Source of the DNA: an uncultured Brachyspira sp.
GTDB lineage: Bacteria; Spirochaetota; Brachyspiria; Brachyspirales; Brachyspiraceae
Assembly: GCF_944390845.1 (NCBI RefSeq)
Contig: NZ_CALXRM010000006.1
Location: forward strand, 1 to 64,000
Direction: 5' to 3'
DNA length: 64,000 bases
Part shown: piece by piece, positions 1 through 64,000 of the stretch
Position numbering within the stretch: position 1 is the stretch's first letter
Layout of the letters: each line of letters opens with the position of its first letter
Translations under genes and position numbers: made by a program
Notes under the pieces: generated by a model
Told to the model about the DNA's origin: nothing
The model's input: the letters and a program-made list of their open reading frames with translations, nothing else
Databases searched by the model: none

Positions 1-481
1 AAATTATGATACACCTATGTTATACTTTAAAAAACTAAGGAATACTTAATGCAATATGTCTGGCTCCTGTGCATTATTTAATAATTAATTCAATAAATAT
101 TATAGTATTTTTATTTAACTTTTATAATATAATTTTTATATTAAACTATAGCATTATAAATAAATGATTAAAATAAACTATAAAAAAATATATATTTATT
201 TTTATACAATTAAAACAATATTGTACCAATATAATAAATATTAAAAAATAAATATAAAAGTTCTTGACATTTTTTATTATTTATAATAATATTATTGTCA
301 ATAGTAAATGTTTTTTAGGAAAAAATAAAAATGTACACATTAACTAATTACAATTTATTTTTCAACAATTCTTCAAGGCGTTAAGCCTCCAATTCTTATT
401 TTCAAAAAATATAATTCTAAAAAATAATTAACAATTTAAAAAACTAATATTATTCATTAATATTCACAGGAGTATTGTATT
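1..481. other. Non-coding region upstream of argC
   Basis: No convincing gene is seen here. The stretch is almost pure A/T. It contains one good promoter (264-292, listed separately) and a small GC-richer hairpin around 376-391 (AGGC-GTTAA-GCCT). I found no T-box, tRNA-like specifier or known riboswitch core. The roughly 180-nt leader between promoter and argC is long enough to hold regulation, but nothing specific can be named. Confidence 0.6.
264..292 (+). promoter_or_regulatory. Sigma-70-type promoter for argC
   Basis: A perfect -35 TTGACA (264-269) is followed 17 nt later by TAATAT (287-292). It is the best promoter match in the 480-bp region and points at argC, giving an mRNA leader of about 180 nt. 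The motif is seen directly; activity is inferred. Confidence 0.6.
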
Positions 482-1540
482 ATGGTAAAAGTATCTATCG
501 TAGGTGCAACAGGATATGCAGGAATAGAATTAATAAGACTATTATTATCACATAGTCAAGTTGAATTAAAAAATCTATCATCAAAAAGTTTTGTAGGTCA
601 AAATATTGATGAGATATATGCAAATCTAAACAAAAACTGCAGTAAAACATTAGTAGATGAAAATGAAATATTTGAAGATACTGATGTAGTATTCGCTTCA
701 TTGCCTGCAGGTTTAAGCGATGAAATAGCAAATAAATGTTTTGAAAAAAATATTTTATTCATAGATTTAGGTGCTGATTTCAGATTAGACAATGAAGAAG
801 ATTATAAAAATTGGTATGGAAAAGAATATAAATACAAAAACCTTCATAAGGAAGCAATATATTCTATACCAGAAATAATTAAATATGATAATGTATATAA
901 TAAAAAAGAATTAAAGAATGCAAAAATTATAGGAAATCCGGGCTGCTACCCTACTTCTATAGGTTTAGCATTAGCACCCGCATTAGTAAATAAACTTATA
1001 CAAAAAGACGATATTGTAATCGATTCCAAGTCTGGAGCTACAGGTGCAGGACGTGAATTAAAATTAAATACTCATTATACAGAATGTAATGAGGCATTTG
1101 CTCCATATAAAATAGCAGAGCATAGACATACACCAGAAATAGAACAAACATTATCAAATATATATGGTGAAGATATAAAAGTTACTTTTGTACCTCATTT
1201 GCTTCCATTAAACAGAGGAATAGTTTCAACAATATATGCTAAATTAGAAAAGAAAGATACAAGTTTAGAAACTATACATAATATTTATAAAGAATTTTAC
1301 AAGGATTCAAAATTTATAAGAGTATTAAATATAGGTGAAATAGCAAATTTAAAATATGTTAAATACTCAAACTATTGTGATATATCATTACATTTGGACA
1401 GCAGAACAAATAAATTAATAATAGTATCAACAATAGATAATATGGTAAAAGGAGCAGCAGGACAGGCAATACAAAATATGAACTTGGCATTAGGCTTTAA
1501 AGAAGATGAAGGATTGAATTTCATTCCTCCAGCTTTCTAA
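482..1540 (+). CDS. argC: N-acetyl-gamma-glutamyl-phosphate reductase
   Basis: This is the third enzyme of arginine/ornithine synthesis: NADPH-dependent reduction of N-acetylglutamyl phosphate to the semialdehyde, in the cytosol. The N-terminal dinucleotide-binding motif GATGYAGIE lies at residues 8-16, and the catalytic cysteine sits in GNPGCYPT (C155). The C-terminal half carries the HRHTPEIEQ segment typical of the family. At 352 residues it has normal length. The start is supported by AGGAG at 469-473. It heads an argC-argJ-argB-argD cluster, although long spacers follow it. Oddly, its last 11 codons are duplicated in diverged form about 110 bp downstream. Confidence 0.97.
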   Translation: MVKVSIVGATGYAGIELIRLLLSHSQVELKNLSSKSFVGQNIDEIYANLNKNCSKTLVDENEIFEDTDVVFASLPAGLSDEIANKCFEKNILFIDLGADFRLDNEEDYKNWYGKEYKYKNLHKEAIYSIPEIIKYDNVYNKKELKNAKIIGNPGCYPTSIGLALAPALVNKLIQKDDIVIDSKSGATGAGRELKLNTHYTECNEAFAPYKIAEHRHTPEIEQTLSNIYGEDIKVTFVPHLLPLNRGIVSTIYAKLEKKDTSLETIHNIYKEFYKDSKFIRVLNIGEIANLKYVKYSNYCDISLHLDSRTNKLIIVSTIDNMVKGAAGQAIQNMNLALGFKEDEGLNFIPPAF

Positions 1541-1541
1541 A

Positions 1542-1604
1542 AATAAAAATTGTGAACGTCTGCTAAGTTCACTTGGCAGACACTTAATGTGAACAATTTT
1601 TATT
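1542..1604. repeat. Hairpin repeat, family A copy 1
   Basis: Perfect 12-nt outer arms (AATAAAAATTGT / ACAATTTTTATT) enclose a second stem (GTCTGC / GCAGAC). The same design recurs at 1734-1796, 27165-27226 and 27273-27334 with compensatory differences in the inner stem. It follows the argC stop directly and ends in a T-rich tract, so it may also act as a terminator. Confidence 0.8.
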
Positions 1605-1617
1605 AGCAATAATAAAA

Positions 1618-1653
1618 GATGAAGGTTTAAATATGATACCTCCAGCCTTCTAA
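1618..1653 (+). pseudogene. Diverged duplicate of the argC 3' end
   Basis: Thirty-six nucleotides match the last 36 nt of argC (1505-1540) with about six substitutions. They encode DEGLNMIPPAF plus stop, against DEGLNFIPPAF in argC. Only the C-terminal tail is present, separated from the intact gene by hairpin repeat A1. It is a non-functional remnant. The divergence suggests a tail from a different argC allele rather than a very recent tandem copy. Confidence 0.75.
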
Positions 1654-1664
1654 AATATAATAAG

Positions 1665-1726
1665 TTTATAGCTAGTAATTTTTAAAGCAATAAACGAGCA
1701 GCTGATAACGAAGTTGTCAGCTAATA
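1665..1726. repeat. Hairpin repeat, family C copy 1
   Basis: The unit contains the stem AGCTGATAAC-GAA-GTTGTCAGCT (1700-1722) preceded by TAAACGAGC. The same unit recurs at 1805-1866. Both copies lie in the argC-argJ spacer, interleaved with family A hairpins. Confidence 0.75.
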
Positions 1727-1733
1727 ATACTAA

Positions 1734-1796
1734 AATAAAAATTGTGAGTATCTGATAAGTTTACTTATCAGAGCCTAACAACGAACAATTTTTATT
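1734..1796. repeat. Hairpin repeat, family A copy 2
   Basis: It has the same outer arms as copy 1 (AATAAAAATTGT / ACAATTTTTATT). The inner stem differs in sequence but still pairs (TCTGATAAGT / ACTTATCAGA). Preserved pairing despite changed bases suggests that the folded shape matters. Confidence 0.8.
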
Positions 1797-1804
1797 AATA
1801 ATAA

Positions 1805-1866
1805 ATTTATCACTAACAATTTTAAAGTGATAAACGAGCAGCTGATAACGAAGTTGTCAGCTAATA
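1805..1866. repeat. Hairpin repeat, family C copy 2
   Basis: It shares the AGCTGATAAC-GAA-GTTGTCAGCT stem (1840-1862) with copy 1. A further outer stem pairs TTTATCACT with AGTGATAAA, and TTTATCACTAACAAT recurs once more at 1876-1890, just before the argJ ribosome binding site. Confidence 0.75.
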
Positions 1867-1909
1867 GGAAGCGAGTTTATCACTAACAATAATAGGAGAT
1901 TTAAATAAA

Positions 1910-3139
1910 ATGATAGATATTAAAAAAATAAATGGAAATGTATGTGCATCAAAAGGTTTCTTAGCAAATGGAATTTACTGCGGAATAAAGAAAAATAAAG
2001 AAAAAAAAGATTTAGCAATTATATATAGTAGCACTTTATGCTCTGTAGGTGCTGTATATACTCAAAATAAAGCATGCGGTGCAAATATAACAGTTAGTAA
2101 AGAACATTTAAAAGACGGTAAAGCTAAAGCAATTATATGCAATTCTGGTAACGCTAATACTTGTAATAAAAACGGCGTAGAAATAGCAAAAGAAATGTGC
2201 AAACTTACTGCTGATGTATTGAATATAGATGAAAAAGAAGTTGCAGTTGCTTCAACAGGAGTTATAGGAGTTCCTTTGCCAATAGAACCTATAAAGAATA
2301 ATATAAAACAATTAATAGACAATGCAAATCATTCTGAAGAACATGCTAAAAATGCTGCTTCTGCCATAATGACTACTGATACATTTATGAAAGAAGTGGC
2401 TTACGAATTTGAAATTGACGGAAAAACTGTTCATATTGGAGGCATAGCAAAAGGAAGCGGAATGATTCACCCAAATATGGCTACAATGTTGGCATTCTTA
2501 ACTACCGATTGTAATATAACAAGCGAAATGCTTCAAAAAGCTTTAAGTGAAGATACAAAATCCACATATAATATGGTAAGTGTTGATGGTGATACTTCTA
2601 CAAATGATATGTGTGTTGTACTTGCAAACGGAGAGGCAGGAAACACTTTAATAGATAAAGAAGATGAAAATTATAAAATATTCTGCCAAGCATTAAATAT
2701 GACAAATACTTATCTATCTAAAGCAATAGCTAAAGACGGAGAAGGTGCTACAAAGTTAATAGAATGCGAAGTAATAAATGCTGAAAGTTTGGCATTAGCA
2801 AGAAAAATAGCAAAATCTGTAATAACATCAAATTTAGTAAAAGCAGCTATGTTTGGATGCGATATGAACTGGGGACGTATTTCATGTGCCATTGGATATA
2901 CTGAAGCTGATTTTGATATAAATAAAGTTTCTATAAATGTAGGTTCAAAATACGGTGAAATGAATGTTTATAAAGACGGATTCGGAGTTGAATTCAATGA
3001 AGATGAAGCTTTAAAAATATTAAAAGAAGATGAAATAAAAGTTACAATAAATATGAACTCTGGAAATTATAAAGCTACAGCTTGGGGTTGTGATTTGACT
3101 TATGATTATGTAAAAATTAATGGTTCATACAGAAGCTAA
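1910..3139 (+). CDS. argJ: Glutamate N-acetyltransferase / amino-acid acetyltransferase (ArgJ)
   Basis: ArgJ moves the acetyl group from N-acetylornithine back to glutamate, closing the acetyl cycle. Bifunctional members also make N-acetylglutamate from acetyl-CoA. The proenzyme cleaves itself before a threonine that becomes the nucleophile; here the motif is KGSGMIHPNMATMLAF with T192. The length of 409 residues and the C-terminal end (AWGCDLTYDYVKINGSYRS) are typical. AATAGGAG stands about 10 nt before the ATG. The 369-bp gap to argC is filled with hairpin repeats. Whether the enzyme is mono- or bifunctional cannot be told from sequence; no argA is in the window. Confidence 0.96.
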   Translation: MIDIKKINGNVCASKGFLANGIYCGIKKNKEKKDLAIIYSSTLCSVGAVYTQNKACGANITVSKEHLKDGKAKAIICNSGNANTCNKNGVEIAKEMCKLTADVLNIDEKEVAVASTGVIGVPLPIEPIKNNIKQLIDNANHSEEHAKNAASAIMTTDTFMKEVAYEFEIDGKTVHIGGIAKGSGMIHPNMATMLAFLTTDCNITSEMLQKALSEDTKSTYNMVSVDGDTSTNDMCVVLANGEAGNTLIDKEDENYKIFCQALNMTNTYLSKAIAKDGEGATKLIECEVINAESLALARKIAKSVITSNLVKAAMFGCDMNWGRISCAIGYTEADFDINKVSINVGSKYGEMNVYKDGFGVEFNEDEALKILKEDEIKVTINMNSGNYKATAWGCDLTYDYVKINGSYRS

Positions 3140-3497
3140 TAATTTTAACTATATAAGGAAATTATATTTTGTTAGTTTTTTAATTATTCTTTTGTAATAA
3201 TATTACTATAAAAATAAACTTTTTAATTAATGCGAAAAATGTACTAAATATATTTTATATATAAAATAATTTATACTTGTTTTTAAACAATATTAATCAA
3301 TATTTAATTGGGGCTTTGCCCCAAACCCCAGTTCTTTTTGTGACCAAAAGAACCAAAAAGACTGCATTTTTTAACAATTTAGATTTAGAATAATTTTAAA
3401 ACATATTTTAATAATAGAAAATAATATTTTATTAATAAATTATAATTGTATTTATAAAAAAGTATAAATTTTCAATATATAAAAAAAGGAAATAAAA
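3140..3497. other. argJ-argB spacer with a B-type repeat
   Basis: There is no gene here. It holds a short copy of the GGGCTTTGCCCC repeat (3309-3372), and otherwise A/T-rich sequence leading to an AAAGGA ribosome binding site before argB. Such a long spacer inside a biosynthetic cluster is unusual. Confidence 0.6.
3309..3372. repeat. Dispersed intergenic repeat, family B copy 1 (short)
   Basis: It contains GGGGCTTTGCCCC followed by AAACCCCAGTTCTTTTTG and GACTGCATTTTT. The same order of motifs is found at about 5735 and 18487. This copy lacks the downstream half present in the other two. Confidence 0.75.
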
Positions 3498-4364
3498 ATG
3501 GAAAATATTTCAAATAGAGATAAAGCTTTTATATTAAATCAGGCTTTACCTTATATAAAAAGATACGAAGGTAAAACTGTTGTTATAAAATACGGCGGAA
3601 GTGCTATGGAAAATCCTGAATTAAAGAAAAAAGTTATGAGCGATGTTGCTTTGCTTTCTACTGTAGGAATAAAAGTTATAGTAGTTCATGGAGGCGGAAA
3701 AGATATAACTGCAATGCTTAACAAGATAGGCAAAGAATCTAAATTTATAAACGGACTTAGATATACTGACAAAGAAACTGCTGAAATAGTTAAAATGGTT
3801 TTAGCTGGTAAAGTTAATAAAGAGTTAGTTGCCTCACTTGAAAACTGCGGTGGAAAATGTCTCGGAATATGCGGTATTGACGGAAACATGTTTAAAGTAA
3901 GCAAATATAAAGGAAGCGAAGATTTGGGATTTGTAGGCGATGTTGATGATGTTGATACAGATTTACTTAATACAATTATATCAAACAAATACATTCCAAT
4001 AGTTGCTACTGTAGGATGCGATAAAGAAGGAAATGTTTATAATATTAATGCTGATACTGCTGCAGCTAAAATAGCTGAGAGTTTAAAAGCTGAAACATTA
4101 ATATATATGACTGATACTCCCGGACTTCTACAAAATAAAGATGATGAAAGCACTTTAATAAGTCAGATAAATATTAAAGATATAGATAATTTAATAAATA
4201 ACGGCACTATATCTGGAGGAATGCTACCTAAAGTTAAACATTGTATAGATGCTGTTGATAATGGAGTGTCAAAGGTATTTATAATAGATGGAAGATTATG
4301 TCATTCATTATTAATAGAGATGTTCACTGATGAAGGTATAGGAACTATGTTTTATAAAGATTAA
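3498..4364 (+). CDS. argB: Acetylglutamate kinase
   Basis: It phosphorylates N-acetylglutamate with ATP, the second and often arginine-inhibited step of the pathway. Amino-acid kinase fold motifs are present in order: KYGGSAM near the N terminus, VHGGGKDI (substrate glycines), NINADTAAAKIAESL, TDTPGLL and GTISGGMLPK. The length of 288 residues is normal. The N-terminal helix ahead of the kinase core (about 25 residues) resembles that of arginine-sensitive hexameric enzymes, so feedback inhibition is plausible but inferred. argD follows after 32 bp, so these two genes are probably co-transcribed. Confidence 0.96.
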   Translation: MENISNRDKAFILNQALPYIKRYEGKTVVIKYGGSAMENPELKKKVMSDVALLSTVGIKVIVVHGGGKDITAMLNKIGKESKFINGLRYTDKETAEIVKMVLAGKVNKELVASLENCGGKCLGICGIDGNMFKVSKYKGSEDLGFVGDVDDVDTDLLNTIISNKYIPIVATVGCDKEGNVYNINADTAAAKIAESLKAETLIYMTDTPGLLQNKDDESTLISQINIKDIDNLINNGTISGGMLPKVKHCIDAVDNGVSKVFIIDGRLCHSLLIEMFTDEGIGTMFYKD

Positions 4365-4396
4365 TAAACATAAAAAATTATGATTAGGAGTAAAAA

Positions 4397-5626
4397 ATGC
4401 CTTGTAAAAAAACAAATAATAATCAAGATAATGAAAAATCAAAATTAAAAAAAGAATATATCAATAATAGTAAAAAATATGTTGCAAATACTTATGCAAG
4501 ATTCGATTTAGTTTTAGAATTAGGTAAAAATGCAACGTTAAAAGATATAGAAGGAAAAGAATATATAGATTTAGGAAGCGGTATAGGTGTTAATAGTATA
4601 GGTTACGGAAATAAAAACTGGATTAATACTGTAACTAATCAAATAAAAACTTTACAGCATACTTCTAATTTATATTATAATAAACCTTATATAGATTTGG
4701 CAAAAAAATTATGTTCTATTACAAAATATGATAAAGTATTTTTCTGTAATTCTGGTGCTGAAGCGAATGAAGCTGCTATAAAATGTGCAAGAAAATATTC
4801 ATTTAATAAATATGGACAAAATGGAGAATACAAAAGAAATAAAATAGTAACATTAAAAAACTCTTTTCATGGCAGAACTATGGCTACAATTTCGGCTACT
4901 GGTCAAGACGTTTTTCATAATTTCTTTTTCCCATTTTTGGAAGGTTTCTCATTTGCTGAAGCCAACAATTATGAGGATACTATAGAAAAATTACAAGATA
5001 ATGCATGTGCTGTAATGATGGAGCTTATACAAGGCGAAGGCGGAGTTATACCTCTTGATAAAGAATACGTACTAAAGGTAAAAGAGTACTGCGAAAAAAA
5101 TGATATACTTTTCATAGTAGATGAAGTTCAAACAGGAGTTGGAAGAACAGGAAAATTCTTATGCTCCGAACATTTTGGATTCAAACCAGACATCACAACA
5201 TTAGCAAAAGGTTTAGGAGGCGGACTTCCTATAGGGGCAATGCTTATGGATAAAAAATGTTCCGATGTATTCGTTCCGGGAGATCATGCTTCTACATTCG
5301 GAGCTAATCCTGTAGTTGCTGCTGGTGCTTTAGAAGTATTAAATACAATAGACAAAGATTTATTAAAAGAAGTAACTAAAAAATCAAAATACATAAAAAG
5401 TCAATTAATGAAGCTTGATAATGTTGTAAGTGTAGATGGTATAGGTTTAATGCTTGGAATAGGTTTAAAAGAAGGATTAAATGCAAGAGAAATAGTAGAA
5501 AAATGCATATCAAAAGGAGCTATTCCATTAACTGCTAAAAATAAAATAAGACTTTTACCTCCTCTTACAATAAGTGATAAAGAATTAGAAAAAGCCGTTT
5601 CAATACTTTGTGAGTGTTTAGGATAA
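4397..5626 (+). CDS. argD: Acetylornithine aminotransferase
   Basis: This PLP-dependent class III aminotransferase converts N-acetylglutamate semialdehyde to N-acetylornithine. Visible landmarks are the phosphate-binding CNSGAEANEAAIK, the PLP aspartate in FIVDEVQTGVGRTG, and the Schiff-base lysine K271 in TLAKGLGGGLPIGAM. The N terminus is about 20 residues longer and Lys/Asn-rich compared with most homologues. AGGAG precedes the ATG by 7 nt. It is the last gene of the cluster and is followed by a strong terminator. argF, argG and argH are not in this window. Confidence 0.95.
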   Translation: MPCKKTNNNQDNEKSKLKKEYINNSKKYVANTYARFDLVLELGKNATLKDIEGKEYIDLGSGIGVNSIGYGNKNWINTVTNQIKTLQHTSNLYYNKPYIDLAKKLCSITKYDKVFFCNSGAEANEAAIKCARKYSFNKYGQNGEYKRNKIVTLKNSFHGRTMATISATGQDVFHNFFFPFLEGFSFAEANNYEDTIEKLQDNACAVMMELIQGEGGVIPLDKEYVLKVKEYCEKNDILFIVDEVQTGVGRTGKFLCSEHFGFKPDITTLAKGLGGGLPIGAMLMDKKCSDVFVPGDHASTFGANPVVAAGALEVLNTIDKDLLKEVTKKSKYIKSQLMKLDNVVSVDGIGLMLGIGLKEGLNAREIVEKCISKGAIPLTAKNKIRLLPPLTISDKELEKAVSILCECLG

Positions 5627-5635
5627 AGATAATAG

Positions 5636-5680
5636 ACCTGCTTTATAATGATATTTTTAGTATTATAAAGCAGGTTTATA
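5636..5680 (+). terminator. Rho-independent terminator after argD
   Basis: A perfect 13-bp stem CCTGCTTTATAAT / ATTATAAAGCAGG (5637-5649 with 5662-5674), with a 12-nt loop, is followed by TTTATATATA ten nucleotides downstream of the argD stop. Confidence 0.85.
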
Positions 5681-5686
5681 TATACC

Positions 5687-6046
5687 TAAACAACTATATT
5701 TTGTCAAAATAATTTTTTTAATTTAAAATATTTTCAGGGCTTTGCCCCGAACCCCAGTTCTTTTACCGAGTAGGTACCTTTCGGTATTGGTATAAAAGAA
5801 CCTATATCCTCGACAGGCTCGGATACGCTTCGCGAAGAACTGAATTTTTGACCTAAAACTATGATATTACACTATATTTAATATATATTCTTAAAATATA
5901 AAGTTCTAGAAATTGCGTTTTTCGCTCTGCGTGCCGTAGGCAGCAACTTTGGCGAAGCCCGCAGAGCGTGTGCGGCAAAAAAGTTGATAATTCTATATAA
6001 AGTGCATCGGTTGACAAACTTTAAAATTTTCAGTATATCATAAAAA
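5687..6046. repeat. Dispersed intergenic repeat, family B copy 2 (long)
   Basis: About 360 bp share order and sequence with 18435-18701: CAAAATAATTTTTTTAA, then CAGGGCTTTGCCCCG-ACCCCA-TTCTTTT, later AAAGTTCTAG, AATTGCGTTTTT, TGCGGCAAAAAAGTTGATAA, TTCTATATAAAGT and TTGACAAACTT. This copy has an extra inverted repeat CGCTCTGCG / CGCAGAGCG (5922-5967). It fills the space between the argD terminator and the 3' end of the minus-strand permease. No protein is apparent. Confidence 0.8.
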
Positions 6047-6047
6047 A

Positions 6048-6859
6048 TTATGCTGATATATCTCTCTTATTAAAAATAATCACAGTAAGTAGATTAGTTA
6101 CTATTCCAATAACAAATAAGCATATAGTCCCAATTAAAAATATATTAAAATCGGTACTATATTTAGATGGTGCAAATAAACTTATCAAACTTAAATATTT
6201 AAAAAATTCTGCTTTATCGCCTACCCTTGATATCATTTGAAATAACATAAATAATATACAAAGTCCAGCACCAGACCAAAGAGAAATTGTAGTAGAAGAA
6301 AAACTAACAGAACTCAAAAAACATATACCTAAAAAAGAAAACCATAAACCGAAAAGCCCAATATTTATAATTATGAGTTTTGATATATCAAGTTCGCCTT
6401 TAAACATAATCTCGCTTGTAACTATAAGAACTACAGTTATATATAAATTTAATATAAATATTTCTAAAACAGCATTCAATATTTGTGTAGCTATTATTTT
6501 TATTCTTGAATTTGGTGTAGCAAATAAATATGCAATACTTCCTTTATCAATATATCTTATTACAAGTCTATTAACTAATAACACAACAAAAACTAATGGA
6601 AAATAATAAGCAAAAATGAATATAAATAATCAATTAAAAAGTCAGTTAAATTACTTGAAAAATTATTCATTCCAAATAATGCAAACATCTGAGGCATACT
6701 CTCAACCATAGAATTTAAACTATCAACAAGTTTAGGATCAAACATAGAAACTATAATTGCTCCATACATAGTTAATACTGCCGCAAATATTAATAATATT
6801 TTTAAATTTGATTTGAATTCTTTTTTAAGTAAAATGAAATTTATCATGTTTATCTCCAT
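6048..6859 (-). pseudogene. ABC-2 type permease, frameshifted
   Basis: The two parts together make one ABC-2 membrane subunit of about 270 residues with several hydrophobic helices, the partner of the ATPase encoded just upstream. The first part (from 6859) starts MEINMINFILLKKEFKSNLK and runs into a stop after residue 88. The second continues in another frame through LVFVVLLVNRLVIRYIDKG to 6048. One extra T in the coding-strand T5 run at 6612-6616 would rejoin them as ...YSFFAYYFPLVF... This is either a real inactivating or phase-variable indel, or a homopolymer sequencing error. The reading frames are seen directly; the cause is unknown. Confidence 0.8.
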
Positions 6860-6889
6860 TTATAAATAAAAATTATATCTTTACAATTT

Positions 6890-7771
6890 TTATTTATTAT
6901 AAAAATGTAAAAATAATTCCTCCAAAGTTTGATTTACAGAATTAATATCCAATATATCATAATTAGCAATTTCTTTTATAAAGTTATTAACTTCATTATT
7001 TGAAATTATAACTTTTACAGTATTATCATTTAATTCAGATTTAAAACTAATTTTATTTTTAAAATTTTCAGCATCTTTTTCTGTTTTAAAAAACACTTCA
7101 AAATTCTTATTCTTTTTAGATTTTAATTCCTCCATATCTTCTATTGCTATAAGTCTTCCGTCTTTTAATATAGCAGTTCTGTCACATGTTTTTTCTATCT
7201 CCTCAAATATATGCGATGACATGAAAATTGTAGTGCCTTTTTTCTTTTCTTCTAAAATTAAATCAATAAACTTTTTCTGCATCAAAGGATCAAGTCCGCT
7301 TGTAGGCTCATCCAATATAACAACTTCAGGATCATTCATAAAAGCACATACTATGCCTATTTTTTGTTTTGTACCTTTTGACATACTTTTTATTTTTCTA
7401 TTAGCATCAAGTTCAAAAAAGTAAGTAAGTTCTTTAATTCTATTTTTATTTTTTATGAACTTCATATCAGAAATAAAATTTATAAAATCATTTCCTTTCA
7501 TCTCGTCCATAAAAGCAATTTCACCTGGTAAATATCCAAGTTTTGATTGTATATTTTCTCTTTTATCAAAACAATTCATATTTAATATTTCTGCATTGCC
7601 TTTATCTGACTTTATAAATCCCATTAATTGTCTTATAGTTGTAGTTTTGCCTGCCCCATTAGGACCGAGCATTCCGAATATTTCACCTTTATTCACTTCA
7701 AAGGATAAATCAAATACTCCTCTGCTGCTTCCATAATCTTTAGTAATATTATCTACTTTTATTACAGACAT
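6890..7771 (-). CDS. ABC transporter ATP-binding protein
   Basis: This is the nucleotide-binding subunit of a drug- or lipid-export type (ABC-2) transporter at the inner face of the membrane. It has Walker A GPNGAGKTT (residues 36-44), a Q-loop region, a variant signature MSKGTKQ (130-136) in place of LSGGQ, and Walker B VVILDEPTSGLD (150-161). Its 293 residues include a typical C-terminal extension. It lies between the TetR regulator (18 bp upstream) and the permease (30 bp downstream), so the three form one operon. If the permease is truly broken, this subunit has no visible local partner. The substrate is unknown. Confidence 0.92.
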   Translation of the reverse strand: MSVIKVDNITKDYGSSRGVFDLSFEVNKGEIFGMLGPNGAGKTTTIRQLMGFIKSDKGNAEILNMNCFDKRENIQSKLGYLPGEIAFMDEMKGNDFINFISDMKFIKNKNRIKELTYFFELDANRKIKSMSKGTKQKIGIVCAFMNDPEVVILDEPTSGLDPLMQKKFIDLILEEKKKGTTIFMSSHIFEEIEKTCDRTAILKDGRLIAIEDMEELKSKKNKNFEVFFKTEKDAENFKNKISFKSELNDNTVKVIISNNEVNNFIKEIANYDILDINSVNQTLEELFLHFYNK

Positions 7772-7789
7772 AAATAACCTCCTATGTCT

Positions 7790-8404
7790 TTATAAATATT
7801 CTTTCTTGTATGAAATCTGCTTAAACATTTTCATCCATTTAGAATACTGTTTTATCATATCTTCTTTATCTATTTTGATACTCATTTTTTTTCTGCTTTG
7901 CAAATAACCTTCCGATGTGTATGTTATCATTTCTACAATATCTTGCATATTAATATCATCTTTAAATTTAGATGTATCAATATTTTTAAAATAAGCAGCT
8001 ATATCAATTTGTTTTTTATTTTTATAATTATTAACTATTTCCTTAACAACTTCACTTTCATCAAAATATCCCTGTATCAAAAAATCAAATATAGATTTAT
8101 GTTTTTCCATCATTTCTAATTTTTTATAAAAAGAATATTCCATAAGCTCAAAAAAATCTGTTATCTTGAAAAAATCAGAATCCGCTACAACTTTTTCTAT
8201 ATATTCATATACATACTTATAAACATATAAATATAAATTTTTCTTATTTTGAAAATGATACAATAAAAGTGACTTTGATATATTGGCATTGTTTGCAATA
8301 TTTTCTAAAATAGCATGTTTATATTCATGCTTTGCAAACTCATCAATGGAGGCATTAATAATAGCTTCTCTTTTATCTTCTGGTATATTAGTATTTTTAT
8401 TCAT
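7790..8404 (-). CDS. TetR/AcrR family transcriptional regulator
   Basis: The 204-residue protein has an N-terminal helix-turn-helix (about residues 12-60: REAIINASIDEFAKH ... NISKSLLLYHFQNKKNLYLY), followed by an all-helical ligand domain typical of TetR repressors. It is the first gene of the regulator-ATPase-permease operon. A 27-bp palindrome lies 21 bp upstream, directly beside its promoter, so autoregulation and control of the exporter are likely. The inducing ligand cannot be read from the sequence. Confidence 0.92.
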   Translation of the reverse strand: MNKNTNIPEDKREAIINASIDEFAKHEYKHAILENIANNANISKSLLLYHFQNKKNLYLYVYKYVYEYIEKVVADSDFFKITDFFELMEYSFYKKLEMMEKHKSIFDFLIQGYFDESEVVKEIVNNYKNKKQIDIAAYFKNIDTSKFKDDINMQDIVEMITYTSEGYLQSRKKMSIKIDKEDMIKQYSKWMKMFKQISYKKEYL

Positions 8405-8425
8405 AACAAACCAAATTAATATAAA

Positions 8426-8452
8426 ACTAACTGACCAGGTTAGTCAGTTAGT
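8426..8452. promoter_or_regulatory. Palindromic operator for the TetR regulator
   Basis: ACTAACTGAC and GTCAGTTAGT are perfect 10-bp inverted arms around a 7-bp centre (CAGGTTA). The site begins just downstream of the predicted -10 box (8455-8460) and so covers the transcription start of the operon. Size, symmetry and position fit a TetR-family operator; binding is inferred. Confidence 0.75.
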
Positions 8453-8454
8453 AA

Positions 8455-8483
8455 AATTTAACATATACTGATAATATTGTCAA
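8455..8483 (-). promoter_or_regulatory. Promoter of the TetR-ABC operon
   Basis: Read on the minus strand, TTGACA (8478-8483) is followed after 17 nt by TAAATT (8455-8460). The start site would fall inside the adjoining palindrome. Confidence 0.6.
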
Positions 8484-8550
8484 TAACATCACAAATATTT
8501 TTAAAAAATTTATTTAAGAAATAGAAAATAAAATACTAGAAAAATACAGA

Positions 8551-9105
8551 TCATACTTCATCATTCAATATGGTCATATGAACATGATCTTCCCATTTAC
8601 CATTAATCTTTAAATAGTTTTTGGCAAGACCTTCATTTTCAAAACCAAGTCTTTTTACCAATTCTAATGAAGGTTTATTATGAGGCATTATATTAGCTTC
8701 TACCCTATGGAGTTTAAGTTCTTTAAATACAATTATTATAGCTGCTTTAAGAGCTTCTGTCATATAGCCTTTATGCTGTTCAAATTCATCTAATTTATAA
8801 CCAACAGTACAAGATAAAAAAGAACCAAGAACAATATTACTAAAATTAATCATTCCTATAATTCTTTTTTTATCTTCAATTTTATAAATCCAAAATTTAA
8901 GCATTCTTTTTTGTTTAACTTCTTCAAGCTCTCTTTTTATTATATCTTTATGTGTGGATACTTTATAAAAAACTTCTGGTCTTAAAGGATCAAACACTTC
9001 AAAAAAATCTCTGTTTCTGCTATAAAAATCAACTATTTGTGATGCCATATTAACATTTGGCTGAACTAAAAAAAGTCTATTAGTTTTATAAGTTTCTTTA
9101 AGCAT
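8551..9105 (-). CDS. GNAT acetyltransferase, RimJ/RimL type
   Basis: A 184-residue acetyl-CoA-dependent N-acetyltransferase. It shows the RimJ/RimL pattern: an N-terminal strand TNRLFLVQPN, the region IGMINFSNIVLGSFLSCTVGYKL in pieces, EGYMTEAL-like QHKGYMTEAL for acetyl-CoA binding, and the ending HRVEANIMPHNKPSLELVKRLGF. Members acetylate ribosomal proteins, other protein N termini or small amines; the substrate here is not predictable. It is the last gene of a minus-strand operon, 19 bp after the DNA repair methyltransferase. Confidence 0.88.
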   Translation of the reverse strand: MLKETYKTNRLFLVQPNVNMASQIVDFYSRNRDFFEVFDPLRPEVFYKVSTHKDIIKRELEEVKQKRMLKFWIYKIEDKKRIIGMINFSNIVLGSFLSCTVGYKLDEFEQHKGYMTEALKAAIIIVFKELKLHRVEANIMPHNKPSLELVKRLGFENEGLAKNYLKINGKWEDHVHMTILNDEV

Positions 9106-9124
9106 AAAAATCCTTCAAGCTTCA

Positions 9125-9658
9125 TCAAACCATAATTTTATAATCAACTATATTAAAACCTTCATGTTTAAGCAAATATTCTTTTTTATCAAGTCCGCCT
9201 GCATAACCAGTGAGCTTTTTATTTTTTCCAACAACTCTATGACAAGGTATTATTATAGCTATTTTATTTTTTCCTTCTGTCATTCCTACAGCTCTTGATA
9301 TACTGCCTTTACGGCTTGAGATATTTTTTGCTATATCTGAATAAGTTAGAATATTTCCAAAAGGTATTTTAGAAGTTTCTATCCAAACATTATATTGAAA
9401 ATCTGTTCCATATATTGCTAATGGTACAGTAAATATCTTTAATGAATTAGAAAAATAATTATCAAGTTCTTTTTTAGTTTTTTTTATAACGGAAGGTTCA
9501 TCATATTCAATAATATTTTGATTATCATTTAGGGCAAATTCTAATGATGTTATGTATTGACAGCTATTATCTGTTGTAAGTATTAAATCTCCAATAGGGC
9601 TTTTATAAATATAGGCTTTATTATAATCTTCTTTTTTTTCAAGCCTAATTATATTCAC
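9125..9658 (-). CDS. ogt: Methylated-DNA-[protein]-cysteine S-methyltransferase
   Basis: This suicide repair protein transfers the alkyl group of O6-alkylguanine to its own cysteine. The active-site motif IIPCHRVVG contains C139, preceded by the DNA-binding helix region TYSDIAKNISSRKGSISRAVG. The N-terminal domain is the short type seen in Ogt. The 177-residue length is normal. Its start overlaps the end of the nicotinamidase gene by 4 nt, which implies translational coupling. The family assignment is firm; choosing ogt over ada C-domain naming is conventional. Confidence 0.94.
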   Translation of the reverse strand: MNIIRLEKKEDYNKAYIYKSPIGDLILTTDNSCQYITSLEFALNDNQNIIEYDEPSVIKKTKKELDNYFSNSLKIFTVPLAIYGTDFQYNVWIETSKIPFGNILTYSDIAKNISSRKGSISRAVGMTEGKNKIAIIIPCHRVVGKNKKLTGYAGGLDKKEYLLKHEGFNIVDYKIMV

Positions 9659-10296
9659 AGTCTAACCTTTTTAAGATTAATAAGCGGACATGAAGTATAT
9701 AAAGCTTCAACAACTTCAGGATTAACCGCAACAGATGCATATTCAAGCACATTAACGCTTACTAAATATTCAGCATCAATAGAAGCCACATATTCAGCAG
9801 TATCTCTGGCTGTGAAAAATACACAATAATCAAGTGAAACACCTACAAAATCAAGTATTAAAGTTTCTTTGTTTTCTCTGGCAGCATCAATAAATTCTTT
9901 GTGCATATAAGAGAAACCAGAATTACCTTCATCATCAGGATCAACACCTTTTTGAACGTATATATAATCCCTTTTCTTTCTAAGTCCGTCAACTATAGCC
10001 GAACCATAAGTTCTAGCAACACAATGACGAGGCCATAAAGTAAGAATTTCTTCATCTCCGGTATCTTGATCTATAACTTTTATTTTTGAAAAAGGTTCTT
10101 TTTCATGAGTTGAAGCAAAAGATATATGATTAGAAGGATGCCAATCTTGAGTAGCAATTATAGCATCATATTCACCGTTTTTTATAAGGTCATTTATAAC
10201 AGGAACAAGTTTTGTAGCACCTTTTACTGCCATAGGACCGCCTTCCATATAGTCATTTTGCATATCTACTATTGTTAGTATTTTTATCTTACTCAT
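9655..10296 (-). CDS. pncA: Nicotinamidase (isochorismatase superfamily)
   Basis: It hydrolyses nicotinamide to nicotinate for NAD salvage in the cytosol. The catalytic triad is visible as D11 (IVDMQNDY), K116 (YVQKGVDPD) and C158 (GVSLDYCV). Metal ligands fit D51, H53 and H57 in DWHPSNHISF. The protein has 213 residues, as expected. It lies second in the HD protein - nicotinamidase - Ogt - GNAT operon. Relatives hydrolysing other amides or isochorismate share the fold, but the DWHP metal site favours nicotinamidase. Confidence 0.92.
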   Translation of the reverse strand: MSKIKILTIVDMQNDYMEGGPMAVKGATKLVPVINDLIKNGEYDAIIATQDWHPSNHISFASTHEKEPFSKIKVIDQDTGDEEILTLWPRHCVARTYGSAIVDGLRKKRDYIYVQKGVDPDDEGNSGFSYMHKEFIDAARENKETLILDFVGVSLDYCVFFTARDTAEYVASIDAEYLVSVNVLEYASVAVNPEVVEALYTSCPLINLKKVRL

Positions 10297-10312
10297 AACT
10301 TATATCCATAAT

Positions 10313-10885
10313 TTAAGAAATTTTTTGAAGCCCTATACTCTCTTGTACAGGAATAAGTGCTTGTATAGTTTCTTTTATAAGTTCGTCCATCGGAATACCT
10401 AACATCTCAGCACCTTTATTTATAACTGTTCTATCAACTTTGGCAGCAAATGCTTTGTCTTTTAATTTCTTTTTAACTGATTTTACTTCCATATCATCTA
10501 AACTCTTTGAAGGTCTAACCAAAGCACAAGCAGTAATAAAACCAGCAAGCTCATCAACTGCATATAATGTCTTTTCCATATTGCTTATAGGTTCAATATC
10601 TGTACAAAGTCCATATCCATGACTTTGAATAGCACGTATAAAATTCTCAGGCAAACCTTCTGCTTCTAATATTTCCTTCACTTTAATACAATGTTCATTA
10701 GGATACTTTTCATAATCCATATCATGTAAAAGCCCTACCATTCCCCACTCGTCTTCATCTTCTCCATTCTTTTTAGCAAAATATCTCATTACTGCCTCAA
10801 CTGATAAGGCATGTTTATATAAAGAATGTTCGTCATTATACTTCTTAAATAATTCAATAGCTCTTTCTCTATCTATACTGGCCAT
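10313..10885 (-). CDS. HD-domain hydrolase
   Basis: A 190-residue metal-dependent phosphohydrolase-type protein. The HD doublet is in GLLHDMDYEKYPNEH (H53-D54), and the first His is probably in HALSVEAVM. It resembles the small HDIG family proteins annotated as putative nucleotidases or phosphohydrolases in anaerobes. The substrate is unknown. It is the first gene of a four-gene operon with nicotinamidase 16 bp downstream. A GGAGG-like site (revcomp of CCTCC at 10892-10896) supports the start. Confidence 0.88.
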   Translation of the reverse strand: MASIDRERAIELFKKYNDEHSLYKHALSVEAVMRYFAKKNGEDEDEWGMVGLLHDMDYEKYPNEHCIKVKEILEAEGLPENFIRAIQSHGYGLCTDIEPISNMEKTLYAVDELAGFITACALVRPSKSLDDMEVKSVKKKLKDKAFAAKVDRTVINKGAEMLGIPMDELIKETIQALIPVQESIGLQKIS

Positions 10886-11076
10886 TTAAAAAACCTCCAA
10901 AGATTAGCATAAGTATATATTATATTTTTCTATTTTTCAATATTTTTATTCTTATATTTATATAATATTTTATATAAATAAAATAAATATCACAAAAAAA
11001 TTGTAATAAAAATAAATATAAAAACGAATATTATAATAGCAATTTAGTATACATAATACAATAAATAGGGACTATA

Positions 11077-12363
11077 ATGAAAAAATTTATTATAATAGCT
11101 GTATTTTTTAATATAATAACTCTATATGCATTGACTGAAAATGAAAATAAAATGATAAATGCTGTAAAAACCGGCGATGCTAAGACTATACAATTGATGC
11201 TCTCTCAAAATGTTAATCCTAATCTTAAAGATGAAAGAGGATACACTTTAATGCATATAGCTGCTGAAAATAATCAAATTACATCTATAAATGTTTTAAG
11301 AACTTCAAAATATACTGATTTAAATACCCTATTAGATAAAAATACTAAAATAACAAAAAATAATAAATCAATAGACGGTTCCTATTGTTCTGCTATGGAT
11401 ATTGCAACTATTAATGATAATTTTGAATCTGTAAAATTATTGATTGATTGTGGAGCAAATATTAATTTTCAAATGAAAGAAAAACCAAGAAGTGAATTTT
11501 TAGCTTCAGAATATGCAAGTCCAAAAATATTAGAATTATATCTTAATAAAAATATCTATTTGCTTATGAATAGTGAAGATGTTGTATCATTAATTAAATC
11601 TGCAAGTATTGGAAACAATGTAGAGAATATAAACTATTTAGTAAAAACTTTAGGAATAGATGTTGATACTAAAGATACTAATACAATGCTTCATTATGCT
11701 GTAGGAAATGGATCCATAGAAGCAGCAAATGAACTTATAAAATTAGGTGCTGATATAGATAATACAAATGCAAACTTTAAAACTTCTTTGCATTACGTTA
11801 TAGAAAATAATTCCAATAAATTATTAGAAAGTGTTAATCTTCTTCTTTCTAAAAATGCCAATCCTAATATACAAGACAAAAACGGAAATACTGCTTTACA
11901 TTTAGCCGTAATTAATGCTCATAATTCAAAAGAATACAGCAAATATATAGAAGTTATAAACGCTTTAATAAAATACAATGCTAATGTAAATATATTAAAT
12001 AATAAAAATCAATTAGCATTAAATATATCAGTTTCTAACAATGACACTGAAATATCAAATATATTAATCAATGCAAAATCAGAATTAAATAATATTGATA
12101 ATGGATATGCCCCAATACATGTAGCTGTTAAAAATAATAATATTTCTATAGTTGAAAATCTTTTATTAAATGGTGCTGATGTTGATATGAAAGATAAAAA
12201 AGGATATAGTCCATTGGCTATAGCTGTAGAAAACAATAATTATGAAATGTGCAGAAAGATTATAAGAAGTAATGCAACTGTAGACAGTAAAGCAATAGAA
12301 TTAGCAAAAAAAAGCAACAATAAAGAAATAAGAAGATTATTAGGTTTGGAAGAAGTAAATTAA
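11077..12363 (+). CDS. Exported ankyrin-repeat protein
   Basis: A signal peptide (about residues 1-19, MKKFIIIAVFFNIITLYAL) is followed by roughly nine to ten ankyrin repeats, for example DERGYTLMHIAAENNQ, NTMLHYAVGNGSIEAANELI, GNTALHLAVINAH and KGYSPLAIAVENNNYEM. There is no membrane anchor or enzymatic domain, so it is probably periplasmic or secreted and binds protein. Ankyrin families of this kind are abundant in Brachyspira. It converges with the next ankyrin gene, with only 7 bp between stop codons. The binding partner is unknown. Confidence 0.9.
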   Translation: MKKFIIIAVFFNIITLYALTENENKMINAVKTGDAKTIQLMLSQNVNPNLKDERGYTLMHIAAENNQITSINVLRTSKYTDLNTLLDKNTKITKNNKSIDGSYCSAMDIATINDNFESVKLLIDCGANINFQMKEKPRSEFLASEYASPKILELYLNKNIYLLMNSEDVVSLIKSASIGNNVENINYLVKTLGIDVDTKDTNTMLHYAVGNGSIEAANELIKLGADIDNTNANFKTSLHYVIENNSNKLLESVNLLLSKNANPNIQDKNGNTALHLAVINAHNSKEYSKYIEVINALIKYNANVNILNNKNQLALNISVSNNDTEISNILINAKSELNNIDNGYAPIHVAVKNNNISIVENLLLNGADVDMKDKKGYSPLAIAVENNNYEMCRKIIRSNATVDSKAIELAKKSNNKEIRRLLGLEEVN

Positions 12364-12370
12364 AATATTA

Positions 12371-13117
12371 TTATCTCACTGCACCGTATTTAATTAAAAG
12401 TTCAGCCATTTTATAATTTTTATTTTCTTCAGCCATTGTTAAAGCAGTTTTATTGTAATTATTTCTCTTATTTACATTTGCACCATTTTCTATAAACATG
12501 GTCACTAAATTTTGATAATCCAATATAGAAGCATACATTAAAACACTATAACCATGAATATCTTGAATATTAAGATCAGCACCTAAACTAATAAAAGTAT
12601 CAATAGTATTAACATCAGCGGTATTTAAAACATTATACATTATAGCCGTTTTACCGTCCAAATTCTGAGCATTAACATCAGCACCAGATTCTATTAATAA
12701 TTTTATAATACTAGAATCTCCATTTGAAGCATACATTAAAGCTGTAGATTTATAATTATCAGTGATATTAACATCAGCATTATACCATATAAGCATTTGT
12801 ATAATATCAAAATCGCAATTATTGCATGCATATATTAAAGCTGTTTTTCCGCTGTCATTTTTCATATTCGGATTGGCTTTATTTTTTAATAATAATTCTA
12901 ATGTATAAATATTTTTATTTAACACACAATACATTAAAGGAGTAACTCCGTATTTATCCTGAACATTAACATTTATATTTTGTTTACTCAATATACGTCT
13001 CATAGCAGCAACATCGGAAGTTTCAGCTGCCATAAGCAAATCGTTTTCATCTTGAGTGAATGAATATATAACATTACATAAGATACTGATAAATATAATA
13101 ACAAATACGGATCTCAT
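12371..13117 (-). CDS. Exported ankyrin-repeat protein, short
   Basis: A 248-residue protein with a signal peptide (MRSVFVIIFISILCNVIYSF) and about six ankyrin repeats spaced by 33 residues, such as YGVTPLMYCVLNKNIYTLELLL and NYKSTALMYASNGDSSIIKLLI. It ends with a capping repeat NKTALTMAEENKNYKMAELLI. It is encoded opposite and next to another ankyrin gene. Role and partner are unknown; a periplasmic protein-binding scaffold is the family expectation. Confidence 0.9.
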   Translation of the reverse strand: MRSVFVIIFISILCNVIYSFTQDENDLLMAAETSDVAAMRRILSKQNINVNVQDKYGVTPLMYCVLNKNIYTLELLLKNKANPNMKNDSGKTALIYACNNCDFDIIQMLIWYNADVNITDNYKSTALMYASNGDSSIIKLLIESGADVNAQNLDGKTAIMYNVLNTADVNTIDTFISLGADLNIQDIHGYSVLMYASILDYQNLVTMFIENGANVNKRNNYNKTALTMAEENKNYKMAELLIKYGAVR

Positions 13118-13171
13118 AATCTACAGTTCTATTACAAAAAACATAATACTTTATTAAATCAGTAAAGAATT

Positions 13172-14116
13172 CTATATATTCTCTATTTCTTCTATATTCA
13201 GTCCTGTTATTTCACTTATTAATTTTATATCCATATTTTTGTTTTTCATATTTTTAGCAGTTAATATCAAAGCCTCTTTTGTTCCCTTTTCCATACCTTC
13301 TTTTATTCCTTCTTCTTTTCCCTGTTTTATTCCTTCTTCTTTTCCCTGTTTTATTCCTTCTTCTTTCCCTAATCTTCTTTCTTCTTCCATCATTATTTGA
13401 TTGCCGTATAAATAAGCTTCTTTTTTTTCATATTCCATCATCATCAATTTACTTTTTACAAAATTATTATATTTTCTTTGCACTTCTTCCATTATGGGTT
13501 TTTCTTTTACTATCTCTGACATAGAAGCCTCCAAATTTTTACTTGTGAATATTTTTAGCCAAGAATTCAAATCTTTAGCTAGCATATTTTTCTTGAATTT
13601 TTTTAACTCTATTATATGTATTTGTAAATGATCTGTTAAAAGTTTTTTATTATTCATTTCATAAAGCATATAACAAGAATGTATATTTTTAGTTTTATCC
13701 AAATTGAAATTTAATAAATTAATACTTATTACAGGAGTTAATTCATCGTATTTTTCGCCATGTTTTAATAACTTACTATAATTGGCAGCCCAATAATAAA
13801 GTATCCTCTCTGGAAATCTTGAATTACCTTGTAATTGTATTTCTATTATAACTACTGAACCATTCTGTGTAAGACATTTTACATCTACTATTGTCTCTTT
13901 TAAATTTCTATTCTTTTTCAAATTAAATGGTGTTAAAATTTCAACGGAACGAAAAGTTTTCATATTAGCATTAAGCATTATAGAATTTATAAAATCTAAT
14001 AATATAGCCTCACTGCTGCCTTTATCAGTAAAAAGATATCGTATAAAATAATCATTTAAAGGATTAAAATATTTTATTTCTTTATTGTTCATTAATTTTT
14101 TACTAATATTACTCAT
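13172..14116 (-). CDS. Rpn family PD-(D/E)XK nuclease / putative transposase
   Basis: This 314-residue protein belongs to the Rpn (recombination-promoting nuclease, PDDEXK_2) group. The N terminus FNPLNDYFIRYLFTDKG and the core VVIIEIQLQG (E-x-Q catalytic strand), followed by RILYYWAANY, are typical. Such proteins are DNA endonucleases linked with recombination and are often called transposases without evidence. The C-terminal region is a charged helix with 8-residue repeats GKEEGIKQ, also tandem at DNA level (about 13297-13376). It stands alone between ankyrin genes and namA. No inverted repeats or target duplications were noticed around it. Confidence 0.85.
   Translation of the reverse strand: MSNISKKLMNNKEIKYFNPLNDYFIRYLFTDKGSSEAILLDFINSIMLNANMKTFRSVEILTPFNLKKNRNLKETIVDVKCLTQNGSVVIIEIQLQGNSRFPERILYYWAANYSKLLKHGEKYDELTPVISINLLNFNLDKTKNIHSCYMLYEMNNKKLLTDHLQIHIIELKKFKKNMLAKDLNSWLKIFTSKNLEASMSEIVKEKPIMEEVQRKYNNFVKSKLMMMEYEKKEAYLYGNQIMMEEERRLGKEEGIKQGKEEGIKQGKEEGIKEGMEKGTKEALILTAKNMKNKNMDIKLISEITGLNIEEIENI
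13297..13376. repeat. 24-bp in-frame tandem repeat in the Rpn gene
   Basis: Units of 24 bp (plus strand CCTGTTTTATTCCTTCTTCT + TTTC) are repeated two to three times with small changes, encoding GKEEGIKQ. Being a multiple of three, copy-number change would lengthen or shorten the helix without a frameshift. Confidence 0.75.
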
Positions 14117-14215
14117 AAAAATATTATACTAAAAAGAATATTATTTGTCAAAGTTATAAATATTTTTCAATAACTTTTTATTATAGTAAAATAATAATAT
14201 TAATACAATTTTTCA

Positions 14216-14253
14216 ATAAAAAAGCCTGACTATGTACAAACATAATCAGGCTA
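14216..14253 (-). terminator. Terminator after namA
   Basis: AGCCTGA and TCAGGCT (14222-14228 and 14245-14251) form a stem extended by partly paired TATGT/ACATA. On the minus strand it is followed by a T-run (plus-strand A5 at 14218-14222). It lies 24 nt after the namA stop. Confidence 0.8.
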
Positions 14254-14274
14254 AAAAATTACAATATTTAATGA

Positions 14275-15315
14275 TTATCTTTTGGCTTGTTCATATTGTT
14301 TAGGGAATGGTACATCAATACCTAAAATTCTTGCTGCCTGCAATGCCCAATATGGATTTCTTAATAACTCTCTGCCTATATAAACTGCATCAGCAGCTGA
14401 ATTTCTTACTATCATATTAGCCATTTTAGCATCAGTTAAAAGTCCTCCTCCAATACAAGGAACTTTCATATATTGTTTTAATTCTCTGCAGAAAGGAATT
14501 TGATATCCTTCATAAGGAATAATTTTTCCGTCAGCAGTAACAGCACCTGTACTTACATTTATAGAATCAAATAAACCTTCTTCTTCTAATGGCTTTAACA
14601 TTTGAACAAAATCTTTTACTGTGTTTCCGCCCTCTCTCCAATCGTAAGAAGATATTCTTATTTGTATAGGATAATCTTTTCCAACTGCTTCTTTACCTTT
14701 TCTTAAAATTTCTTCTAAGATTTTAGCTCTGTTTTTACCATATTCATCAGTTCTTTTATTTGATAATGGTGATAAGAATGTAGATACCAAATAACCATGA
14801 GCAGCATGTACTTCAACCATATCAAAACCAGCTTTCTTAGCTCTTACAAATGCTTTAACAAATGCATCAACAACTTCATTTATATCATCTTGAGTCATTT
14901 CAACCGGAGTTCTATATTTATCATTAAATGCTTCAGCAGAAGGAGCATAAATTTTATCAACTTTTGTAGATTCGCATTTTCTTCCAGCATGGTTAATCTG
15001 TATACAAGCTGTTGCTCCATTATCTTTTATAACTTTTACAAGCTTGCTTAAACCGTCAATATATTTATCGTCCCATATACCTAAGTCATTATCAGTAATA
15101 GAACTTACATAAGGAAGTACTCCTGTAGCTTCAACAATAATTAAACCTGTTCCTCCTATAGCTCTTGTAGCATAATGCTGTAAATGCCAATCATTAACAT
15201 AACCATCTTCAGCAGAGTACATACACATTGGAGGCATCACTACTCTATTTTTTATTTCAATATTACCTATTTTCAAAGGCGTAAAAAGATTACTTTTTTC
15301 TGCTTTCATTTTCAA
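14275..15315 (-). CDS. NADH:flavin oxidoreductase, Old Yellow Enzyme family (NamA-like)
   Basis: An FMN-dependent TIM-barrel ene-reductase of 346 residues. Typical motifs are PPMCMYSAEDGYVNDWHLQHY near the N terminus (split across the FMN and active site), IQINHAGRKC, EVHAAHGYLVSTFLSPLSN and KRTDEYGKN. The short length and the Cys in the PPMCMYS motif fit the YqjM/NamA (thermophilic-like) subgroup, which reduces alpha,beta-unsaturated carbonyls. It lacks the C-terminal FeS/flavodoxin modules of the longer 2,4-dienoyl-CoA reductases. The physiological substrate is unknown. It is transcribed alone and has its own terminator. Confidence 0.92.
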   Translation of the reverse strand: MKMKAEKSNLFTPLKIGNIEIKNRVVMPPMCMYSAEDGYVNDWHLQHYATRAIGGTGLIIVEATGVLPYVSSITDNDLGIWDDKYIDGLSKLVKVIKDNGATACIQINHAGRKCESTKVDKIYAPSAEAFNDKYRTPVEMTQDDINEVVDAFVKAFVRAKKAGFDMVEVHAAHGYLVSTFLSPLSNKRTDEYGKNRAKILEEILRKGKEAVGKDYPIQIRISSYDWREGGNTVKDFVQMLKPLEEEGLFDSINVSTGAVTADGKIIPYEGYQIPFCRELKQYMKVPCIGGGLLTDAKMANMIVRNSAADAVYIGRELLRNPYWALQAARILGIDVPFPKQYEQAKR

Positions 15316-15466
15316 ATCTCCTTCTATTATTTCTTTTTATACTAATATAAAGTATATACATATTAAGATATATTTCAATTTCACAATATAATTAATTTAT
15401 GACAATATAATATGTAATTATATTGTGAATAAAAGATTACAAATAAAAATAATACATATAACACAT

Positions 15467-18172
15467 TTATTTTTTAAGTAAATCTGATGGAAGAAGTCCT
15501 GCATTATTTGTTATATTAGTCTTGGCACCGCTATTTATCAGCAAGTCAATTGTAGAGGCAAATCCATTTTCACTGGCATAATGTAAAGGTGTATTTCCTT
15601 CATTGTCTATGGCATTGATACTCAAAAAAGTATTAGATAAATAATATGATATAGCATCATCATTACCATAAATAGCAGCAAAATGCATAACGGTTCTTCC
15701 GCTTAAAGATTTTTCTCTAGTTAAGGTATGATCTTTTGTTAATAGGAAATGTATCATATTAGGATCAGAAAATGCAGAAGCATAAAATAAACTGCAATAT
15801 CCATTATAATCTTTTTTTCTCGTATCAGCACCGCTATCTAGAAGCAAATTAACAACATTAGTATTACCTTTAAATATAGCATACTGCAATGGAGTTGTTC
15901 CATTGAATAAAACTTCACCGCTGAAATTTTTACCTTTAACAGAATATATATTAGTATATCCATTAAGAGGCATTTCTATATCTATAAAATTACTGTAACT
16001 TAAAAGTGCCTTTACAGCTTCTACCTTATCATAATTTATTGCATATAGCAAAGGAGTAAACCCTTCTGCATTTCTTTGATTTATATTAGTACCATTTTCA
16101 ATAGCTTTCAACAAATCCGCAATATTATCATTATATATAGCATCGAAAATAGGTTTGCTTGCTTCATATATATCAGAATAATCATCATCTGTATCCGGTT
16201 CAACATAATCATCATTACTGTCATCAATACTTCCCTCATCGCTATATTCATATATTAAATCATCAGCAAAAGTATTGGCTTGTATAACTTTAACATTACC
16301 AAATATATCATTATTTATATTATATGAATCAGCAGTTATATCATAATTATTTGGTTTAATATTATTATATGAATTTGTACTTATGTTGTTATTTTGTTCG
16401 ATATAGTTATATGAATTAGTATTATTTGTACTGTTTAAATTAGTGTTATTAAAATTACTATTACTGAAATTGGTATCAATGAAATTTGTAGTTTCTAATG
16501 AATTAGTATTGCTATTATTTTTGTTATTTAATTTAGTATTAGTATAATAGTTAGTATTATTCAATGAATTAGTATTCATACTATTACTTATAATACTTTC
16601 TATACTTTCAACACCATCGCCATACAATAAATCGGATGCAGTTTTTCCATCATAATTTTTTATAGTATAATCAGCACCCTTTAATAATAAGAATCTATAT
16701 GTATTACTATTATGATTTTTTACAGCCAAATGCAAAGGAGTATTACCGTCAATATTCTGAGCATTTATATTTATAGGAGTTCTATTCATAAGCGCAGTCA
16801 AAGTATTAGTATTTCCTAATAATGCGGCATTATGTAAAGGAGTATCACCATTTATATCAACAACTCTATAAGAATTACTTGAATAATTTAAAAGCGTATC
16901 AATAACTTCTGCATTTCCATAACTTGCTGCATACATTAAAGCATTATTTCCTAAACTATCTTTTCTGTTTATATCAGCACCAAGTTTTAAAAGAGTATTT
17001 ATTATATTAGTATTACCGTTAAATATAGCATACTGCAAAGGACTTGCATCACCTAAATATACATTTCCAGTAAACTCTATTCCATTAGTACTTTCATCAA
17101 AATATATTTCTTCTGCTGGTATGAAAGAAGTTTCTATATTTATAATATTTGTACCGCTCATTTTATATCTAAAAAGCTGATTAACCATATCATCTTTTCC
17201 AAGATGTATAGCATAAGTGAGAGGAGTGTCATAGGCTATAATTACATCATTCATATTAAAATTAGAATACATCATTATATTTCTTAAAGCATTAGTGTCT
17301 GATGTTTGAATAGTTCTTGCAATGAACATATTTTCTTCATAAGTATTCGTAAGTGAATTATTATTTTCTTCTTGATTATTTTCTAAATCGACAGCAGAAC
17401 TTCCTCCTGATAAAACATATTCAGGCTTTACTCCATAATTATCTCCTATATCTTTATTAGCACCAAGTTTAATAAGAAGATTATATGCCTCTTTTTTTGC
17501 ATAGTAAGCGGCATAATATAAAGCAGTACATCCGTTTGAATCTCTGTCATTAATATTCATATCAACATTTTTAATCAAGAAATTAATAGTTTCTAAATTA
17601 TTAAGAGAAGCGGCATAATGAAGGCCATTAACATTAATATTAGGAGTTTTATCATTTACTAAAGTTCTGTCTTTTACAAGAAGCATTCTTATAATATTGC
17701 CGTTTCCAAAACCGCATGCATATAAAAATACAGAAGTTCCTTCATTATCTCTAGCTTTAACATTAGCACCTTTATCTATTAGCTGTTTAACTATTCTTGG
17801 ATTATTTTTGAATATAGCAAACATTAAAGGAGTAGCTCCTCCTATATTAAAGCTATCACCTTCATTTTTATTTATATATGGATAATCTGCAAAATCATTA
17901 GGGAGTTTAGCTTCTATATTAACATCATTATATTCAAGCAATACTCTTACCGCTCTTTCATTATTACATTCGATAGCATACAAAAGCGGAGTTAATCCTT
18001 TTTCATTTGTAGCATTCAAATTCATTTTATATCTTAAAAGATTTTTTAATTGAGATTCATATTTATTTTCTTTTATAGCATTAAAAAATTCTTGCTCCTT
18101 TGAAGTGAGGGCAAATATATTAAAACTGATAGTAAAAAGTAATATAATTAATAAAAATCCGTTTCTAATCAT
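15467..18172 (-). CDS. Large exported ankyrin-repeat protein with Asn/Thr-rich linker
   Basis: A 901-residue protein with signal peptide (MIRNGFLLIILLFTISFNIFAL). Three related ankyrin blocks share the same signature order: GD...TPLQYAIF-NTN, GADIN-KD-GNNALMYAA and GNTPLH. The second and third blocks are separated by a low-complexity linker rich in Asn, Thr and Ser (NTNSLNNTNYYTNTKLNNKN ...) and an acidic DDDYSD stretch. The internal similarity suggests growth by duplication of a multi-repeat block. Probably periplasmic or surface-exposed. It is the third secreted ankyrin gene within 7 kb. Function is unknown. Confidence 0.9.
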   Translation of the reverse strand: MIRNGFLLIILLFTISFNIFALTSKEQEFFNAIKENKYESQLKNLLRYKMNLNATNEKGLTPLLYAIECNNERAVRVLLEYNDVNIEAKLPNDFADYPYINKNEGDSFNIGGATPLMFAIFKNNPRIVKQLIDKGANVKARDNEGTSVFLYACGFGNGNIIRMLLVKDRTLVNDKTPNINVNGLHYAASLNNLETINFLIKNVDMNINDRDSNGCTALYYAAYYAKKEAYNLLIKLGANKDIGDNYGVKPEYVLSGGSSAVDLENNQEENNNSLTNTYEENMFIARTIQTSDTNALRNIMMYSNFNMNDVIIAYDTPLTYAIHLGKDDMVNQLFRYKMSGTNIINIETSFIPAEEIYFDESTNGIEFTGNVYLGDASPLQYAIFNGNTNIINTLLKLGADINRKDSLGNNALMYAASYGNAEVIDTLLNYSSNSYRVVDINGDTPLHNAALLGNTNTLTALMNRTPININAQNIDGNTPLHLAVKNHNSNTYRFLLLKGADYTIKNYDGKTASDLLYGDGVESIESIISNSMNTNSLNNTNYYTNTKLNNKNNSNTNSLETTNFIDTNFSNSNFNNTNLNSTNNTNSYNYIEQNNNISTNSYNNIKPNNYDITADSYNINNDIFGNVKVIQANTFADDLIYEYSDEGSIDDSNDDYVEPDTDDDYSDIYEASKPIFDAIYNDNIADLLKAIENGTNINQRNAEGFTPLLYAINYDKVEAVKALLSYSNFIDIEMPLNGYTNIYSVKGKNFSGEVLFNGTTPLQYAIFKGNTNVVNLLLDSGADTRKKDYNGYCSLFYASAFSDPNMIHFLLTKDHTLTREKSLSGRTVMHFAAIYGNDDAISYYLSNTFLSINAIDNEGNTPLHYASENGFASTIDLLINSGAKTNITNNAGLLPSDLLKK

Positions 18173-18701
18173 AAAAGTAATTTCCTAAATATATTTATTT
18201 TAGTAAACATAATGTCAAAAATTATATAATAATAATAAATTAATAACAATATTCTAAAATCAAAATATTATATACTATAACAGCTATTCATTGTAAATAT
18301 AAAATATATAGTTATAGCCAATTTATATTGCAATAACATATAATATATTTCGAAATTATTATATTTAAATTATATAGAGTTAATATTTTATAATCAGATA
18401 AACTATAATAAACAATATGTCAATATAGTATATAGCTAAACAAATATACTTTTTCAAAAATAATTTTTTTAAATTTTAAATATCTGCAGGGCTTTGCCCC
18501 GCACCCCACTTCTTTTGGTGCCCCAAAGAAGCAAAAGGACTGCATTTTTAATTAAATTTAGAATATATCCTATATTTAATAGAAATGTTTTTAATATAAA
18601 GTTCTAGCAATTGCGTTTTTTGCAACTTTTTTGTGCGGCAAAAAAGTTGATAATTCTATATAAAGTCATCGATTGACAAACTTAAAAATTTTCAATATAT
18701 A
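18173..18701. other. Intergenic region with B-type repeat
   Basis: The first 260 bp, upstream of the large ankyrin gene, are plain A/T-rich DNA likely to contain its promoter. The rest is the family B repeat (18435-18701). No gene is seen. Confidence 0.6.
18435..18701. repeat. Dispersed intergenic repeat, family B copy 3 (long)
   Basis: This copy matches 5687-6046 in order and sequence: CAGGGCTTTGCCCCGCACCCCA, TTCTTTTGGTG, AGTTCTAGCAATTGCGTTTT, TGCGGCAAAAAAGTTGATAA, TTCTATATAAAGT and TTGACAAACTT. It lacks the CGCTCTGCG inverted repeat seen in copy 2. As with copy 2, it ends immediately at the 3' end of a minus-strand gene. Confidence 0.8.
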
Positions 18702-19397
18702 TTAAGAATATCCTAAAAAACTGCTTCCTATTCTAAGCATGTTAGAACCATGCTTGATAGCCAATTCATAATCCGATGACATTCCCATTGAAAGAATTGA
18801 GATAGGATTATTATATTTAGAATTTATATCTTTGTATATTTTATTAAGGCTTTCAAATTCATTTTCAATAATGGATAAATCTTCAGTATCTCTGCCAATA
18901 CCCATTAAACCTTTTACTGAAATATTAGTAAATTGTGTAATGGTATTATATACATCAATGTAATTATTTATACTAAATCCGCCTTTTTGTTCCTCATCGC
19001 TTATATTAAATTGAAGAAGTATATCCTGAATTTTATTATTTTTTACAGCTTCTTTATTTACACATTCAGCAATTTCAATAGAATCAACACTTTGTATTAA
19101 ATCAGCATACCTTACTATATATTTAACCTTATTACTTTGTATGCGTCCTATGAAGTGCCATTTAACATTGTTTTTTATATTTGAAATTTCTGCTGCCCTA
19201 TCTCTAAGACTTTGAGCTTTACTTTCAGCAAGAGGCAAATCGAGATCTAAAGACAAAAATTCTTTTATAGTTTCAATAGATGAATATTTACTTACAGCAA
19301 CAATATTAATATCATAATCAATATTGTATTTTTGTTTTATTTTACAAACATTATCTAATATAGAATTATATCTTGTTAATATTTCATTTCTATCCAT
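18702..19397 (-). CDS. YggS/PROSC family pyridoxal phosphate homeostasis protein
   Basis: A single-domain PLP-binding protein (alanine-racemase N-terminal fold) that buffers PLP and affects amino-acid metabolism. It has no known catalytic turnover. The PLP lysine lies in NIVAVSKYSSIETI. Other family motifs are HFIGRIQSNKVKYIV, KGLMGIGRDTED and SMGMSSDYELAIKHGSNMLRIGS. I chose the ATG at 19397 (231 residues) because AAGGTGC lies just upstream. An in-frame ATG at 19445 would add 16 basic residues without a ribosome binding site. Confidence 0.9.
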   Translation of the reverse strand: MDRNEILTRYNSILDNVCKIKQKYNIDYDINIVAVSKYSSIETIKEFLSLDLDLPLAESKAQSLRDRAAEISNIKNNVKWHFIGRIQSNKVKYIVRYADLIQSVDSIEIAECVNKEAVKNNKIQDILLQFNISDEEQKGGFSINNYIDVYNTITQFTNISVKGLMGIGRDTEDLSIIENEFESLNKIYKDINSKYNNPISILSMGMSSDYELAIKHGSNMLRIGSSFLGYS

Positions 19398-19596
19398 TTT
19401 GCACCTTGATTTCATTATAAATCTTTTTATTTTTTTTTCAATCATATAGAAATATTAAAAAATGTAAAAAATGGTAAAGCAAAATATTAAAAATACGATT
19501 TATAATATATTGATATTTTATCCAATCTATGTTAAGTTAACATAATATATTTTAAGTTAACATAACTTTAATAAAAAATAAAAATGGAGAAAAATA

Positions 19597-20052
19597 ATGA
19601 GAGTCCAAGAAAGAAGAAACAGAGAGATGAATTTAAACAGCTTATTAATGACTTCGCAAGATGCTTCTATGAAAGTTGCTGTATCATCATCTCCGTTTGC
19701 AACAATGTTGGAAGAAGAAAAGGAAATAAGAAAGTATTCTTATGAATTAGATGAATTAAAGAGACAAATTTATGATGCCGGCAATCTTTTAGAAAAAAGT
19801 GCTAACATCAAAGACTTTCAGAAATTCAGAGATTTAATTAGATCTTTAACAGACAAATTAGTAAAAGACGCCTATAGAATCAGAATAGTTTCATCATATA
19901 TGAGGAGAGGGCGTGAATATCAAGTAGTTTCTAAAATCAATGAAGAATTGGATTCTCTATATAAATTGATTATGCAAGAACAAAAAAACCATATTGCAAT
20001 AGCAAATAAGGTAATGAGACTTAAAGGTTTAGTATTAGATTTAATGTCATGA
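19597..20052 (+). CDS. YaaR family (DUF327) protein
   Basis: A 151-residue, mostly helical cytosolic protein matching the YaaR/DUF327 family: an N-terminal disordered stretch, then EKEIRKYSYELDELKRQIYDAGNLL in parts and a conserved LTDKLVKDAYRIRIVSS region. Function is unknown across the family. The gene starts after AATGGAG and overlaps tsaB by 4 nt (ATGA), so the pair is translationally coupled. Two copies of a TTAAGTTAACATAA motif stand upstream at about 19530-19565. Confidence 0.82.
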   Translation: MRVQERRNREMNLNSLLMTSQDASMKVAVSSSPFATMLEEEKEIRKYSYELDELKRQIYDAGNLLEKSANIKDFQKFRDLIRSLTDKLVKDAYRIRIVSSYMRRGREYQVVSKINEELDSLYKLIMQEQKNHIAIANKVMRLKGLVLDLMS

Positions 20053-20738
20053 ATAAAAATATATTAGCTTTTGATACAGTATCCTCTAGCTTTTCCATAG
20101 CTATACAAAAATCAGAAAATCCAGAAATAATATCAGAATATAATAAAGAGAATGTAAGAAACCATAATGAAGAATTACTTCCAATATTACATAATTTCTT
20201 GGAAGAAAATAAACTATCATTAAATGATATAAATTACATAGCATTAGGAATTGGTCCTGGTTCTTTTACAGCTCTTAGAATAGCATTTGCAACAATAAAG
20301 ACTATATGTTATGCTAGAAATATACCTATAATAGGAATTTCCAGCTTAGATACTTTATATGAAAACATTAGAGAATATAAAGGTATCAAAGCATCTATAA
20401 TTGATGCCAGAAAAGGAAGTATTTACGCTAATATCTACAACAATGATAAAAAAATAAAAGAAAATTTAGATTTAACTTATGAAGAATTCGTAAACATAAT
20501 TAAATCCATAGAAACTAATAATAAAGATATCACTTTATGCGGAGATGGATTTGTTAGAAATTATAAATTTTTCAAAGAAAATCTTAAAGATTATAATTTA
20601 CCTATTTTAGATAATTCATATCACATTATAAGAGCCTCAAACACAATAAAACTATCAAGAGGCAAGGAATTTGATGATATTTTCACACTTTTACCACTAT
20701 ATATAAGAAAAAGTGAAGCTGAATATAAAAAAATCTAA
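20049..20738 (+). CDS. tsaB: tRNA threonylcarbamoyladenosine biosynthesis protein TsaB
   Basis: TsaB is the scaffold subunit that partners TsaD and TsaE in making N6-threonylcarbamoyl-adenosine 37 of tRNAs reading ANN codons. It has the ASKHA fold. Visible motifs are ILAFDTVSSSFSIAI at the N terminus, HNEELLP, and GIGPGSFTALRIAFATIKTI. The 229-residue length is typical. It has lost or lacks the metal-binding histidines of TsaD, as expected. It overlaps the YaaR-like gene by 4 nt. Confidence 0.93.
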   Translation: MNKNILAFDTVSSSFSIAIQKSENPEIISEYNKENVRNHNEELLPILHNFLEENKLSLNDINYIALGIGPGSFTALRIAFATIKTICYARNIPIIGISSLDTLYENIREYKGIKASIIDARKGSIYANIYNNDKKIKENLDLTYEEFVNIIKSIETNNKDITLCGDGFVRNYKFFKENLKDYNLPILDNSYHIIRASNTIKLSRGKEFDDIFTLLPLYIRKSEAEYKKI

Positions 20739-20798
20739 TTTTTTTAAAAAACAAGTAAAATTTATACGATAATTTATATGATGTGTAAAAAATATATC

Positions 20799-20826
20799 TT
20801 GACTTCGTAAAAAATATTGTTATTAT
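20799..20826 (+). promoter_or_regulatory. Promoter of the chemoreceptor gene
   Basis: TTGACT (20799-20804), a 16-nt spacer and TATTAT (20821-20826) form a good promoter. The transcript would begin near 20833, downstream of the in-frame ATG at 20817, which supports the GTG start at 20895. Confidence 0.6.
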
Positions 20827-20894
20827 ATATTATTATATATAAGAATATTAATAGTTATATTTTAACATTAATAAAAAATTGTTGGAGTTTGAAA

Positions 20895-23078
20895 GTGAGA
20901 AAGTTACAGTCCTTGAAGGTAAAAATTCCGTTCTTCGTAATGCTACTCGTTACCATTATGACAACTATATTAGTTACCTTACTAATCAATATAGGTGTTC
21001 AGGGTATAAGAAAATCGGCTATATTTGGATTTGAAACTACTACAAAAGTATATTCAAGAATGATAAATGTATGGCTAGGTCAGGCAATATATACGTCTGA
21101 AGCTATAAGCAGCGGTTACCCTGAATTTATAACATATATTAGAACTAGAACACCAGAATCAAAAGCAGCTGTTGAAGCAAGCTTAAAAAACATTGTAGCT
21201 AATAACCATAACGTTGAAGGTATTGTTATACTTGATGGTTCTGGAAATGTAATAGCTGATAATTTAGATGGAAAAGTGGTAAATACTGCTAGAAATTTTA
21301 GTAATACAGAATTATGGCAAAAAATTATGGCAGGACAATCATCAATGCATTACACTGTTGATCCTTCTCCTGCAGACAATAATAAATATGTAGTTAAGAT
21401 TTTTTCACCAATAAAAGACAGTACAGGTAATATAGTTGGGGCAATATCAACTATGATTGATTGGTTAGGATTTATAGATAAAGAATTAAATCTTGTTAAA
21501 TTTGGTGAAACAGGTCACCCATTCATTGTAGATAAAGATAGATGGGTTATTGCTGACCCTGTTCCTTCACATGTTAGAAATGAAGTTTTAAGAAATGCTG
21601 ATTATATTAAATATGCGGTTGAAAATGAATCTGGATATTATGAGTTTAAATCACCATTTAATAATAAAGATTCTATAGCTACTTTCTATAGAGAACCTAT
21701 TTCTGGTTGGTCTATTGTTATGAGTATAGAATCAGATGAGTTATTCTCTCATATTATAGCTATGAAAAGATATGCTGTTATTGGTACTATAGCAATACTT
21801 ATTTTAGCTTCTATAGTTATTAGTTTCTATATTAGTAAAATAACAACAATATTAAACTTATTAGCAATAGATTTAACTAGCCTTTCTCAAGGTGATTTAA
21901 GTTGGTCTACACCTCCTGGATTCGAAAACAGAAAAGACGAATTTGGTGAAATTGCTATTGCTTTAATAAAAATATTAGATCAATTGAATGAAAAAGTAAG
22001 AATAGTATATGACAGTGCTTATACTGTAAAAGCATCTGCTAATGAGGTAGCACAAGGTAATATAGATTTATCTAACAGAACAGAAAATCAGGCTTCCGGT
22101 CTTGAAGAAACAGCTTCTTCTATGGAAGAGATTGCTTCTACAATAAAATCGTCTGCCGAACATACTTTAGAAGGTAACAATATGATGATCAATTCTAAAG
22201 GTGCTATTGAAGATGCTGGAAGGATTATTGAAGAAACTACTCAAAACATTGAAGCAGTATATGAATCTAGTTCTAAAATTAGTGCTATTACAAAAATAAT
22301 TGAAGATATAGCATTCCAAACAAATATACTTGCTCTTAATGCTGCAGTTGAAGCTGCCCGTGCTGGTGAACAAGGTAGAGGTTTCGCAGTTGTTGCTTCT
22401 GAAGTAAGAAACCTTGCTCAAACTACTCAAACTTCAGTTAAAGACATTACTACTTTGGTAGCTGATTCAGAAGAAAAAATAGCTACAGCAACAGAAACTG
22501 CTAGAGAATCTCAAGAAATATTCCAAAAATTAAGAGCTCAAATTGAAGAAACTGCAAAAATTATGCAGGACTTAAGTTCTACAGCTATGGAACAGCAAGC
22601 TGGTGTTGATCAAGTTAATGTTGCCATCACTCAAATGGATATGACTACTCAGCAAAATGCTGCTTTAGTAGAAGAGGCAACAGCTGCTTCTGAAGCTTTA
22701 TTCTCTCAAGCTGAAGAATTATTAACTGCTATGGAATTCTTCAAATTAAGAGGTTCTAACTATAAAAAGAATATAGATAAAGTAGAGAAGAAAAAAGTTG
22801 AACCAAAAACTGATGCAAAAGCAGTTCAAGAAAATAAACCTTCTTCTAAACCTGCTCCAAGCACTACAACACATTCTTCTTCAAGCAGCAGTACTACTGC
22901 TAGCCATACTACAAGCAGCAGTAAACCTGTAACTAAAAAACCAGAATTAAAAAGTCCTATAAAAAAACATCATGAGGAAAAAGCTCCTGCTGTTTCAAAT
23001 AGAACAGTAAAAGATAGTGAATTTGGAAATACATTTGATACTTCTAAAGATACTTCTGATGGTTTTGAATCATTTTAA
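20895..23078 (+). CDS. Methyl-accepting chemotaxis protein with dCache sensor
   Basis: A transmembrane chemoreceptor of about 727 residues. TM1 (PFFVMLLVTIMTTILVTLLI) is followed by a periplasmic double-Cache-like sensor containing DWLGFIDKELN and FIVDKDRWVIADP. TM2 is VIGTIAILILASIVISFYI, then a HAMP domain and the signalling tip IEDIAFQTNILALNAAVEAA-RAGEQGRGFAVVASEVRNLA. A Pro/Ser/Thr/Lys-rich tail ends in GFESF, which fits the aromatic-x-x-aromatic pentapeptide that tethers CheR/CheB. I chose GTG at 20895 because GGAG precedes it and the promoter lies upstream. The ligand is unknown. A terminator follows. Confidence 0.93.
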   Translation: MRKLQSLKVKIPFFVMLLVTIMTTILVTLLINIGVQGIRKSAIFGFETTTKVYSRMINVWLGQAIYTSEAISSGYPEFITYIRTRTPESKAAVEASLKNIVANNHNVEGIVILDGSGNVIADNLDGKVVNTARNFSNTELWQKIMAGQSSMHYTVDPSPADNNKYVVKIFSPIKDSTGNIVGAISTMIDWLGFIDKELNLVKFGETGHPFIVDKDRWVIADPVPSHVRNEVLRNADYIKYAVENESGYYEFKSPFNNKDSIATFYREPISGWSIVMSIESDELFSHIIAMKRYAVIGTIAILILASIVISFYISKITTILNLLAIDLTSLSQGDLSWSTPPGFENRKDEFGEIAIALIKILDQLNEKVRIVYDSAYTVKASANEVAQGNIDLSNRTENQASGLEETASSMEEIASTIKSSAEHTLEGNNMMINSKGAIEDAGRIIEETTQNIEAVYESSSKISAITKIIEDIAFQTNILALNAAVEAARAGEQGRGFAVVASEVRNLAQTTQTSVKDITTLVADSEEKIATATETARESQEIFQKLRAQIEETAKIMQDLSSTAMEQQAGVDQVNVAITQMDMTTQQNAALVEEATAASEALFSQAEELLTAMEFFKLRGSNYKKNIDKVEKKKVEPKTDAKAVQENKPSSKPAPSTTTHSSSSSSTTASHTTSSSKPVTKKPELKSPIKKHHEEKAPAVSNRTVKDSEFGNTFDTSKDTSDGFESF

Positions 23079-23101
23079 TCTTTTTTAATAAATAAAAAAT
23101 T

Positions 23102-23137
23102 AAAGCGAGAGATTTTAATTAATCCCTCGCTTTTTTA
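23102..23137 (+). terminator. Terminator after the chemoreceptor gene
   Basis: AAGCGAG...CTCGCTT with an inner GATT/AATC pair is followed by TTTTTT. It lies 24 nt after the stop and may also serve the converging mnmH gene. Confidence 0.85.
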
Positions 23138-23162
23138 TTGCAAAAAATTAAACAAATATATA

Positions 23163-24191
23163 TTAAACTTTAAACAGTATAAGCTCGATTATCTCATCGA
23201 AATTTTGATTATTACATTCTATAGATACAAGTCTTTCTTCATTTATACTAAGTTTATAAGCCTTATCATAATAATATAGCATATTTAGTACACATTCATA
23301 CATCTTACCGCTATCAAGCAGTTCTAAAGACTCTTTTAATCTCTCTCCTCCCAAACGTTTTTTTATCTTTAATATAGATTCTTTTAAATCATCTAAACTA
23401 TATTTTCCATAAGTATTCACTATATATTCTGCCCTACACTCTTTAGGTATATCTAAATATATTATCTTTTCAGCATCTCTCATGTTATTGAATAAAGGTT
23501 TTGGTATTGCTCTTTTTCCTATAAGAAGGCTCTCATCTTCAAACCAAAGAATATCATCTTTATTATATTTTGATAATTCATAAGAAAGATCATTTTCAAA
23601 CTGCTCCTGACTTGGCTGTTCTCCCTCATCTATCCAACCAAAAGCAGAACCTTTATGTTTAGCTAATTTTTCTAAATCTATTACATTACAGTTTTTATCC
23701 TTTAATTTCTTCAATATAAGAGTTTTTCCGCTTCCTGTTCTTCCTGTAAGCAAATATATTTTATAATTCTTCTCAAAAGAGTCTAAAACATAATTCCTAT
23801 ATCTCTTATAGCCGCCTTCCAATACATAAACATCATAACCATAGCTAGAACAAAGCCAAGCTACAGACTCGCTTCTCATACCGCCTCTAAAACAATGCAT
23901 AAGTATCTTATTAGTATTATTATGATTGCATACTATTTCATCAATACTTTTTAGTATTTCAGTCATTCTAACAGATACAAATTCCAAACCTTTTAAAACA
24001 GCCTCTTTTCGGCCTACTTGCTTATAAATAGTACCTACTTCCTTTCTTTCTTCATCATTAAATAAATAAATATTATAAGCATTTGGAATATGGGCATGAG
24101 AATATTCTATAGGAGAACGTACATCTATTACCGGCAAATTATCATTTCTTTGTAAATTTAAAAATTCTTCTATATTTATACGTTTAACCAT
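23163..24191 (-). CDS. mnmH: tRNA 2-selenouridine synthase
   Basis: MnmH (SelU/YbbB) replaces sulfur by selenium in 2-thiouridine at the wobble position of certain tRNAs, via a geranylated intermediate. The N-terminal rhodanese domain has the catalytic cysteine in MHCFRGGMRSES. The C-terminal P-loop domain begins LLTGRTGSGKTLILKKL. The order and the 342-residue length match the family. It requires selenophosphate; no selD is in the window. The gene stands alone on the minus strand, convergent with the chemoreceptor gene. Confidence 0.93.
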   Translation of the reverse strand: MVKRINIEEFLNLQRNDNLPVIDVRSPIEYSHAHIPNAYNIYLFNDEERKEVGTIYKQVGRKEAVLKGLEFVSVRMTEILKSIDEIVCNHNNTNKILMHCFRGGMRSESVAWLCSSYGYDVYVLEGGYKRYRNYVLDSFEKNYKIYLLTGRTGSGKTLILKKLKDKNCNVIDLEKLAKHKGSAFGWIDEGEQPSQEQFENDLSYELSKYNKDDILWFEDESLLIGKRAIPKPLFNNMRDAEKIIYLDIPKECRAEYIVNTYGKYSLDDLKESILKIKKRLGGERLKESLELLDSGKMYECVLNMLYYYDKAYKLSINEERLVSIECNNQNFDEIIELILFKV

Positions 24192-24336
24192 TGATGCTCC
24201 AATATTAATAATTTAAAATATTATAATATAAATAAAAAATGTAAAGATATTTAATAAAAATATTATACATAATCACTATACTATTATTTTTTGATAAAAT
24301 AAAAAATTTCAGACAATATTATTAAAAATCATTTTA

Positions 24337-24966
24337 CTAAAATAATATACCAACAAATTCAGTTTTATCCCAATTAATTTCATGTTCTGTAGGTACTGGA
24401 TAAGAATCCCAATCAGCATTTATAGCAGGCCGCCATTCTTTACCTCTGCCATAACCATTTTTTCTAAGCCAATATCTTAATTTATCCCTATAGCCCGAAT
24501 CATATACTTTAGCTATATATAATTTATTATCTTCTACCATTAGTCCTATAGGCATATATATGCTTCTATCTTTGAAATTCCTAGAAAAATAAAAAGAAAA
24601 ATCAAGATATAATGGAGTATAAGCATTTTTTGTAACAACATCTTCATATAAATTAAGAGAAGGCAAACTCTCTATAATATAATTTTTTAAAGTAAATTTT
24701 TTATAATAAAAAGCCTGATTATGCTCTTTCATTAAAAATAATGTATATTTAATTTTGCTTTTATATCCATAAACAATTAAGCTCATATTAGCATTTTTAT
24801 CAAATCTGTATATATTTTGATAACTATCTGAAGCTACTTTGTTTTTTACAAGTTCCTTCCAATATGAACCATTATTAGTTTTTAAATAAATTTCTGGTAC
24901 AGTTGCACATGAAAATAAAGAAAATGATAGTACCATTAACGAAAATAATTTTATCAAAAACTGCAT
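24337..24966 (-). CDS. Putative lipoprotein of unknown function
   Basis: A 209-residue protein with a lipoprotein signal peptide ending in LFSC (C20), so it is probably anchored to the inner or outer membrane. The mature part is soluble, rich in Tyr, Lys and Trp, with no repeat or motif I recognise. The C-terminal part contains YWLRKNGYGRGKEWRPA and NWDKTEFVGILF. It stands alone between mnmH and the ricT-like gene, on the opposite strand to the latter. No function is proposed. Confidence 0.8.
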   Translation of the reverse strand: MQFLIKLFSLMVLSFSLFSCATVPEIYLKTNNGSYWKELVKNKVASDSYQNIYRFDKNANMSLIVYGYKSKIKYTLFLMKEHNQAFYYKKFTLKNYIIESLPSLNLYEDVVTKNAYTPLYLDFSFYFSRNFKDRSIYMPIGLMVEDNKLYIAKVYDSGYRDKLRYWLRKNGYGRGKEWRPAINADWDSYPVPTEHEINWDKTEFVGILF

Positions 24967-25132
24967 ATATACTATAATATACTATATGTAATATTTATCA
25001 ATCAAAAAAATATACATTAATATATATTTTTTTATCCTATATTAAAAAATAATACTTGCAATAATATCAACTTAAAAATAAAATATAATATCTATAAATT
25101 TAATTATTTTTAATAAATATTGGAGTATTTTA

Positions 25133-26116
25133 ATGATAAAAAATATAGCCCATATAAAGTTTAGGGGTTCTAATATAGGAAAATTTGAACATTTACACAT
25201 AGAAAATATAAAAATTAAAGATAACTGTGTTATAGAAACAGATGAAGGTATAGAAATAGGCCAAGTATTAAATTTTGAAGATGTCGATATAGATTCATTA
25301 GAAGAAGAAAATAACAATGAAAATAATGAACATATAGAAAACAATGATGATACCTCTGTTGATGACACTATTCATGATGAAGAAATTTCAGAAGAATTAA
25401 AAGATATGGTAGCAGAAGAAGAAAATCATCATATCAAAACTAAAAATAATAAAAATAAAATATTCAATATATTAAGAATAGCAGATGAAAAGGATTTAGA
25501 ACAGCATAGAATAAATACAGAAGATGCTGCAGAAGCCTTTAAAATATGCAAAGAAAAAGTAAATAATCATAATTTAGATTTAAAGTTAATAAGTTCATAT
25601 TATTTTTTGGACAGAGCTAAACTTCTATTCGAATTTATCGCTGAAGAAAGAATAGATTTTAGGGAATTAGTAAAAGATTTAGCAGCGCATTTTAAAACAA
25701 GAATAGAATTAAGACAAATAGGTGTTAGAGATGAAGCCAGATCTATAGACGGATGCGGAATATGCGGACGTGAATTATGCTGCAAAGTAATAAAAGGTAA
25801 ATTTGAAACTATTACTATAAAGATGGCAAAAGAACAAGGAATGCTTTTAAATACAATAAAAATATCAGGACAATGCGGAAGACTTATGTGCTGTTTAGGT
25901 CATGAATATAAGGCTTATTGTTCATTAAAAAAAGACTTACCTAAGGTTGGAACGAAATTGGTATTTAATAGCGTACCTGCTGTAATTAAAGATTTAAATC
26001 CTTTAAATAAAAAACTATTAATAGAAACTGAAGATAAAAGACTTATATATATTAATGTTAGCGATTTAAAAACCACTGAAGAAGGTTTCTTAATTGCTAA
26101 TATAAAAGCTGAATAA
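25133..26116 (+). CDS. PSP1 domain protein, RicT/YaaT-like
   Basis: The C-terminal two-thirds is a PSP1 domain with the cysteine clusters GCGICGRELCC and GQCGRLMCCLGHEY that bind iron-sulfur clusters in Bacillus RicT. In Bacillus it works with RicA and RicF on RNase Y-dependent mRNA maturation. Here it begins with a PSP1 beta-region, interrupted at about residues 50-105 by a very acidic, Asn-rich insertion (EEENNNENNEHIENNDD). At 327 residues it is longer than Bacillus YaaT because of that insert. trpS follows 22 bp later. Confidence 0.88.
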   Translation: MIKNIAHIKFRGSNIGKFEHLHIENIKIKDNCVIETDEGIEIGQVLNFEDVDIDSLEEENNNENNEHIENNDDTSVDDTIHDEEISEELKDMVAEEENHHIKTKNNKNKIFNILRIADEKDLEQHRINTEDAAEAFKICKEKVNNHNLDLKLISSYYFLDRAKLLFEFIAEERIDFRELVKDLAAHFKTRIELRQIGVRDEARSIDGCGICGRELCCKVIKGKFETITIKMAKEQGMLLNTIKISGQCGRLMCCLGHEYKAYCSLKKDLPKVGTKLVFNSVPAVIKDLNPLNKKLLIETEDKRLIYINVSDLKTTEEGFLIANIKAE

Positions 26117-26138
26117 ATTAATAAAATGGAGTTATAAA

Positions 26139-27137
26139 ATGTCAAAAAAAGTTATGTTAAGCGGAATACAGCCTACTGGTTCACTTCATATTGGTAATTA
26201 TCTTGGCGCTTTGAAAAATTGGGCTACTATACTTGATGATTATTACGGATTCTTTTGTATAGTTGATTATCATGCTATAACTGTAGAATATGATGTTACT
26301 CAAATGCAAAAAAGAATAATGGATGCAGCTACAGAATATTTAGCATGCGGACTTGATCCAAAAAAATGTTCTATATTCGTACAATCTGATGTAAGAGCTC
26401 ATACTGAACTTGCTTGGATATTTAACTCTATTATACCTGTAGCAGAGTTAGAAAGAATGACTCAATATAAAGATAAATCAAGAAAAAATGTAGAAAACAT
26501 TAATGCAGCTTTATTAACCTACCCTTCATTAATGGCTGCTGATATATTGCTTTATCACCCAGACATTGTACCTGTTGGAGAAGACCAAGAACAGCATGTT
26601 GAATTAACTAGAATGATAGTTAGAAAATTCAATAACAGATATGGAGAATATTTTAAAGAACCAGATACTTATCATGGTAAGGTTTTAAGAATATTAGGAT
26701 TAGATGGTCAAAATAAGATGAGTAAATCTTTAAATAACCATATTGCATTATCTTTAACAGCAGAAGAAACTGAAAAATTAATAATGCAGAAAGCTATTAC
26801 TGATACAAACAGAAAATTAAAAACAGATGCTGGAAATCCTGATATATGTAATGTTTATAATTATCATAAAATATTTTCTACTGAAGATGAGCAAAAAGAA
26901 ATTTGCGAAGGCTGTAAAAATGCGAGCATAGGCTGCGTACAATGTAAGAGAATGCTTGCTAAAAACATCAATAATGAATTAGCACCTATTAGAGAAAATA
27001 TCAATAAATTATCTAATGATAAAGATTATATTTATGATGTTCTTAAAGAAGGAGCTAAAAATGCTTCTGAAGTTGCTGAAAAAACATTATATGAAGTAAG
27101 AGAAAAAATGGGATTAGTAGACAATAAAAGAAAATAA
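26139..27137 (+). CDS. trpS: Tryptophanyl-tRNA synthetase
   Basis: This class I aminoacyl-tRNA synthetase charges tRNA-Trp. The HIGH-type signature is GSLHIGNYLGAL, and the KMSKS loop is NKMSKSLNN. The Trp-site region GEDQEQHVELTR is also present. A cysteine group CEGCKNASIGCVQCKRM near residue 265 looks like the 4Fe-4S-binding Cys pattern known in some TrpRS enzymes. The length of 332 residues is normal. TGGAG lies upstream of the ATG. It is probably co-transcribed with the ricT-like gene. Confidence 0.96.
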   Translation: MSKKVMLSGIQPTGSLHIGNYLGALKNWATILDDYYGFFCIVDYHAITVEYDVTQMQKRIMDAATEYLACGLDPKKCSIFVQSDVRAHTELAWIFNSIIPVAELERMTQYKDKSRKNVENINAALLTYPSLMAADILLYHPDIVPVGEDQEQHVELTRMIVRKFNNRYGEYFKEPDTYHGKVLRILGLDGQNKMSKSLNNHIALSLTAEETEKLIMQKAITDTNRKLKTDAGNPDICNVYNYHKIFSTEDEQKEICEGCKNASIGCVQCKRMLAKNINNELAPIRENINKLSNDKDYIYDVLKEGAKNASEVAEKTLYEVREKMGLVDNKRK

Positions 27138-27164
27138 TAATTTTTAAATATTGTAAAACTAATT

Positions 27165-27226
27165 ATAAAAATTGTGAGCCTCTGGCAAGTTTACTTGACA
27201 GAGCCTTTGAGCGAACAATTTTTATT
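27165..27226. repeat. Hairpin repeat, family A copy 3
   Basis: Arms ATAAAAATTGT / ACAATTTTTAT enclose the inner stem CTCTG-CAAG / CTTG-CAGAG. It has the same architecture as the copies in the argC-argJ spacer. Confidence 0.8.
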
Positions 27227-27272
27227 AGCAATAATAAAAAAATAATAATTTTTAAATATTGTAAAGCTAATT

Positions 27273-27334
27273 ATAAAAATTGTGAGTCTCTGGCAAGTTT
27301 ACTTGACAGAGCCTTTGAGCGAACAATTTTTATT
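27273..27334. repeat. Hairpin repeat, family A copy 4
   Basis: This is the second hairpin of the 108-bp tandem duplication. It differs from copy 3 by a C-to-T change just before the inner stem (GTGAGTCTC against GTGAGCCTC). Confidence 0.8.
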
Positions 27335-27370
27335 AGCAATAATAAAAAAATAATAATTTGTATTCCACAT

Positions 27371-27410
27371 AAAAAAGACTGTTAATTAACAAAATTAACA
27401 GTCTTTTTTT
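27371..27410. terminator. Bidirectional terminator between trpS and dnaE
   Basis: AAAAAAGACTGTTAATT and AATTAACAGTCTTTTTT form a 17-bp perfect stem with a 5-nt loop. The A-run and T-run make it work in both directions, serving trpS and the converging dnaE. Confidence 0.9.
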
Positions 27411-27429
27411 ATATATAATCAATCATATT

Positions 27430-30400
27430 TTAAGCATATTCTATTTCTATTAAAGATCTTAATGAACTTTTAGCTTCATTCAAGAATCTCTGATTAGGAT
27501 CAACCTTATAATCCTCACCTATTTTAAATACTTCTGTACCGCTTTCAGATTTTAATTTTAAGAATATAGTATAATCACCAGGATTTAAAGATATGGCATT
27601 TTGCAAACATAATAAATCCATATCATCAAATATATTTTTATTTACATAGAGAGCTAATTGTTTTTTACCGCTATTAGAGTATTTAACAGCTATACTATTA
27701 TTAGGTCTGCTTGTAAAAGGAGTATTTGAAACAACATTATCAGAACGTTTAATATCATTTTCTTTATTAATATTCTTAAATGGAACTTCATTTTGAGATT
27801 GAACCTGTTTATTTTCTGCTGCTGTTTCAATTACATTATCTCTCTTTACATTATCTCTCTTTATATTATCTCTTTTAACTTCTTTAAGTTTAAGATTTTT
27901 ATCTTTTAAGAAAGAATCCAATAATTTAATATCAACTATATTGTTGTATATTTTATCAGAAAATCTGTTCTTCTCTCTGCGTCCTTTTATCACAATACCA
28001 ACTTGTTCATTTAACATATCTTTAAATTTTTCTATTTGGCTTTTAGCTGTTATATAGAATACATACTCAGAGAATAAATCTATAACTTTTAATGTAAGCA
28101 TAGGAGTATTTTTCTTTGTAGTTGATTCTATAACATTAAGAACAACGGCAGGAATTAAAAATTCGTCTTTATCTTTTAAATTGTCTATATCTAAAGTATT
28201 ATTGAAATATTTATAATCAATTTTAGTAATATACCTTGAAAAAGGATGATATCTTAATGAAAATCCTAGAACTTCTTTTTCATTTTCCATCAAAATATTA
28301 GAAGCATATTCAACTTGTTTTTCTATTACCAAAGAAGCACCGCCTGTATCATCTTCAGACATAGAGTCAAATAACATAGTCTGACCTGATAAAGTTTCTT
28401 TTTGATAATTAGAAGCATGAGCTAATATTGCATCAAGTGAAGAAATCAAAGCACTTTCAGTATGACCGAATTCAGAGAAAGCACCGCATTTTATGAGTGT
28501 TTCATATACTTTTCTATTAACTAAATGAACATCAACACGTTTTACAAAATCTTCTAAATTTTTGAATTGTCCATTCTTCTCTCTTTCTTCCTGAATAGCT
28601 AAAGCAGCATGAAGTCCAACACCTTTAACTGCATGTAAAGCATAAACTATTTTACCATTCTTTTGAGAAAATAAAGCATCACTTTCAAATACGCTTGCAG
28701 TAACTATCTCTATATTTTTCTGTTTAATTTCATTAAGATACAAAGATATTTTATCAGTATCAGCTATAACAGTATTAAGTAAAGCCACATAATATTCCAT
28801 TGGATAATGTGCTTTAATATAAGCTTCCTGATAAGCAATTAATGCATAGCAAACAGAGTGAGATTTATTGAAACCATATTCGGCAAAACCTTTCATTGTA
28901 TCGAAAAGATAATTTAACAACTCTTCATCATAACCTCTTTCAAGTCCGCCGGTAATGAATTTCTCTCTCATAGAGTTCATTTTCTCTACGATTTTTTTAC
29001 CCATAGCCTTTCTTAAGTCATCAGCTTCAGCAGCAGTAAATCCGCCTATAACCCTACTTATAGCCATAATCTGCTCTTGATATATAAGTACTCCCTGACT
29101 TTCTTTAAGTATAGGTTCTAAATCTGGGTGTTTATATACTATTTCTTTTCTTTTATTTTTTCTATCAGCATAGTCTTTATCCATGCCAGAGTTCAAAGGA
29201 CCAGGACGGTACAATGCTACGCTTGATACTAAGTCATCAAAACCTGTAGGCTGAATATTTATAAGCATTTGACGCATACCAGGACTTTCAAACTGGAAAA
29301 CTCCTCCTGTATCTGCACTTCTAAATATATCGTAAACAGCTTCATCATCTAAAGGAATCTTATCTATATCTATTTCAATATCATATCTGTCTTTTATATC
29401 TTTTATAGCATCTTTTATAAGTCTTAAGTTTTTAATACCTAAAAAGTCCATTTTTATAAGACCGGCACTTTCAACATAAGTCATTTCATATTGACAAGCT
29501 CTAGTACCTGTCTTAGAATCCTGATAAACTGGTGCTAAATCAGCTATAGGGTGAGAAGATATAATAACACCAGCAGCATGAAGCCCCACATTCCTAACCA
29601 AACCGTCAAGTCTTGTAGATATTTCATACATATTTTTTAATTCTCTATTGCCTTCTATCTCCTTAACAAGATCAGCACAATCAGGATGATCATATATATC
29701 TACTACTCTTTTTACATCATCTGGTATACTTTTAGCAAGTCTGTCAGCTGTAGCTAAATCTATACCCATAACACGGCAAACATCTCTTATAACAGAACGT
29801 CCACCCAAAGCACCGAAAGTAGCTATTTGTGAAACATTATCTTTACCGTATTTATTTTTTACATAATCTATTATAACTTCCCTCTTATCATCTTGGAAGT
29901 CAACGTCAATATCGGGCATGCTTTTTCTTTCCGGATTCAAGAATCTTTCAAAAAGCAAATTATAATCAAGAGGATTAACTTTAGTAATTCCTGTAGCAAA
30001 TGCAACTATTGAACCAGCAGCACTTCCACGTCCTGGACCTACAGCAACATCATGATTTCTGGCATAGTTAATGAAGTCCTGAACTACCAAGAAATAACCT
30101 TCAAATCCCATTTTACCTATAACACCTAATTCCATTTCCAGCCTTTCCATAGCTTCTTTAGGTATATTATTGTTATAATATTTATTCAAACCTTCCATAC
30201 ACATATTTCTAAGTGCTGTAGTTTCAGTTTCTCCATTAGGAAGCTCATAATTAGGCATGTAATAGGTTTTTGTCATTATATTCAAATCTTTACATTGCTC
30301 TGCTATTTTTACTGTATTTTCAAATGCCTTTGGAAGTTTGGCAAATGACTTCATCATTTCTTCTTCAGTTTTTAAATGGAATTCATTACTTGGGAATTTA

Positions 30401-31149
30401 TATCTTCTAGGAGAATCCAAAGTAGCCTTTGTCTGTATAGCTAAAAGTATTTCATGTGCCTTAGCATCTTCTTTGGATACATAATGCACATCATTAGTTA
30501 CAACCAATTCTATATTATGATGATTTGCCAACTTATATAAAGCACTATTTAAAGTCTTTTCTTCAGGTATTCCATGATCTTGAAGTTCTATATAAAAATC
30601 GTCACCAAAAATAGATTTATAATATTCAGCTAATTTTGATGCCTGTTTATAATCTTTTTTTCTTATAGCTATAGGTATTTCTCCCCCCATACATGCTGAT
30701 AGACAAATAAGACCTTTATTATATTTTTCTATTAATTCATGATCTACCCTAGGACGATAGTAGAAACCTTCAGTATATCCAAAAGTAACTAATTTACATA
30801 AATTATTATATCCCTCTTTATCTTTAGCAAGCATAATAAGATGCATTGCACTTTTTTCTTCTGAGTTTTCTAATTTTTTATCGAATCTAGTTTTAGGGGC
30901 AACATAAAGTTCACAGCCTATAACAGGTATAATACCTTTATCTTTAGCTTCAGAAAAAAACTCCATGGCTCCAAACATATTACCATGGTCTGTTATAGCT
31001 ATTCCAGGCATTCCCAATTCTACGGCTCTGTCTATCAAACCAGGTATAAGTCTTTTCTTCTTATCTGTTTTTGAGTATAGTGATTTTATCCTTGAAGCTC
31101 CGTCAAGTATTGAATATTGTGTATGTACATGCAAATGAACAAATGACAT
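27430..31149 (-). CDS. dnaE: DNA polymerase III alpha subunit
   Basis: This is the replicative polymerase subunit. The N-terminal PHP domain starts FVHLHVHTQYSILDGASR, with ITDHGNMFGAMEF. The palm aspartates lie in MPDIDVDFQDDKREVIIDYV (in pieces), and the region YGFNKSHSVCYALIAYQ follows. A helix-hairpin-helix and an OB-fold region lie in the C-terminal third. The length of 1239 residues fits DnaE. Residues about 1095-1150 are a Lys/Asn/Arg-rich linker with a repeated RDNVKRDN motif, and the extreme C terminus is divergent from other DnaE proteins. It stands alone on the minus strand. Confidence 0.96.
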   Translation of the reverse strand: MSFVHLHVHTQYSILDGASRIKSLYSKTDKKKRLIPGLIDRAVELGMPGIAITDHGNMFGAMEFFSEAKDKGIIPVIGCELYVAPKTRFDKKLENSEEKSAMHLIMLAKDKEGYNNLCKLVTFGYTEGFYYRPRVDHELIEKYNKGLICLSACMGGEIPIAIRKKDYKQASKLAEYYKSIFGDDFYIELQDHGIPEEKTLNSALYKLANHHNIELVVTNDVHYVSKEDAKAHEILLAIQTKATLDSPRRYKFPSNEFHLKTEEEMMKSFAKLPKAFENTVKIAEQCKDLNIMTKTYYMPNYELPNGETETTALRNMCMEGLNKYYNNNIPKEAMERLEMELGVIGKMGFEGYFLVVQDFINYARNHDVAVGPGRGSAAGSIVAFATGITKVNPLDYNLLFERFLNPERKSMPDIDVDFQDDKREVIIDYVKNKYGKDNVSQIATFGALGGRSVIRDVCRVMGIDLATADRLAKSIPDDVKRVVDIYDHPDCADLVKEIEGNRELKNMYEISTRLDGLVRNVGLHAAGVIISSHPIADLAPVYQDSKTGTRACQYEMTYVESAGLIKMDFLGIKNLRLIKDAIKDIKDRYDIEIDIDKIPLDDEAVYDIFRSADTGGVFQFESPGMRQMLINIQPTGFDDLVSSVALYRPGPLNSGMDKDYADRKNKRKEIVYKHPDLEPILKESQGVLIYQEQIMAISRVIGGFTAAEADDLRKAMGKKIVEKMNSMREKFITGGLERGYDEELLNYLFDTMKGFAEYGFNKSHSVCYALIAYQEAYIKAHYPMEYYVALLNTVIADTDKISLYLNEIKQKNIEIVTASVFESDALFSQKNGKIVYALHAVKGVGLHAALAIQEEREKNGQFKNLEDFVKRVDVHLVNRKVYETLIKCGAFSEFGHTESALISSLDAILAHASNYQKETLSGQTMLFDSMSEDDTGGASLVIEKQVEYASNILMENEKEVLGFSLRYHPFSRYITKIDYKYFNNTLDIDNLKDKDEFLIPAVVLNVIESTTKKNTPMLTLKVIDLFSEYVFYITAKSQIEKFKDMLNEQVGIVIKGRREKNRFSDKIYNNIVDIKLLDSFLKDKNLKLKEVKRDNIKRDNVKRDNVIETAAENKQVQSQNEVPFKNINKENDIKRSDNVVSNTPFTSRPNNSIAVKYSNSGKKQLALYVNKNIFDDMDLLCLQNAISLNPGDYTIFLKLKSESGTEVFKIGEDYKVDPNQRFLNEAKSSLRSLIEIEYA

Positions 31150-31526
31150 AATAAACCCCTATTTATTGTTCTTATTCTATATCATTTAGGTTAAATATCA
31201 AGTTAAATTCATAAAAAATATATAAATAGTTTTTATATTTCTACTATAAATATTTACGGTATATTTATTATAAAATTAATATACTCAAAATATTTTATTT
31301 CATATTAATAAAACATATACTTCATAAAACAAATCATAAAAAACTTAACAAAATTATTTTAAAAAAGCCGTATAGAAAACATAATTACTAATAACAACAA
31401 AAAAATATAACTATAAATAAATCATTTAATTACATAAGTAATAAATATTTGGCAATTTAGATTGAAATAAAAATTAAGTATGTTATAATTATAAGTAAAA
31501 TAAAATAATATGAAGGAATAAAAAAC
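31150..31526. other. dnaE / CheX-like divergent intergenic region
   Basis: No gene is apparent. It holds the outward promoters for dnaE and for the plus-strand envelope operon. The clear one is TTGAAA (31462-31467), 16 nt, TATAAT (31484-31489), followed by GAAGGA before the ATG at 31527. Confidence 0.6.
31462..31489 (+). promoter_or_regulatory. Promoter of the CheX-amidase-CNNM-CapA operon
   Basis: TTGAAA and a perfect TATAAT are separated by 16 nt, 38 nt before the start codon of the CheX-like gene. Confidence 0.6.
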
Positions 31527-32027
31527 ATGGCTACAACTCCTATAAAATTTATGGATGTTAGATTTATCAATCCATTTATAGTATCTTTAGTATCAATATT
31601 TAAAGAGATGGCAGGACTTACAATGGAAAAAGGTACTTTAGTAAAAGGTCAGGGACGTAAGTTGTTTTCTGGATATGGCGTTGCTATAGGAATTGTAGGT
31701 GATGTTAATGGACAGGTTCTTTATGAATTCCCAGAGAATTTTTCTCAGCTTTTAACTGAAAATCTTACAGATAAAAAACGCGGTGAATATGACTCTGAAG
31801 ATGATTTTGAAGACATGATGAGAAGTGTTATAAACGAAATGGGAAACACTATAAGTGGTCTTGCTATAACTAAATTAGCTGAAGAAGGAATAAGCTGCGA
31901 TATTACTCCTCCTATACTTTATTTTGGAAAAGAGATACAAATAATTCCTAAAAATTTGCAAACTATAATTATACCTTTCCAATCTTCTCTTGGATTCGTT
32001 AGCGTTAATATAGCTATGGATGCTTAA
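31527..32027 (+). CDS. CheX-like chemotaxis phosphatase family protein
   Basis: A 166-residue protein with the CheX/CheC fold. The active-site helix contains the E-x-x-N pair in VINEMGNTISGLA, used by CheX-type phosphatases to dephosphorylate CheY-P. The N terminus FINPFIVSLVSIFKEMAG is also typical. In spirochaetes CheX is the main CheY-P phosphatase. Its location ahead of envelope genes rather than flagellar or che genes leaves the exact substrate open. It starts after GAAGGA and is 10 bp before the amidase gene. Confidence 0.82.
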   Translation: MATTPIKFMDVRFINPFIVSLVSIFKEMAGLTMEKGTLVKGQGRKLFSGYGVAIGIVGDVNGQVLYEFPENFSQLLTENLTDKKRGEYDSEDDFEDMMRSVINEMGNTISGLAITKLAEEGISCDITPPILYFGKEIQIIPKNLQTIIIPFQSSLGFVSVNIAMDA

Positions 32028-32037
32028 TTAATATTAA

Positions 32038-32727
32038 ATGTTAAAAAATATAATTGGTACAATATTTATTATAATAACAGTATTATCTTGTAACAACACA
32101 ATGAGAGATACTGTTATTAATACTAATTATGCCAAAACAAGAAATAATACTCCCAAAATAGATATAAATAACAGTTATAAAATCACACCTAATTCTTTAA
32201 GATTAAAATTATTGTCTGATTATACTAAAGTTCATTATGGGCAGCCTTTAATATATTTAGATAATCCTCAAATAATTGTTGTTCATTCTACAGAAACACC
32301 AAATCTAAAAATAGCAGTTAATATATTCAAAAATGATTTATTAATTGGAAGACCAGATATAGAAGCTGGAGGAGAAGTAAATGTTGGTACTCATTTTCTA
32401 GTAGATTATGATGGTACAATATATGCAAATACTCCAACTGAATATATAGCAAGACATACTGTAGGATTTAATTATACTTCTATAAGTATAGAAAATATAG
32501 GATATCCTGATAAACTTACTAAAGAACAATTAGAATCTAATGTCAAATTAATAAAATATTTACAAAGCAAATATAAAAGTATAAAATACGTTATAGCTCA
32601 TTATGAATACAAAGATAAAAAACTTCCTCATTATTCTTTATATAAAGAACTAAACACAAAATACATAAATCCTGGAAAAAGAGATCCAGGCAGCAATTTT
32701 ATGAAGGAATTAAGAGAAAGATTATAA
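32038..32727 (+). CDS. N-acetylmuramoyl-L-alanine amidase (Amidase_2), lipoprotein
   Basis: It cleaves the bond between MurNAc and the stem peptide. A lipoprotein signal ends TVLSC (C18). The amidase_2/PGRP-like domain shows the zinc ligand and core motifs IIVVHSTETPN, GTHFLVDYDGTIYA, ARHTVGFNYTSISIENIG and YVIAHYEY. It is 229 residues long and membrane-anchored in the periplasm, suited to peptidoglycan turnover or recycling. It lies second in a four-gene envelope operon. No Shine-Dalgarno is evident, so it may rely on coupling with the preceding gene. Confidence 0.9.
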   Translation: MLKNIIGTIFIIITVLSCNNTMRDTVINTNYAKTRNNTPKIDINNSYKITPNSLRLKLLSDYTKVHYGQPLIYLDNPQIIVVHSTETPNLKIAVNIFKNDLLIGRPDIEAGGEVNVGTHFLVDYDGTIYANTPTEYIARHTVGFNYTSISIENIGYPDKLTKEQLESNVKLIKYLQSKYKSIKYVIAHYEYKDKKLPHYSLYKELNTKYINPGKRDPGSNFMKELRERL

Positions 32728-32751
32728 AAAAGTAATAAGGTTTATAAAATC

Positions 32752-34155
32752 ATGGAGATTATATTAATTTATTTATTTGAAATACTAACTATTGTCATAC
32801 TTATAATATTATCAGCATTATTTTCTGGAAGTGAAACAGCATATACTTCTATTGATGATGTTACATTAATGCGTTTGGTAAGAGAGAAAAAAATAAAAGA
32901 AGAAGATAAAAAGTATTGGGAAAAATCAAGTTCTATGATCCCTACTCTTTTAGTTGGAAATAATATAGTAAATATCACAGCAAGCTCTATAATAACAGTA
33001 TTTGCTATAAGGCTGGCAGATGCTTTGCCATACTTAACAACAAATGTTATGGTAACAATATCAACAGCTACTATAACAATATTAATTATCATATTTGGTG
33101 AAATATTGCCAAAAGTATTGATGAGAGTAAATGCTGAAAAAGTAATGCCTTATCTTTTATATTTTATGAAATTCTGTCATTTCATATTCAAGCCTATAAC
33201 TTTTTTAATGGATAAGGTAACAACTTTCATAATGAATTATTTTGTACCTAAAAAGTTAAGAAATGCAGAAAAAAGAAGTGCTTTATCAAGTATGGAAGAT
33301 ATCACCACTATAATTCATTTAGGACATAAAGAAGGTATAATAAAAGAATATACCCATGAACTTCTTACCGGTGTTATAGATTTTAGAAATAAAACTGTAG
33401 AAGAAATAATGACTCCGCGTGTTGATATGGTATGCATAGAAGCTGAAACAGATGTTGATGAGATAATTAAACTTACTGTAGAAACTGGTCTTTCAAGATT
33501 TCCTGTTTATGAAGAAACTGTTGATCATATAATAGGTATATTTCATACAAGATCATTATTTAAAGAATATGTTAAAGTAGGCGGTAAAAAAGCAAACAAG
33601 ATAAGAAAAAAAGCTATTGATTATATTATGCTTCCATATTTCGTACCTGAAACTAAAACTATAAGCAGTTTATTTAATGATATGCAAAAAAAGAAATTAC
33701 AAATGGTTATTACTATTGATGAATACGGCGGAACTGCCGGACTTGTTACTATGGAAGATATAATAGAAGAAATTATGGGCGATATAGAAGATGAAAGCGA
33801 TAAAAAAGAGGCTGATGTAATAAGATTTAAAGGAAAAAGAATTATAATAAACGGAAATGCTTCTATAGAAGATGTCAATAAAACTTTAAAATTAGAATTA
33901 GAGCATGAAGAATATCAAACTATAGCTGGATATGTTCTTGATATGCTTGATCATATTCCAGAGACTAATGAACGTTTTATACTAAAAGGTTATAGAGGAA
34001 GAATAATGAAAGTTGAAGACAGAAGAATTGTAGAAATGGAATTTACTCCTCTAAAATACACAAGAGGTAAGGATAATATAGACAATACTGAAAATAATGA
34101 ACAAATAGATATGCATGATATGGAAAAAAATGATTTAGAAATTGCAAATGAATAA
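32752..34155 (+). CDS. CNNM/CorC (hemolysin C-like) membrane protein with CBS pair
   Basis: An N-terminal DUF21 transmembrane domain (four hydrophobic segments in residues 1-140, including ALFSGSETAYTS) is followed by a CBS pair (EIMTPRVDMVCIEAE; VPETKTISSLFNDMQKKKLQ). The C-terminal CorC_HlyC domain begins about residue 370 (VIRFKGKRIIINGNASIEDV). Relatives export Mg2+ or Co2+; the 'hemolysin' label is historical and should not be read as toxin. At 467 residues it is normal, ending in an acidic Asn-rich tail. It is 24 bp after the amidase gene. Confidence 0.92.
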   Translation: MEIILIYLFEILTIVILIILSALFSGSETAYTSIDDVTLMRLVREKKIKEEDKKYWEKSSSMIPTLLVGNNIVNITASSIITVFAIRLADALPYLTTNVMVTISTATITILIIIFGEILPKVLMRVNAEKVMPYLLYFMKFCHFIFKPITFLMDKVTTFIMNYFVPKKLRNAEKRSALSSMEDITTIIHLGHKEGIIKEYTHELLTGVIDFRNKTVEEIMTPRVDMVCIEAETDVDEIIKLTVETGLSRFPVYEETVDHIIGIFHTRSLFKEYVKVGGKKANKIRKKAIDYIMLPYFVPETKTISSLFNDMQKKKLQMVITIDEYGGTAGLVTMEDIIEEIMGDIEDESDKKEADVIRFKGKRIIINGNASIEDVNKTLKLELEHEEYQTIAGYVLDMLDHIPETNERFILKGYRGRIMKVEDRRIVEMEFTPLKYTRGKDNIDNTENNEQIDMHDMEKNDLEIANE

Positions 34156-34199
34156 GATAATAAAAATAACAAACTATAAAAACAATTAGGTAAAAAACT

Positions 34200-35381
34200 A
34201 TGATAAAAAATATTATTGCTATTATATTCTTCTTATCCTTATTAATTTCATGTTCCGACAATGAAGCAAATAAAAAAGAAGAAGAAAAAATTCCTGAGCC
34301 GCCTGAAAGTATTAAATTGGTATTTACTGGTGATATAATGACTCACCCTACTATAGTTAAGGCTTTTGAAAGTAATGATGTTTTAATAGATTTAAAAGAT
34401 TACTTTCAAGGAGACATTGTATTTGCCAATTTAGAATTTGTTGTTAATACCAATAAACCTCCTATGCCTTATCCTGAATTTAATGGTTCATTGGATTATT
34501 TAAAATATTTTTTCAATTATTTTAATACATTTTCTATTGCCAATAACCATGCCTATGACCAAGGGGCTCAAGCAGAATCAGAAACGGTTGCTGAGCTTCA
34601 TAGAAATAATAAATTAACTTTAGGAGGTTCTACTAATTCTCCTAGCATAGCTCCTATCATAACAAATATTAACAATGTGCCTCTTTTCATATCAGCATAT
34701 ACAATGCTTGATAATGGATTAAGTCATAAAACAAATAAAAATGATCATTTCTATTTTATGAATTTTTTCCCTAAACAAGAAGATTTAATAGAAAAAGTAA
34801 AATCAGATTTGGCACTTGCTACAAACAATGAAATAAAAATAATATCTCTTCATTTCGGATTAGAATATACAACTGCTCCTGAAGAAAAAACAAAAGAAAC
34901 TGCAAGAGCTTTAATAGAAAATGGAGTTGACATAATAGTAGGACATCACCCGCATGTTCCTAGACCTGTAGAAATATATGAAGGTACAAATCATAGCGGC
35001 ATAATAATATATTCTTTAGGAAATTTTATAGCAAACCACAAAGGAAGATATCCTTATCTTGATATAGGTACTGTTGTTTCATTAGAAATTAATGAAAATA
35101 AAGAAATTAATTTTTCTTATGTGCCAACTTATTATGCATTCTTCAAGAAAAGCGGATTTGATTTTGTTATGAAGCCTATCAAAGAAGATCCTAATATAAA
35201 TATGCCTACTCTATCAAGCAATCATATTTATAGTGCTTATGATACCAATGCGATAAAAAAAGGTTATGAACTTATACATAATTTTTACTCTCCTCTAACG
35301 AATGAAAAAGTAAAAACTATGTTTGCTGATAATATAACTAATAACAGCATTGTATCTAATAATAGTTTAGCTCATAGATAA
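34200..35381 (+). CDS. CapA family (poly-gamma-glutamate capsule-type) lipoprotein
   Basis: A lipoprotein signal ends LLISC (C18), followed by a CapA/PgsA metallophosphatase-fold domain: LVFTGDIMTHPTIVKAF, GDIVFANLEFVV, SIANNHAYDQGAQA, ISLHFGLEYTTAPEEKT and DIIVGHHPHVPRPVEIYEG. The metal-binding Asp, Asn and His positions of the calcineurin-like fold are kept. In Bacillus this family helps make or attach poly-gamma-glutamate, but most members stand alone with unknown polymer targets, as here (no pgsB/C nearby). It ends the operon that begins at 31527. Confidence 0.9.
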   Translation: MIKNIIAIIFFLSLLISCSDNEANKKEEEKIPEPPESIKLVFTGDIMTHPTIVKAFESNDVLIDLKDYFQGDIVFANLEFVVNTNKPPMPYPEFNGSLDYLKYFFNYFNTFSIANNHAYDQGAQAESETVAELHRNNKLTLGGSTNSPSIAPIITNINNVPLFISAYTMLDNGLSHKTNKNDHFYFMNFFPKQEDLIEKVKSDLALATNNEIKIISLHFGLEYTTAPEEKTKETARALIENGVDIIVGHHPHVPRPVEIYEGTNHSGIIIYSLGNFIANHKGRYPYLDIGTVVSLEINENKEINFSYVPTYYAFFKKSGFDFVMKPIKEDPNINMPTLSSNHIYSAYDTNAIKKGYELIHNFYSPLTNEKVKTMFADNITNNSIVSNNSLAHR

Positions 35382-35701
35382 TTTATAATACTATAGAAAA
35401 TACAAATAGCTTCATTAACGCACGGTAAATAAAATTATATTTACTTATTAGATTATAATTCAAAACAATCATATATAAAAAAATTTTATTCTGCGTGCGT
35501 TGTATAGATTATAAATTTAAACTAAATTTGGGTGGGTGTTTTTAAATTCTAATTAAAATAATAAAAAATAAGAAAAACATAAATTCAAAACTAAATTAAC
35601 AAATCTAAAGGGCGGGCAATGAAAATAAGTTTTAAAACTTTATTTACATACCATGCCATTTAGTACTTGCAATAATGATTATGTTATAATAAAAATATAA
35701 A
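35382..35701. other. Non-coding region between CapA gene and RiPP operon
   Basis: No gene is seen. AACGCAC (35419) and GTGCGTT (35497) are inverted copies about 70 bp apart. Two G-rich tracts, GGGTGGGTG (35531) and GGGCGGGCA (35611), stand out in otherwise A/T-rich DNA. An imperfect hairpin AAATAAGTTTT/AAAACTTTATTT (about 35625-35650) may terminate both converging operons. These could mark an old recombination junction, but that is a guess. Confidence 0.5.
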
Positions 35702-38700
35702 TTAATCTATTAAAATAGTATTAGTTTCACTCAATATTTTTATATACTTATCTAAAAGACTTCTAATTTTTTTATCATTAACTGAATCAATATTTTTTAT
35801 ATATAAATACGTACCATATAAATTATTTCTTAAATAAGATATAAATAATAATAATGTTTTATCTATATCCTTAATAGATGATACATTGGTATTAAAACTA
35901 TATTTATTAAAACCAAATTCCAACATAACATCAATAACACTAATAATATTATCTAAATATATATTTGTAATTTTTTTATTTTTTATTAATTTAGATAATT
36001 CTTCAAAATTTAAATTTATAAAATCACTAAAACTAATTTTATCTAATAATTTATAATCTAAATAATCCTTATCAATTAATTTTCCTTCACACAAAGTACA
36101 TTCAACATTTTTTCTGCTTGATTTGATATTGTTAATAAGGTTTTCATCTGGAAAATATTTACCCTGTGTAATTAATAATGGTATTATTCCCTGCCAGTAT
36201 ACATTTTTTCCATCTATTTTAAATACTTTCGAAAAATCACCGTATAGAAGTAAATACTTATCTTCATCTGACATTTTATCAAAATCTTTATCTATTTCAT
36301 TATTATATATCTTTTTTAATTGTTTTACAGCTTCAGAATAATTTGAAATCTCTTTTAGAAATTTTAAAATAGACTTATTTAAAATATTCTTATCAAATAT
36401 TAAATTTAAATCTATCTCATCAACACTGCCGCTACCATAACATAATTTACATTTACCAACTTTACTATCGACATCAAAAACATTCAATAATAAATTTCTA
36501 TTATCTCTATTTTCAGAAAATGCTAAAGATATCATATCTTTAATATTAAGTAAATCTATAATTGAAGATGATTTTAAATATCTATTTTTAATATTATTAA
36601 AATCTATTATATTTATAATAGGTAAATATGTTTCATTTTCATAAATTTCATCATTGTGCTCATAATTAGGAAAAATAGAACTAATATATTCTGTATTTGA
36701 ATATTTAGCTAATTTTTCAAACAGATTAGTATTATTTATTTTATTAATATCAAATTCATTAATCTTAGTTTCAAATATAATTTTTTGATTATTTACTTGT
36801 TTTATATTATCTATTTTTTTATTTTCATTTTTAATTTTACTCTTATTTTTTACAGCAATAGTTGTAGGAGTATCACAATTTAAAAAATCATCTAATTTAC
36901 CGCAATAAAGCAAATATCCTCCATCATCTCCTGCTTTAGGCCCTATTTCAATAATATAATCTGTTTGCAAAATAAAATCTAAATTATGTTCTACATTTAT
37001 TATTGTATTATTATTTTTTTGTATATCTCTCAACATTTCAAGTAATACTCTAATATCTTTATTATGTAAACCGCTTGTAGGTTCGTCTAATACTATAATA
37101 TTATTTTTTAACTCATTAGAGAAAATATGAACAAGTTTTAAACGTTGATATTCACCTTTGGATAAACTAGAAGCACTTCTATTTAATGTTAAATGTCCTA
37201 TTCCTATTTCAATGCATTTTTTAAAAATATTATTAAAAGTTTTATTATCCGATAAAATATCATATAATTCAATAATTGAAAAATTTAACAAATCATCTAT
37301 ATTATAACCTTTATATTTATATTTTAATGTTTCATCATCAAATCTTTTACCTAAACATTTAGGACACATACCTAAATATTCATTATAAACACTTTTTATA
37401 ATTCCATTTCCATTACATAAAGTGCATTTTCCTTTATTTGAATTTAAAGAAAATATTACACTGTCTGTTTTTGAAAGCCCAAAAAGATTAGAAATTAATT
37501 CTGTTAATTCTAAAATAGAACATACATTTGAATTACTTGATCTTGCATATAATGATTGTGATAGATAAAATATTGAAGTATTTTTTTTATTTATATTATT
37601 ATTTTCGCAAAATGGAATTAGATGATTCTTTATAAAACTGGATTTTCCGCTTCCTGATACACCGCATACAGCAGTTAAAGAATATAAAGGTATATCCACA
37701 TTAAAATTTTTTAAGTTGTTAGAATTACAATTACTAATTTTAAGCATTTTATCTGACAATATATTATATTTATTTTTATCATTATCAATAATACTGCTAT
37801 TCTCTTTTAAGTATAATACTGTTGGAGTTTTATATTTATCTATATTGTATATATAGTCTTGAAATAATAAATTACCGCCATATTTTCCAGCACCCTCACC
37901 TATATCTATAATATAATCACAAAATGTCAATATATCTTTATTATGCTCTATTATAATTATAGTATTTCCTTTTTCCTTAATTTTATTAAACAAATTTATT
38001 AAATCCTTTATATCAGATGAATGCAAGCCTGATGTTGGTTCATCTAATATAATCATACTATTAGATATAGATAATGATATATAAGAACATAATCTTATCC
38101 TTTGAACTTCTCCTCCGCTCAAAGTTTTGCTTAATCTATTCAAATTGAGATATCCGCATGACATCATATTATATATATTTAAATTATTTTTTAAAATTTT
38201 TAATTCTGTAGTTAGACTATTGTCATTTGACAATTCTATCATATTGCTTATAACATTATATAATTGATTAATTGATAATTTTAATAAATCTCCAATAGAA
38301 TAATCAAATAATTTTATATTAAATACAATATTATCAATTCTAGTGCCGTTACAAGAACTGCAAATCTTTTTTTCTATTAGAGGTTCAATATATTTTAATC
38401 CTTTTCCTTTCAAATAACCTTCTATTAAAGAATTAACAATACCATTAAAATTCAGTACATATTCTATACCTCTTACTTTATATTTTATAATATCATTTCC
38501 GCCGTAAAATAATAAATGTTTCTGATTATCATCTAAATTTGAGAATTTAGCTTTAGAGGTAAATCCGTAATGTTTTGCAAATATTTCTATATCCTGTACA
38601 GTAGTATTTGAATATTGTACTCCTTTGTCACTTACAAATTTAATAGCACCTGATATAATAGATTTATTTTCATCATTCAATAATTTTAAATAATCTATAG

Positions 38701-39508
38701 TTATTTCTTCACCGCTTCCACTACATTTACGGCAAGCACCTCCGCCATTATTAAAATCAATATTAAATGAAAATCTTTTATGCAATTTTCTTTCAATTAT
38801 ACTATTACATGAACTGCATATAGTATGAGTTTTTGGATTAATAGCAGAATACAACTTAGGTATATCAATAAGCACTTCTAAATTCAATTTATTATAAATA
38901 TTTTTTATTATATTTTTAATATTTTTACTTGGCTTATCTAATAATATAGTAATATATCTTGCTGTCTTTTTATTCTTAGTTTCTTTCTTATCCTTATTAA
39001 AATATTTCAATTCTTTTATTTTAATAATTTCATTTATAGAATTAAAACATTCATCTATATTATCAGCCATTTCCATTTCTATTAATAAATTAAAATCATA
39101 ATTTTCTATTACAGTAAAAATATCATCATTAACCTTATTACCGCAATTACAGCAATACAAATCTGCATATTCAACAAATATATTTCTCAAATTCTTTAAT
39201 ATTCCTGAAATTGTACCTAATGTAGAATTTCTATTATTTATAGAATTTTTTACTTCTATCCATATAGCAGGAGGATTATTATTTATGCTTGCCACATCTG
39301 TTACATTATCATCTATTAATTCATTTCTTAAAGACTTATTTTTATTTATTAAAAATTCTTTATATGAATATTGAGCTATTATATCTCTAGCCAATGTAGT
39401 TTTACCGCTTCCTGATACACCTGTAATAGCTATTATTTTATTTAAAGGAATGTCAATTGATATATTATTCAAATTATTTTTTCTAGCATTATTAACTTTT
39501 ATACACAT
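35702..39508 (-). CDS. UvrA-like ABC protein with a third, degenerate UvrA half-module
   Basis: The 1268-residue protein has both UvrA ATPase cassettes. Walker A1 is GVSGSGKTT (30-38), with LSGGE (463-467) and ILDEPTSGLH (487-496). Walker A2 is GVSGSGKSS (616-624), with LSKGE (782-786) and VLDEPTSGLH (806-815). Zinc pairs are C231/C234 with C259/C262, C383/C386, and C695/C698 with C715/C718. Uniquely, residues about 910-1268 look like a third UvrA half-module: CKLCYGSG (C1020/C1023), ECTLCEG (C1137/C1140) and a collapsed signature/Walker B end, with no Walker A. Canonical UvrA has about 940 residues. It ends the RiPP operon, 17 bp after the methyltransferase. A role in immunity or DNA binding is inferred, not standard excision repair. 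Confidence 0.85.
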   Translation of the reverse strand: MCIKVNNARKNNLNNISIDIPLNKIIAITGVSGSGKTTLARDIIAQYSYKEFLINKNKSLRNELIDDNVTDVASINNNPPAIWIEVKNSINNRNSTLGTISGILKNLRNIFVEYADLYCCNCGNKVNDDIFTVIENYDFNLLIEMEMADNIDECFNSINEIIKIKELKYFNKDKKETKNKKTARYITILLDKPSKNIKNIIKNIYNKLNLEVLIDIPKLYSAINPKTHTICSSCNSIIERKLHKRFSFNIDFNNGGGACRKCSGSGEEITIDYLKLLNDENKSIISGAIKFVSDKGVQYSNTTVQDIEIFAKHYGFTSKAKFSNLDDNQKHLLFYGGNDIIKYKVRGIEYVLNFNGIVNSLIEGYLKGKGLKYIEPLIEKKICSSCNGTRIDNIVFNIKLFDYSIGDLLKLSINQLYNVISNMIELSNDNSLTTELKILKNNLNIYNMMSCGYLNLNRLSKTLSGGEVQRIRLCSYISLSISNSMIILDEPTSGLHSSDIKDLINLFNKIKEKGNTIIIIEHNKDILTFCDYIIDIGEGAGKYGGNLLFQDYIYNIDKYKTPTVLYLKENSSIIDNDKNKYNILSDKMLKISNCNSNNLKNFNVDIPLYSLTAVCGVSGSGKSSFIKNHLIPFCENNNINKKNTSIFYLSQSLYARSSNSNVCSILELTELISNLFGLSKTDSVIFSLNSNKGKCTLCNGNGIIKSVYNEYLGMCPKCLGKRFDDETLKYKYKGYNIDDLLNFSIIELYDILSDNKTFNNIFKKCIEIGIGHLTLNRSASSLSKGEYQRLKLVHIFSNELKNNIIVLDEPTSGLHNKDIRVLLEMLRDIQKNNNTIINVEHNLDFILQTDYIIEIGPKAGDDGGYLLYCGKLDDFLNCDTPTTIAVKNKSKIKNENKKIDNIKQVNNQKIIFETKINEFDINKINNTNLFEKLAKYSNTEYISSIFPNYEHNDEIYENETYLPIINIIDFNNIKNRYLKSSSIIDLLNIKDMISLAFSENRDNRNLLLNVFDVDSKVGKCKLCYGSGSVDEIDLNLIFDKNILNKSILKFLKEISNYSEAVKQLKKIYNNEIDKDFDKMSDEDKYLLLYGDFSKVFKIDGKNVYWQGIIPLLITQGKYFPDENLINNIKSSRKNVECTLCEGKLIDKDYLDYKLLDKISFSDFINLNFEELSKLIKNKKITNIYLDNIISVIDVMLEFGFNKYSFNTNVSSIKDIDKTLLLFISYLRNNLYGTYLYIKNIDSVNDKKIRSLLDKYIKILSETNTILID

Positions 39509-39525
39509 AATAATCTCCTGCCTGA

Positions 39526-40263
39526 CTATTGATTTTGATAATTCTTTTCTAATACCAAAATATATGAATCTACAAAATCATCTTTAGGTATTCCAACATC
39601 TTTTAATATAATTTTATCTTTTATAAGATAAACTATATTATAAAAAAACTTATTAGACAAATTAATAATATAATCAAATATATCTTTATATAGATCAATA
39701 AATATAACTATAATTTTAGAATCATCATATAATAATTCATTTGATTTAATAAAAATATTAGTAAGCAAATCATTATTATTTTTATCTTTACAACTATTAG
39801 TTAAATATTCAAAGTCTTTAGGACTAATTTTAGAGTTTAAAACATCATTAATATTTATTTTATAATCTAATATCTCTACATCAAGAGGGGGATTGGTTAC
39901 TATAAAATTATACTTTGATTCAAAACTATATGTTGAAAAATCATTTCTAATAATATTTATAGAATTATTAAATCCATATTTATCAATATTTTTTTTCATT
40001 AAATTACATGCTATGCCATTAATCTCTATACCATCAATTTTATATCCACTATCAGCCAAAAATATACTTATAGGACCAACTCCGCATCCAACATCTAAAC
40101 CATAACCATTAATATAATTTAAAGATTTTAATTCATCAAAATGTTTACAAAATAGTTCAGCTATTCCAAATTTATTACAAACTAAATCATTAACAAATAA
40201 TTCATAATTTTTATCTTTGCATTTTAAAATAGATATAAATTCATTATTAATTTTATTTTGCAT
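39526..40263 (-). CDS. Class I SAM-dependent methyltransferase, HemK-like
   Basis: A 245-residue Rossmann-fold methyltransferase. Motif I is LDVGCGVGP (56-64), the acidic ribose-binding residue is in IDGIEINGIAC, and motif IV is NPPL (124-127). NPPY/NPPL motifs mark enzymes that methylate nitrogen of Gln, Asn, adenine or guanine. It overlaps the preceding radical SAM gene by 11 nt and lies 17 bp before the UvrA-like gene, so it belongs to the RiPP operon. I infer that it modifies the peptide (side-chain nitrogen or terminus), but DNA or RNA methylation is not excluded. Confidence 0.82.
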   Translation of the reverse strand: MQNKINNEFISILKCKDKNYELFVNDLVCNKFGIAELFCKHFDELKSLNYINGYGLDVGCGVGPISIFLADSGYKIDGIEINGIACNLMKKNIDKYGFNNSINIIRNDFSTYSFESKYNFIVTNPPLDVEILDYKININDVLNSKISPKDFEYLTNSCKDKNNNDLLTNIFIKSNELLYDDSKIIVIFIDLYKDIFDYIINLSNKFFYNIVYLIKDKIILKDVGIPKDDFVDSYILVLEKNYQNQ

Positions 40264-41155
40264 TTACAGCCCTTGATACTAATGACAAAAACTCTAATTT
40301 ATTCTCTTTCCATACACCATTACATATATCATTAAAAATACAATCATTACAAAAATCAGCTTTAAATCTCATACCGCAATTAACTTGATTATAATCGAAA
40401 ATATTTTCTTCTTTACTGTTAAATAAATCTATCTCTGAAGGCCAATAACTTTCTCCTACACATTTTTCTATACCACGCATCAAACAGTACGGAATTCCCT
40501 CAGTGCGTAAAATATCATGAGAAATATAATTTTTTATAGAATGTATAGCTTTAACTGTTTCTAAAAGTCCTACCGCATATTCATTATCATTTTCAATATG
40601 CATAACAGAGAACTGCATTATAGAAGGTCTAAAAGGAATAACTATATCAATAATACTTTTTAATTCATTTATGTTTAAAGAAGAAACAACGGTATTTGTA
40701 TATATATTAGCATTAGTATACAATGATATATTATCAATAGACTTCATTAATCTATAAAAAGAATCACTATTTCCTGTAGCTTTATTATGTGTATCAGCAG
40801 AAGCACCAAGTATAGAAAATGATATAGAAAAATTATAATTATCTGATATAGTTTTTATTGATTTAAATAATTCAGAATTAATATCTATAAGACCATAACC
40901 ATTACTCTGAATTATAATTTTTTTATATCCAATTTCAACAGCATAATTTAATATAGAAATTAATTTTTCCTCATCGTATGTTGGTTCTCCTCCGGAAAGG
41001 ATAATTGATTTACATCCTCTATTATATCCATCAAAAACAGCATCTTTTAATTCTTCTAAACTTATATTAATATTTTTATAACTATTTGAAAAACAATAAC
41101 TGCATTTATTACAGCATTGATATGTAACTTTAATATTTAGGCAATGCATAATCAA
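40253..41155 (-). CDS. Radical SAM enzyme with C-terminal cysteine cluster
   Basis: A 300-residue radical SAM protein. The cluster motif CX3CX2C is C14/C18/C21 (CCNKCSYC), with GGEP at 55-58. A C-terminal group C260-x8-C269-x2-C272-x5-C278 (NCGMRFKADFCNDCIFNDIC) could hold an auxiliary Fe-S cluster of Twitch/SPASM kind. It overlaps the upstream radical SAM gene by 26 nt and the downstream methyltransferase by 11 nt, so the genes are tightly coupled. It probably installs a second modification on the 50-residue precursor, or acts in partnership with the first enzyme. The reaction is not predictable. Confidence 0.85.
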   Translation of the reverse strand: MIMHCLNIKVTYQCCNKCSYCFSNSYKNINISLEELKDAVFDGYNRGCKSIILSGGEPTYDEEKLISILNYAVEIGYKKIIIQSNGYGLIDINSELFKSIKTISDNYNFSISFSILGASADTHNKATGNSDSFYRLMKSIDNISLYTNANIYTNTVVSSLNINELKSIIDIVIPFRPSIMQFSVMHIENDNEYAVGLLETVKAIHSIKNYISHDILRTEGIPYCLMRGIEKCVGESYWPSEIDLFNSKEENIFDYNQVNCGMRFKADFCNDCIFNDICNGVWKENKLEFLSLVSRAVNAK

Positions 41156-42293
41156 CTACTCTTTTCATATAGCAAATCAATTGATGTTTTGCTGCACAAT
41201 ACTCTGAAAATAAATTTTCTGATTTTTTTAAGAATATATCTCTATAAGCTATACAGCCGCCATGACATATATTATTGATATCACATTTACTGCAAGCTGT
41301 ATGTATTTGATTATAAAAATTTTCATATTGAGGATATTTTTTAGAAGAAATAAATTCTTTCAATTCATCGTCTGTAACATTTTCTAAATTGCAGATATAT
41401 GCTTTATCTCTTTGTATATCATGTTCAAAGGAATCGCAAAACCATAATTCTTTATTAGGAAACAATGTCAAAAAATTATTACATTTATCCTCTCTATATT
41501 CACACCAAGTAACCAAAGTACCTGTTATAGAAGCTATAATACTAGCTATAGGATCTATAACAAATTTTTTATATAAATCTTTATTTTTTCCAATATCTTT
41601 AATCCATAAATCAAAAATATCTATCATAAATTTAGAATATTCAAGAGGTCTTATACCATCTTTTTCAACTTCTCCATAATTATTAAAATTATAACATGGA
41701 ATAAATTTAACAAAATGAGGCTGTATACTTCTTAAAAAAGTATAAATTTCATTGGCATATTTTAAATTATGGTTACCTACAACTGTTATAGTTGTAATTT
41801 TTATATCAGTTTTTTTTAATAAATTAATAGCATTAAAGACATTATCAAATGAACTTTTATTATTTTTAGTCAATCTTGCTTTATCATTGACTATTTTATC
41901 ACCATCTATACTTATACTTATGATTCTTTCACTAAATATATCTTGATATTTTGAAAATAATTCTATCCATTCATCGTCTATTAATGAGCCATTAGTTTGC
42001 AAGGCTACATTAAATAATACATTATATTTAGAATTGACTTCTACTAATTTGGAACAAAATTCATCAAAAAATTTCTTACCTTTTAATAAAGGCTCTCCGC
42101 CATGAAGCATCCATAAAATTTCAGAATCAGGGAACAAAATTGCAAACTTTTCAATAAGCCCGCATAAAAATTCTATTGACATAGAGGTTAAATTCAAATC
42201 TTCATATTCATCTCTTTTAAACTCATAACAATAAGAACATCTTAAATTACAATCTAAAGTAGTTTTTAAAACTATGGTTTTTATTAACCCCAT
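41130..42293 (-). CDS. Radical SAM/SPASM peptide maturase
   Basis: A 387-residue enzyme with CX3CX2C at C15/C19/C22 (CNLRCSYC), LHGGEPLL (63-70) and a full SPASM domain: C264, C271, C286, then C334/C337/C343/C347 (CSKCDINNICHGGC) and C366. This layout occurs in anaerobic sulfatase-maturase-like and RiPP maturases (for example FxsB-type cyclophane-forming enzymes). It starts 8 bp after the precursor stop codon with no clear Shine-Dalgarno, suggesting coupled translation. The neighbour and the aromatic-X-Asn/Lys core argue for peptide crosslinking rather than sulfatase activation; no sulfatase is nearby. Confidence 0.88.
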   Translation of the reverse strand: MGLIKTIVLKTTLDCNLRCSYCYEFKRDEYEDLNLTSMSIEFLCGLIEKFAILFPDSEILWMLHGGEPLLKGKKFFDEFCSKLVEVNSKYNVLFNVALQTNGSLIDDEWIELFSKYQDIFSERIISISIDGDKIVNDKARLTKNNKSSFDNVFNAINLLKKTDIKITTITVVGNHNLKYANEIYTFLRSIQPHFVKFIPCYNFNNYGEVEKDGIRPLEYSKFMIDIFDLWIKDIGKNKDLYKKFVIDPIASIIASITGTLVTWCEYREDKCNNFLTLFPNKELWFCDSFEHDIQRDKAYICNLENVTDDELKEFISSKKYPQYENFYNQIHTACSKCDINNICHGGCIAYRDIFLKKSENLFSEYCAAKHQLICYMKRVVDYALPKY

Positions 42294-42301
42294 AAAATTT
42301 A

Positions 42302-42454
42302 TTAATAACCTTTATTATATTTAGCGTAATTACCCCAGCATGCAAGCTCACTTCTAGTTTCATCATTCTTTATAGTTTCTATAAAAGAGGCTAATGCTGC
42401 TATCTCTTCCTTTGAATATTTTTCATTGATTACAACATTATCAATATCATTCAT
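42302..42454 (-). CDS. Putative RiPP precursor peptide, 50 residues
   Basis: Translation of the minus strand gives a peptide starting MNDIDNVVINEKYS and ending SELACWGNYAKYNKGY. The first 38 residues are acidic and helix-prone (leader-like). The last 12 (C39-Y50) form a distinct core: W40-G-N42, Y43-A-K45 and Y46-N-K48 are three consecutive aromatic-X-Asn/Lys triplets, with a Cys in front. A GGAGG site (revcomp of CCTCC at 42461-42465) lies 6 nt before the ATG, below a good promoter. It directly precedes two radical SAM genes. The gene is too short for default gene calling and is easily missed. Coding potential is strong; the RiPP role is inferred. Confidence 0.8.
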   Translation of the reverse strand: MNDIDNVVINEKYSKEEIAALASFIETIKNDETRSELACWGNYAKYNKGY

Positions 42455-42477
42455 ATTTATCCTCCAGACATTCTATG

Positions 42478-42505
42478 ATTATAACATATAGGTATATTAT
42501 TACAA
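42478..42505 (-). promoter_or_regulatory. Promoter of the RiPP operon
   Basis: On the minus strand TTGTAA (42500-42505) is followed by 16 nt and a perfect TATAAT (42478-42483). It predicts an approximately 17-nt leader containing the GGAGG site of the precursor gene. Confidence 0.65.
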
Positions 42506-42551
42506 GCCATAAAAGCAAAAATATATTTTATTTTTTAAGCATATAAACATT

Positions 42552-42597
42552 AAATGTAATCTAAATATTATAATTAAATAATATTTAGATTACATTT
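42552..42597. promoter_or_regulatory. Perfect 19-bp palindrome between divergent promoters
   Basis: Arms 42552-42570 (AAATGTAATCTAAATATTA) and 42579-42597 are exact inverted copies around TAATTAAA. The site lies between the RiPP promoter and the JAMM-DinG promoter, about 47 bp from the former's -35 and 27 bp from the latter's. It could be a regulator-binding site or a cruciform. A terminator role is possible (T-run follows) but no gene reads into it. Confidence 0.6.
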
Positions 42598-42623
42598 TTA
42601 TATAAATAATAATTTTTTAATTA

Positions 42624-42652
42624 TTGACAAAGATTTCGATATATACTATATT
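42624..42652 (+). promoter_or_regulatory. Promoter of the JAMM-DinG gene (near-leaderless)
   Basis: A perfect TTGACA (42624-42629), 17-nt spacer and TATATT (42647-42652) place the start site at about 42659, only a few nucleotides before the ATG at 42664. No Shine-Dalgarno fits between them. Confidence 0.65.
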
Positions 42653-42663
42653 ATTATACTAAT

Positions 42664-45204
42664 ATGAGTAATAATTATGCAAGAGAAATAGACAGCGTAT
42701 TTTCCATAGACGCAATTAATTTTATGAGAAAGTCGATAGTAGACGCTTATGGAAATGAAGTATATTTTGGAATAAATTTTAATGCTTATGGTATACTTGA
42801 TTATATAGAAGTAATGGCAAGAGGAAATAAAGACTCTGTACCTGCAATTATATCATTATCATTAGAATTTGATGCTGTAATTCATAATCACCCATCTGGA
42901 CAGCTTACACCTTCAAGAGCCGATTTAGCAATAGCAAGCGAACTTGGAAATAATGCAGGAGTTGGATTCTATATAGTAAATAATGATGTTGATGAATATT
43001 ATGAAGTTGTAAAGCCTATAAAATCAGAAAATGTAAAAACAATAGATACTCCAGATGCTTTATATATGTTTACTGAAAATGGAACATTAAGTAAATTATT
43101 AAAAAAATATGAATACAGACAGGAACAAACAGAACTTGTAGAAGCCACAATAGAAGCATTCAACAATAATAAACATTTAATATCAGAAGCTGGTACAGGT
43201 ATTGGAAAATCTTTTGCATATTTAGTACCTGCCCTTTTATGGCTTAAAGAAAATAAAACCAGAATAGTAATATCTACTAATACAATAAATTTACAAGAAC
43301 AAATAATTTCAAAAGATATACCATCTATTATAGGCGGAATTGCTCCTAGTGTAAAATACGCTTTAGTTAAGGGACGCAATAATTATGTATGCATTAAAAA
43401 AGTAAAAGAAGCTTTAAACGATGCAGACAGATTTGATTTTGAAGAACAGGTACATTTTTTTGAAGATATAAATAATTGGCTTAATGTAACTAAAGACGGA
43501 TCAATCACAGATTTAGGATACAAACCTAAAGGCGAATTATGGGAAATGGTTTGCTGTGATACAGATACCTGCACACATAGAAAATGTGAATATTTAGAAG
43601 ACTGCTATTTTTATAAGATGCGTAAACAATTAAATGCTGCTCAATTATTGATAGTCAATCACCATATACTTTGTGCAGATTTATCTTTATATGCTGAAAC
43701 TGCTGGAAGATATAGTCTTCTTCCTAGATACACAAAAGTTTTAATTGATGAGGCACATAATTTCGAGAATTCTGCTTCCAGTTACTTTGGTGATGAAGGA
43801 AGTAAAAACGGTATACTAAAAGCACTTTTCTATATTTCAAGAATAAAAAAGAATAAAAGACTTGGGGTTATAGAAAGCATTAATATTATGCTTAATGAAA
43901 AAAAAGCATTAATTGAAAAATCAGAATATGATGAAATAATAGATTTAATAAATAAAGCACATGATTATACAGCAAGATTAAAAAATGTTGTAGATGATAA
44001 ATCAAAAGAATTTATTAATTATTGTCATAAAAACATACAAACAAAAGAAGGATTGGGCTACAAATTTAGAATAAGTCCTGAACTTGTTAGTACAGCTCAT
44101 TGGAAAAATGACGGGTTAAAACCTCTCAGAGAAATGGTATTATCAATGACTTCGCTTGTAAATACTTGCGATAAATTATATAAAAAGTTTTTTGATATTG
44201 CTATAGAAAAAGACTTTGATTATGAAGAAATAGCACAGATGTCAAATGCCTATTTAGAAAGATTAAAAAGACAATTAGTATCATTAAATGCTGCAATAGA
44301 TTATAAAAAAGATGAATATATAAGATGGATAGAAACAAGACTAACTAAAAAAGGAAGTCTTATACTTAATTGGCATTTAACACCTGTTACAGTTGCAAAA
44401 AATTTGAATGACTATTTATATTCAAGATTTGATACTGTTGCAATGTACTCAGCAACTTTAACAGTTTCAAAAAGTTTTAATTTCTTTTCTAATAGATTAG
44501 GTTTTGATTTTATAGAAAAAAATAAAAAAATAGAAATATATTTGGAATCTCCATTCAATTATGAAGATAATGCAAGGCTTTATATTGCAACAGATATGCC
44601 TGATGTAGCAAGCGATACATTTAATGACTTCACATCAAAAATATTATTAGATGTATGCGATATCACTGGAGGCAGAGCATTTATATTATTCACTTCATTT
44701 TCATCTCTAATGAGCGTTTATGAAAATACATCTGAAAAATTAAAAAAGAAAAATATAAATGCATTAGCACAAACAGCATCAGTACATAGACATACATTAT
44801 TGGATATGTTCAAATCTTCTTCAAACAATGTACTTTATGGGGTTGATTCATTCTGGGAAGGTGTGGACGTTGCAGGAAAAAATTTAGAAGTTGTTATAAT
44901 ACCTAAATTACCATTTGCAGTACCAACAGATCCTATAAGTGAAGGAAGATACAGATTCATTGAAGAAAATGGCGGCAATGCATTTTTAGATTATGCCCTA
45001 CCTTTTGCAGTTATAAAATTCAAACAAGGATTCGGAAGACTTATAAGAAGCAAAGATGACAGAGGTGTTGTATTTGTTCTCGACAGAAGATTATATACCA
45101 AAAATTACGGAATTCAATTCATTCAATCACTTCCTAATGCTACACTATTAAGAGGAAGCATGAAAGAAATATTTAAAGATATGAATAATTTTTTTGATTA
45201 TTAA
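42664..45204 (+). CDS. DinG/XPD-type helicase fused to an N-terminal JAMM (RadC-like) domain
   Basis: Residues 1-120 carry a JAB/MPN fold with the metalloprotease pattern H74-x-H76-PSG...D87 (IHNHPSGQLTPSRAD) and E32 as candidate catalytic Glu, as in RadC-like proteins. A superfamily 2 Fe-S helicase follows: Walker A AGTGIGKS (176-183), cluster cysteines C243 and candidates among C297-C314, DEAH (362-365), and the motif VI region QGFGRLIRS. DinG unwinds 5'-tailed duplexes and R-loops. The 846-residue fusion suggests nuclease or isopeptidase-like processing coupled to unwinding, which is inference. It is divergent from the RiPP operon and followed by a GNAT gene after 11 bp. Confidence 0.9.
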   Translation: MSNNYAREIDSVFSIDAINFMRKSIVDAYGNEVYFGINFNAYGILDYIEVMARGNKDSVPAIISLSLEFDAVIHNHPSGQLTPSRADLAIASELGNNAGVGFYIVNNDVDEYYEVVKPIKSENVKTIDTPDALYMFTENGTLSKLLKKYEYRQEQTELVEATIEAFNNNKHLISEAGTGIGKSFAYLVPALLWLKENKTRIVISTNTINLQEQIISKDIPSIIGGIAPSVKYALVKGRNNYVCIKKVKEALNDADRFDFEEQVHFFEDINNWLNVTKDGSITDLGYKPKGELWEMVCCDTDTCTHRKCEYLEDCYFYKMRKQLNAAQLLIVNHHILCADLSLYAETAGRYSLLPRYTKVLIDEAHNFENSASSYFGDEGSKNGILKALFYISRIKKNKRLGVIESINIMLNEKKALIEKSEYDEIIDLINKAHDYTARLKNVVDDKSKEFINYCHKNIQTKEGLGYKFRISPELVSTAHWKNDGLKPLREMVLSMTSLVNTCDKLYKKFFDIAIEKDFDYEEIAQMSNAYLERLKRQLVSLNAAIDYKKDEYIRWIETRLTKKGSLILNWHLTPVTVAKNLNDYLYSRFDTVAMYSATLTVSKSFNFFSNRLGFDFIEKNKKIEIYLESPFNYEDNARLYIATDMPDVASDTFNDFTSKILLDVCDITGGRAFILFTSFSSLMSVYENTSEKLKKKNINALAQTASVHRHTLLDMFKSSSNNVLYGVDSFWEGVDVAGKNLEVVIIPKLPFAVPTDPISEGRYRFIEENGGNAFLDYALPFAVIKFKQGFGRLIRSKDDRGVVFVLDRRLYTKNYGIQFIQSLPNATLLRGSMKEIFKDMNNFFDY

Positions 45205-45215
45205 AACAGCAAATT

Positions 45216-45836
45216 ATGAGTCACAATATTAGTTACAGAGAATATATAGAAAATGATTTCCCTATTTTAACTGACATTGTAATAAAAGCTTGGGGATTCG
45301 ATAATATACTATCAGAAAAAAATGCAAAACTTACAGCTCAATTAAATTTATATTCATTTCTTAATACTGCAACATTCGCTAATATAGCTTTAAAAGATGA
45401 AATACCTGTAGGATTTTTAATAGGTAAAATAACAAATTCAAAAACAAACGATTTATACAAAAATCAAATACAAAAAATAAAATCTAAAATGTCAAAGAAT
45501 ATTGAAGGTATAATTTCTTTATTGGTATATAAAAAAATAAAATCAATAAATAATAATCTATACAAAGAAACTAATAAAAATTATGATGCTGAACTTTCAT
45601 TTTTTGCAGTAAGCAGAGATTGTCAAGGTCTTGGTATAGGTAAAGCACTTTTTCAGCAATTTAATGATTATCTAAAAGAAAATAATATTAACAATCTTTA
45701 TTTATATACTGATACTTATTGTAATTATAAATTTTATGAACATCTTGGAATGCATAAAAATCAAGAAAAACATTTCTCAATACCATTCACTAAAAAATAC
45801 GATATAGATTTTTATTTATACGACAAAGAATTATAA
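45216..45836 (+). CDS. GNAT family N-acetyltransferase
   Basis: A 206-residue acetyltransferase. The acetyl-CoA binding motif is SRDCQGLGIGKALFQQF (Q/RxxGxG/A). The N-terminal ISYREYIENDFPILTDIVIKAW is typical, and an inserted Lys-rich helical stretch occupies about residues 80-120. The substrate is unknown. It is 11 bp after the helicase gene and probably co-transcribed with it. Its last 6 bases overlap the 3' end of the convergent EamA transporter gene. Confidence 0.85.
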   Translation: MSHNISYREYIENDFPILTDIVIKAWGFDNILSEKNAKLTAQLNLYSFLNTATFANIALKDEIPVGFLIGKITNSKTNDLYKNQIQKIKSKMSKNIEGIISLLVYKKIKSINNNLYKETNKNYDAELSFFAVSRDCQGLGIGKALFQQFNDYLKENNINNLYLYTDTYCNYKFYEHLGMHKNQEKHFSIPFTKKYDIDFYLYDKEL

Positions 45837-46733
45837 TTTTTTATTCAATCTTAATTCTGAAACTATAACTCCAATCAATGTTAAAGTTATACCAATAAAA
45901 GCAGTAAAAGTCATTCTTTCTTTAAGCACTATTATAGAAATAATTATAGTAATTATAGGAGTCAAATAAACATATACATTAGTCTTTAAAACTCCTATTA
46001 AATCTGTTGCCTTATTCCATATAATAAAACATATACCGGAAGCAAAAATAGCTACAAACAGCATATTAAATAATACTATAGGATTTTTTAATGCCGCCCA
46101 ATTTGGATTAAAATCAAAAAAGAAAAATGAAGGAATCATAAATAAAATTCCATAAAATATAATCTTTCTAGTAGATAATATAAAGTCATATTTCTTATCT
46201 GTAATCTTTACTATAAATACCGAATAAACAGCCCAGCCTATACTAGAAATTACAGCCATAATATCTCCTAAAGGTTTTAACTGCAATTCTATTTTTCCAT
46301 TGAAAGTTATTATAATAATACCAACTATCGATACAATAAATCCAATAAAAAAATTGAAATAAGGCTTCTCTATTTTTAATAAAAAACTAATTAAAGCAGT
46401 AAATAAAGGAGATGCTGCAATTATAACACTAACATTAGAGGCTAAAGAATAATCTATAGCAATATTCAAAAATAAATTGTATATTGTAATACCGAAAAGA
46501 CCGCAAATAATAAAATACATTTCATCTTTTTTATCTTCTAATATAAGTCTTTTAGGTTTAATAATAAAAAGAAAAATATAGCCTATAATAAATTGTAAAA
46601 ATAATAATTCAAATGCATTAAAATATTCTAATAATATTTTTGTGGAAACATAAAGTGCTGACCAAATAAAAACACTTATAAAAGCTAAACTATGACCTAA
46701 CAAATTTTGTTTATTATATTTCATAAAAATCAT
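45831..46733 (-). CDS. EamA/DMT family transporter, possible LicB-type choline permease
   Basis: A 300-residue inner-membrane protein with ten predicted hydrophobic helices in two EamA repeats (start HSLAFISVFIWSALYVSTKI; second repeat LKPLGDIMAVISSIGWAVYS). The start codon follows the stop codon of the choline-kinase-like gene without a gap. LicB choline permeases belong to this superfamily and pair with LicA/LicC, so choline uptake is the leading inference. The DMT family is broad, so sequence alone does not fix the substrate. No licD is in the window. Confidence 0.85.
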   Translation of the reverse strand: MIFMKYNKQNLLGHSLAFISVFIWSALYVSTKILLEYFNAFELLFLQFIIGYIFLFIIKPKRLILEDKKDEMYFIICGLFGITIYNLFLNIAIDYSLASNVSVIIAASPLFTALISFLLKIEKPYFNFFIGFIVSIVGIIIITFNGKIELQLKPLGDIMAVISSIGWAVYSVFIVKITDKKYDFILSTRKIIFYGILFMIPSFFFFDFNPNWAALKNPIVLFNMLFVAIFASGICFIIWNKATDLIGVLKTNVYVYLTPIITIIISIIVLKERMTFTAFIGITLTLIGVIVSELRLNKKL

Positions 46734-48203
46734 TTAATCATTAAAAATATTCATATTAGCATGAAACCTGCTTAAATAATTTCTTCCTAATGATATATGA
46801 TCGCAAATCCACCCCCATAAAGCCCATACATAATTAGATATCAATTGTCCTATCATAATTTCACGATAAGTAATACCGCCATATAAATTTATAACTTTCT
46901 CTATCTGTTTTTGATTCAATTCTAATTCTGCAGTAAAATTACCAAGCTCCCAAATAATAGAAGAAAATCCTGCATATTCAAAATCAACAAACTTTATATC
47001 TTTACCATTATACATTATATTAGGCAGCTGCAAATCCATATGACATAATACTTTCGGTGAATTATCTATCTTTCTGGCTAAATCAAGTATAAATTTATGT
47101 TCTAATCTTGTAACTAATTGAATTTTTGCAAGTCTTTCATAATTATTTATTTGTTCAACTATTGAAATTGTTTTAAAAGATTCAAAATCCTCATGTTTTA
47201 ATGAATGCAATTTTTTCATCTGTTCTATTATAAGAGGCAGAACAACATCAAAATCATTTTTTATATCATGGAATTCTAAATTTCTATATCCTTTTAAAAA
47301 ATCAGTTAATTTTAAATCACTGTCATAAAATTCACTTTTAGGAACTATATCTTTATCGTATATAATATTCAAAATTTTCTTTTCAGCATTTCTATCTATT
47401 ATACATTCTGTTCCTTTTCCAGGTATTCTTATAACTTTATCCTGACCCAAGAATTTTATTTTATAATTAATATTTGTAATTCCGCCAAGTTTTTCTGCTC
47501 TATCATTATCAGAACATTGCTCTGCTAATTCCTTTGGTGTAAGTAAATTATCATGATATAAAGCATCTCCAAAAGAATTAATTCTTGTATAAAGATTATC
47601 ATGATCAAAAACATAAAAATTTATTTTATCAATAGAATTTAATATGCAATACTCCCAAGCATCATAATCAGGTGTATTCATAAGTTCATTTTTCAAAATC
47701 TCAATATCTTCTTCATTATCTAATATAGCAATACCATCTCCATATCCATTTGTAGCATTGGCATCTATATCAACAAGCTTTGAATTTCTATCAGATATAT
47801 AACCAAATGAAACAGCATTATCTATTATTTTTTGTGATAAGAATTGCGATATATCAGGTCTAATATATTTAAAAAAGTTATCCTCTAAAAACATATCTCC
47901 ATTAAGTATTATTGTACCCTTTTCTATTTCATCTATAACCAATTTTAATGAGTCACTTGTATTTTTGGTATAATAATCTTTATGTACTACATTTTTAAAA
48001 CCTAATTTTGTTTTGTATTCATCAAATAATTCATGTTTGTATCCAGTAACAACAGTTATATCATCAACGTTTTCTTTTTTTAAAATATTAATCATATTTT
48101 CTAATATTGTTTTCCCATTTATTTTTAATAATGCTACTGGTTTAACAAGACTGAAAGGAGTAAGTTTTAAAGTTCTCGAATCTGCAAGTATTATAGCCTT
48201 CAT
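46734..48203 (-). CDS. Nucleotidyltransferase-choline kinase fusion (LicC-LicA-like)
   Basis: Residues 1-230 form a sugar-nucleotidyltransferase-like domain (MKAIILAD...; NGDMFLED at 101-108). Residues 235-489 are a choline/ethanolamine kinase domain with the Brenner motif HMDLQLPN (388-395) and VDFEYAG (D407). Such proteins phosphorylate choline and may activate it to CDP-choline for surface decoration. The nucleotidyltransferase signature is unusual: the normal AGxGxR is ADSRTLK and the PK is PV, so that activity may be altered or lost. The kinase motifs are intact. It is joined to the EamA gene with no gap. Confidence 0.85.
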   Translation of the reverse strand: MKAIILADSRTLKLTPFSLVKPVALLKINGKTILENMINILKKENVDDITVVTGYKHELFDEYKTKLGFKNVVHKDYYTKNTSDSLKLVIDEIEKGTIILNGDMFLEDNFFKYIRPDISQFLSQKIIDNAVSFGYISDRNSKLVDIDANATNGYGDGIAILDNEEDIEILKNELMNTPDYDAWEYCILNSIDKINFYVFDHDNLYTRINSFGDALYHDNLLTPKELAEQCSDNDRAEKLGGITNINYKIKFLGQDKVIRIPGKGTECIIDRNAEKKILNIIYDKDIVPKSEFYDSDLKLTDFLKGYRNLEFHDIKNDFDVVLPLIIEQMKKLHSLKHEDFESFKTISIVEQINNYERLAKIQLVTRLEHKFILDLARKIDNSPKVLCHMDLQLPNIMYNGKDIKFVDFEYAGFSSIIWELGNFTAELELNQKQIEKVINLYGGITYREIMIGQLISNYVWALWGWICDHISLGRNYLSRFHANMNIFND

Positions 48204-48266
48204 TTTACCTCCGCCATTTTTTATATATCAGATAATATATTTTATTTATTTAATTATATACAAATA

Positions 48267-48300
48267 AAAAAGAGATAGTAAATATAAATTCACTATCTCA
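48267..48300 (-). terminator. Terminator after the propeller-protein gene
   Basis: GAGATAGT / ACTATCTC arms (48272-48279 and 48292-48299), read on the minus strand, are followed by a T-run (plus-strand AAAAAA at 48266-48271). It lies 20 nt beyond the stop of the gene ending at 48321. Confidence 0.8.
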
Positions 48301-48320
48301 ATAACATTTAATTTATAAAA

Positions 48321-50372
48321 TTATATCAAAAAAGAATAATATTTAATATTACCGTCTGCATCAATTACTTCAATAGTTACAGAACCAGCATCAGGCTCAT
48401 CTATAGTAATTGAGAATGTTTCATTCATAGAATCTAATAATTTATCATCTGGAACAATATATCTCCATTCTCCTGTTATAGTAGAATATCTAACAGTTTT
48501 AATAAAAGATAATTTATCTTCTACTCTGAAAGTAATTCGTCTATTAGCACCATCACCAGAAACATTAAAATCAAGAACTTCCGGAGGATCATTATCATAT
48601 TTTACATTAAACACCTCTAAAGTTTTTGTTTTTATCTCTCCAACTGGGTTATCATATTTATCACTTGCAGTTATTTTGAAATCATAAATACCAGAAGGCA
48701 TTAAATAAGCATTAAATTTATAATATGATGTTTCTAAATTACTAGCTAATTTTCTATAATTTTTTTCACCTTTTAATCTATACTCTAAATCATATATAAG
48801 TTTATCACCATTAGGATCAGAACCTTTCCAATATACCATAGCTTCATTTTCTTCAAGCTGAGGACTTTTAGCAGTTTCAGAAGAATCATTTTGCTGACGA
48901 TATCTAGTAGTAAGTCCGCCATTCAAAACTTCAGGTTCTAAATTGTTTTCAACATAAGTAAAATCCATAGAATTCAATACTGGTGTTAATTCTTCATCAG
49001 TAGTTTCCATTGTAACTTTAAATTGCATGAATCGGCCGTTTGGAACATTTACTTTTCCATTAGCATCAACTGGAGCAAAATCACTCCAAGTATTATCTAC
49101 TCTAGCCACATTTCCAGTTCTAACTTCAACAGTTACATTTGCACCATCTGGAATAGTAGTCATAGTATTTAAACTTCCTAATTTACTTAAAAGTTTTAAA
49201 TCAAGTGTATCGCTTGTAAAGCTTCCTTGAGTTGGATATCCATGTTTTATTTTGTATATTTCGCCTGTTTTTGATATAGCAAAATAAAGTCCATCTTCAT
49301 TAACAGCAAATGTAGAAAGTATTTTATTTTTCAATCCGCCTATATAAGATAGAAGTCCGTCATTTCCATTTATCTTATATATATCAGCAGTATCTCCAGT
49401 AACAAAATATACATTATTATTTTTATCACTGCTTAATGCTAAAACTAATGTTTGGTTTAAGAAGAATAATCTTTGAACAGTTCCATTAGTATCAGCTTTA
49501 TATAATGAATTTCTAAATTCTTTATCACTTTCATTAGGTCTTTTATCTCCATCTATTATAGAAGGAAGCATTAAATAAGCAGGTTCTCTAGTAGCTGTGC
49601 CGAAATATAAATTACCTATATTATCCATAGTAATAGCATAAACTTCATTTTCAGCAGTATCATAAACTACTTTATGAGAAGGATTTTCTAAATTAGTAGC
49701 CAAATCTATGCATAATACAAGACCTCTGCCTGCAGTTCCTACATAAAGTTTATGATTTTTAGAATCAAAATATAATGACATAGCATGCTGTTCATCTGTT
49801 TTTAATATTTCTTTAATATCTCCATCAGATGTAATTTTCAATACTCTGGCATTATTACCGCCTGCAGCAGCAAATAAATTACCATTGTTATCAAACTTCA
49901 TATCCCATACATAAGTGTCATCTAAAGTTTTACTCCAAATCTCATTTCCTTGACTGTCATATTTAATAATTTTAGCATAAGGACCAGTAGCAGCATATAC
50001 ATTGCCGGCACTATCACTAATAACAGCAGTAAAAGCACTTTCATTACTTAATGCAGCAAAAGAAGTGAAATTCGTAGAATCAGCTTCTCTTTTATATAAT
50101 TCTGCACCTGTTCCGCTTATAGCAGCAAACATAGTTCCGTCATTAGCAGGATAGATTTTCCAAATATCTTTTCCATTAATAGAACCATTTTGCTCTATAA
50201 CAGGAGCTAAAGTTAAACTGCCCTGTTCTGTAAGCATTATTCCATCATATATACCATTATCATAAAAACCTCTTTTTGTGCTAGATAATGTTCTAGTAAC
50301 AACACCAAAAACATTAGCAGAAGTTAATACAAATATTAATTGCAGTATAAAAACAATCTTAGCGATTTTCAT
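48321..50372 (-). CDS. Exported beta-propeller protein
   Basis: A protein of about 683 residues with signal peptide (MKIAKIVFILQLIFVLTSANVFG). The N-terminal 390 residues are propeller-type repeats of the pattern D..GN.Y.A....A.I.K.D (for example DSAGNVYAATGPYAKIIKYD and DNNGNLFAAAGGNNARVLKI). A beta-sandwich region follows, with fibronectin-like segments such as YDLEYRLKG and DFKITASDKYDNP. I chose the ATG at 50372, preceded by GAAGGGG, over a TTG 18 bp upstream. It overlaps the S55 peptidase gene by 14 bp. Likely periplasmic, partner of the peptidase; function unknown. Confidence 0.85.
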   Translation of the reverse strand: MKIAKIVFILQLIFVLTSANVFGVVTRTLSSTKRGFYDNGIYDGIMLTEQGSLTLAPVIEQNGSINGKDIWKIYPANDGTMFAAISGTGAELYKREADSTNFTSFAALSNESAFTAVISDSAGNVYAATGPYAKIIKYDSQGNEIWSKTLDDTYVWDMKFDNNGNLFAAAGGNNARVLKITSDGDIKEILKTDEQHAMSLYFDSKNHKLYVGTAGRGLVLCIDLATNLENPSHKVVYDTAENEVYAITMDNIGNLYFGTATREPAYLMLPSIIDGDKRPNESDKEFRNSLYKADTNGTVQRLFFLNQTLVLALSSDKNNNVYFVTGDTADIYKINGNDGLLSYIGGLKNKILSTFAVNEDGLYFAISKTGEIYKIKHGYPTQGSFTSDTLDLKLLSKLGSLNTMTTIPDGANVTVEVRTGNVARVDNTWSDFAPVDANGKVNVPNGRFMQFKVTMETTDEELTPVLNSMDFTYVENNLEPEVLNGGLTTRYRQQNDSSETAKSPQLEENEAMVYWKGSDPNGDKLIYDLEYRLKGEKNYRKLASNLETSYYKFNAYLMPSGIYDFKITASDKYDNPVGEIKTKTLEVFNVKYDNDPPEVLDFNVSGDGANRRITFRVEDKLSFIKTVRYSTITGEWRYIVPDDKLLDSMNETFSITIDEPDAGSVTIEVIDADGNIKYYSFLI

Positions 50373-52119
50373 ATTTTCTAGCCCCTTCAATTATTATATC
50401 TATTTTCATTAATCCAAGTATAGAACATGGCATTTTATAATTTCCATTTATAGCAGTAATAACAGCAGCTTTATCAGATGTAGCATTTTTTGCCATTATA
50501 CCGTATTTAGATGGAGGAAGTGTTGGAAATGAATCCTTTCCTATTTGAACACCTCTTGATGATGAATAAAGCCATACTTTCAAAGCACTATCATCATAAC
50601 TCTTTCCATATATACGCATTACATCATCTAAACTTCTTATTTCATATTTACTAGGCATAAACAATTTTTCTGCATAGTAATAGATATACTCATTAGCAGC
50701 ATAAATACTGTAAACATCTGTTTTCAAATTAACAGGAAGTTTAACCGGTATATCTATGTATTGTTTTTCCTTTCCATAAGGAGTAACACCTACTCTTAAA
50801 TGTATAGTTTCACCAGCAACTGCTCTAGGCTCTACTAAAGTAATATCATTTAAGAAAGCATATTCAAGATTATTTCTTTTTATAGACAATTTTACTGATT
50901 TTATGCCTACTCTATTGAAATTATTATAAATGAAGAAATCAATAGGAGATATTAATTGTTCTATAGCTGATTTAAAAGCATCAGTAGAAGAATAAGCTAA
51001 TATTTTATCAGTTACTTTATAAGGTTCAGCAAAATAATCAGTTTCTATTTCATAACTAATACTGAATACACCTTCTTCATCTCCGCCGGCTGTAGAACTG
51101 ATAGCACTGTATATAGCCATAGAAAGTATATCTGTAAAATATGTAGGATCATTTAATACTCTAAAATTATAATCTCTAGTAAGGAATGTTTGATCTTCTA
51201 TTTCCAGTTTTACTGGAACCATAGTATTTTCAGGTACTTCCCCATAAACTCCGGAAACACCAAATACACCGTCATAAACTGTATATCCTAAATAATTAGA
51301 ATAAGCAGCACCCAATTTAAATGAAGAATCAACTGATGCAACTATATGATTTATATATGCCCTTGATACCGGAGCTCTTAATCTTCCCTTAGACCACATT
51401 GAGTGACCGAAAAGTAAGAATTTTTCATCATCTGTATGTGAAACTGTACCTATTCCAGCAAGAGAAACATCACCGTCAGCCATAACTATAGCAACAGAAT
51501 CACCAAACAAGAATTTACTAGCTTGATTAGTGTCTGAAACTGAACCGCCTGCCTGCATAGGATAAAAACCGCTTTTCTTAAATGAAGAAGAATATTCATT
51601 AAAAGCCTTGCTGCTTATACCTGAGAATATAAGAGGTGTCTGAAGCGAATTATCATCAGCAAAACCTAAGGCAGGAGCTTTGGTATTAGTATCTTCATAT
51701 AGTTTATACATTTCTTCTATAGGAGTAACTCCGGCTATAGGATCCTTTGCATAATTCCAACCAAAAGCTAAAGCACCAGCTATTTTACCATCAAAATATA
51801 TAGGCGAACCGCTCATACCTGCTACAGTACCTGAATGCTCTAAATTTAATCCTTCACACTGTATAAGTATAGCATCACTATTATGCCATCTTTTTTTCAA
51901 GATAGATAATACCCTAACTTTAAAAGGCTGTACATTAGTACCATGTATAACGGTATATCCTACTCCTTCCATTCCTTCATGTATTTCACTCATAGGAATA
52001 ACCTCCGGATTTTCGGGAGGCAAAGGAGGTAAATCTTCAGTTGACTGTGCTAACAAATTAAATGTGAAAAATATTGTTAATACTAAAATAAAAAATATTT
52101 TCTTTCTCATAGATTCCAT
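50359..52119 (-). CDS. SpoIVB-type (S55) peptidase domain protein, exported
   Basis: A signal peptide is followed by a SpoIVB/S55 serine peptidase domain: EGMEGVGYTVIHGTNVQPFKV, HSGTVAGMSGSPIYFDGKI (catalytic Ser within residues 101-106), GALAFGW and LLFGHSMWS. In Bacillus SpoIVB is a sporulation signalling protease, but this 586-residue version has a long C-terminal beta-rich extension and occurs in a non-sporulating spirochaete. It probably processes periplasmic or outer-membrane proteins. It is operonic with the propeller protein (14-bp overlap). Confidence 0.87.
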   Translation of the reverse strand: MESMRKKIFFILVLTIFFTFNLLAQSTEDLPPLPPENPEVIPMSEIHEGMEGVGYTVIHGTNVQPFKVRVLSILKKRWHNSDAILIQCEGLNLEHSGTVAGMSGSPIYFDGKIAGALAFGWNYAKDPIAGVTPIEEMYKLYEDTNTKAPALGFADDNSLQTPLIFSGISSKAFNEYSSSFKKSGFYPMQAGGSVSDTNQASKFLFGDSVAIVMADGDVSLAGIGTVSHTDDEKFLLFGHSMWSKGRLRAPVSRAYINHIVASVDSSFKLGAAYSNYLGYTVYDGVFGVSGVYGEVPENTMVPVKLEIEDQTFLTRDYNFRVLNDPTYFTDILSMAIYSAISSTAGGDEEGVFSISYEIETDYFAEPYKVTDKILAYSSTDAFKSAIEQLISPIDFFIYNNFNRVGIKSVKLSIKRNNLEYAFLNDITLVEPRAVAGETIHLRVGVTPYGKEKQYIDIPVKLPVNLKTDVYSIYAANEYIYYYAEKLFMPSKYEIRSLDDVMRIYGKSYDDSALKVWLYSSSRGVQIGKDSFPTLPPSKYGIMAKNATSDKAAVITAINGNYKMPCSILGLMKIDIIIEGARKYENR

Positions 52120-52243
52120 ATTTATAAATTATATTTTAAAGTGATTATAACTTTTATTAAACTATATTTCAATATAAATAGTAAAATATTATAATATAAT
52201 AATTTTTAATTATCGACAAGTAGAATATTAAATAAAATTTACC

Positions 52244-52271
52244 TTGACAAATAATATATATATATTAATAT
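52244..52271 (+). promoter_or_regulatory. Promoter of the bifunctional nuclease gene
   Basis: TTGACA (52244-52249), 16 nt, TAATAT (52266-52271). The gene starts with GTG at 52319 after CGAGG. Confidence 0.55.
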
Positions 52272-52318
52272 TATAGTAAGTAAATATAAGTAATAGGTTT
52301 AAAAACGAGGTTTATAAA

Positions 52319-52993
52319 GTGGTAGAAGCAAAAATACTTAATTTAGCAATAACAGATAAAGGTTTTGTTGTTATATTAAAACCAGAAAAGTCTGATAAAG
52401 TTGTCCCTATATCTATAGCATATTTAGAGGCTCAGTCTATAATGTCAAGTCTTATAGGATATAAAATTGAAAGACCTCTTACACATGATATAGTAGGAAG
52501 TATATTTGAAAATTGTAATATAAGACTTATAAATGTTATAATAGATAATGTACATATAGATACATTCTTTGCCAAATTAGTTATTGAACATAATGGAAAA
52601 AATATATTTATTGATTCAAGACCTTCTGATGCTATAGCTCTTTCTCTTAAATGCAGAGCTCCTATATTTATAGAAGAACATGTTGTAGATAAAGCAGGAA
52701 TAGTATTAGAAGAAAATGATACTTTAATGAAAGTAAAAGACAGTATACCTTTCACATATCAAAGATTTGATAGAGAAGAATTGAAAGAAAGCGGAAGTGA
52801 AAATATTTTCTTAAAGAGAGAACCTGAAGAAAATAATAACAATAATAATATAAATCAAAATAATCAAAGTATTAAAGATAGCGGCAAAAAAAACAAGGAA
52901 GAATTACAAAGATTATTGGATCAGGCAGTAAGAGAAGAAAGATATGAAGATGCTGCCAGATACAGAGATGAACTTGATAATTTAACTGAATAA
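52319..52993 (+). CDS. Bifunctional nuclease family (DUF151) protein with UVR motif
   Basis: A 224-residue protein. The DUF151/BFN domain (residues 1-135) shows KPEKSDKVVPISIAYLEAQSI and FIDSRPSDAIALSLKCRAPIF. A Asn-rich linker (NNNNNNINQNNQ) leads to a C-terminal UVR motif (EELQRLLDQAVREERYEDAA), the coiled hairpin by which UvrB and UvrC interact. Plant and bacterial relatives have DNase/RNase activity. The GTG start is supported by an upstream GAGG and promoter. It is 22 bp before the transglutaminase-like/TPR gene. Confidence 0.88.
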   Translation: MVEAKILNLAITDKGFVVILKPEKSDKVVPISIAYLEAQSIMSSLIGYKIERPLTHDIVGSIFENCNIRLINVIIDNVHIDTFFAKLVIEHNGKNIFIDSRPSDAIALSLKCRAPIFIEEHVVDKAGIVLEENDTLMKVKDSIPFTYQRFDREELKESGSENIFLKREPEENNNNNNINQNNQSIKDSGKKNKEELQRLLDQAVREERYEDAARYRDELDNLTE

Positions 52994-53015
52994 TTTTTAT
53001 AACTTTAGAGGTTAT

Positions 53016-54188
53016 ATGAAAAGCTATATTAAAATACTTTTATTTCTTATATTTGTTTCATATTCAATAATATATGCTAAACCATCTGATAAAATAAGAT
53101 TTGATGCAGACGAACTTACTGAATTGGAATATGACTTCTTTACAAAAATAGATAATGGTGAAACTAATGATTTAGAAATACATTATGATGGTTTCATAAT
53201 TGCATCTGGTATTACAGATAAAGATGAATTCGATTTTTTCAGAGGAAAATTAGATGAAATAAGAAATCTTGCCAAAAAAGAATTATCTCAATATACTAAA
53301 GAAGGTGCTTATGATTTTGGTAAAAGATTATTAAATTGGCTATATTCCAGCGGAGTTTTAAAGCAGTATTTTGAAACATCTACCCTATTCCAAGATTTAA
53401 TATATAAAGGAGAATATAATTGTTTATCTTCAAGTATATTATACTCTTTACTATATAGCGAATTCGGATTTAAAGTTACAGGTGTATTAACATCTAGCCA
53501 TTCTTTTTGTACAGTATATACAGATCAGGGAAAAATAGATGTGGAAACAACTATATCAAGAGGATTTAATCCGGGACAAAAGGAAATAAGAAATACTGGA
53601 AATTCTACAATAGTTACATTTGTGCCTCAAGGAAATTATAGAGATAGAAATGAAGTAGATATTTTTACTTTAATAGCAACTTTATACCCTAATTCCATAT
53701 CATTAAAAAAAATTGAAAAAGATTTGGAAAAACAATTAGTAATGGCCAAAAAAGCTTATTATCTATCACCAAATACAAAAATGTATAATAATAATCTAGT
53801 TAATGCTTATAATAGATTAGCTTTAGATTATTTAAAAAGAAATAATTATGAAGCAGCATATAAAACATTAGGAGAAGCATTTGCATTTGATCCTTCAAAT
53901 CCTATGACAAAAAATAATAGAATACATTATTATAATACAATAGGCACATCATATTTAAGTCAAAAAGATTATCCAAATGCTATACAAACATACAAACTTG
54001 GTATTGCTGATATAGGTGATGATGCTAAAGTATTAAGAAATAATTTGAAAGTTTCATATTACAATTATGCTGTTACTGAATATAATGAAAGAAGATATAA
54101 TAATGCCAATGATATATCTGAAGAAGCTTTAAAATTGTTCCCAAATGATAAAGATTTTATGAGATTATTATCATCTATCCCAAAATAA
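53016..54188 (+). CDS. Exported transglutaminase-like and TPR protein
   Basis: A signal peptide (YIKILLFLIFVSYSIIYAK) precedes a papain/transglutaminase-like core: YNCLSSSILYSLL (Cys), SSHSFCTVY (His) and KIDVETTISRG (Asp). The C-terminal half (about 245-390) contains TPR helices (SKKAYYLSP..., YNTIGTSYLSQKDYPNAIQTY, YNERRYNNANDISEEAL). The Cys-His-Asp order is as in transglutaminase-like hydrolases, so it may act on periplasmic protein or peptidoglycan cross-links. Both the substrate and whether it is active are unknown. It lies in a three-gene plus-strand cluster. Confidence 0.8.
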   Translation: MKSYIKILLFLIFVSYSIIYAKPSDKIRFDADELTELEYDFFTKIDNGETNDLEIHYDGFIIASGITDKDEFDFFRGKLDEIRNLAKKELSQYTKEGAYDFGKRLLNWLYSSGVLKQYFETSTLFQDLIYKGEYNCLSSSILYSLLYSEFGFKVTGVLTSSHSFCTVYTDQGKIDVETTISRGFNPGQKEIRNTGNSTIVTFVPQGNYRDRNEVDIFTLIATLYPNSISLKKIEKDLEKQLVMAKKAYYLSPNTKMYNNNLVNAYNRLALDYLKRNNYEAAYKTLGEAFAFDPSNPMTKNNRIHYYNTIGTSYLSQKDYPNAIQTYKLGIADIGDDAKVLRNNLKVSYYNYAVTEYNERRYNNANDISEEALKLFPNDKDFMRLLSSIPK

Positions 54189-54215
54189 TAAAAAAATAAT
54201 TCCGAATAATAGTAT

Positions 54216-54770
54216 ATGATAAAATATTTTACATTGTTATTATTAATTTTACCTAGTATTTTACTATATTCGCAAAATACATTTAATTATAATCTAAATA
54301 TTAAATTTAGAATAATAGAAAAATTTGATAAACTTTTATCATCAGACAATAAAGAATATACTTTTTATATAGATGCTAATTATATTTTTACTGATGAAGG
54401 TAAAAGCATATATAGTAATAATATATATAATATTCAAAAGACATTAACTGACTTAGAAAAAAGAGAAAAAGAGGCAAAAACTCAAGAAGAAAAAATGTCT
54501 ATAAATCAAAACATTAGAATACAAAAAGCATTACTTGCCTATAATACTCCGCCTAAAAAATTCATAACTTTATTAATAAATAGGCAAATCTACCAATATA
54601 TTTCAAAATATCCATCTGCATATATAGATAACATGCTGCAAAATAACCTGCAAGAATTCTATGATAATATAAGATGGACTATCATAACTAATGAACAATA
54701 TACAGGTAAATTCACCTCTTTAAGATTTCTAACTAAAGAAAAGTTCAAATATTATACTGGAAGAACCTAA
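54216..54770 (+). CDS. Exported protein of unknown function
   Basis: A 184-residue protein with a signal peptide (MIKYFTLLLLILPSILLYS). The mature part is Lys, Asn and Tyr rich. A central helical stretch LTDLEKREKEAKTQEEKMSIN may form a coiled coil. I recognise no family. It follows the transglutaminase-like gene by 27 bp and ends 3 bp from the convergent PfkB gene, so it is probably the last gene of the operon starting at 52319. Confidence 0.75.
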   Translation: MIKYFTLLLLILPSILLYSQNTFNYNLNIKFRIIEKFDKLLSSDNKEYTFYIDANYIFTDEGKSIYSNNIYNIQKTLTDLEKREKEAKTQEEKMSINQNIRIQKALLAYNTPPKKFITLLINRQIYQYISKYPSAYIDNMLQNNLQEFYDNIRWTIITNEQYTGKFTSLRFLTKEKFKYYTGRT

Positions 54771-54773
54771 ATA

Positions 54774-55676
54774 TTATAAACCGAATTTAGATTTAACTTT
54801 TTTAGTATCATATTTTGCAGTACCGCCTTTTACCTGCACCATTTCTTCTGAAACACTTGAAGCAAATTTTAATACATTATTTACATCAAGATTTTTAAGT
54901 ATAGCATAGCTCAAAGCAGCACAGAAACTATCTCCGGCCCCAACTGTATCAATAACATTTACTTTATTTGATGGATTAAATATATATTCATCATTATGTA
55001 ATACGCTTGCTCCTTTTGCCCCAAGAGTAAGAAATATATAATCAATATTAAAATCTTTGTTAATTGCTTTTAATAAAGTTTCATTATCATTTTCTAAAGA
55101 AGGATAGAAAAGCTCTTTTATAACAGCAAGCTCGTCATCATTAATTTTTAATATATTAACAAATTCTAAAGACTCTTTTATTTTATCTTTTGTATAGTAA
55201 TTCTTTCTAAAAGTAACATCGCATACTTTATATTTAGAATCTATGTTTTTAAATATTTTTTTCAATGTACTGTATGATTTTTCATTTCTTTGAGAAAGTA
55301 TATTAAAATAGAACATATCATACTTTTCTTCTAAAGCTTTTTCAATATTTTCATTATATTCTATATTATCCCAAGCAACATTTTCATGTATTATATAATC
55401 AGGAACTTTTTTCTCATTAAGAAATACAGTAGCTTTACCTGTTTCATAATTATCTAATATTTCAATTAATGAAGAATCTATATTCTCATTATTTATAAAA
55501 TTAATAGCATCTTTTGAATAATCATCATTACCTAATGCTGTAATAAATCTTAACTTATCTCCGTTATCTATAAGTCTTGATAACTGTAATGAGTAATTAA
55601 AAGGTGCCCCTCCTATCACTGAAACATTATCATATACATCATATAAAAGTTCACCGAAATTAAGTATATTATTCAT
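54774..55676 (-). CDS. PfkB family carbohydrate kinase (fructokinase-like)
   Basis: A ribokinase-fold sugar kinase of 300 residues. N-terminal motifs are LNFGELLYDVYDN and VIGGAPFNYSLQLSRL. The ATP-site and catalytic motif is DTVGAGDSFCAAL, preceded by FLTLGAKGASV. The GGAPFN sequence is common in fructokinases, so fructose is the likeliest substrate. I place the start at 55676 because GGAG lies upstream; an ATG 36 bp earlier would overlap nothing useful. It is 28 bp after the penicillin-binding protein gene. Confidence 0.9.
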   Translation of the reverse strand: MNNILNFGELLYDVYDNVSVIGGAPFNYSLQLSRLIDNGDKLRFITALGNDDYSKDAINFINNENIDSSLIEILDNYETGKATVFLNEKKVPDYIIHENVAWDNIEYNENIEKALEEKYDMFYFNILSQRNEKSYSTLKKIFKNIDSKYKVCDVTFRKNYYTKDKIKESLEFVNILKINDDELAVIKELFYPSLENDNETLLKAINKDFNIDYIFLTLGAKGASVLHNDEYIFNPSNKVNVIDTVGAGDSFCAALSYAILKNLDVNNVLKFASSVSEEMVQVKGGTAKYDTKKVKSKFGL

Positions 55677-55704
55677 AAAAAAAACTCCAAAAAAATAATA
55701 ATTA

Positions 55705-57597
55705 TCATTCACTTAATGGTGCTTTTAATAATAATCTTATCACAGAATTATTTGTTATAGAAGTTCCAGCCTGAGGAGAAAATTCAGACACATATCCTTC
55801 ACCCTGTATAGCTATTTTAGCATTATTATTAGATACAATATAAGATATATTATTCAAAGCATCTCTTAAAGAAAGACCTGTTATATTAGGCATTATATTA
55901 TTAGTAGTATTACTAGGTGCAGGAACTAAAGATAAAAAGTCATTTGTATTTATTGAGTATATTTCTCCGTCAACCAATCCCAAATAAGGTATAATTTGAT
56001 TAGCAATTTTAGCAAAAAGAGGAGCTGCTACTCTTCCAGCTGCTCTGCTTCCAGAACCTAAAGGGTCATCAAGCAAAACAAGTATTGATATTTTAGGATC
56101 TTCAAGAGGAAAGCCTCCAACAAATATGGACTGATAATATTTTTCCGGCTTATCGCTGTCATTTCCCCTATAAACTTCTGTTATAGCAGTACCAGTTTTT
56201 CCTACAACATCTATATTAAGCAAATTAGCCCTATGTCCTGTAGAACCAGACTCAACACCTTTTCTAAGAAGAACCCTTGCTATTTGCGAGTACTGTTCAT
56301 CAATAATTCTAGTTTTTTTCAATCTATTTGTAACGCTTATTTTTTCTATTCCATCGTATAATGAATCAACTACATGCATAGGAACTTTCCAACCGCCATT
56401 CAATAATGGTAAATAAGAAGCAGCTATCTGCATAGGAGTAACACTCAAATCGTAACCTATAGCTAAATAACCTCTTGAAAATCTATGCCATTTATTTAAT
56501 GGGTGATATATTCCGCTCCATTCATTTTTATAAGGTCCGACACCTGTAGGCTCTCCGAAACCAAATCTCTTTAAATAATCATAAAAAAATTGCTTGTCTA
56601 TTCTTTCTGCTATAGTAACAATAGCATAGTTACAACTGTATTTTAATATATCATTGAAAGCTACATCTCCATGAGGATAATCACAGTGTATGCGTGTCTG
56701 TCTGCTGTAATCATAATATCCTTTACAATGAAATACCTCATCGCTATTTACAACTCCCTGCTCTATTGCGGCAAGTTCTGCAAATATTTTCATAGTACTT
56801 CCCGGATATATAGTACTCATTATACTTCTGTCCATTCTTTCATTATTAACATAAACAAAAGGATTATTAGGATCAAAAGAAGGATAAGAATAATTAGCTA
56901 TTATTGCCCCAGTATTTACATCTGATACTATAACTGTAACAGATTGAGGAGATTTCTCAGCAACTGTTTTCAATACTTCATTACGTACTATATTTTGAAC
57001 ATCTCTGTCTAAAGTTAATACTATATCCTTAGGATTATCATTCTCTGAAGAAAGTATTGCTTCATAAGTTGCCTCAAGACCTGCATAACCTTCTGTTTCA
57101 GTTCTATTCATATAACCTATAACATGAGCAAAAACATCTTTATAAGGATAAAATCTTTTATAACTTTCTATTCCATAAATACTTCTTACAGTATATTTAT
57201 CTTTTATTTCTTTTATTTTTTTATATGAATCCAAATTAATATTTTGGGCTAGTCTTATAGTTCTTCTTTTTGTAGAAAGCAAATCTGTAAATTTTTCTTT
57301 AGTAATACCAATAATACTAAAAATCTTTGTATAAGCTTCATTAATATCAGTATCTTCATTACCATCTAAAGAAACAGATTCAGTATCAAGATAAATTGTA
57401 TAAGCTGGTATATTAATAGTTAGAGGATGCATTTTTGAATCATATATAGTTCCTCTTGGTTTATCTAAACCGTCTAATGAACTTAATGATTTTCTGTCTT
57501 TAACTGTAAGATTAAAAAGTCTGAAAAGAATAGCAATAGTTACTATAACAAAACATACGAGAAATAAATATAACTTTTTTATTCGAATTTCATTCAT
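55705..57597 (-). CDS. Penicillin-binding protein, FtsI/PBP2 type with PASTA domain
   Basis: A class B transpeptidase of about 630 residues. A membrane anchor near residues 10-30 (YLFLVCFVIVTIAILFRLF) is followed by a PBP dimerisation domain. The transpeptidase motifs are STMK (267-270), SCN (321-323) and KTG (467-469), and a C-terminal PASTA domain follows (PNITGLSLRDALNNI). Combined TM-dimer-transpeptidase-PASTA architecture fits FtsI/SpoVD-type enzymes for septal peptidoglycan synthesis. I reject a 23-residue upstream extension because it would read into the tRNA-Cys gene. No mraY/ftsW is nearby. Confidence 0.92.
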   Translation of the reverse strand: MNEIRIKKLYLFLVCFVIVTIAILFRLFNLTVKDRKSLSSLDGLDKPRGTIYDSKMHPLTINIPAYTIYLDTESVSLDGNEDTDINEAYTKIFSIIGITKEKFTDLLSTKRRTIRLAQNINLDSYKKIKEIKDKYTVRSIYGIESYKRFYPYKDVFAHVIGYMNRTETEGYAGLEATYEAILSSENDNPKDIVLTLDRDVQNIVRNEVLKTVAEKSPQSVTVIVSDVNTGAIIANYSYPSFDPNNPFVYVNNERMDRSIMSTIYPGSTMKIFAELAAIEQGVVNSDEVFHCKGYYDYSRQTRIHCDYPHGDVAFNDILKYSCNYAIVTIAERIDKQFFYDYLKRFGFGEPTGVGPYKNEWSGIYHPLNKWHRFSRGYLAIGYDLSVTPMQIAASYLPLLNGGWKVPMHVVDSLYDGIEKISVTNRLKKTRIIDEQYSQIARVLLRKGVESGSTGHRANLLNIDVVGKTGTAITEVYRGNDSDKPEKYYQSIFVGGFPLEDPKISILVLLDDPLGSGSRAAGRVAAPLFAKIANQIIPYLGLVDGEIYSINTNDFLSLVPAPSNTTNNIMPNITGLSLRDALNNISYIVSNNNAKIAIQGEGYVSEFSPQAGTSITNNSVIRLLLKAPLSE

Positions 57598-57609
57598 AAT
57601 TAGAAAATG

Positions 57610-57680
57610 AGGCGGCGAACGGATTTGAACCGATGATAAGAGTTTTGCAGACTCCTGCCTTACCACTTGGCGACGCCGCC
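57610..57680 (-). tRNA. tRNA-Cys (GCA)
   Basis: The minus strand folds as a full cloverleaf. The acceptor GGCGGCG pairs with CGCCGCC, the anticodon arm is GGAGT-CTGCAAA-ACTCT with anticodon GCA, and the T-loop is TTCAAAT. The discriminator is U, an identity element of tRNA-Cys. The 3' CCA is not encoded. It lies 13 bp upstream of the penicillin-binding protein gene on the same strand. Confidence 0.96.
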
Positions 57681-57929
57681 ATATTTTTAGATGTAGTAAT
57701 CTTATACTAAAACAAATAAAAAGTCAATATGTTAACAATTTAATTTAATAAGAAAATACCAATTTTAATCTGCAATACTATTTAATATTTACATACTCAA
57801 GTTATAAATTAAAGATATTTTTATTTAATTAAATAAAATTGAATTATATTTATACATTAATTAACTTTACAAATAATATATTTCTTATATAATATAGGCG
57901 TTAAAATTACTTATAACAAAAGGAATAAT

Positions 57930-58430
57930 ATGTATATAGATAAGTTATGGGGAGAATATTTCGGCGACTGTGATGACTCATTAGTATTATTAGATTATTT
58001 TAATGAAAATGATGATACTCAATATAGCGTTAAGCAAATATTTACTGACTTTAATATATACAATGAATATTCTCAAATAGAAGTTGATTCTTTTAGAGAA
58101 AGTAAAGATATAAAATATGTTTGTAATGGTATTGAACATAATATAGATATAGTAATAGATTTAATATTAGATTTATCAGTATTAATTTTAGAATGTATTC
58201 ATAACAAAAAAATATATTTAAAAGATTTATATAGTAATTCTGAAAAAGATAAATATATATCAATAAATGCTGATAAAGAAGATATAGAATTATTTATAAA
58301 TATATTAAATGACTTTTCTGTTAATGGTTCTAAGTATGATTTAGCCGATATATGTGATAATGAAACTATTAATTATATTGCTGAAAATACAAAATATATA
58401 GCAATAGAAATGTCAAAATTTACATATTAA
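57930..58430 (+). CDS. Small acidic protein of unknown function
   Basis: A 166-residue, acidic, Ile/Asp/Tyr-rich protein with no signal peptide or membrane segment. A long hydrophobic helix (IDIVIDLILDLSVLILECI) lies at about residues 73-91. I recognise no family motif. AAAGGA lies before the ATG. It stands alone between tRNA-Cys (divergent) and the TPR gene. The start MYIDKLWGEYFGDCDDS has the look of small immunity-type proteins, but this is only an impression. Confidence 0.7.
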   Translation: MYIDKLWGEYFGDCDDSLVLLDYFNENDDTQYSVKQIFTDFNIYNEYSQIEVDSFRESKDIKYVCNGIEHNIDIVIDLILDLSVLILECIHNKKIYLKDLYSNSEKDKYISINADKEDIELFINILNDFSVNGSKYDLADICDNETINYIAENTKYIAIEMSKFTY

Positions 58431-58567
58431 TAATATTGATAAAAAATAAATAAAAAAAATATTAATAACTTTACATAATTTTTTTATAGAAGTTTTATTT
58501 AAAATATATTGAGATTTTTATATTATAAATATACAATATCTAAATCAAATATATAGTAGGAGTATAT

Positions 58568-59257
58568 ATGAGTATAGGCTCTAGCAGAAGCAAATTAGAA
58601 GATGGTATAAAATTTTTTAGAAATGAAAACTATAAAGAGGCAATAGACTCATTAGAAAAAATATTCTCAGAAAGAAATGATGTTGAATCTGGATATCATT
58701 TAGCATTAGCCTATGCACAAATTCAAGATTACGATAATACTCTACAAGTATTTGATAAAATAATGAGACGCTTAGACAACCCTTTAAGACTTATGCAGGC
58801 TCATATAATAGTTGGATATATTTATGCTGTAAAAGAAATGTATGACCTTGCAGAATTTGAATTAATTGATGCCTTATCATCTGGAGTTGAAAATACTCAA
58901 ATACATGCTGCTTTAGGATATGTATATTATAAAAAAGGAAACATAAGAAAAGCTATAGAACATTTGAAAAAAGCTGTTAATCTTGACCCTAAAAGTGCAA
59001 ATGCAAGAAACTCATTAGGATTTATTTTGGCAGATACAGAAACCAACATTGATGAAGGTATAGAAGAAATAAAAAAAGCTGTATCAATAGACCCTAATAA
59101 TCCTGCATATTTAGATTCTCTAGGCTGGGCTTTCCTCAAAAAAAATGATTTAGAGCATGCTAAAGAATTCTTAACTAAAGCCTTTGAACTTGCTCCTACT
59201 AATAGGGATATTAAAGATCATTTATTGAAATTAGATCAAGCATCATATAAAAAATGA
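58568..59257 (+). CDS. TPR-repeat protein
   Basis: A 229-residue cytosolic-looking protein made of about six tetratricopeptide repeats, for example RNENYKEAIDSLEKIF, ALGYVYYKKGNIRKAIEHL, SLGWAFLKKNDLEHAKEFL. No signal peptide or catalytic domain is present. It is likely a scaffold for protein complexes. AGGAG precedes the ATG. It is 73 bp upstream of the first M23 peptidase gene and on the same strand; shared transcription is possible. Confidence 0.88.
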   Translation: MSIGSSRSKLEDGIKFFRNENYKEAIDSLEKIFSERNDVESGYHLALAYAQIQDYDNTLQVFDKIMRRLDNPLRLMQAHIIVGYIYAVKEMYDLAEFELIDALSSGVENTQIHAALGYVYYKKGNIRKAIEHLKKAVNLDPKSANARNSLGFILADTETNIDEGIEEIKKAVSIDPNNPAYLDSLGWAFLKKNDLEHAKEFLTKAFELAPTNRDIKDHLLKLDQASYKK

Positions 59258-59330
59258 TTTAATATATACACAAAAAATATTCTTTATTTTAATAAAGTAT
59301 AATTACATAAAATATAATAGAGGGAGTTTT

Positions 59331-60512
59331 ATGAAATATATTATTACAATTATATTTTTAGTTTCTATATCTTTATACGCCGATTATAATTTTCAGTATT
59401 CAGGAAATATAACAATCACTAGAGATGGAAAAACCGTTAATCTTAATTCATCAGATAAGGGATATGATAAAGATATATTAGAAACAAAGAAGAATGCTTT
59501 TATTGAAATAAATATAGATGATAAATATTACTACATTGCTCCAAACACTAAGGTAAAAATCAATACTAATGAAGTAGAACTTATAAACGGAGCTTTATAT
59601 ATAAAAGATAAAAATTTTCAATCTTTAAAAGATTTTCAAAATTATGATGAAGATATAAAAATATATGCTGATCCATTTCCTTTTTATGCCGGAAAAGTAT
59701 CAACAATATTTATAGCTTCTAAAGATGAAATAAAAATAGAAAATTCTAAACTTCTTGGCAGTGCAAGACCTATAGTAAAATTCTTTGAAGTAAAAAATGC
59801 TGACAGAAACATGAAAGTATATAAAAGCATATTTGGAATATATGTAGGTGCACAAGATGAAAAATATAAATTCGTATCAGATATAGAATTAAAAGATAAA
59901 ACACTTCTTAAAGTATCAATAGATATAAAATTAGACTTTACTCCGCCACCTCCAAAACCAAAACAAATTCCAGGCGTTACTGCAACAATGAAAAATATAA
60001 TAAGTAACCCTAAAAAATCTAGAGAAGAAAAAGAATTATTAAACGGTAATGTATATATAAGCTACACACCAACAAATTATGCTGATAAAGTTTATATAAT
60101 GCCTTCTCAAGGAAGATATTCTTCTGGATTTGGTGCTTTTAGAGGATACACTAAAGACTATGCCAGATATCATCAAGGCTTTGATATAGCAAATACAAAC
60201 GGCACTCCAATAATAGCAGCAAATAACGGAGTTGTAAGAGTATCAAGAGAATTATTCGTAAGAGGAAATTGTGTTGTTATAGATCATGGCGAAGGTGTAT
60301 ATAGTTCATATTTCCATATGTCTAAATTAATAGCAAAAGAAGGACAGTATGTAAAAAAAGGTGAAGTTATAGGATTAATAGGTTCTACTGGAATGTCTAC
60401 TGGTCCTCATTGTCACTGGGAAATGAGAGCTGGAAATATGACTTTCGATCCTTTAAGTATTTTAGAAAAGCCTGTTTCTTTTAATACAAAAGTTCTCACA
60501 CAAATAAAATAA
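59331..60512 (+). CDS. M23 (LytM) peptidase with FecR-like N-terminal domain
   Basis: A signal peptide (MKYIITIIFLVSISLYA) is followed by a FecR-like beta domain (RDGKTVNLNSSDKG ... YYIAPNTKVKI ... ELINGALYI). A Pro-rich segment (PPPPKPKQIP) precedes the C-terminal LytM/M23 domain with both zinc motifs, YHQGFD (HxxxD) and HCHWE (HxH). It should be an active endopeptidase cleaving peptidoglycan cross-bridges in the periplasm. The 393-residue layout suggests that the FecR-like part anchors or regulates. It heads a three-gene run with a propeller protein and a second M23 enzyme. Confidence 0.9.
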   Translation: MKYIITIIFLVSISLYADYNFQYSGNITITRDGKTVNLNSSDKGYDKDILETKKNAFIEINIDDKYYYIAPNTKVKINTNEVELINGALYIKDKNFQSLKDFQNYDEDIKIYADPFPFYAGKVSTIFIASKDEIKIENSKLLGSARPIVKFFEVKNADRNMKVYKSIFGIYVGAQDEKYKFVSDIELKDKTLLKVSIDIKLDFTPPPPKPKQIPGVTATMKNIISNPKKSREEKELLNGNVYISYTPTNYADKVYIMPSQGRYSSGFGAFRGYTKDYARYHQGFDIANTNGTPIIAANNGVVRVSRELFVRGNCVVIDHGEGVYSSYFHMSKLIAKEGQYVKKGEVIGLIGSTGMSTGPHCHWEMRAGNMTFDPLSILEKPVSFNTKVLTQIK

Positions 60513-60556
60513 TTCATATATTCATTTTTTTATTATAAAGAGAGTATAAAATAGTA

Positions 60557-61732
60557 ATGCAGATAAGAGAAAAATCAATAATAGAATTAGAAAATATACA
60601 TAAAATAGAACCTTTATTTATTAGATATTTAACTATTATAACTGCTGTTGTTTTAATAATTTTATTTATATTCTTTTTTGGTACAAACAGATTAAATGAA
60701 GAATATAATACTGTAAATGTTTGGCATAAAGAAACTACATCTATTGAACCTCCTTCTCATGATGATAATTTCAATATTGACGGCATATTCAAACATAATT
60801 TTTTCACAAAGCCGGAAGGAATAGTACATTACTTTGACTTTAATGGAGATACAATTTACAGTACAAATTTAATGAAAGGAGAATTAGCAAGTGCCAATAA
60901 TCAAAATTTCATCATATACAAAAGATACGGTAATTATATAGATGCTTATAATAATATGGGAATTATTATATGGCGTACTAATACTTCTATATATCCGGAA
61001 ATGGCACCTTATGCTGAAAGAATAGTATATCACTCAAGCGATAATTCAAAGATACAAATGTTTGACTTTAACAATAACCCATTAAGCAAACATATTCAAT
61101 ACGGAGAAATTATTACTGACGGAGCTTTTGCCCTTAACACAGGAGATTATATAGCTGGATTTTCAAGCGGCGATATCGCATATATAAACAGAAACGGAAA
61201 TTTAAGTTTTGCAATATCCACTATATTAAGCGAAATAAATATAGTAAAATCAGTTGCTATAAGTGAATATGGAAGTTTTGCTTTATCTGTTAGCGGAATA
61301 AGACCTGAATATATGACTCTTTATGATGCTAATGGAAGCACTATGTGGTACTTGGATACTGGACTTAATAGAAGACGCCATGTATCTAGTTATGTAAGTG
61401 AAAAATCTATGTTTGCCTATATGCTTGCTGACAGAGATATTGTATTATACACTTTGAATAAGGGAAAAGAAATTGACAGAATTAATTTGGAAAAATATAA
61501 TATGCAGAATGCTATCAATATGAAATTAAATAGTGAAACTAATTCTACAATTATGAGTGTTTCAAAAGATGCTAAAAGTGTTGTATTGATATATGACAAT
61601 AATTTAAAAGAGATTGTTTTTGAAAAATATTTAGATGGCTGGGTATACAATCTTGATATATCTAATTTAGAAAATGAATATATGATTGTAAGCGACAAAA
61701 TGATTTATACATACAAGAGGGTTAAACTATGA
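60557..61732 (+). CDS. Membrane-anchored beta-propeller-like protein
   Basis: A 391-residue protein with a single N-terminal transmembrane segment (about residues 25-46, LTIITAVVLIILFIFFF) and a periplasmic part. That part has repeated strands such as GIVHYFDFNGDTIYSTN, AYNNMGIIIWRTNTS and TLYDANGSTMWYLDTG that resemble PQQ/WD propeller blades. No enzymatic residues are recognised. It sits between two M23 peptidases and overlaps the second by 4 nt, so it may recruit or regulate them, which is inference. Confidence 0.8.
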   Translation: MQIREKSIIELENIHKIEPLFIRYLTIITAVVLIILFIFFFGTNRLNEEYNTVNVWHKETTSIEPPSHDDNFNIDGIFKHNFFTKPEGIVHYFDFNGDTIYSTNLMKGELASANNQNFIIYKRYGNYIDAYNNMGIIIWRTNTSIYPEMAPYAERIVYHSSDNSKIQMFDFNNNPLSKHIQYGEIITDGAFALNTGDYIAGFSSGDIAYINRNGNLSFAISTILSEINIVKSVAISEYGSFALSVSGIRPEYMTLYDANGSTMWYLDTGLNRRRHVSSYVSEKSMFAYMLADRDIVLYTLNKGKEIDRINLEKYNMQNAINMKLNSETNSTIMSVSKDAKSVVLIYDNNLKEIVFEKYLDGWVYNLDISNLENEYMIVSDKMIYTYKRVKL

Positions 61733-62583
61733 AAAAATATATATTACTATTATTTATAATATCATCATTTTTATTTGCAAGAGTACCTGTAGACCCTAAT
61801 AGAATTAGAATAACAAGTACATTCGGAGAATTCAGAACAGACCACTTTCATAACGGAGTAGATTTCGGCGGAAATAGAATGGAAATATATCCTGTTAAAG
61901 ACGGAGAAATAGTTTATTATATAGATGAAGAAGAAGACCCTACAAGACCTCTTTATGGTGTTGGAAATGTGGTTATGATAGAACACCCTGATAATTTAAG
62001 AAGCTATTATTATCATATAGAACCAGGTACTATAGAAAAATCCTATGCTAAAGTAACAGAAAAAAATGTTATTGCTCTTACAGGAAACAGCGGAAGATCT
62101 GGAGGAGCACATTTACATTTAACAATAGAAAATATGAAAGAAGGATTAGTAGTAGACCCTTTAGAATATTTATCTATAAGTAAAGGTTCAACTCAGGCAC
62201 CATTAATACATGGAATTTATTTGAGAACTGAAAACAGACTTATACAAATAAAAGACAAAATGCCTATGAGTTACAACGGAGAAATAAAATTATTCGTAAA
62301 AGCTTATGACTTACTTGGAAGCATACCTATGGGGCTTAAAAGAGTAAAAATATTTATGAATAATGAATTAGTAAGAGATTATGATTTCACATATTTTATA
62401 AAAAGGGATAATGTATATTATATATCCCCAAATTATACTTTTGAAGAAGTATATGGTGTAGATTCACATTTCTATAGAGGCGGTGTCTTTACTCCTAAAA
62501 GAGGAAAATATACATTCAAAGCAGAAGTTACAGATTTTGACAATAAAACCGTAGTGTTAACAAGAACAGTTAATTTTTATTAA
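61729..62583 (+). CDS. M23 (LytM) peptidase, short form
   Basis: A 284-residue exported peptidase with signal peptide (MKKYILLLFIISSFLFA). The M23 domain is N-terminal here: FHNGVDFGG (HxxxD) and GGAHLHLTIEN (HxH), so all four zinc ligands are present. A beta-rich C-terminal domain follows (residues about 160-284). The ATG overlaps the stop of the propeller gene (4 nt). It differs from the first M23 protein in domain order, so the two are unlikely to be simple duplicates. Confidence 0.9.
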   Translation: MKKYILLLFIISSFLFARVPVDPNRIRITSTFGEFRTDHFHNGVDFGGNRMEIYPVKDGEIVYYIDEEEDPTRPLYGVGNVVMIEHPDNLRSYYYHIEPGTIEKSYAKVTEKNVIALTGNSGRSGGAHLHLTIENMKEGLVVDPLEYLSISKGSTQAPLIHGIYLRTENRLIQIKDKMPMSYNGEIKLFVKAYDLLGSIPMGLKRVKIFMNNELVRDYDFTYFIKRDNVYYISPNYTFEEVYGVDSHFYRGGVFTPKRGKYTFKAEVTDFDNKTVVLTRTVNFY

Positions 62584-62646
62584 CTATATTTTTCATCTTG
62601 ACTAATTATTATAATATTATATAATCTTTGATATGAAGTTAATTAA

Positions 62647-62702
62647 GTCTACAGTCTACAGTCTACAGTCTACAGTCTACAGTCTACAGTCTACAGTCTA
62701 CA
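62647..62702. repeat. Heptanucleotide tandem repeat, 8 copies
   Basis: Eight perfect copies of GTCTACA in a row (56 bp), followed by a partial GT. It lies in the 200-bp spacer, ending 81 bp before the putative glycosyltransferase gene. Perfect short repeats of this size change copy number by slippage, so it is a candidate phase-variation switch acting on promoter spacing, or simply a VNTR. Confidence 0.95.
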
Positions 62703-62783
62703 GTTAAATAATAATTATAATAACTTCTTTTTTATATCTAACAAAAAAAATTTATCCTCATATAAAAATAAAAGGTATGTATT

Positions 62784-63695
62784 ATGATGAATATAGTTAT
62801 AATACATACAGGATTTGCTAAATATTTAGTTTACACATTAAAAAAACTAAAAACAACAAATAAAAATGCCAGTATATTTTTGATATCTGATAGAGAATAT
62901 AAAGAATATTCTCAATATTCCACATTTGTTGATATAAAAAAAGTTACTAAAGAAGAAGCTATAACATTCAAAAATAAATATATACATTTAGGTAAAAGTG
63001 ATCCGAATTATGAAATGTTTTGTATGCAAAGATGGATTATATTAAAAGACTTTATGAAAGAATATAATATAAACGAATGCTTTCATATTGACAGTGATGT
63101 ATTATTATTTTCCGATTTAAATGAAGTCTTAAAACCATTTGTTAAGTATGATATATCTTTAGCAAATAAATTAGCTCTAACTATGTATATAAGAAATATA
63201 AAAGTTTTAGAGGAATTTTCAAAATATCTATTATTTAAATATACTGATGAAAAAGAAATAAATAAATTAAAAAGTATGTACTATGATGATCCAAACAGAC
63301 TAAATAATGGTGTTGCTGGAAGCATATCTGATATGGACATTTCAAGAGAATTTTTTTCACAAACAAATTTTCAAGTTGGCAACCTATCCGAAATAGAAAA
63401 TGATTCAATATTTGATTTTGCAATTCTTTATGGAAGTCCGAATTTTGAAATGTTAAAGAAAGATAAATATGAAATGAAAAAAATATACTTTGAAAATGAC
63501 ATTCCATTTTGCAATTATAGTAAAGACGGAATAAATAAAAAAATAAGATTCCATTCATTACATTTTCTTGTTTGGACAAAACCGTATATGAAAAAACTTG
63601 CAAATAATATAGATTTAAATTTTAATCCATATTATATAAATATATATAGAGAATTAACCGTTTTCAAAAATAAAATAAAAAAACTTTTCAATTAA
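62784..63695 (+). CDS. Putative glycosyltransferase (GT-A-like)
   Basis: A 303-residue cytosolic protein. The start VIIHTGFAKYLVYTLKKLKT and the sequence ECFHIDSDVLLFSDLNEVL (a D-x-D type metal/nucleotide-sugar site) resemble nucleotide-diphospho-sugar transferases that act on lipooligosaccharide or other surface glycans. A further LNNGVAGSISDMDISREFF region resembles acceptor-site loops. It ends with a basic tail (FKNKIKKLFN) that may touch the membrane. Family assignment is moderate. The upstream heptamer repeat suggests variable expression. Confidence 0.65.
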   Translation: MMNIVIIHTGFAKYLVYTLKKLKTTNKNASIFLISDREYKEYSQYSTFVDIKKVTKEEAITFKNKYIHLGKSDPNYEMFCMQRWIILKDFMKEYNINECFHIDSDVLLFSDLNEVLKPFVKYDISLANKLALTMYIRNIKVLEEFSKYLLFKYTDEKEINKLKSMYYDDPNRLNNGVAGSISDMDISREFFSQTNFQVGNLSEIENDSIFDFAILYGSPNFEMLKKDKYEMKKIYFENDIPFCNYSKDGINKKIRFHSLHFLVWTKPYMKKLANNIDLNFNPYYINIYRELTVFKNKIKKLFN

Positions 63696-63731
63696 TTTAC
63701 TAATTATAAAAAATATAGTATAATAATTTTC

Positions 63732-64000
63732 ATGAATTTTAAATTAGAATCAAATTTCAAGCCTTCAGGGGATCAAGTAACTGCAATAGACTCCTTAGTT
63801 AAAGGGCTTGAAAATAAAAATAAATATCAAACTCTTCTTGGAGTTACTGCTAGCGGAAAAACATTTACTATAGCTAATGTTATAGAAAAAGCTAATCGCC
63901 CTACACTTGTAATGTCGCATAATAAAACTTTGGCGGCTCAGCTTTACAGAGAATTAAAAGACTTTTTTCCAAATAATGCCGTTGAATATTTCGTTTCATA
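63732..64000 (+). CDS. uvrB: Excinuclease ABC subunit B, 5' part
   Basis: The first 89 codons of UvrB are present and the gene runs off the window. The start [19 protein letters not shown] and the Walker A region [18 protein letters not shown], followed by [11 protein letters not shown], are diagnostic. UvrB is the damage-verifying helicase of nucleotide excision repair. TATAAT at 63719-63724 stands 7 nt before the ATG and no Shine-Dalgarno is visible, so the mRNA may be leaderless. Confidence 0.95.

Follow-up and report, generated by a model that had tools for sequence, protein, structure and literature searches.

UvrA-like self-resistance proteins have previously been associated with DNA-binding polyketides and non-ribosomal peptides. 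In Ecm16, the insertion domain is required for DNA binding and discrimination, and the protein is described as having no UvrB-binding domain (PMC10192343); UvrA-like genes are described as markers of the clusters of DNA-binding antibiotics (PMC10413001). Among ribosomally synthesized and post-translationally modified peptides (RiPPs), crosslinks from residue i to i+2 at Trp-Asn and at Tyr are known in triceptides (PMC11002830).

Our window, a stretch of 64,000 nucleotides from an uncultured Brachyspira sp., contains a minus-strand operon of five genes, which would presumably be co-transcribed, in the order precursor, radical SAM (rSAM) gene, rSAM gene, methyltransferase, and, last, a gene for a UvrA-like protein (P0001). 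These genes and the parts of P0001 are:

42302..42454, minus strand: candidate RiPP precursor of 50 aa with core ACWGNYAKYNKGY; its gene opens the operon and has a ggagg Shine-Dalgarno sequence 5' of it
41130..42293, minus strand: radical SAM/SPASM peptide maturase, 387 aa (Radical_SAM, 2.4e-15)
40253..41155, minus strand: second radical SAM enzyme, 300 aa, HxsC-like (Radical_SAM, 3.6e-13)
39526..40263, minus strand: small methyltransferase, 245 aa (MTS domain, 8.4e-13)
35702..39508, minus strand: UvrA-like protein P0001, 1268 aa (TIGR00630, 536 bits; PDB 3pih, 1e-106 across residues 4-874)
36842..39508, minus strand: two intact ABC cassettes of P0001, residues 1-889 (motifs and HMM domains)
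38414..38689, minus strand: DNA-binding insertion domain in cassette 1 of P0001, residues 274-365 (PF17755, above cut-off)
35705..36490, minus strand: third, dead NBD-I-like module of P0001, residues 1007-1268 (HMM, motifs, model, and PDB fold matches)

The candidate precursor gene ends 8 bases ahead of the rSAM start. Its core reads WGN-YAK-YNK, three consecutive aromatic-x-Asn/Lys triplets reminiscent of the triceptides (YhhB, XncB, and relatives), and its Tyr-x-Lys triplets would be crosslink sites, to judge from the motif. Of the 507 small ORFs in the window, one has the triple motif [WFYH]x[NKRDQ], and shuffling the candidate 200,000 times produced the motif in 270 cases. The candidate has zero NCBIfam matches, and the likeness of its leader to that of the precursor in a second genome of the genus (G009, see below) is not significant, as 470 of 2000 shuffles were equally good. 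A further likeness to the triceptide systems is that the SPASM maturase is related to YhhB, DynA, and FxsB, although all its family scores lie under cut-off, both among its best NCBIfam matches (TIGR03942, 213 bits; DynA, 157; YhhB, 157; FxsB, 124) and for the cyclophane-forming families specifically (YhhB, 156.5 bits against a cut-off of 445; FxsB, 123.6 against 370; XyeB, 116 against 450). What sets the window operon apart from those systems is its UvrA-like partner, together with an additional, HxsC-like rSAM enzyme, which scores 58.5 bits against TIGR03977 (HxsC), also under cut-off, and has a relative adjoining the UvrA-like gene of G009 (27%, E = 6e-24). In another genome (G152) the gene order is likewise rSAM, methyltransferase, and UvrA-like gene. 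No exporter, which would be expected for a secreted toxin, was seen in the operon.

Two intact cassettes make up residues 1-889 of P0001, with Walker A motifs at 30 and 616, the signatures LSGGE at 463 and LSKGE at 782, Walker B at 486 and 805, and the H-loop EHN at 521 and 840. With 536.1 bits against a curated TIGR00630 cut-off of 729.8, the protein falls under the threshold for canonical UvrA. Our own model of the UvrB-binding domain, which recovers all 10 of the canonical or tandem UvrA sequences (E <= 5.5e-10; six of them being in the model), detected no such domain in P0001 or in its residues 100-250 alone. At the usual site of that domain stands a 110-residue stretch with both zinc-1 CxxC pairs (119 and 231). 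P0001 resembles the Ecm16/DrrC/UvrA2-type proteins in its UvrA fold, two ABC cassettes, and insertion domain, in having no recognisable UvrB-binding domain, and in that its gene belongs to a biosynthetic cluster, for a peptide or a polyketide. Unlike them, it has RiPP maturases as partners, a third, dead module, and the insert just described, which is unrecognised and contains the two zinc-1 CxxC pairs.

The approximately 260 C-terminal residues of P0001 are homologous to UvrA NBD-I. Run on the whole protein, an HMM built from 13 Spirochaetota UvrA NBD-I halves aligns its positions 271-457 to residues 1007-1184 at iE 2.2e-17; residues 890-1268 alone give iE 3.3e-18, compared with 0.0045 for the best of 100 shuffles. 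In BLASTP, the chain from residue 896 on matches its own N-terminal part (E = 1e-6), the UvrA of the genus (E = 1.4e-5), and the extended protein of G009 (E = 5e-10). The zinc cysteines of the module are retained, as CxxC pairs at 1020 and 1137. Also retained is part of the DNA-binding insertion, for which the Pfam UvrA_DNA-bind match is under cut-off (E = 0.016). Walker A, signature, Walker B, and H-loop are all missing; VSSIK stands at the expected signature position (residue 1209), and by eye the chain ends at the expected position of the H-loop. In an AlphaFold model of P0001 (mean pLDDT 64, pTM 0.55), pLDDT is at least 75 in each block of ten across residues 1139-1268, and all 39 PDB matches at E <= 0.001 are UvrA, a supportive and biased rather than independent result, as the model's alignment contained UvrA rows. 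From its sequence, the C-terminal extension is best described as an NBD-I-like remnant of a second UvrA copy, and the G009 protein also keeps remains of the NBD-II that would follow (E = 1.6e-5 to NBD-II). An earlier note on this DNA, which had proposed two complete cassettes followed by a degenerate, catalytically dead UvrA half-module and had suggested a profile alignment and a structure prediction, is thus borne out by the motifs and the NBD-I match, the region not being an unrelated domain, with the fold matches in agreement. Repetition of UvrA modules within one chain recalls the tandem (double) UvrA of PRK00635, which we take to be the chlamydial type. Unlike that protein, P0001 reaches 358 bits against a cut-off of 3054, and its second copy has decayed.

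Elsewhere in the same genome are a four-module tandem uvrA and a uvrB, therefore the P0001 gene is not the housekeeping uvrA. The same extended architecture occurs in G009, also amid rSAM genes. The earlier note's proposal of a RiPP operon agrees with the precursor candidate directly upstream of the maturase genes. Of the checks suggested there, whether the extended form occurs only beside rSAM genes holds for two of the two extended cases seen, and the look for a uvrA elsewhere gave the tandem uvrA and uvrB; P0001 is neither the genome's only UvrA nor found without RiPP genes. A genome-contig scan with a two-row alignment of the third module, a weak survey of the extended form outside Spirochaetota, returned zero, and a plasmid search with the module gave distant UvrA matches only (E 1e-3 or worse), one of which led to the ThiF loci described below. 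Viral contigs scanned one protein at a time, with P0001 and both rSAM enzymes as queries, gave zero relatives, and none of 51 records from a phage search with P0001 covered 80% of the query. A plasmid search with the 387-aa rSAM protein gave 263 records; three hits were inspected and none had an annotated UvrA-like gene. One of these three is adjoined by an ATP-binding cassette gene.

Short UvrA-like proteins recur next to four further RiPP chemistries. Among 30 relatives found by sequence alone, a RiPP enzyme is adjacent in 28 and a Cys-rich precursor is present in 26. As controls, 0 of 16 judged Spirochaetota UvrA2 and ~840-aa relatives have an rSAM, ThiF, or ATP-grasp reference match nearby, where neighbours were called by BLASTP with a small set of references (rSAM, ThiF, ATP-grasp, methyltransferase, and RelA) that could miss other RiPP enzymes in the control loci. 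Locus L145 (G058), whose gene runs off the contig, lies outside the judged set, and the second copy in G093 (L097) was unused. At L149 a CX3CX2C protein lies about 3 kb off, and at L148 a methyltransferase is two genes off. In G160, a UvrA-like gene follows the maturase of a FibroRumin system (TIGR04135/TIGR04136) whose rSAM enzyme and precursor both exceed the curated NCBIfam cut-offs; the window precursor and rSAM differ from this system. On two Moraxellaceae plasmids, two ThiF genes are next to the UvrA-like gene; ATP-grasp enzymes are also among the neighbours, and rSAM plus methyltransferase is another recurrent pairing. The longest ORF in the 30 relatives is at most 719 aa. Since most RiPP-associated UvrA-like proteins are without it, the third module is an embellishment and not the core of the association. 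Recurrence next to unrelated peptide-modifying enzymes strengthens the earlier note's reading and suggests a shared partner or protector role, and because the maturases differ, it is probably the product, and not one particular chemistry, that the UvrA-like protein serves.

The short RiPP-associated proteins form their own clade, with P0001 near and not clearly inside it. In a 31-row tree that included the window and G009 proteins, these two and the short clade make up one side of a 96/95 branch. In a second tree of 39 rows, which omitted G009 and two ~840-aa rows, P0001 falls just outside the 100/99 branch and joins the short-clade side at 86/79 on a long branch, and ten UvrA2 rows make a 100/100 group that excludes it. 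The short clade is separate from the UvrA2 proteins of the Ecm16 kind, Ecm16 and DrrC themselves not being rows in the trees. Derivation of P0001 from the tandem UvrA of the genus was rejected (grouping with the tandem halves, p-AU 0.0017).

The reading we favour, tentatively and at somewhat less than even likelihood, is that P0001 is a peptide-dedicated ATPase recognising peptide-loaded DNA, with the third module as an extra DNA-binding arm. The operon would yield a small peptide crosslinked by radical SAM chemistry, probably bearing as many as three aromatic-x-Asn/Lys cyclophanes, and the last gene would encode an ATP-driven DNA-binding protein dedicated to it. Most probably acting in the manner of Ecm16 or DrrC, this protein would recognise DNA to which the mature peptide is bound and, independently of UvrB, spend ATP on clearing or guarding it. 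As a putative decayed second copy of a tandem UvrA that would have lost ATP binding, the third module may add another DNA-binding insertion and another zinc platform within the one chain, so that P0001 could be a single-chain stand-in for a UvrA dimer. We take this position because of the two intact cassettes with an insertion domain and the undetectable UvrB-binding domain, the separate uvrA and uvrB, the differing maturases across the UvrA-like loci, and the published findings on Ecm16 and on the clusters of DNA-binding antibiotics. Against it stand the placement of P0001 not clearly inside the short clade, the 110-residue zinc-1 stretch kept unlike in Ecm16, the different clade of Ecm16-kind UvrA2 proteins, the exporter not seen in the operon, and the FibroRumin-type precursors, which have acidic tails and many Cys and do not resemble intercalators.

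A less probable explanation, to which we would give about one chance in four, is an intracellular effector pair, in which the matured peptide is a ligand or cofactor of the ATPase and both act against phage or plasmid DNA as mobile, defence-type cargo. This would fit the finding that 23 of the 30 relatives (several loci being cut by contig ends) are without an ORF of at least three predicted membrane segments inside 5 kb, the BREX genes adjoining the locus on an Acinetobacter plasmid, an AAA_21 ATPase and, by eye, an RloB-like gene in G266, a RelA/SpoT-domain gene matching a candidate defence model in G160, and relaxase- and recombinase-like neighbours in some loci (by eye). The window operon also occupies a variable site, where the flanking genes are 72-137 bp apart in six genomes and 512 bp in two. 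However, no known defence system matches, and the window neighbours are housekeeping-like (a capsule-type protein and, by eye, a dinG-like helicase). Membership in the MADS defence system was rejected, as the mad3 match is generic (P0001, 173 bits; canonical UvrA, 332; UvrA2, 247).

Rather unlikely is a biosynthetic accessory role, in which the ATPase would help to make the peptide by binding or remodelling its precursor or the maturase. Coupling is tight, as in the rSAM loci listed the rSAM gene either overlaps the UvrA-like gene or ends at most ~154 bp ahead of it, but one clade accompanies the differing chemistries of rSAM, ThiF, and ATP-grasp enzymes and keeps its DNA-binding insertion (PF17755 above cut-off in three of three short members tested). 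That P0001 is an ordinary recent duplicate of the genus UvrA, beside rSAM genes by chance, is very improbable: UvrA paralogues are common and all 16 control loci are without an rSAM, ThiF, or ATP-grasp reference match, but grouping with the tandem halves is rejected, the second extended protein is also beside rSAM genes, and the wider association holds in 28 of 30.

More broadly, it is conceivable, though we would not bet on it, that these loci are widespread, self-contained RiPP modules (precursor, maturase, UvrA-like ATPase, and usually no exporter) in which peptides of differing chemistry have the ATPase as their common partner, each peptide being its intracellular DNA-acting ligand, and that in this genus the ATPase was remade into a single-chain dimer with a second half that is dead yet serves as a DNA-binding arm. 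The UvrA-like clade, with its ties to several kinds of RiPP chemistry, can guide genome mining towards peptides with a possible action on DNA, and it predicts what otherwise orphan systems, FibroRumin for one, would target. In the extended form there is a natural test case for the question of whether one chain, its second half dead, can take the place of a UvrA dimer.

The RiPP operon of the window ends with the gene of a 1268-aa UvrA-like protein (P0001), and its five genes all lie on the minus strand:

35702-39508, minus strand: UvrA-like gene (P0001, 1268 aa)
39526-40263, minus strand: small methyltransferase, upstream of the UvrA-like gene
40253-41155, minus strand: radical SAM (rSAM) enzyme of HxsC type, 300 aa, upstream of the methyltransferase
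41130-42293, minus strand: radical SAM/SPASM enzyme, 387 aa, upstream of the 300-aa enzyme
42302-42454, minus strand: candidate precursor ORF, 50 aa, with a ggagg ribosome-binding site, 8 bases before the 387-aa rSAM gene; C-terminal end ACWGNYAKYNKGY

By motif inspection, residues 1-889 of P0001 form two complete cassettes. Further downstream, an HMM of UvrA NBD-I halves hits residues 1007-1184 (iE 3.3e-18, against 0.0045 for the best of 100 shuffles), which bears out the earlier note's proposal of a third, UvrA-like half-module without Walker A. The match starts at the second zinc pair, spans the insertion domain and reaches into the signature domain; both CxxC pairs are kept, none of the Walker A, signature, Walker B and H-loop motifs survives, and the Pfam insertion-domain match is below cut-off (E=0.016). 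The note had also suggested a structure check of this C-terminal region: in an AlphaFold-type prediction (mean pLDDT 64), every one of the 39 PDB hits at E<=0.001 was a UvrA, to be read with caution as the alignment behind the prediction included UvrA rows. The third module is best explained as what is left of a second copy of UvrA.

A consecutive triple of the aromatic-x-Asn/Lys motif, counted with the looser pattern [WFYH]x[NKRDQ], occurs in one of the 507 small ORFs of the window, namely the 50-aa ORF; shuffling this peptide 200,000 times reproduced the triple 270 times. Related SPASM enzymes are known to make three-residue cyclophanes of Trp-Asn and of Tyr (PMC11002830). Because the 387-aa enzyme scored under the respective cut-offs of all family models, a triceptide-like product of the operon is a prediction only. 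The operon occupies a variable site (35381-42664) between a capsule-type gene and a dinG-like gene, which are spaced by 72-137 bp in six genomes, 512 bp in two, and 7.28 kb with the RiPP operon in the window's genome; in another genome (G007) different genes lie between them.

P0001 is not the sole UvrA of its genome, as the earlier note had wished to see checked: a separate four-module tandem UvrA (1938 aa, with Walker A and signature motifs four times each; L039:3908-9721, equal to G000:C1:63907-69720) is present together with uvrB (1018 bits, cut-off 750). The housekeeping UvrA of the genus is a tandem double protein whose four ABC modules are all intact; 18 of the 26 genomes of the genus have an open frame of at least 1861 aa for it, and three genomes of the family carry it on a frame of about 1935-1950 aa. 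Grouping of P0001 with the halves of this protein was rejected (p-AU 0.0017).

Across the 26 genomes of the genus, a comparable extended gene was found only in G009. Its 1050-aa protein has two cassettes in which the HMM shows no insertion domain, then a third module (iE 2.4e-14) and the remains of a fourth; the two third modules are 27% identical across 253 residues (E=5e-10). Radical SAM genes flank the G009 gene on both sides, one of them encoding a relative (27%, E=6e-24) of the window's 300-aa enzyme. The region (L037:3531-14565) holds several such genes, two of them frame-broken, and a 44-aa candidate precursor (L037:3531-3665), and the system looks partly decayed. A third-module search of 392 Spirochaetota genomes matched 73, including the window's own gene, with incomplete sensitivity as it missed G009; the other matches, six of which were inspected, have positions and frame lengths (930-980 or about 1940 aa in most cases) that resemble those of other UvrA genes.

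UvrA-like genes also stand beside other RiPP chemistries. G266 encodes two Cys-rich small ORFs, an rSAM enzyme and a 716-aa UvrA-like protein; G160 has the same arrangement, and its maturase (719.5 vs. 400 bits) and precursor (61.8 vs. 45 bits) pass the FibroRumin cut-offs. The order in G152 is rSAM, methyltransferase, UvrA-like, and in G220 the UvrA-like gene adjoins an MvdC-like ATP-grasp gene (match under cut-off). On plasmids of Acinetobacter johnsonii (L104:5154-9749) and Moraxella osloensis (L105:3550-8154), a UvrA-like gene shares an operon with two ThiF genes and a small Cys-rich ORF, with BREX in the surroundings in Acinetobacter and insertion sequences near in Moraxella. FibroRumin loci (L143:6142-6466 in G160 and others) usually encode a pair of unlike, neighbouring Cys-rich precursors, of which one contains CTGCMCNCRCSC and the other CACVACNSCTCACSC; acidic-Trp tails are frequent at the ends of both. 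Directly 3' of the G160 UvrA-like gene is a RelA/SpoT-domain protein (L143:10285-11238) that matches a candidate phage-defence model. Among 20 loci fetched from the same phylum set, three were the RiPP loci of G160, G152 and G220 and one was not judgeable; none of the 16 judged UvrA2 (Ecm16/DrrC-type self-resistance) or ~840-aa relatives had a nearby rSAM, ThiF or ATP-grasp match against a short reference list, nor did any of four plasmid UvrA2 loci by annotation.

We also searched genome contigs with an alignment of three RiPP-associated UvrA-likes, disregarding neighbours. The 37 loci found comprise 30 close relatives (47-80% identity, besides the query itself) and seven distant ones. The close relatives adjoin an rSAM enzyme in 26 cases, an ATP-grasp enzyme in two and none in two (L188, cut at a contig end, and L191, a fragment), or an enzyme in 26 of 28 loci without L163 and L184, which repeat G266 and G220; none of the seven distant loci has an adjoining RiPP enzyme. 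Beside the enzyme, 26 of the 30 loci also have a small Cys-rich ORF that has a ribosome-binding site. At L176 (5553-5747), L177, L178 and L194, the neighbour of the same UvrA-like clade is a second family of rSAM enzymes, paired with repeat precursors of GCGCTGNCGQSCSGG type. The third module is absent from all 30 (no ORF >719 aa).

A tree of 31 rows puts all seven RiPP-associated proteins, including those of the window and G009, together on one side of a branch with 96/95 support. A second tree (39 rows, G009 left out) unites the short RiPP-associated proteins, which lack the third module, in a 100/99 group; P0001 lies just outside it and shares its side of an 86/79 branch, the placement of P0001 being unsure because of long branches; UvrA2 proteins form a separate group (100/100), and the one tested has Ecm16 as its nearest solved structure (7sh1, 1e-207).

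Among the matches listed in the open-access literature searched, no title or abstract described UvrA-likes as RiPP partners, and FibroRumin had no match there. P0001 combines intact ATPases and an insertion domain with a further, partial insertion that the dead module contributes, and has no recognisable UvrB-binding domain. The main rival to an action of the product on DNA is that peptide and UvrA-like protein form an intracellular effector pair, which is favoured by exporters being mostly not seen in the surveyed loci: 23 of the 30 close relatives have no ORF with at least three predicted membrane segments within 5 kb, some loci being cut short. As to a shared action of the products, since UvrA-like relatives accompany several chemistries, the feature common to these RiPP systems should be how the product acts, which would most simply be on DNA.

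What the first reader, a model, noticed from the sequence alone, without database searches (positions are those of the whole stretch)
39526..42454. Undescribed-looking RiPP system: 50-residue precursor, two radical SAM enzymes and a HemK-like methyltransferase
Seen: a short gene with promoter TTGTAA-N16-TATAAT and GGAGG site, followed by four genes spaced 8, -26, -11 and 17 bp. The peptide core CWGNYAKYNKGY contains three contiguous aromatic-X-Asn/Lys triplets (WGN, YAK, YNK). Known: radical SAM/SPASM enzymes of the three-residue cyclophane type join an aromatic ring to the beta carbon of the residue two positions on, often Asn, Lys or Arg. Inference: the product has up to three cyclophanes plus further changes by the second radical SAM enzyme and methyltransferase. 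C39 leaves thioether chemistry open as an alternative.
Basis: partly seen in the sequence, partly recalled or inferred. Interest (0 to 1): 0.92.

Follow-up and report, generated by a model that had tools for sequence, protein, structure and literature searches.

The report
Radical SAM peptide cluster with UvrA-like protein

Summary
On the minus strand a 50-aa gene, SPASM radical SAM enzyme, second radical SAM enzyme, PrmC/HemK-like methyltransferase and 1268-aa UvrA-like ATPase form one operon with the stated spacings, promoter and ribosome-binding site. Sister genomes show it is a self-contained insertion of about 7 kb between two conserved genes, so the UvrA-like gene belongs to it. Among 393 sampled Spirochaetota, the rSAM1 clade occurs in only one other genome, G012 (same genus). 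There a different cluster repeats the kit: a 44-aa gene beside an rSAM1 relative, an HxsC-like rSAM and a UvrA-like protein with the same third module. Both UvrA-like proteins lack a detectable UvrB-interaction domain; the resident tandem UvrA keeps it. This resembles UvrA-type self-resistance proteins such as Ecm16, so the product may act on DNA (inference). rSAM1 is not a sulfatase maturase by motif or tree, and belongs to no named cyclophane family. Three contiguous Aro-X-Asn/Lys triplets are rare, and triceptide-type cross-links remain the best guess. But the 44-aa partner peptide does not conserve the triplets and is not detectably homologous. RiPP cluster: likely. Cyclophanes: plausible, untested. 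UvrA-like immunity: speculative. New variant of a known kind.

The parts
42478..42505 (-). sigma-70-type promoter TTGTAA-N16-TATAAT with extended TG
   Evidence: sequence
42302..42454 (-). putative RiPP precursor, 50 aa, MNDIDNVVINEKYSKEEIAALASFIETIKNDETRSELACWGNYAKYNKGY; putative core CWGNYAKYNKGY with triplets WGN, YAK, YNK
   Evidence: SD GGAGG; coding-like GC by codon position; triplets rare in background
41130..42293 (-). rSAM1: radical SAM/SPASM peptide-modifying enzyme, 387 aa
   Evidence: PF04055; NCBIfam scores; own clade with three G012 enzymes, 82/61 support; profile gap 541/502/416/356 then 149 bits
40253..41155 (-). rSAM2: radical SAM enzyme with C-terminal CxxCxxxxxCxGxW motif, HxsC-like, 300 aa
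   Evidence: TIGR03977 58 bits; 30% identical to the G012 enzyme; relatives in HxsB/C/D-type clusters
39526..40263 (-). PrmC/HemK-like class I methyltransferase (NPPL motif), 245 aa; no close relative in 29 family genomes
   Evidence: PF05175 8e-13, hemK_fam 7e-10
35702..39508 (-). UvrA-like ABC ATPase, 1268 aa: two intact nucleotide-binding domains, no detectable UvrB-interaction domain, extra degenerate third module with CxxC pairs
   Evidence: control
35662..42618 (.). inserted block absent from the orthologous site of sister genomes (approximate limits)
   Evidence: blastn against empty or short sites L162-L166, gaps
42552..42597 (.). perfect 20-nt inverted repeat between the two divergent promoters (operator or hairpin, role unknown)

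Best explanation
This is a five-gene mobile RiPP cassette. Shown: the operon structure, intact enzyme motifs, insertion as a block between a CapA-like gene and a DinG-like gene, and recurrence of the set small peptide gene + this rSAM1 clade + HxsC-like rSAM + UvrA-like ATPase in a second species of the genus. Inferred: rSAM1 binds the leader of the 50-residue peptide and joins aromatic rings to the beta carbons of the residue two positions on in the C-terminal core (most likely WGN, then YAK and YNK); rSAM2 makes a second, unknown radical modification; the PrmC-like enzyme methylates a planar nitrogen, most simply an Asn side-chain amide of the core. More speculative: the UvrA-like ATPase, which no longer shows the UvrB-docking domain, guards the producer's DNA from the peptide product by recognising product-bound DNA and dislodging it with ATP, in the manner suggested for Ecm16 and DrrC in echinomycin and daunorubicin producers.
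For: Operon and signals. Coding profile of the peptide gene and rarity of the triplets. rSAM1 lies outside the sulfatase-maturase clade (support 99/98) and outside the YhhB clade, together with the G012 enzymes, and its clade was found in two of 393 Spirochaetota genomes. UvrA paralogues beyond the resident tandem UvrA occur in the family only in the window genome and G012, both inside such clusters. The two UvrA-like proteins share 32% identity and the same third module. PF17760 (UvrB interaction) is not found in the window protein even at E<=10, but is found in both halves of the resident UvrA (8e-31 and 4e-14); in G012 the region is deleted. Ecm16 likewise lacks that domain (PMC10192343). 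The insertion contains exactly these five genes.
Against: Only one comparable cluster is known and its peptide is not detectably homologous, with triplets not conserved. rSAM1 passes no cyclophane-family cut-off. No peptidase or exporter lies in the cassette. In Ecm16 the insertion domain is needed for DNA binding; the window UvrA keeps it (PF17755), but the G012 protein has lost it from the first domain and keeps at best a weak copy in the third module. The G012 cluster has broken frames near A-tracts in rSAM_A and the HemN-like gene. No functional data.
Confidence: 0.45

Rival explanations
1. A cyclophane-type RiPP cluster in which the UvrA-like ATPase is not immunity but takes part in maturation, regulation or release of the peptide, or is a passenger DNA-repair gene.
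For: Position last in the operon with only 17 bp before it; the third module was seen only in this pair, suggesting a new function rather than copying of known resistance proteins; the DNA-binding insertion is lost from the first domain of the G012 protein.
Against: Both ABC sites and signature motifs are intact; the loss of the UvrB-interaction domain parallels known self-resistance proteins (PMC10192343).
Confidence: 0.3
2. Thioether chemistry: rSAM1 joins the single Cys39 to a neighbouring residue (ranthi- or sactipeptide).
For: One Cys stands at the start of the putative core; the PapB-type ranthipeptide model also scores (92 bits).
Against: Cys is absent from the G012 peptide; Cys-rich-peptide maturases score lower than cyclophane models; the ABC-linked thioether-type enzymes in the tree fall elsewhere.
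Confidence: 0.12
3. rSAM1 is a sulfatase-maturase relative that oxidises Cys39 or Ser35 to formylglycine.
For: The best single NCBIfam model is the anaerobic sulfatase maturase (213 bits); the best solved structures are the same enzyme.
Against: Below the family cut-off of 349 bits; lacks the KPxSxxCN...YCFY signature and falls outside the clade; SELACWGNY has no (C/S)xPxR motif; no sulfatase gene adjacent.
Confidence: 0.08
4. Not a RiPP: the small protein is a partner subunit and the radical enzymes act on another substrate, for example as a phage-defence set.
For: The same site carries an Eco57I-type restriction enzyme in G005 and an AAA gene with IetA-like score in G016; no exporter or protease in the cassette.
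Against: Short gene directly before a SPASM peptide-maturase-type enzyme in both clusters; aromatic-rich C-terminus; PADLOC matches only at superfamily level.
Confidence: 0.12

Closest known systems
Triceptide clusters with three-residue-cyclophane-forming enzymes (XncB, OscB/GrrM, YhhB, FxsB families)
   Same: Short precursor immediately upstream of a SPASM radical SAM enzyme; C-terminal Aro-X-Asn/basic triplets; YhhA from Rhizobium ends SYDRMHHRHNRS and its enzyme shares the cysteine-motif form.
   Different: Below all family cut-offs, separate clade; second radical SAM enzyme, PrmC-like methyltransferase and UvrA-like gene; Tyr-X-Lys triplets instead of Tyr/His-X-Arg.
UvrA-type self-resistance proteins (Ecm16, DrrC; UvrA2)
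   Same: UvrA fold with two ABC domains, UvrB-interaction domain not detectable, gene inside a biosynthetic cluster (PMC10192343).
   Different: Linked to a ribosomal peptide, not a non-ribosomal or polyketide intercalator; extra third degenerate module; in a spirochaete. No paper found in the searched library joins UvrA with a RiPP cluster.
His-Xaa-Ser (Hxs) system radical SAM enzyme HxsC
   Same: rSAM2 scores best against HxsC (58 bits), its G012 partner against HxsC4 and HxsC (108 and 90 bits); a SPASM rSAM nearby.
   Different: Far below cut-offs (268 and 500); no HxsB, HxsD or His-Xaa-Ser repeat peptide in the cassette.
Darobactin/dynobactin maturases DarE and DynA
   Same: rSAM1 scores 157 bits with DynA.
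   Different: Cut-off 450; no transporter in the cassette; different core motif.

Membership tests
Triceptides (three-residue cyclophanes) | SPASM radical SAM enzyme of a characterised 3-CyFE family | tested here: not met
   YhhB 156 of 445, XyeB 116 of 450, GrrM 109 of 310, FxsB 124 of 370 bits; separate clade
Triceptides (three-residue cyclophanes) | precursor with Aro-X-X triplets at the C-terminus, next to the enzyme | tested here: met
   WGN-YAK-YNK in the 50-mer, 8 bp upstream of rSAM1
Triceptides (three-residue cyclophanes) | triplets conserved among homologous precursors | tested here: inconclusive
   one comparable peptide, triplets not kept, homology not significant
Triceptides (three-residue cyclophanes) | C-C bond from the ring to the beta carbon, -2 Da each | not testable with these tools
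   needs co-expression and NMR/MS
Anaerobic sulfatase maturase | KPxSxxCNxxCxYCFY signature, family score, sulfatase substrate | tested here: not met
   213 of 349 bits; motif absent and outside the clade; no sulfatase nearby
UvrA-type self-resistance protein (Ecm16/DrrC/UvrA2) | two functional ABC domains of UvrA type | tested here: met
   motifs intact: Walker A at 30 and 616, signatures at 463 and 782, Walker B at 486 and 804; aligns with UvrA structures over 870 residues
UvrA-type self-resistance protein (Ecm16/DrrC/UvrA2) | loss of the UvrB-interaction domain | tested here: met
   PF17760 absent at E<=10 in the window region, present in the resident UvrA control; a diverged stretch with CxxC pairs remains in the window protein, deleted in G012
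UvrA-type self-resistance protein (Ecm16/DrrC/UvrA2) | insertion domain that binds product-loaded DNA | tested here: inconclusive
   PF17755 1.5e-14 at residues 274-365 of the window protein; weak third-module copy only in G012
UvrA-type self-resistance protein (Ecm16/DrrC/UvrA2) | confers resistance to the cluster's product | not testable with these tools
   needs product and assay
Hxs (His-Xaa-Ser) system | HxsB + HxsC + HxsD and a His-Xaa-Ser peptide | tested here: not met
   only an HxsC-like enzyme is present, below cut-off; no HxsD-like gene or repeat in the cassette
HemK/PrmC N5-glutamine methyltransferase | family score and NPPY motif | tested here: not met
   hemK_fam 38 of 115 bits; motif NPPL: class I N-methyltransferase only

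The most novel reading that the evidence does not exclude
A ribosomal, radical-cross-linked peptide that acts on DNA, made by a mobile cassette that carries its own UvrA-derived guard protein with a third module: a RiPP lineage with UvrA-type self-protection, possibly a chemical anti-phage or competition weapon traded through an insertion hot spot.
Probability: 0.25. Interest if true: 0.85.

Novelty: new variant of a known kind. Interest (0 to 1): 0.6.

Why it matters
If the product binds DNA, UvrA-like genes would become a resistance marker for finding DNA-acting ribosomal peptides, as they already are for intercalators made by other pathways (PMC10413001). The cassette also offers a separate SPASM clade and an HxsC-like partner enzyme whose chemistry is unknown, in a compact five-gene set that can be rebuilt in E. 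coli.

Tried and rejected
Virus contigs with the methyltransferase, the UvrA-like pair and the rSAM2 pair: nothing. Plasmids: rSAM1 hits are sulfatase maturases and other distant SPASM proteins, rSAM2 one weak MoaA, methyltransferase none. UvrA fragments in G005 and G002 were suspected further members but look like contig-end pieces of the resident tandem UvrA. rSAM2 relatives in G041/G053/G063/G078 were followed; they sit in Hxs-type clusters without a UvrA-like gene. Structure predictions of the methyltransferase and of the third UvrA module had mean pLDDT 36-37 and were not used. Leader homology between the two peptides was tested and not significant.

Full report
The window's minus strand carries five tightly packed genes: a 50-codon gene (42454-42302), a 387-aa radical SAM/SPASM enzyme (rSAM1), a 300-aa radical SAM enzyme (rSAM2), a 245-aa methyltransferase and a 1268-aa UvrA-like protein (39508-35702). 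A 10-of-12 promoter with extended TG lies before the small gene, which has a GGAGG site and the GC pattern by codon position of the window's other genes.

The C-terminus CWGNYAKYNKGY has three contiguous aromatic-X-Asn/Lys triplets. In 234,186 background positions such a run (with a wider choice of third residue) occurs 27 times, and no C-terminal 12-mer of the window's 50 larger ORFs has three triplets. Aro-Xaa-Asn is the published motif of strained cyclophane peptides (PMC9062424), and known enzymes also use Tyr/His-X-Arg or Tyr-X-Asp (PMC11002830).

Boundaries. The DinG-like gene on one side and the CapA-like gene on the other are conserved in the genus. In several relatives they are only about 70-110 bp apart, in two 511 bp, and in others the gap holds different cargo. 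By blastn the window matches the short sites up to about 35662 and again from 42619, so roughly 7 kb was inserted or replaced, containing these five genes and nothing else. This is the main reason to count the UvrA-like gene as part of the system. G005 carries an Eco57I-type restriction enzyme at the same site, so it is an insertion hot spot.

rSAM1. Its best family scores are the sulfatase maturase (213 bits, cut-off 349), DynA (157) and YhhB (156), all below cut-off. It lacks the sulfatase-maturase signature. A tree places it with three enzymes of genome G012, outside the sulfatase-maturase clade (99/98) and the YhhB clade (96/95); support for the shared clade itself is moderate (82/61) with long branches. 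A profile of this clade scores 541, 502, 416 and 356 bits for its own members and 149 or less for everything else in 393 Spirochaetota genomes. The profile was built from those members, so the gap is partly by construction, but it shows no further member was sampled.

The second cluster (G012, L035). A 44-aa gene with TTGACT-N16-TATAAT and a GAAGG site (sequence) is followed by an rSAM1 relative broken near an A-tract, a HemN-like gene with a thymidylate-kinase-like tail also broken, another SPASM enzyme, a 1050-aa UvrA-like protein and an HxsC-like rSAM2 relative. A further SPASM enzyme of the same clade lies beyond, in reverse. The shared set is thus small gene, rSAM1 clade, UvrA-like, HxsC-like. 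The methyltransferase is not shared; it has no relative in 29 family genomes above superfamily level.

rSAM2 scores best with HxsC (58 bits; its G012 partner 108 with HxsC4 and 90 with HxsC), and its other relatives in the phylum lie in Hxs-type clusters without UvrA-like genes. Its reaction is unknown.

The UvrA-like protein. All 29 family genomes match the resident UvrA, in most of them as one open frame of about 1,940 aa. Extra UvrA-like proteins were found only in the window genome and G012, both inside these clusters. Both ABC sites are intact. The UvrB-interaction domain is undetectable in the window protein even at E<=10 while both halves of the resident UvrA give 8e-31 and 4e-14; in G012 the region is gone. 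Both share a third, degenerate UvrA-like module. [quoted passage not shown] I therefore infer, without proof, that the product acts on DNA and that the UvrA-like protein guards the producer. The loss of the first-domain insertion in G012 is a point against a simple copy of the Ecm16 mechanism.

Commitment. RiPP cluster: about 0.8. Cyclophane-type cross-links on at least one triplet: about 0.5. UvrA-like as self-protection: about 0.4. The best explanation as a whole is given 0.45, weighted towards its core (a RiPP cassette with a UvrA-like component); the exact chemistry and the guard role are weaker. It is a new variant of a known kind rather than a new category.

Noticed in passing
window 35379-42663; loci L155-L166: The gap between the CapA-like and DinG-like genes is an insertion hot spot in this genus: nearly empty in some species, an Eco57I-type restriction enzyme in G005, an AAA gene (IetA-like score in G016) plus small genes in G002 and G016, several unrelated genes in G003, G019, G004 and G009.
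   Followed up: partly
L068:2380-5559, L100:4790-7727, L101:5132-5953: A short radical SAM protein (about 280 aa) recurs near the resident tandem UvrA, in G018 and G005 followed by a 677-769 aa partner; the G018 partner has no Pfam match.
   Followed up: partly
L167:108-5921 and other family genomes: The resident UvrA of this family is a head-to-tail tandem protein of about 1,940 aa.
   Followed up: partly
L035:6776-8590: HemN-like radical SAM gene running into a thymidylate-kinase-like domain inside the G012 cluster, with frame breaks near A-tracts (phase variation, decay or sequencing error).
   Followed up: partly
window 42552-42597: Perfect 20-nt inverted repeat between the divergent promoters of the cassette and the DinG-like gene.
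   Followed up: no
window 35417-35650: Repeat element with AACGCACGG...GCGTGCGTT arms and GGGTGGGTG, also present in the 511-bp gap of G020 and G012; possibly a mobile or regulatory repeat.
   Followed up: partly
L085, L088, L090, L091: Hxs-type clusters in distant Spirochaetota with three to five HxsC-like radical SAM genes in tandem.
   Followed up: no
L033:7831-9125: Moraxella oblonga: 56-aa peptide ending HTRYDRTHNRHNRGQ next to a YhhB-like enzyme, a likely triceptide cluster.
   Followed up: no
L169:5888-8312: Small Cetobacterium somerae plasmid with a radical SAM/SPASM gene followed by an MFS transporter.
   Followed up: no
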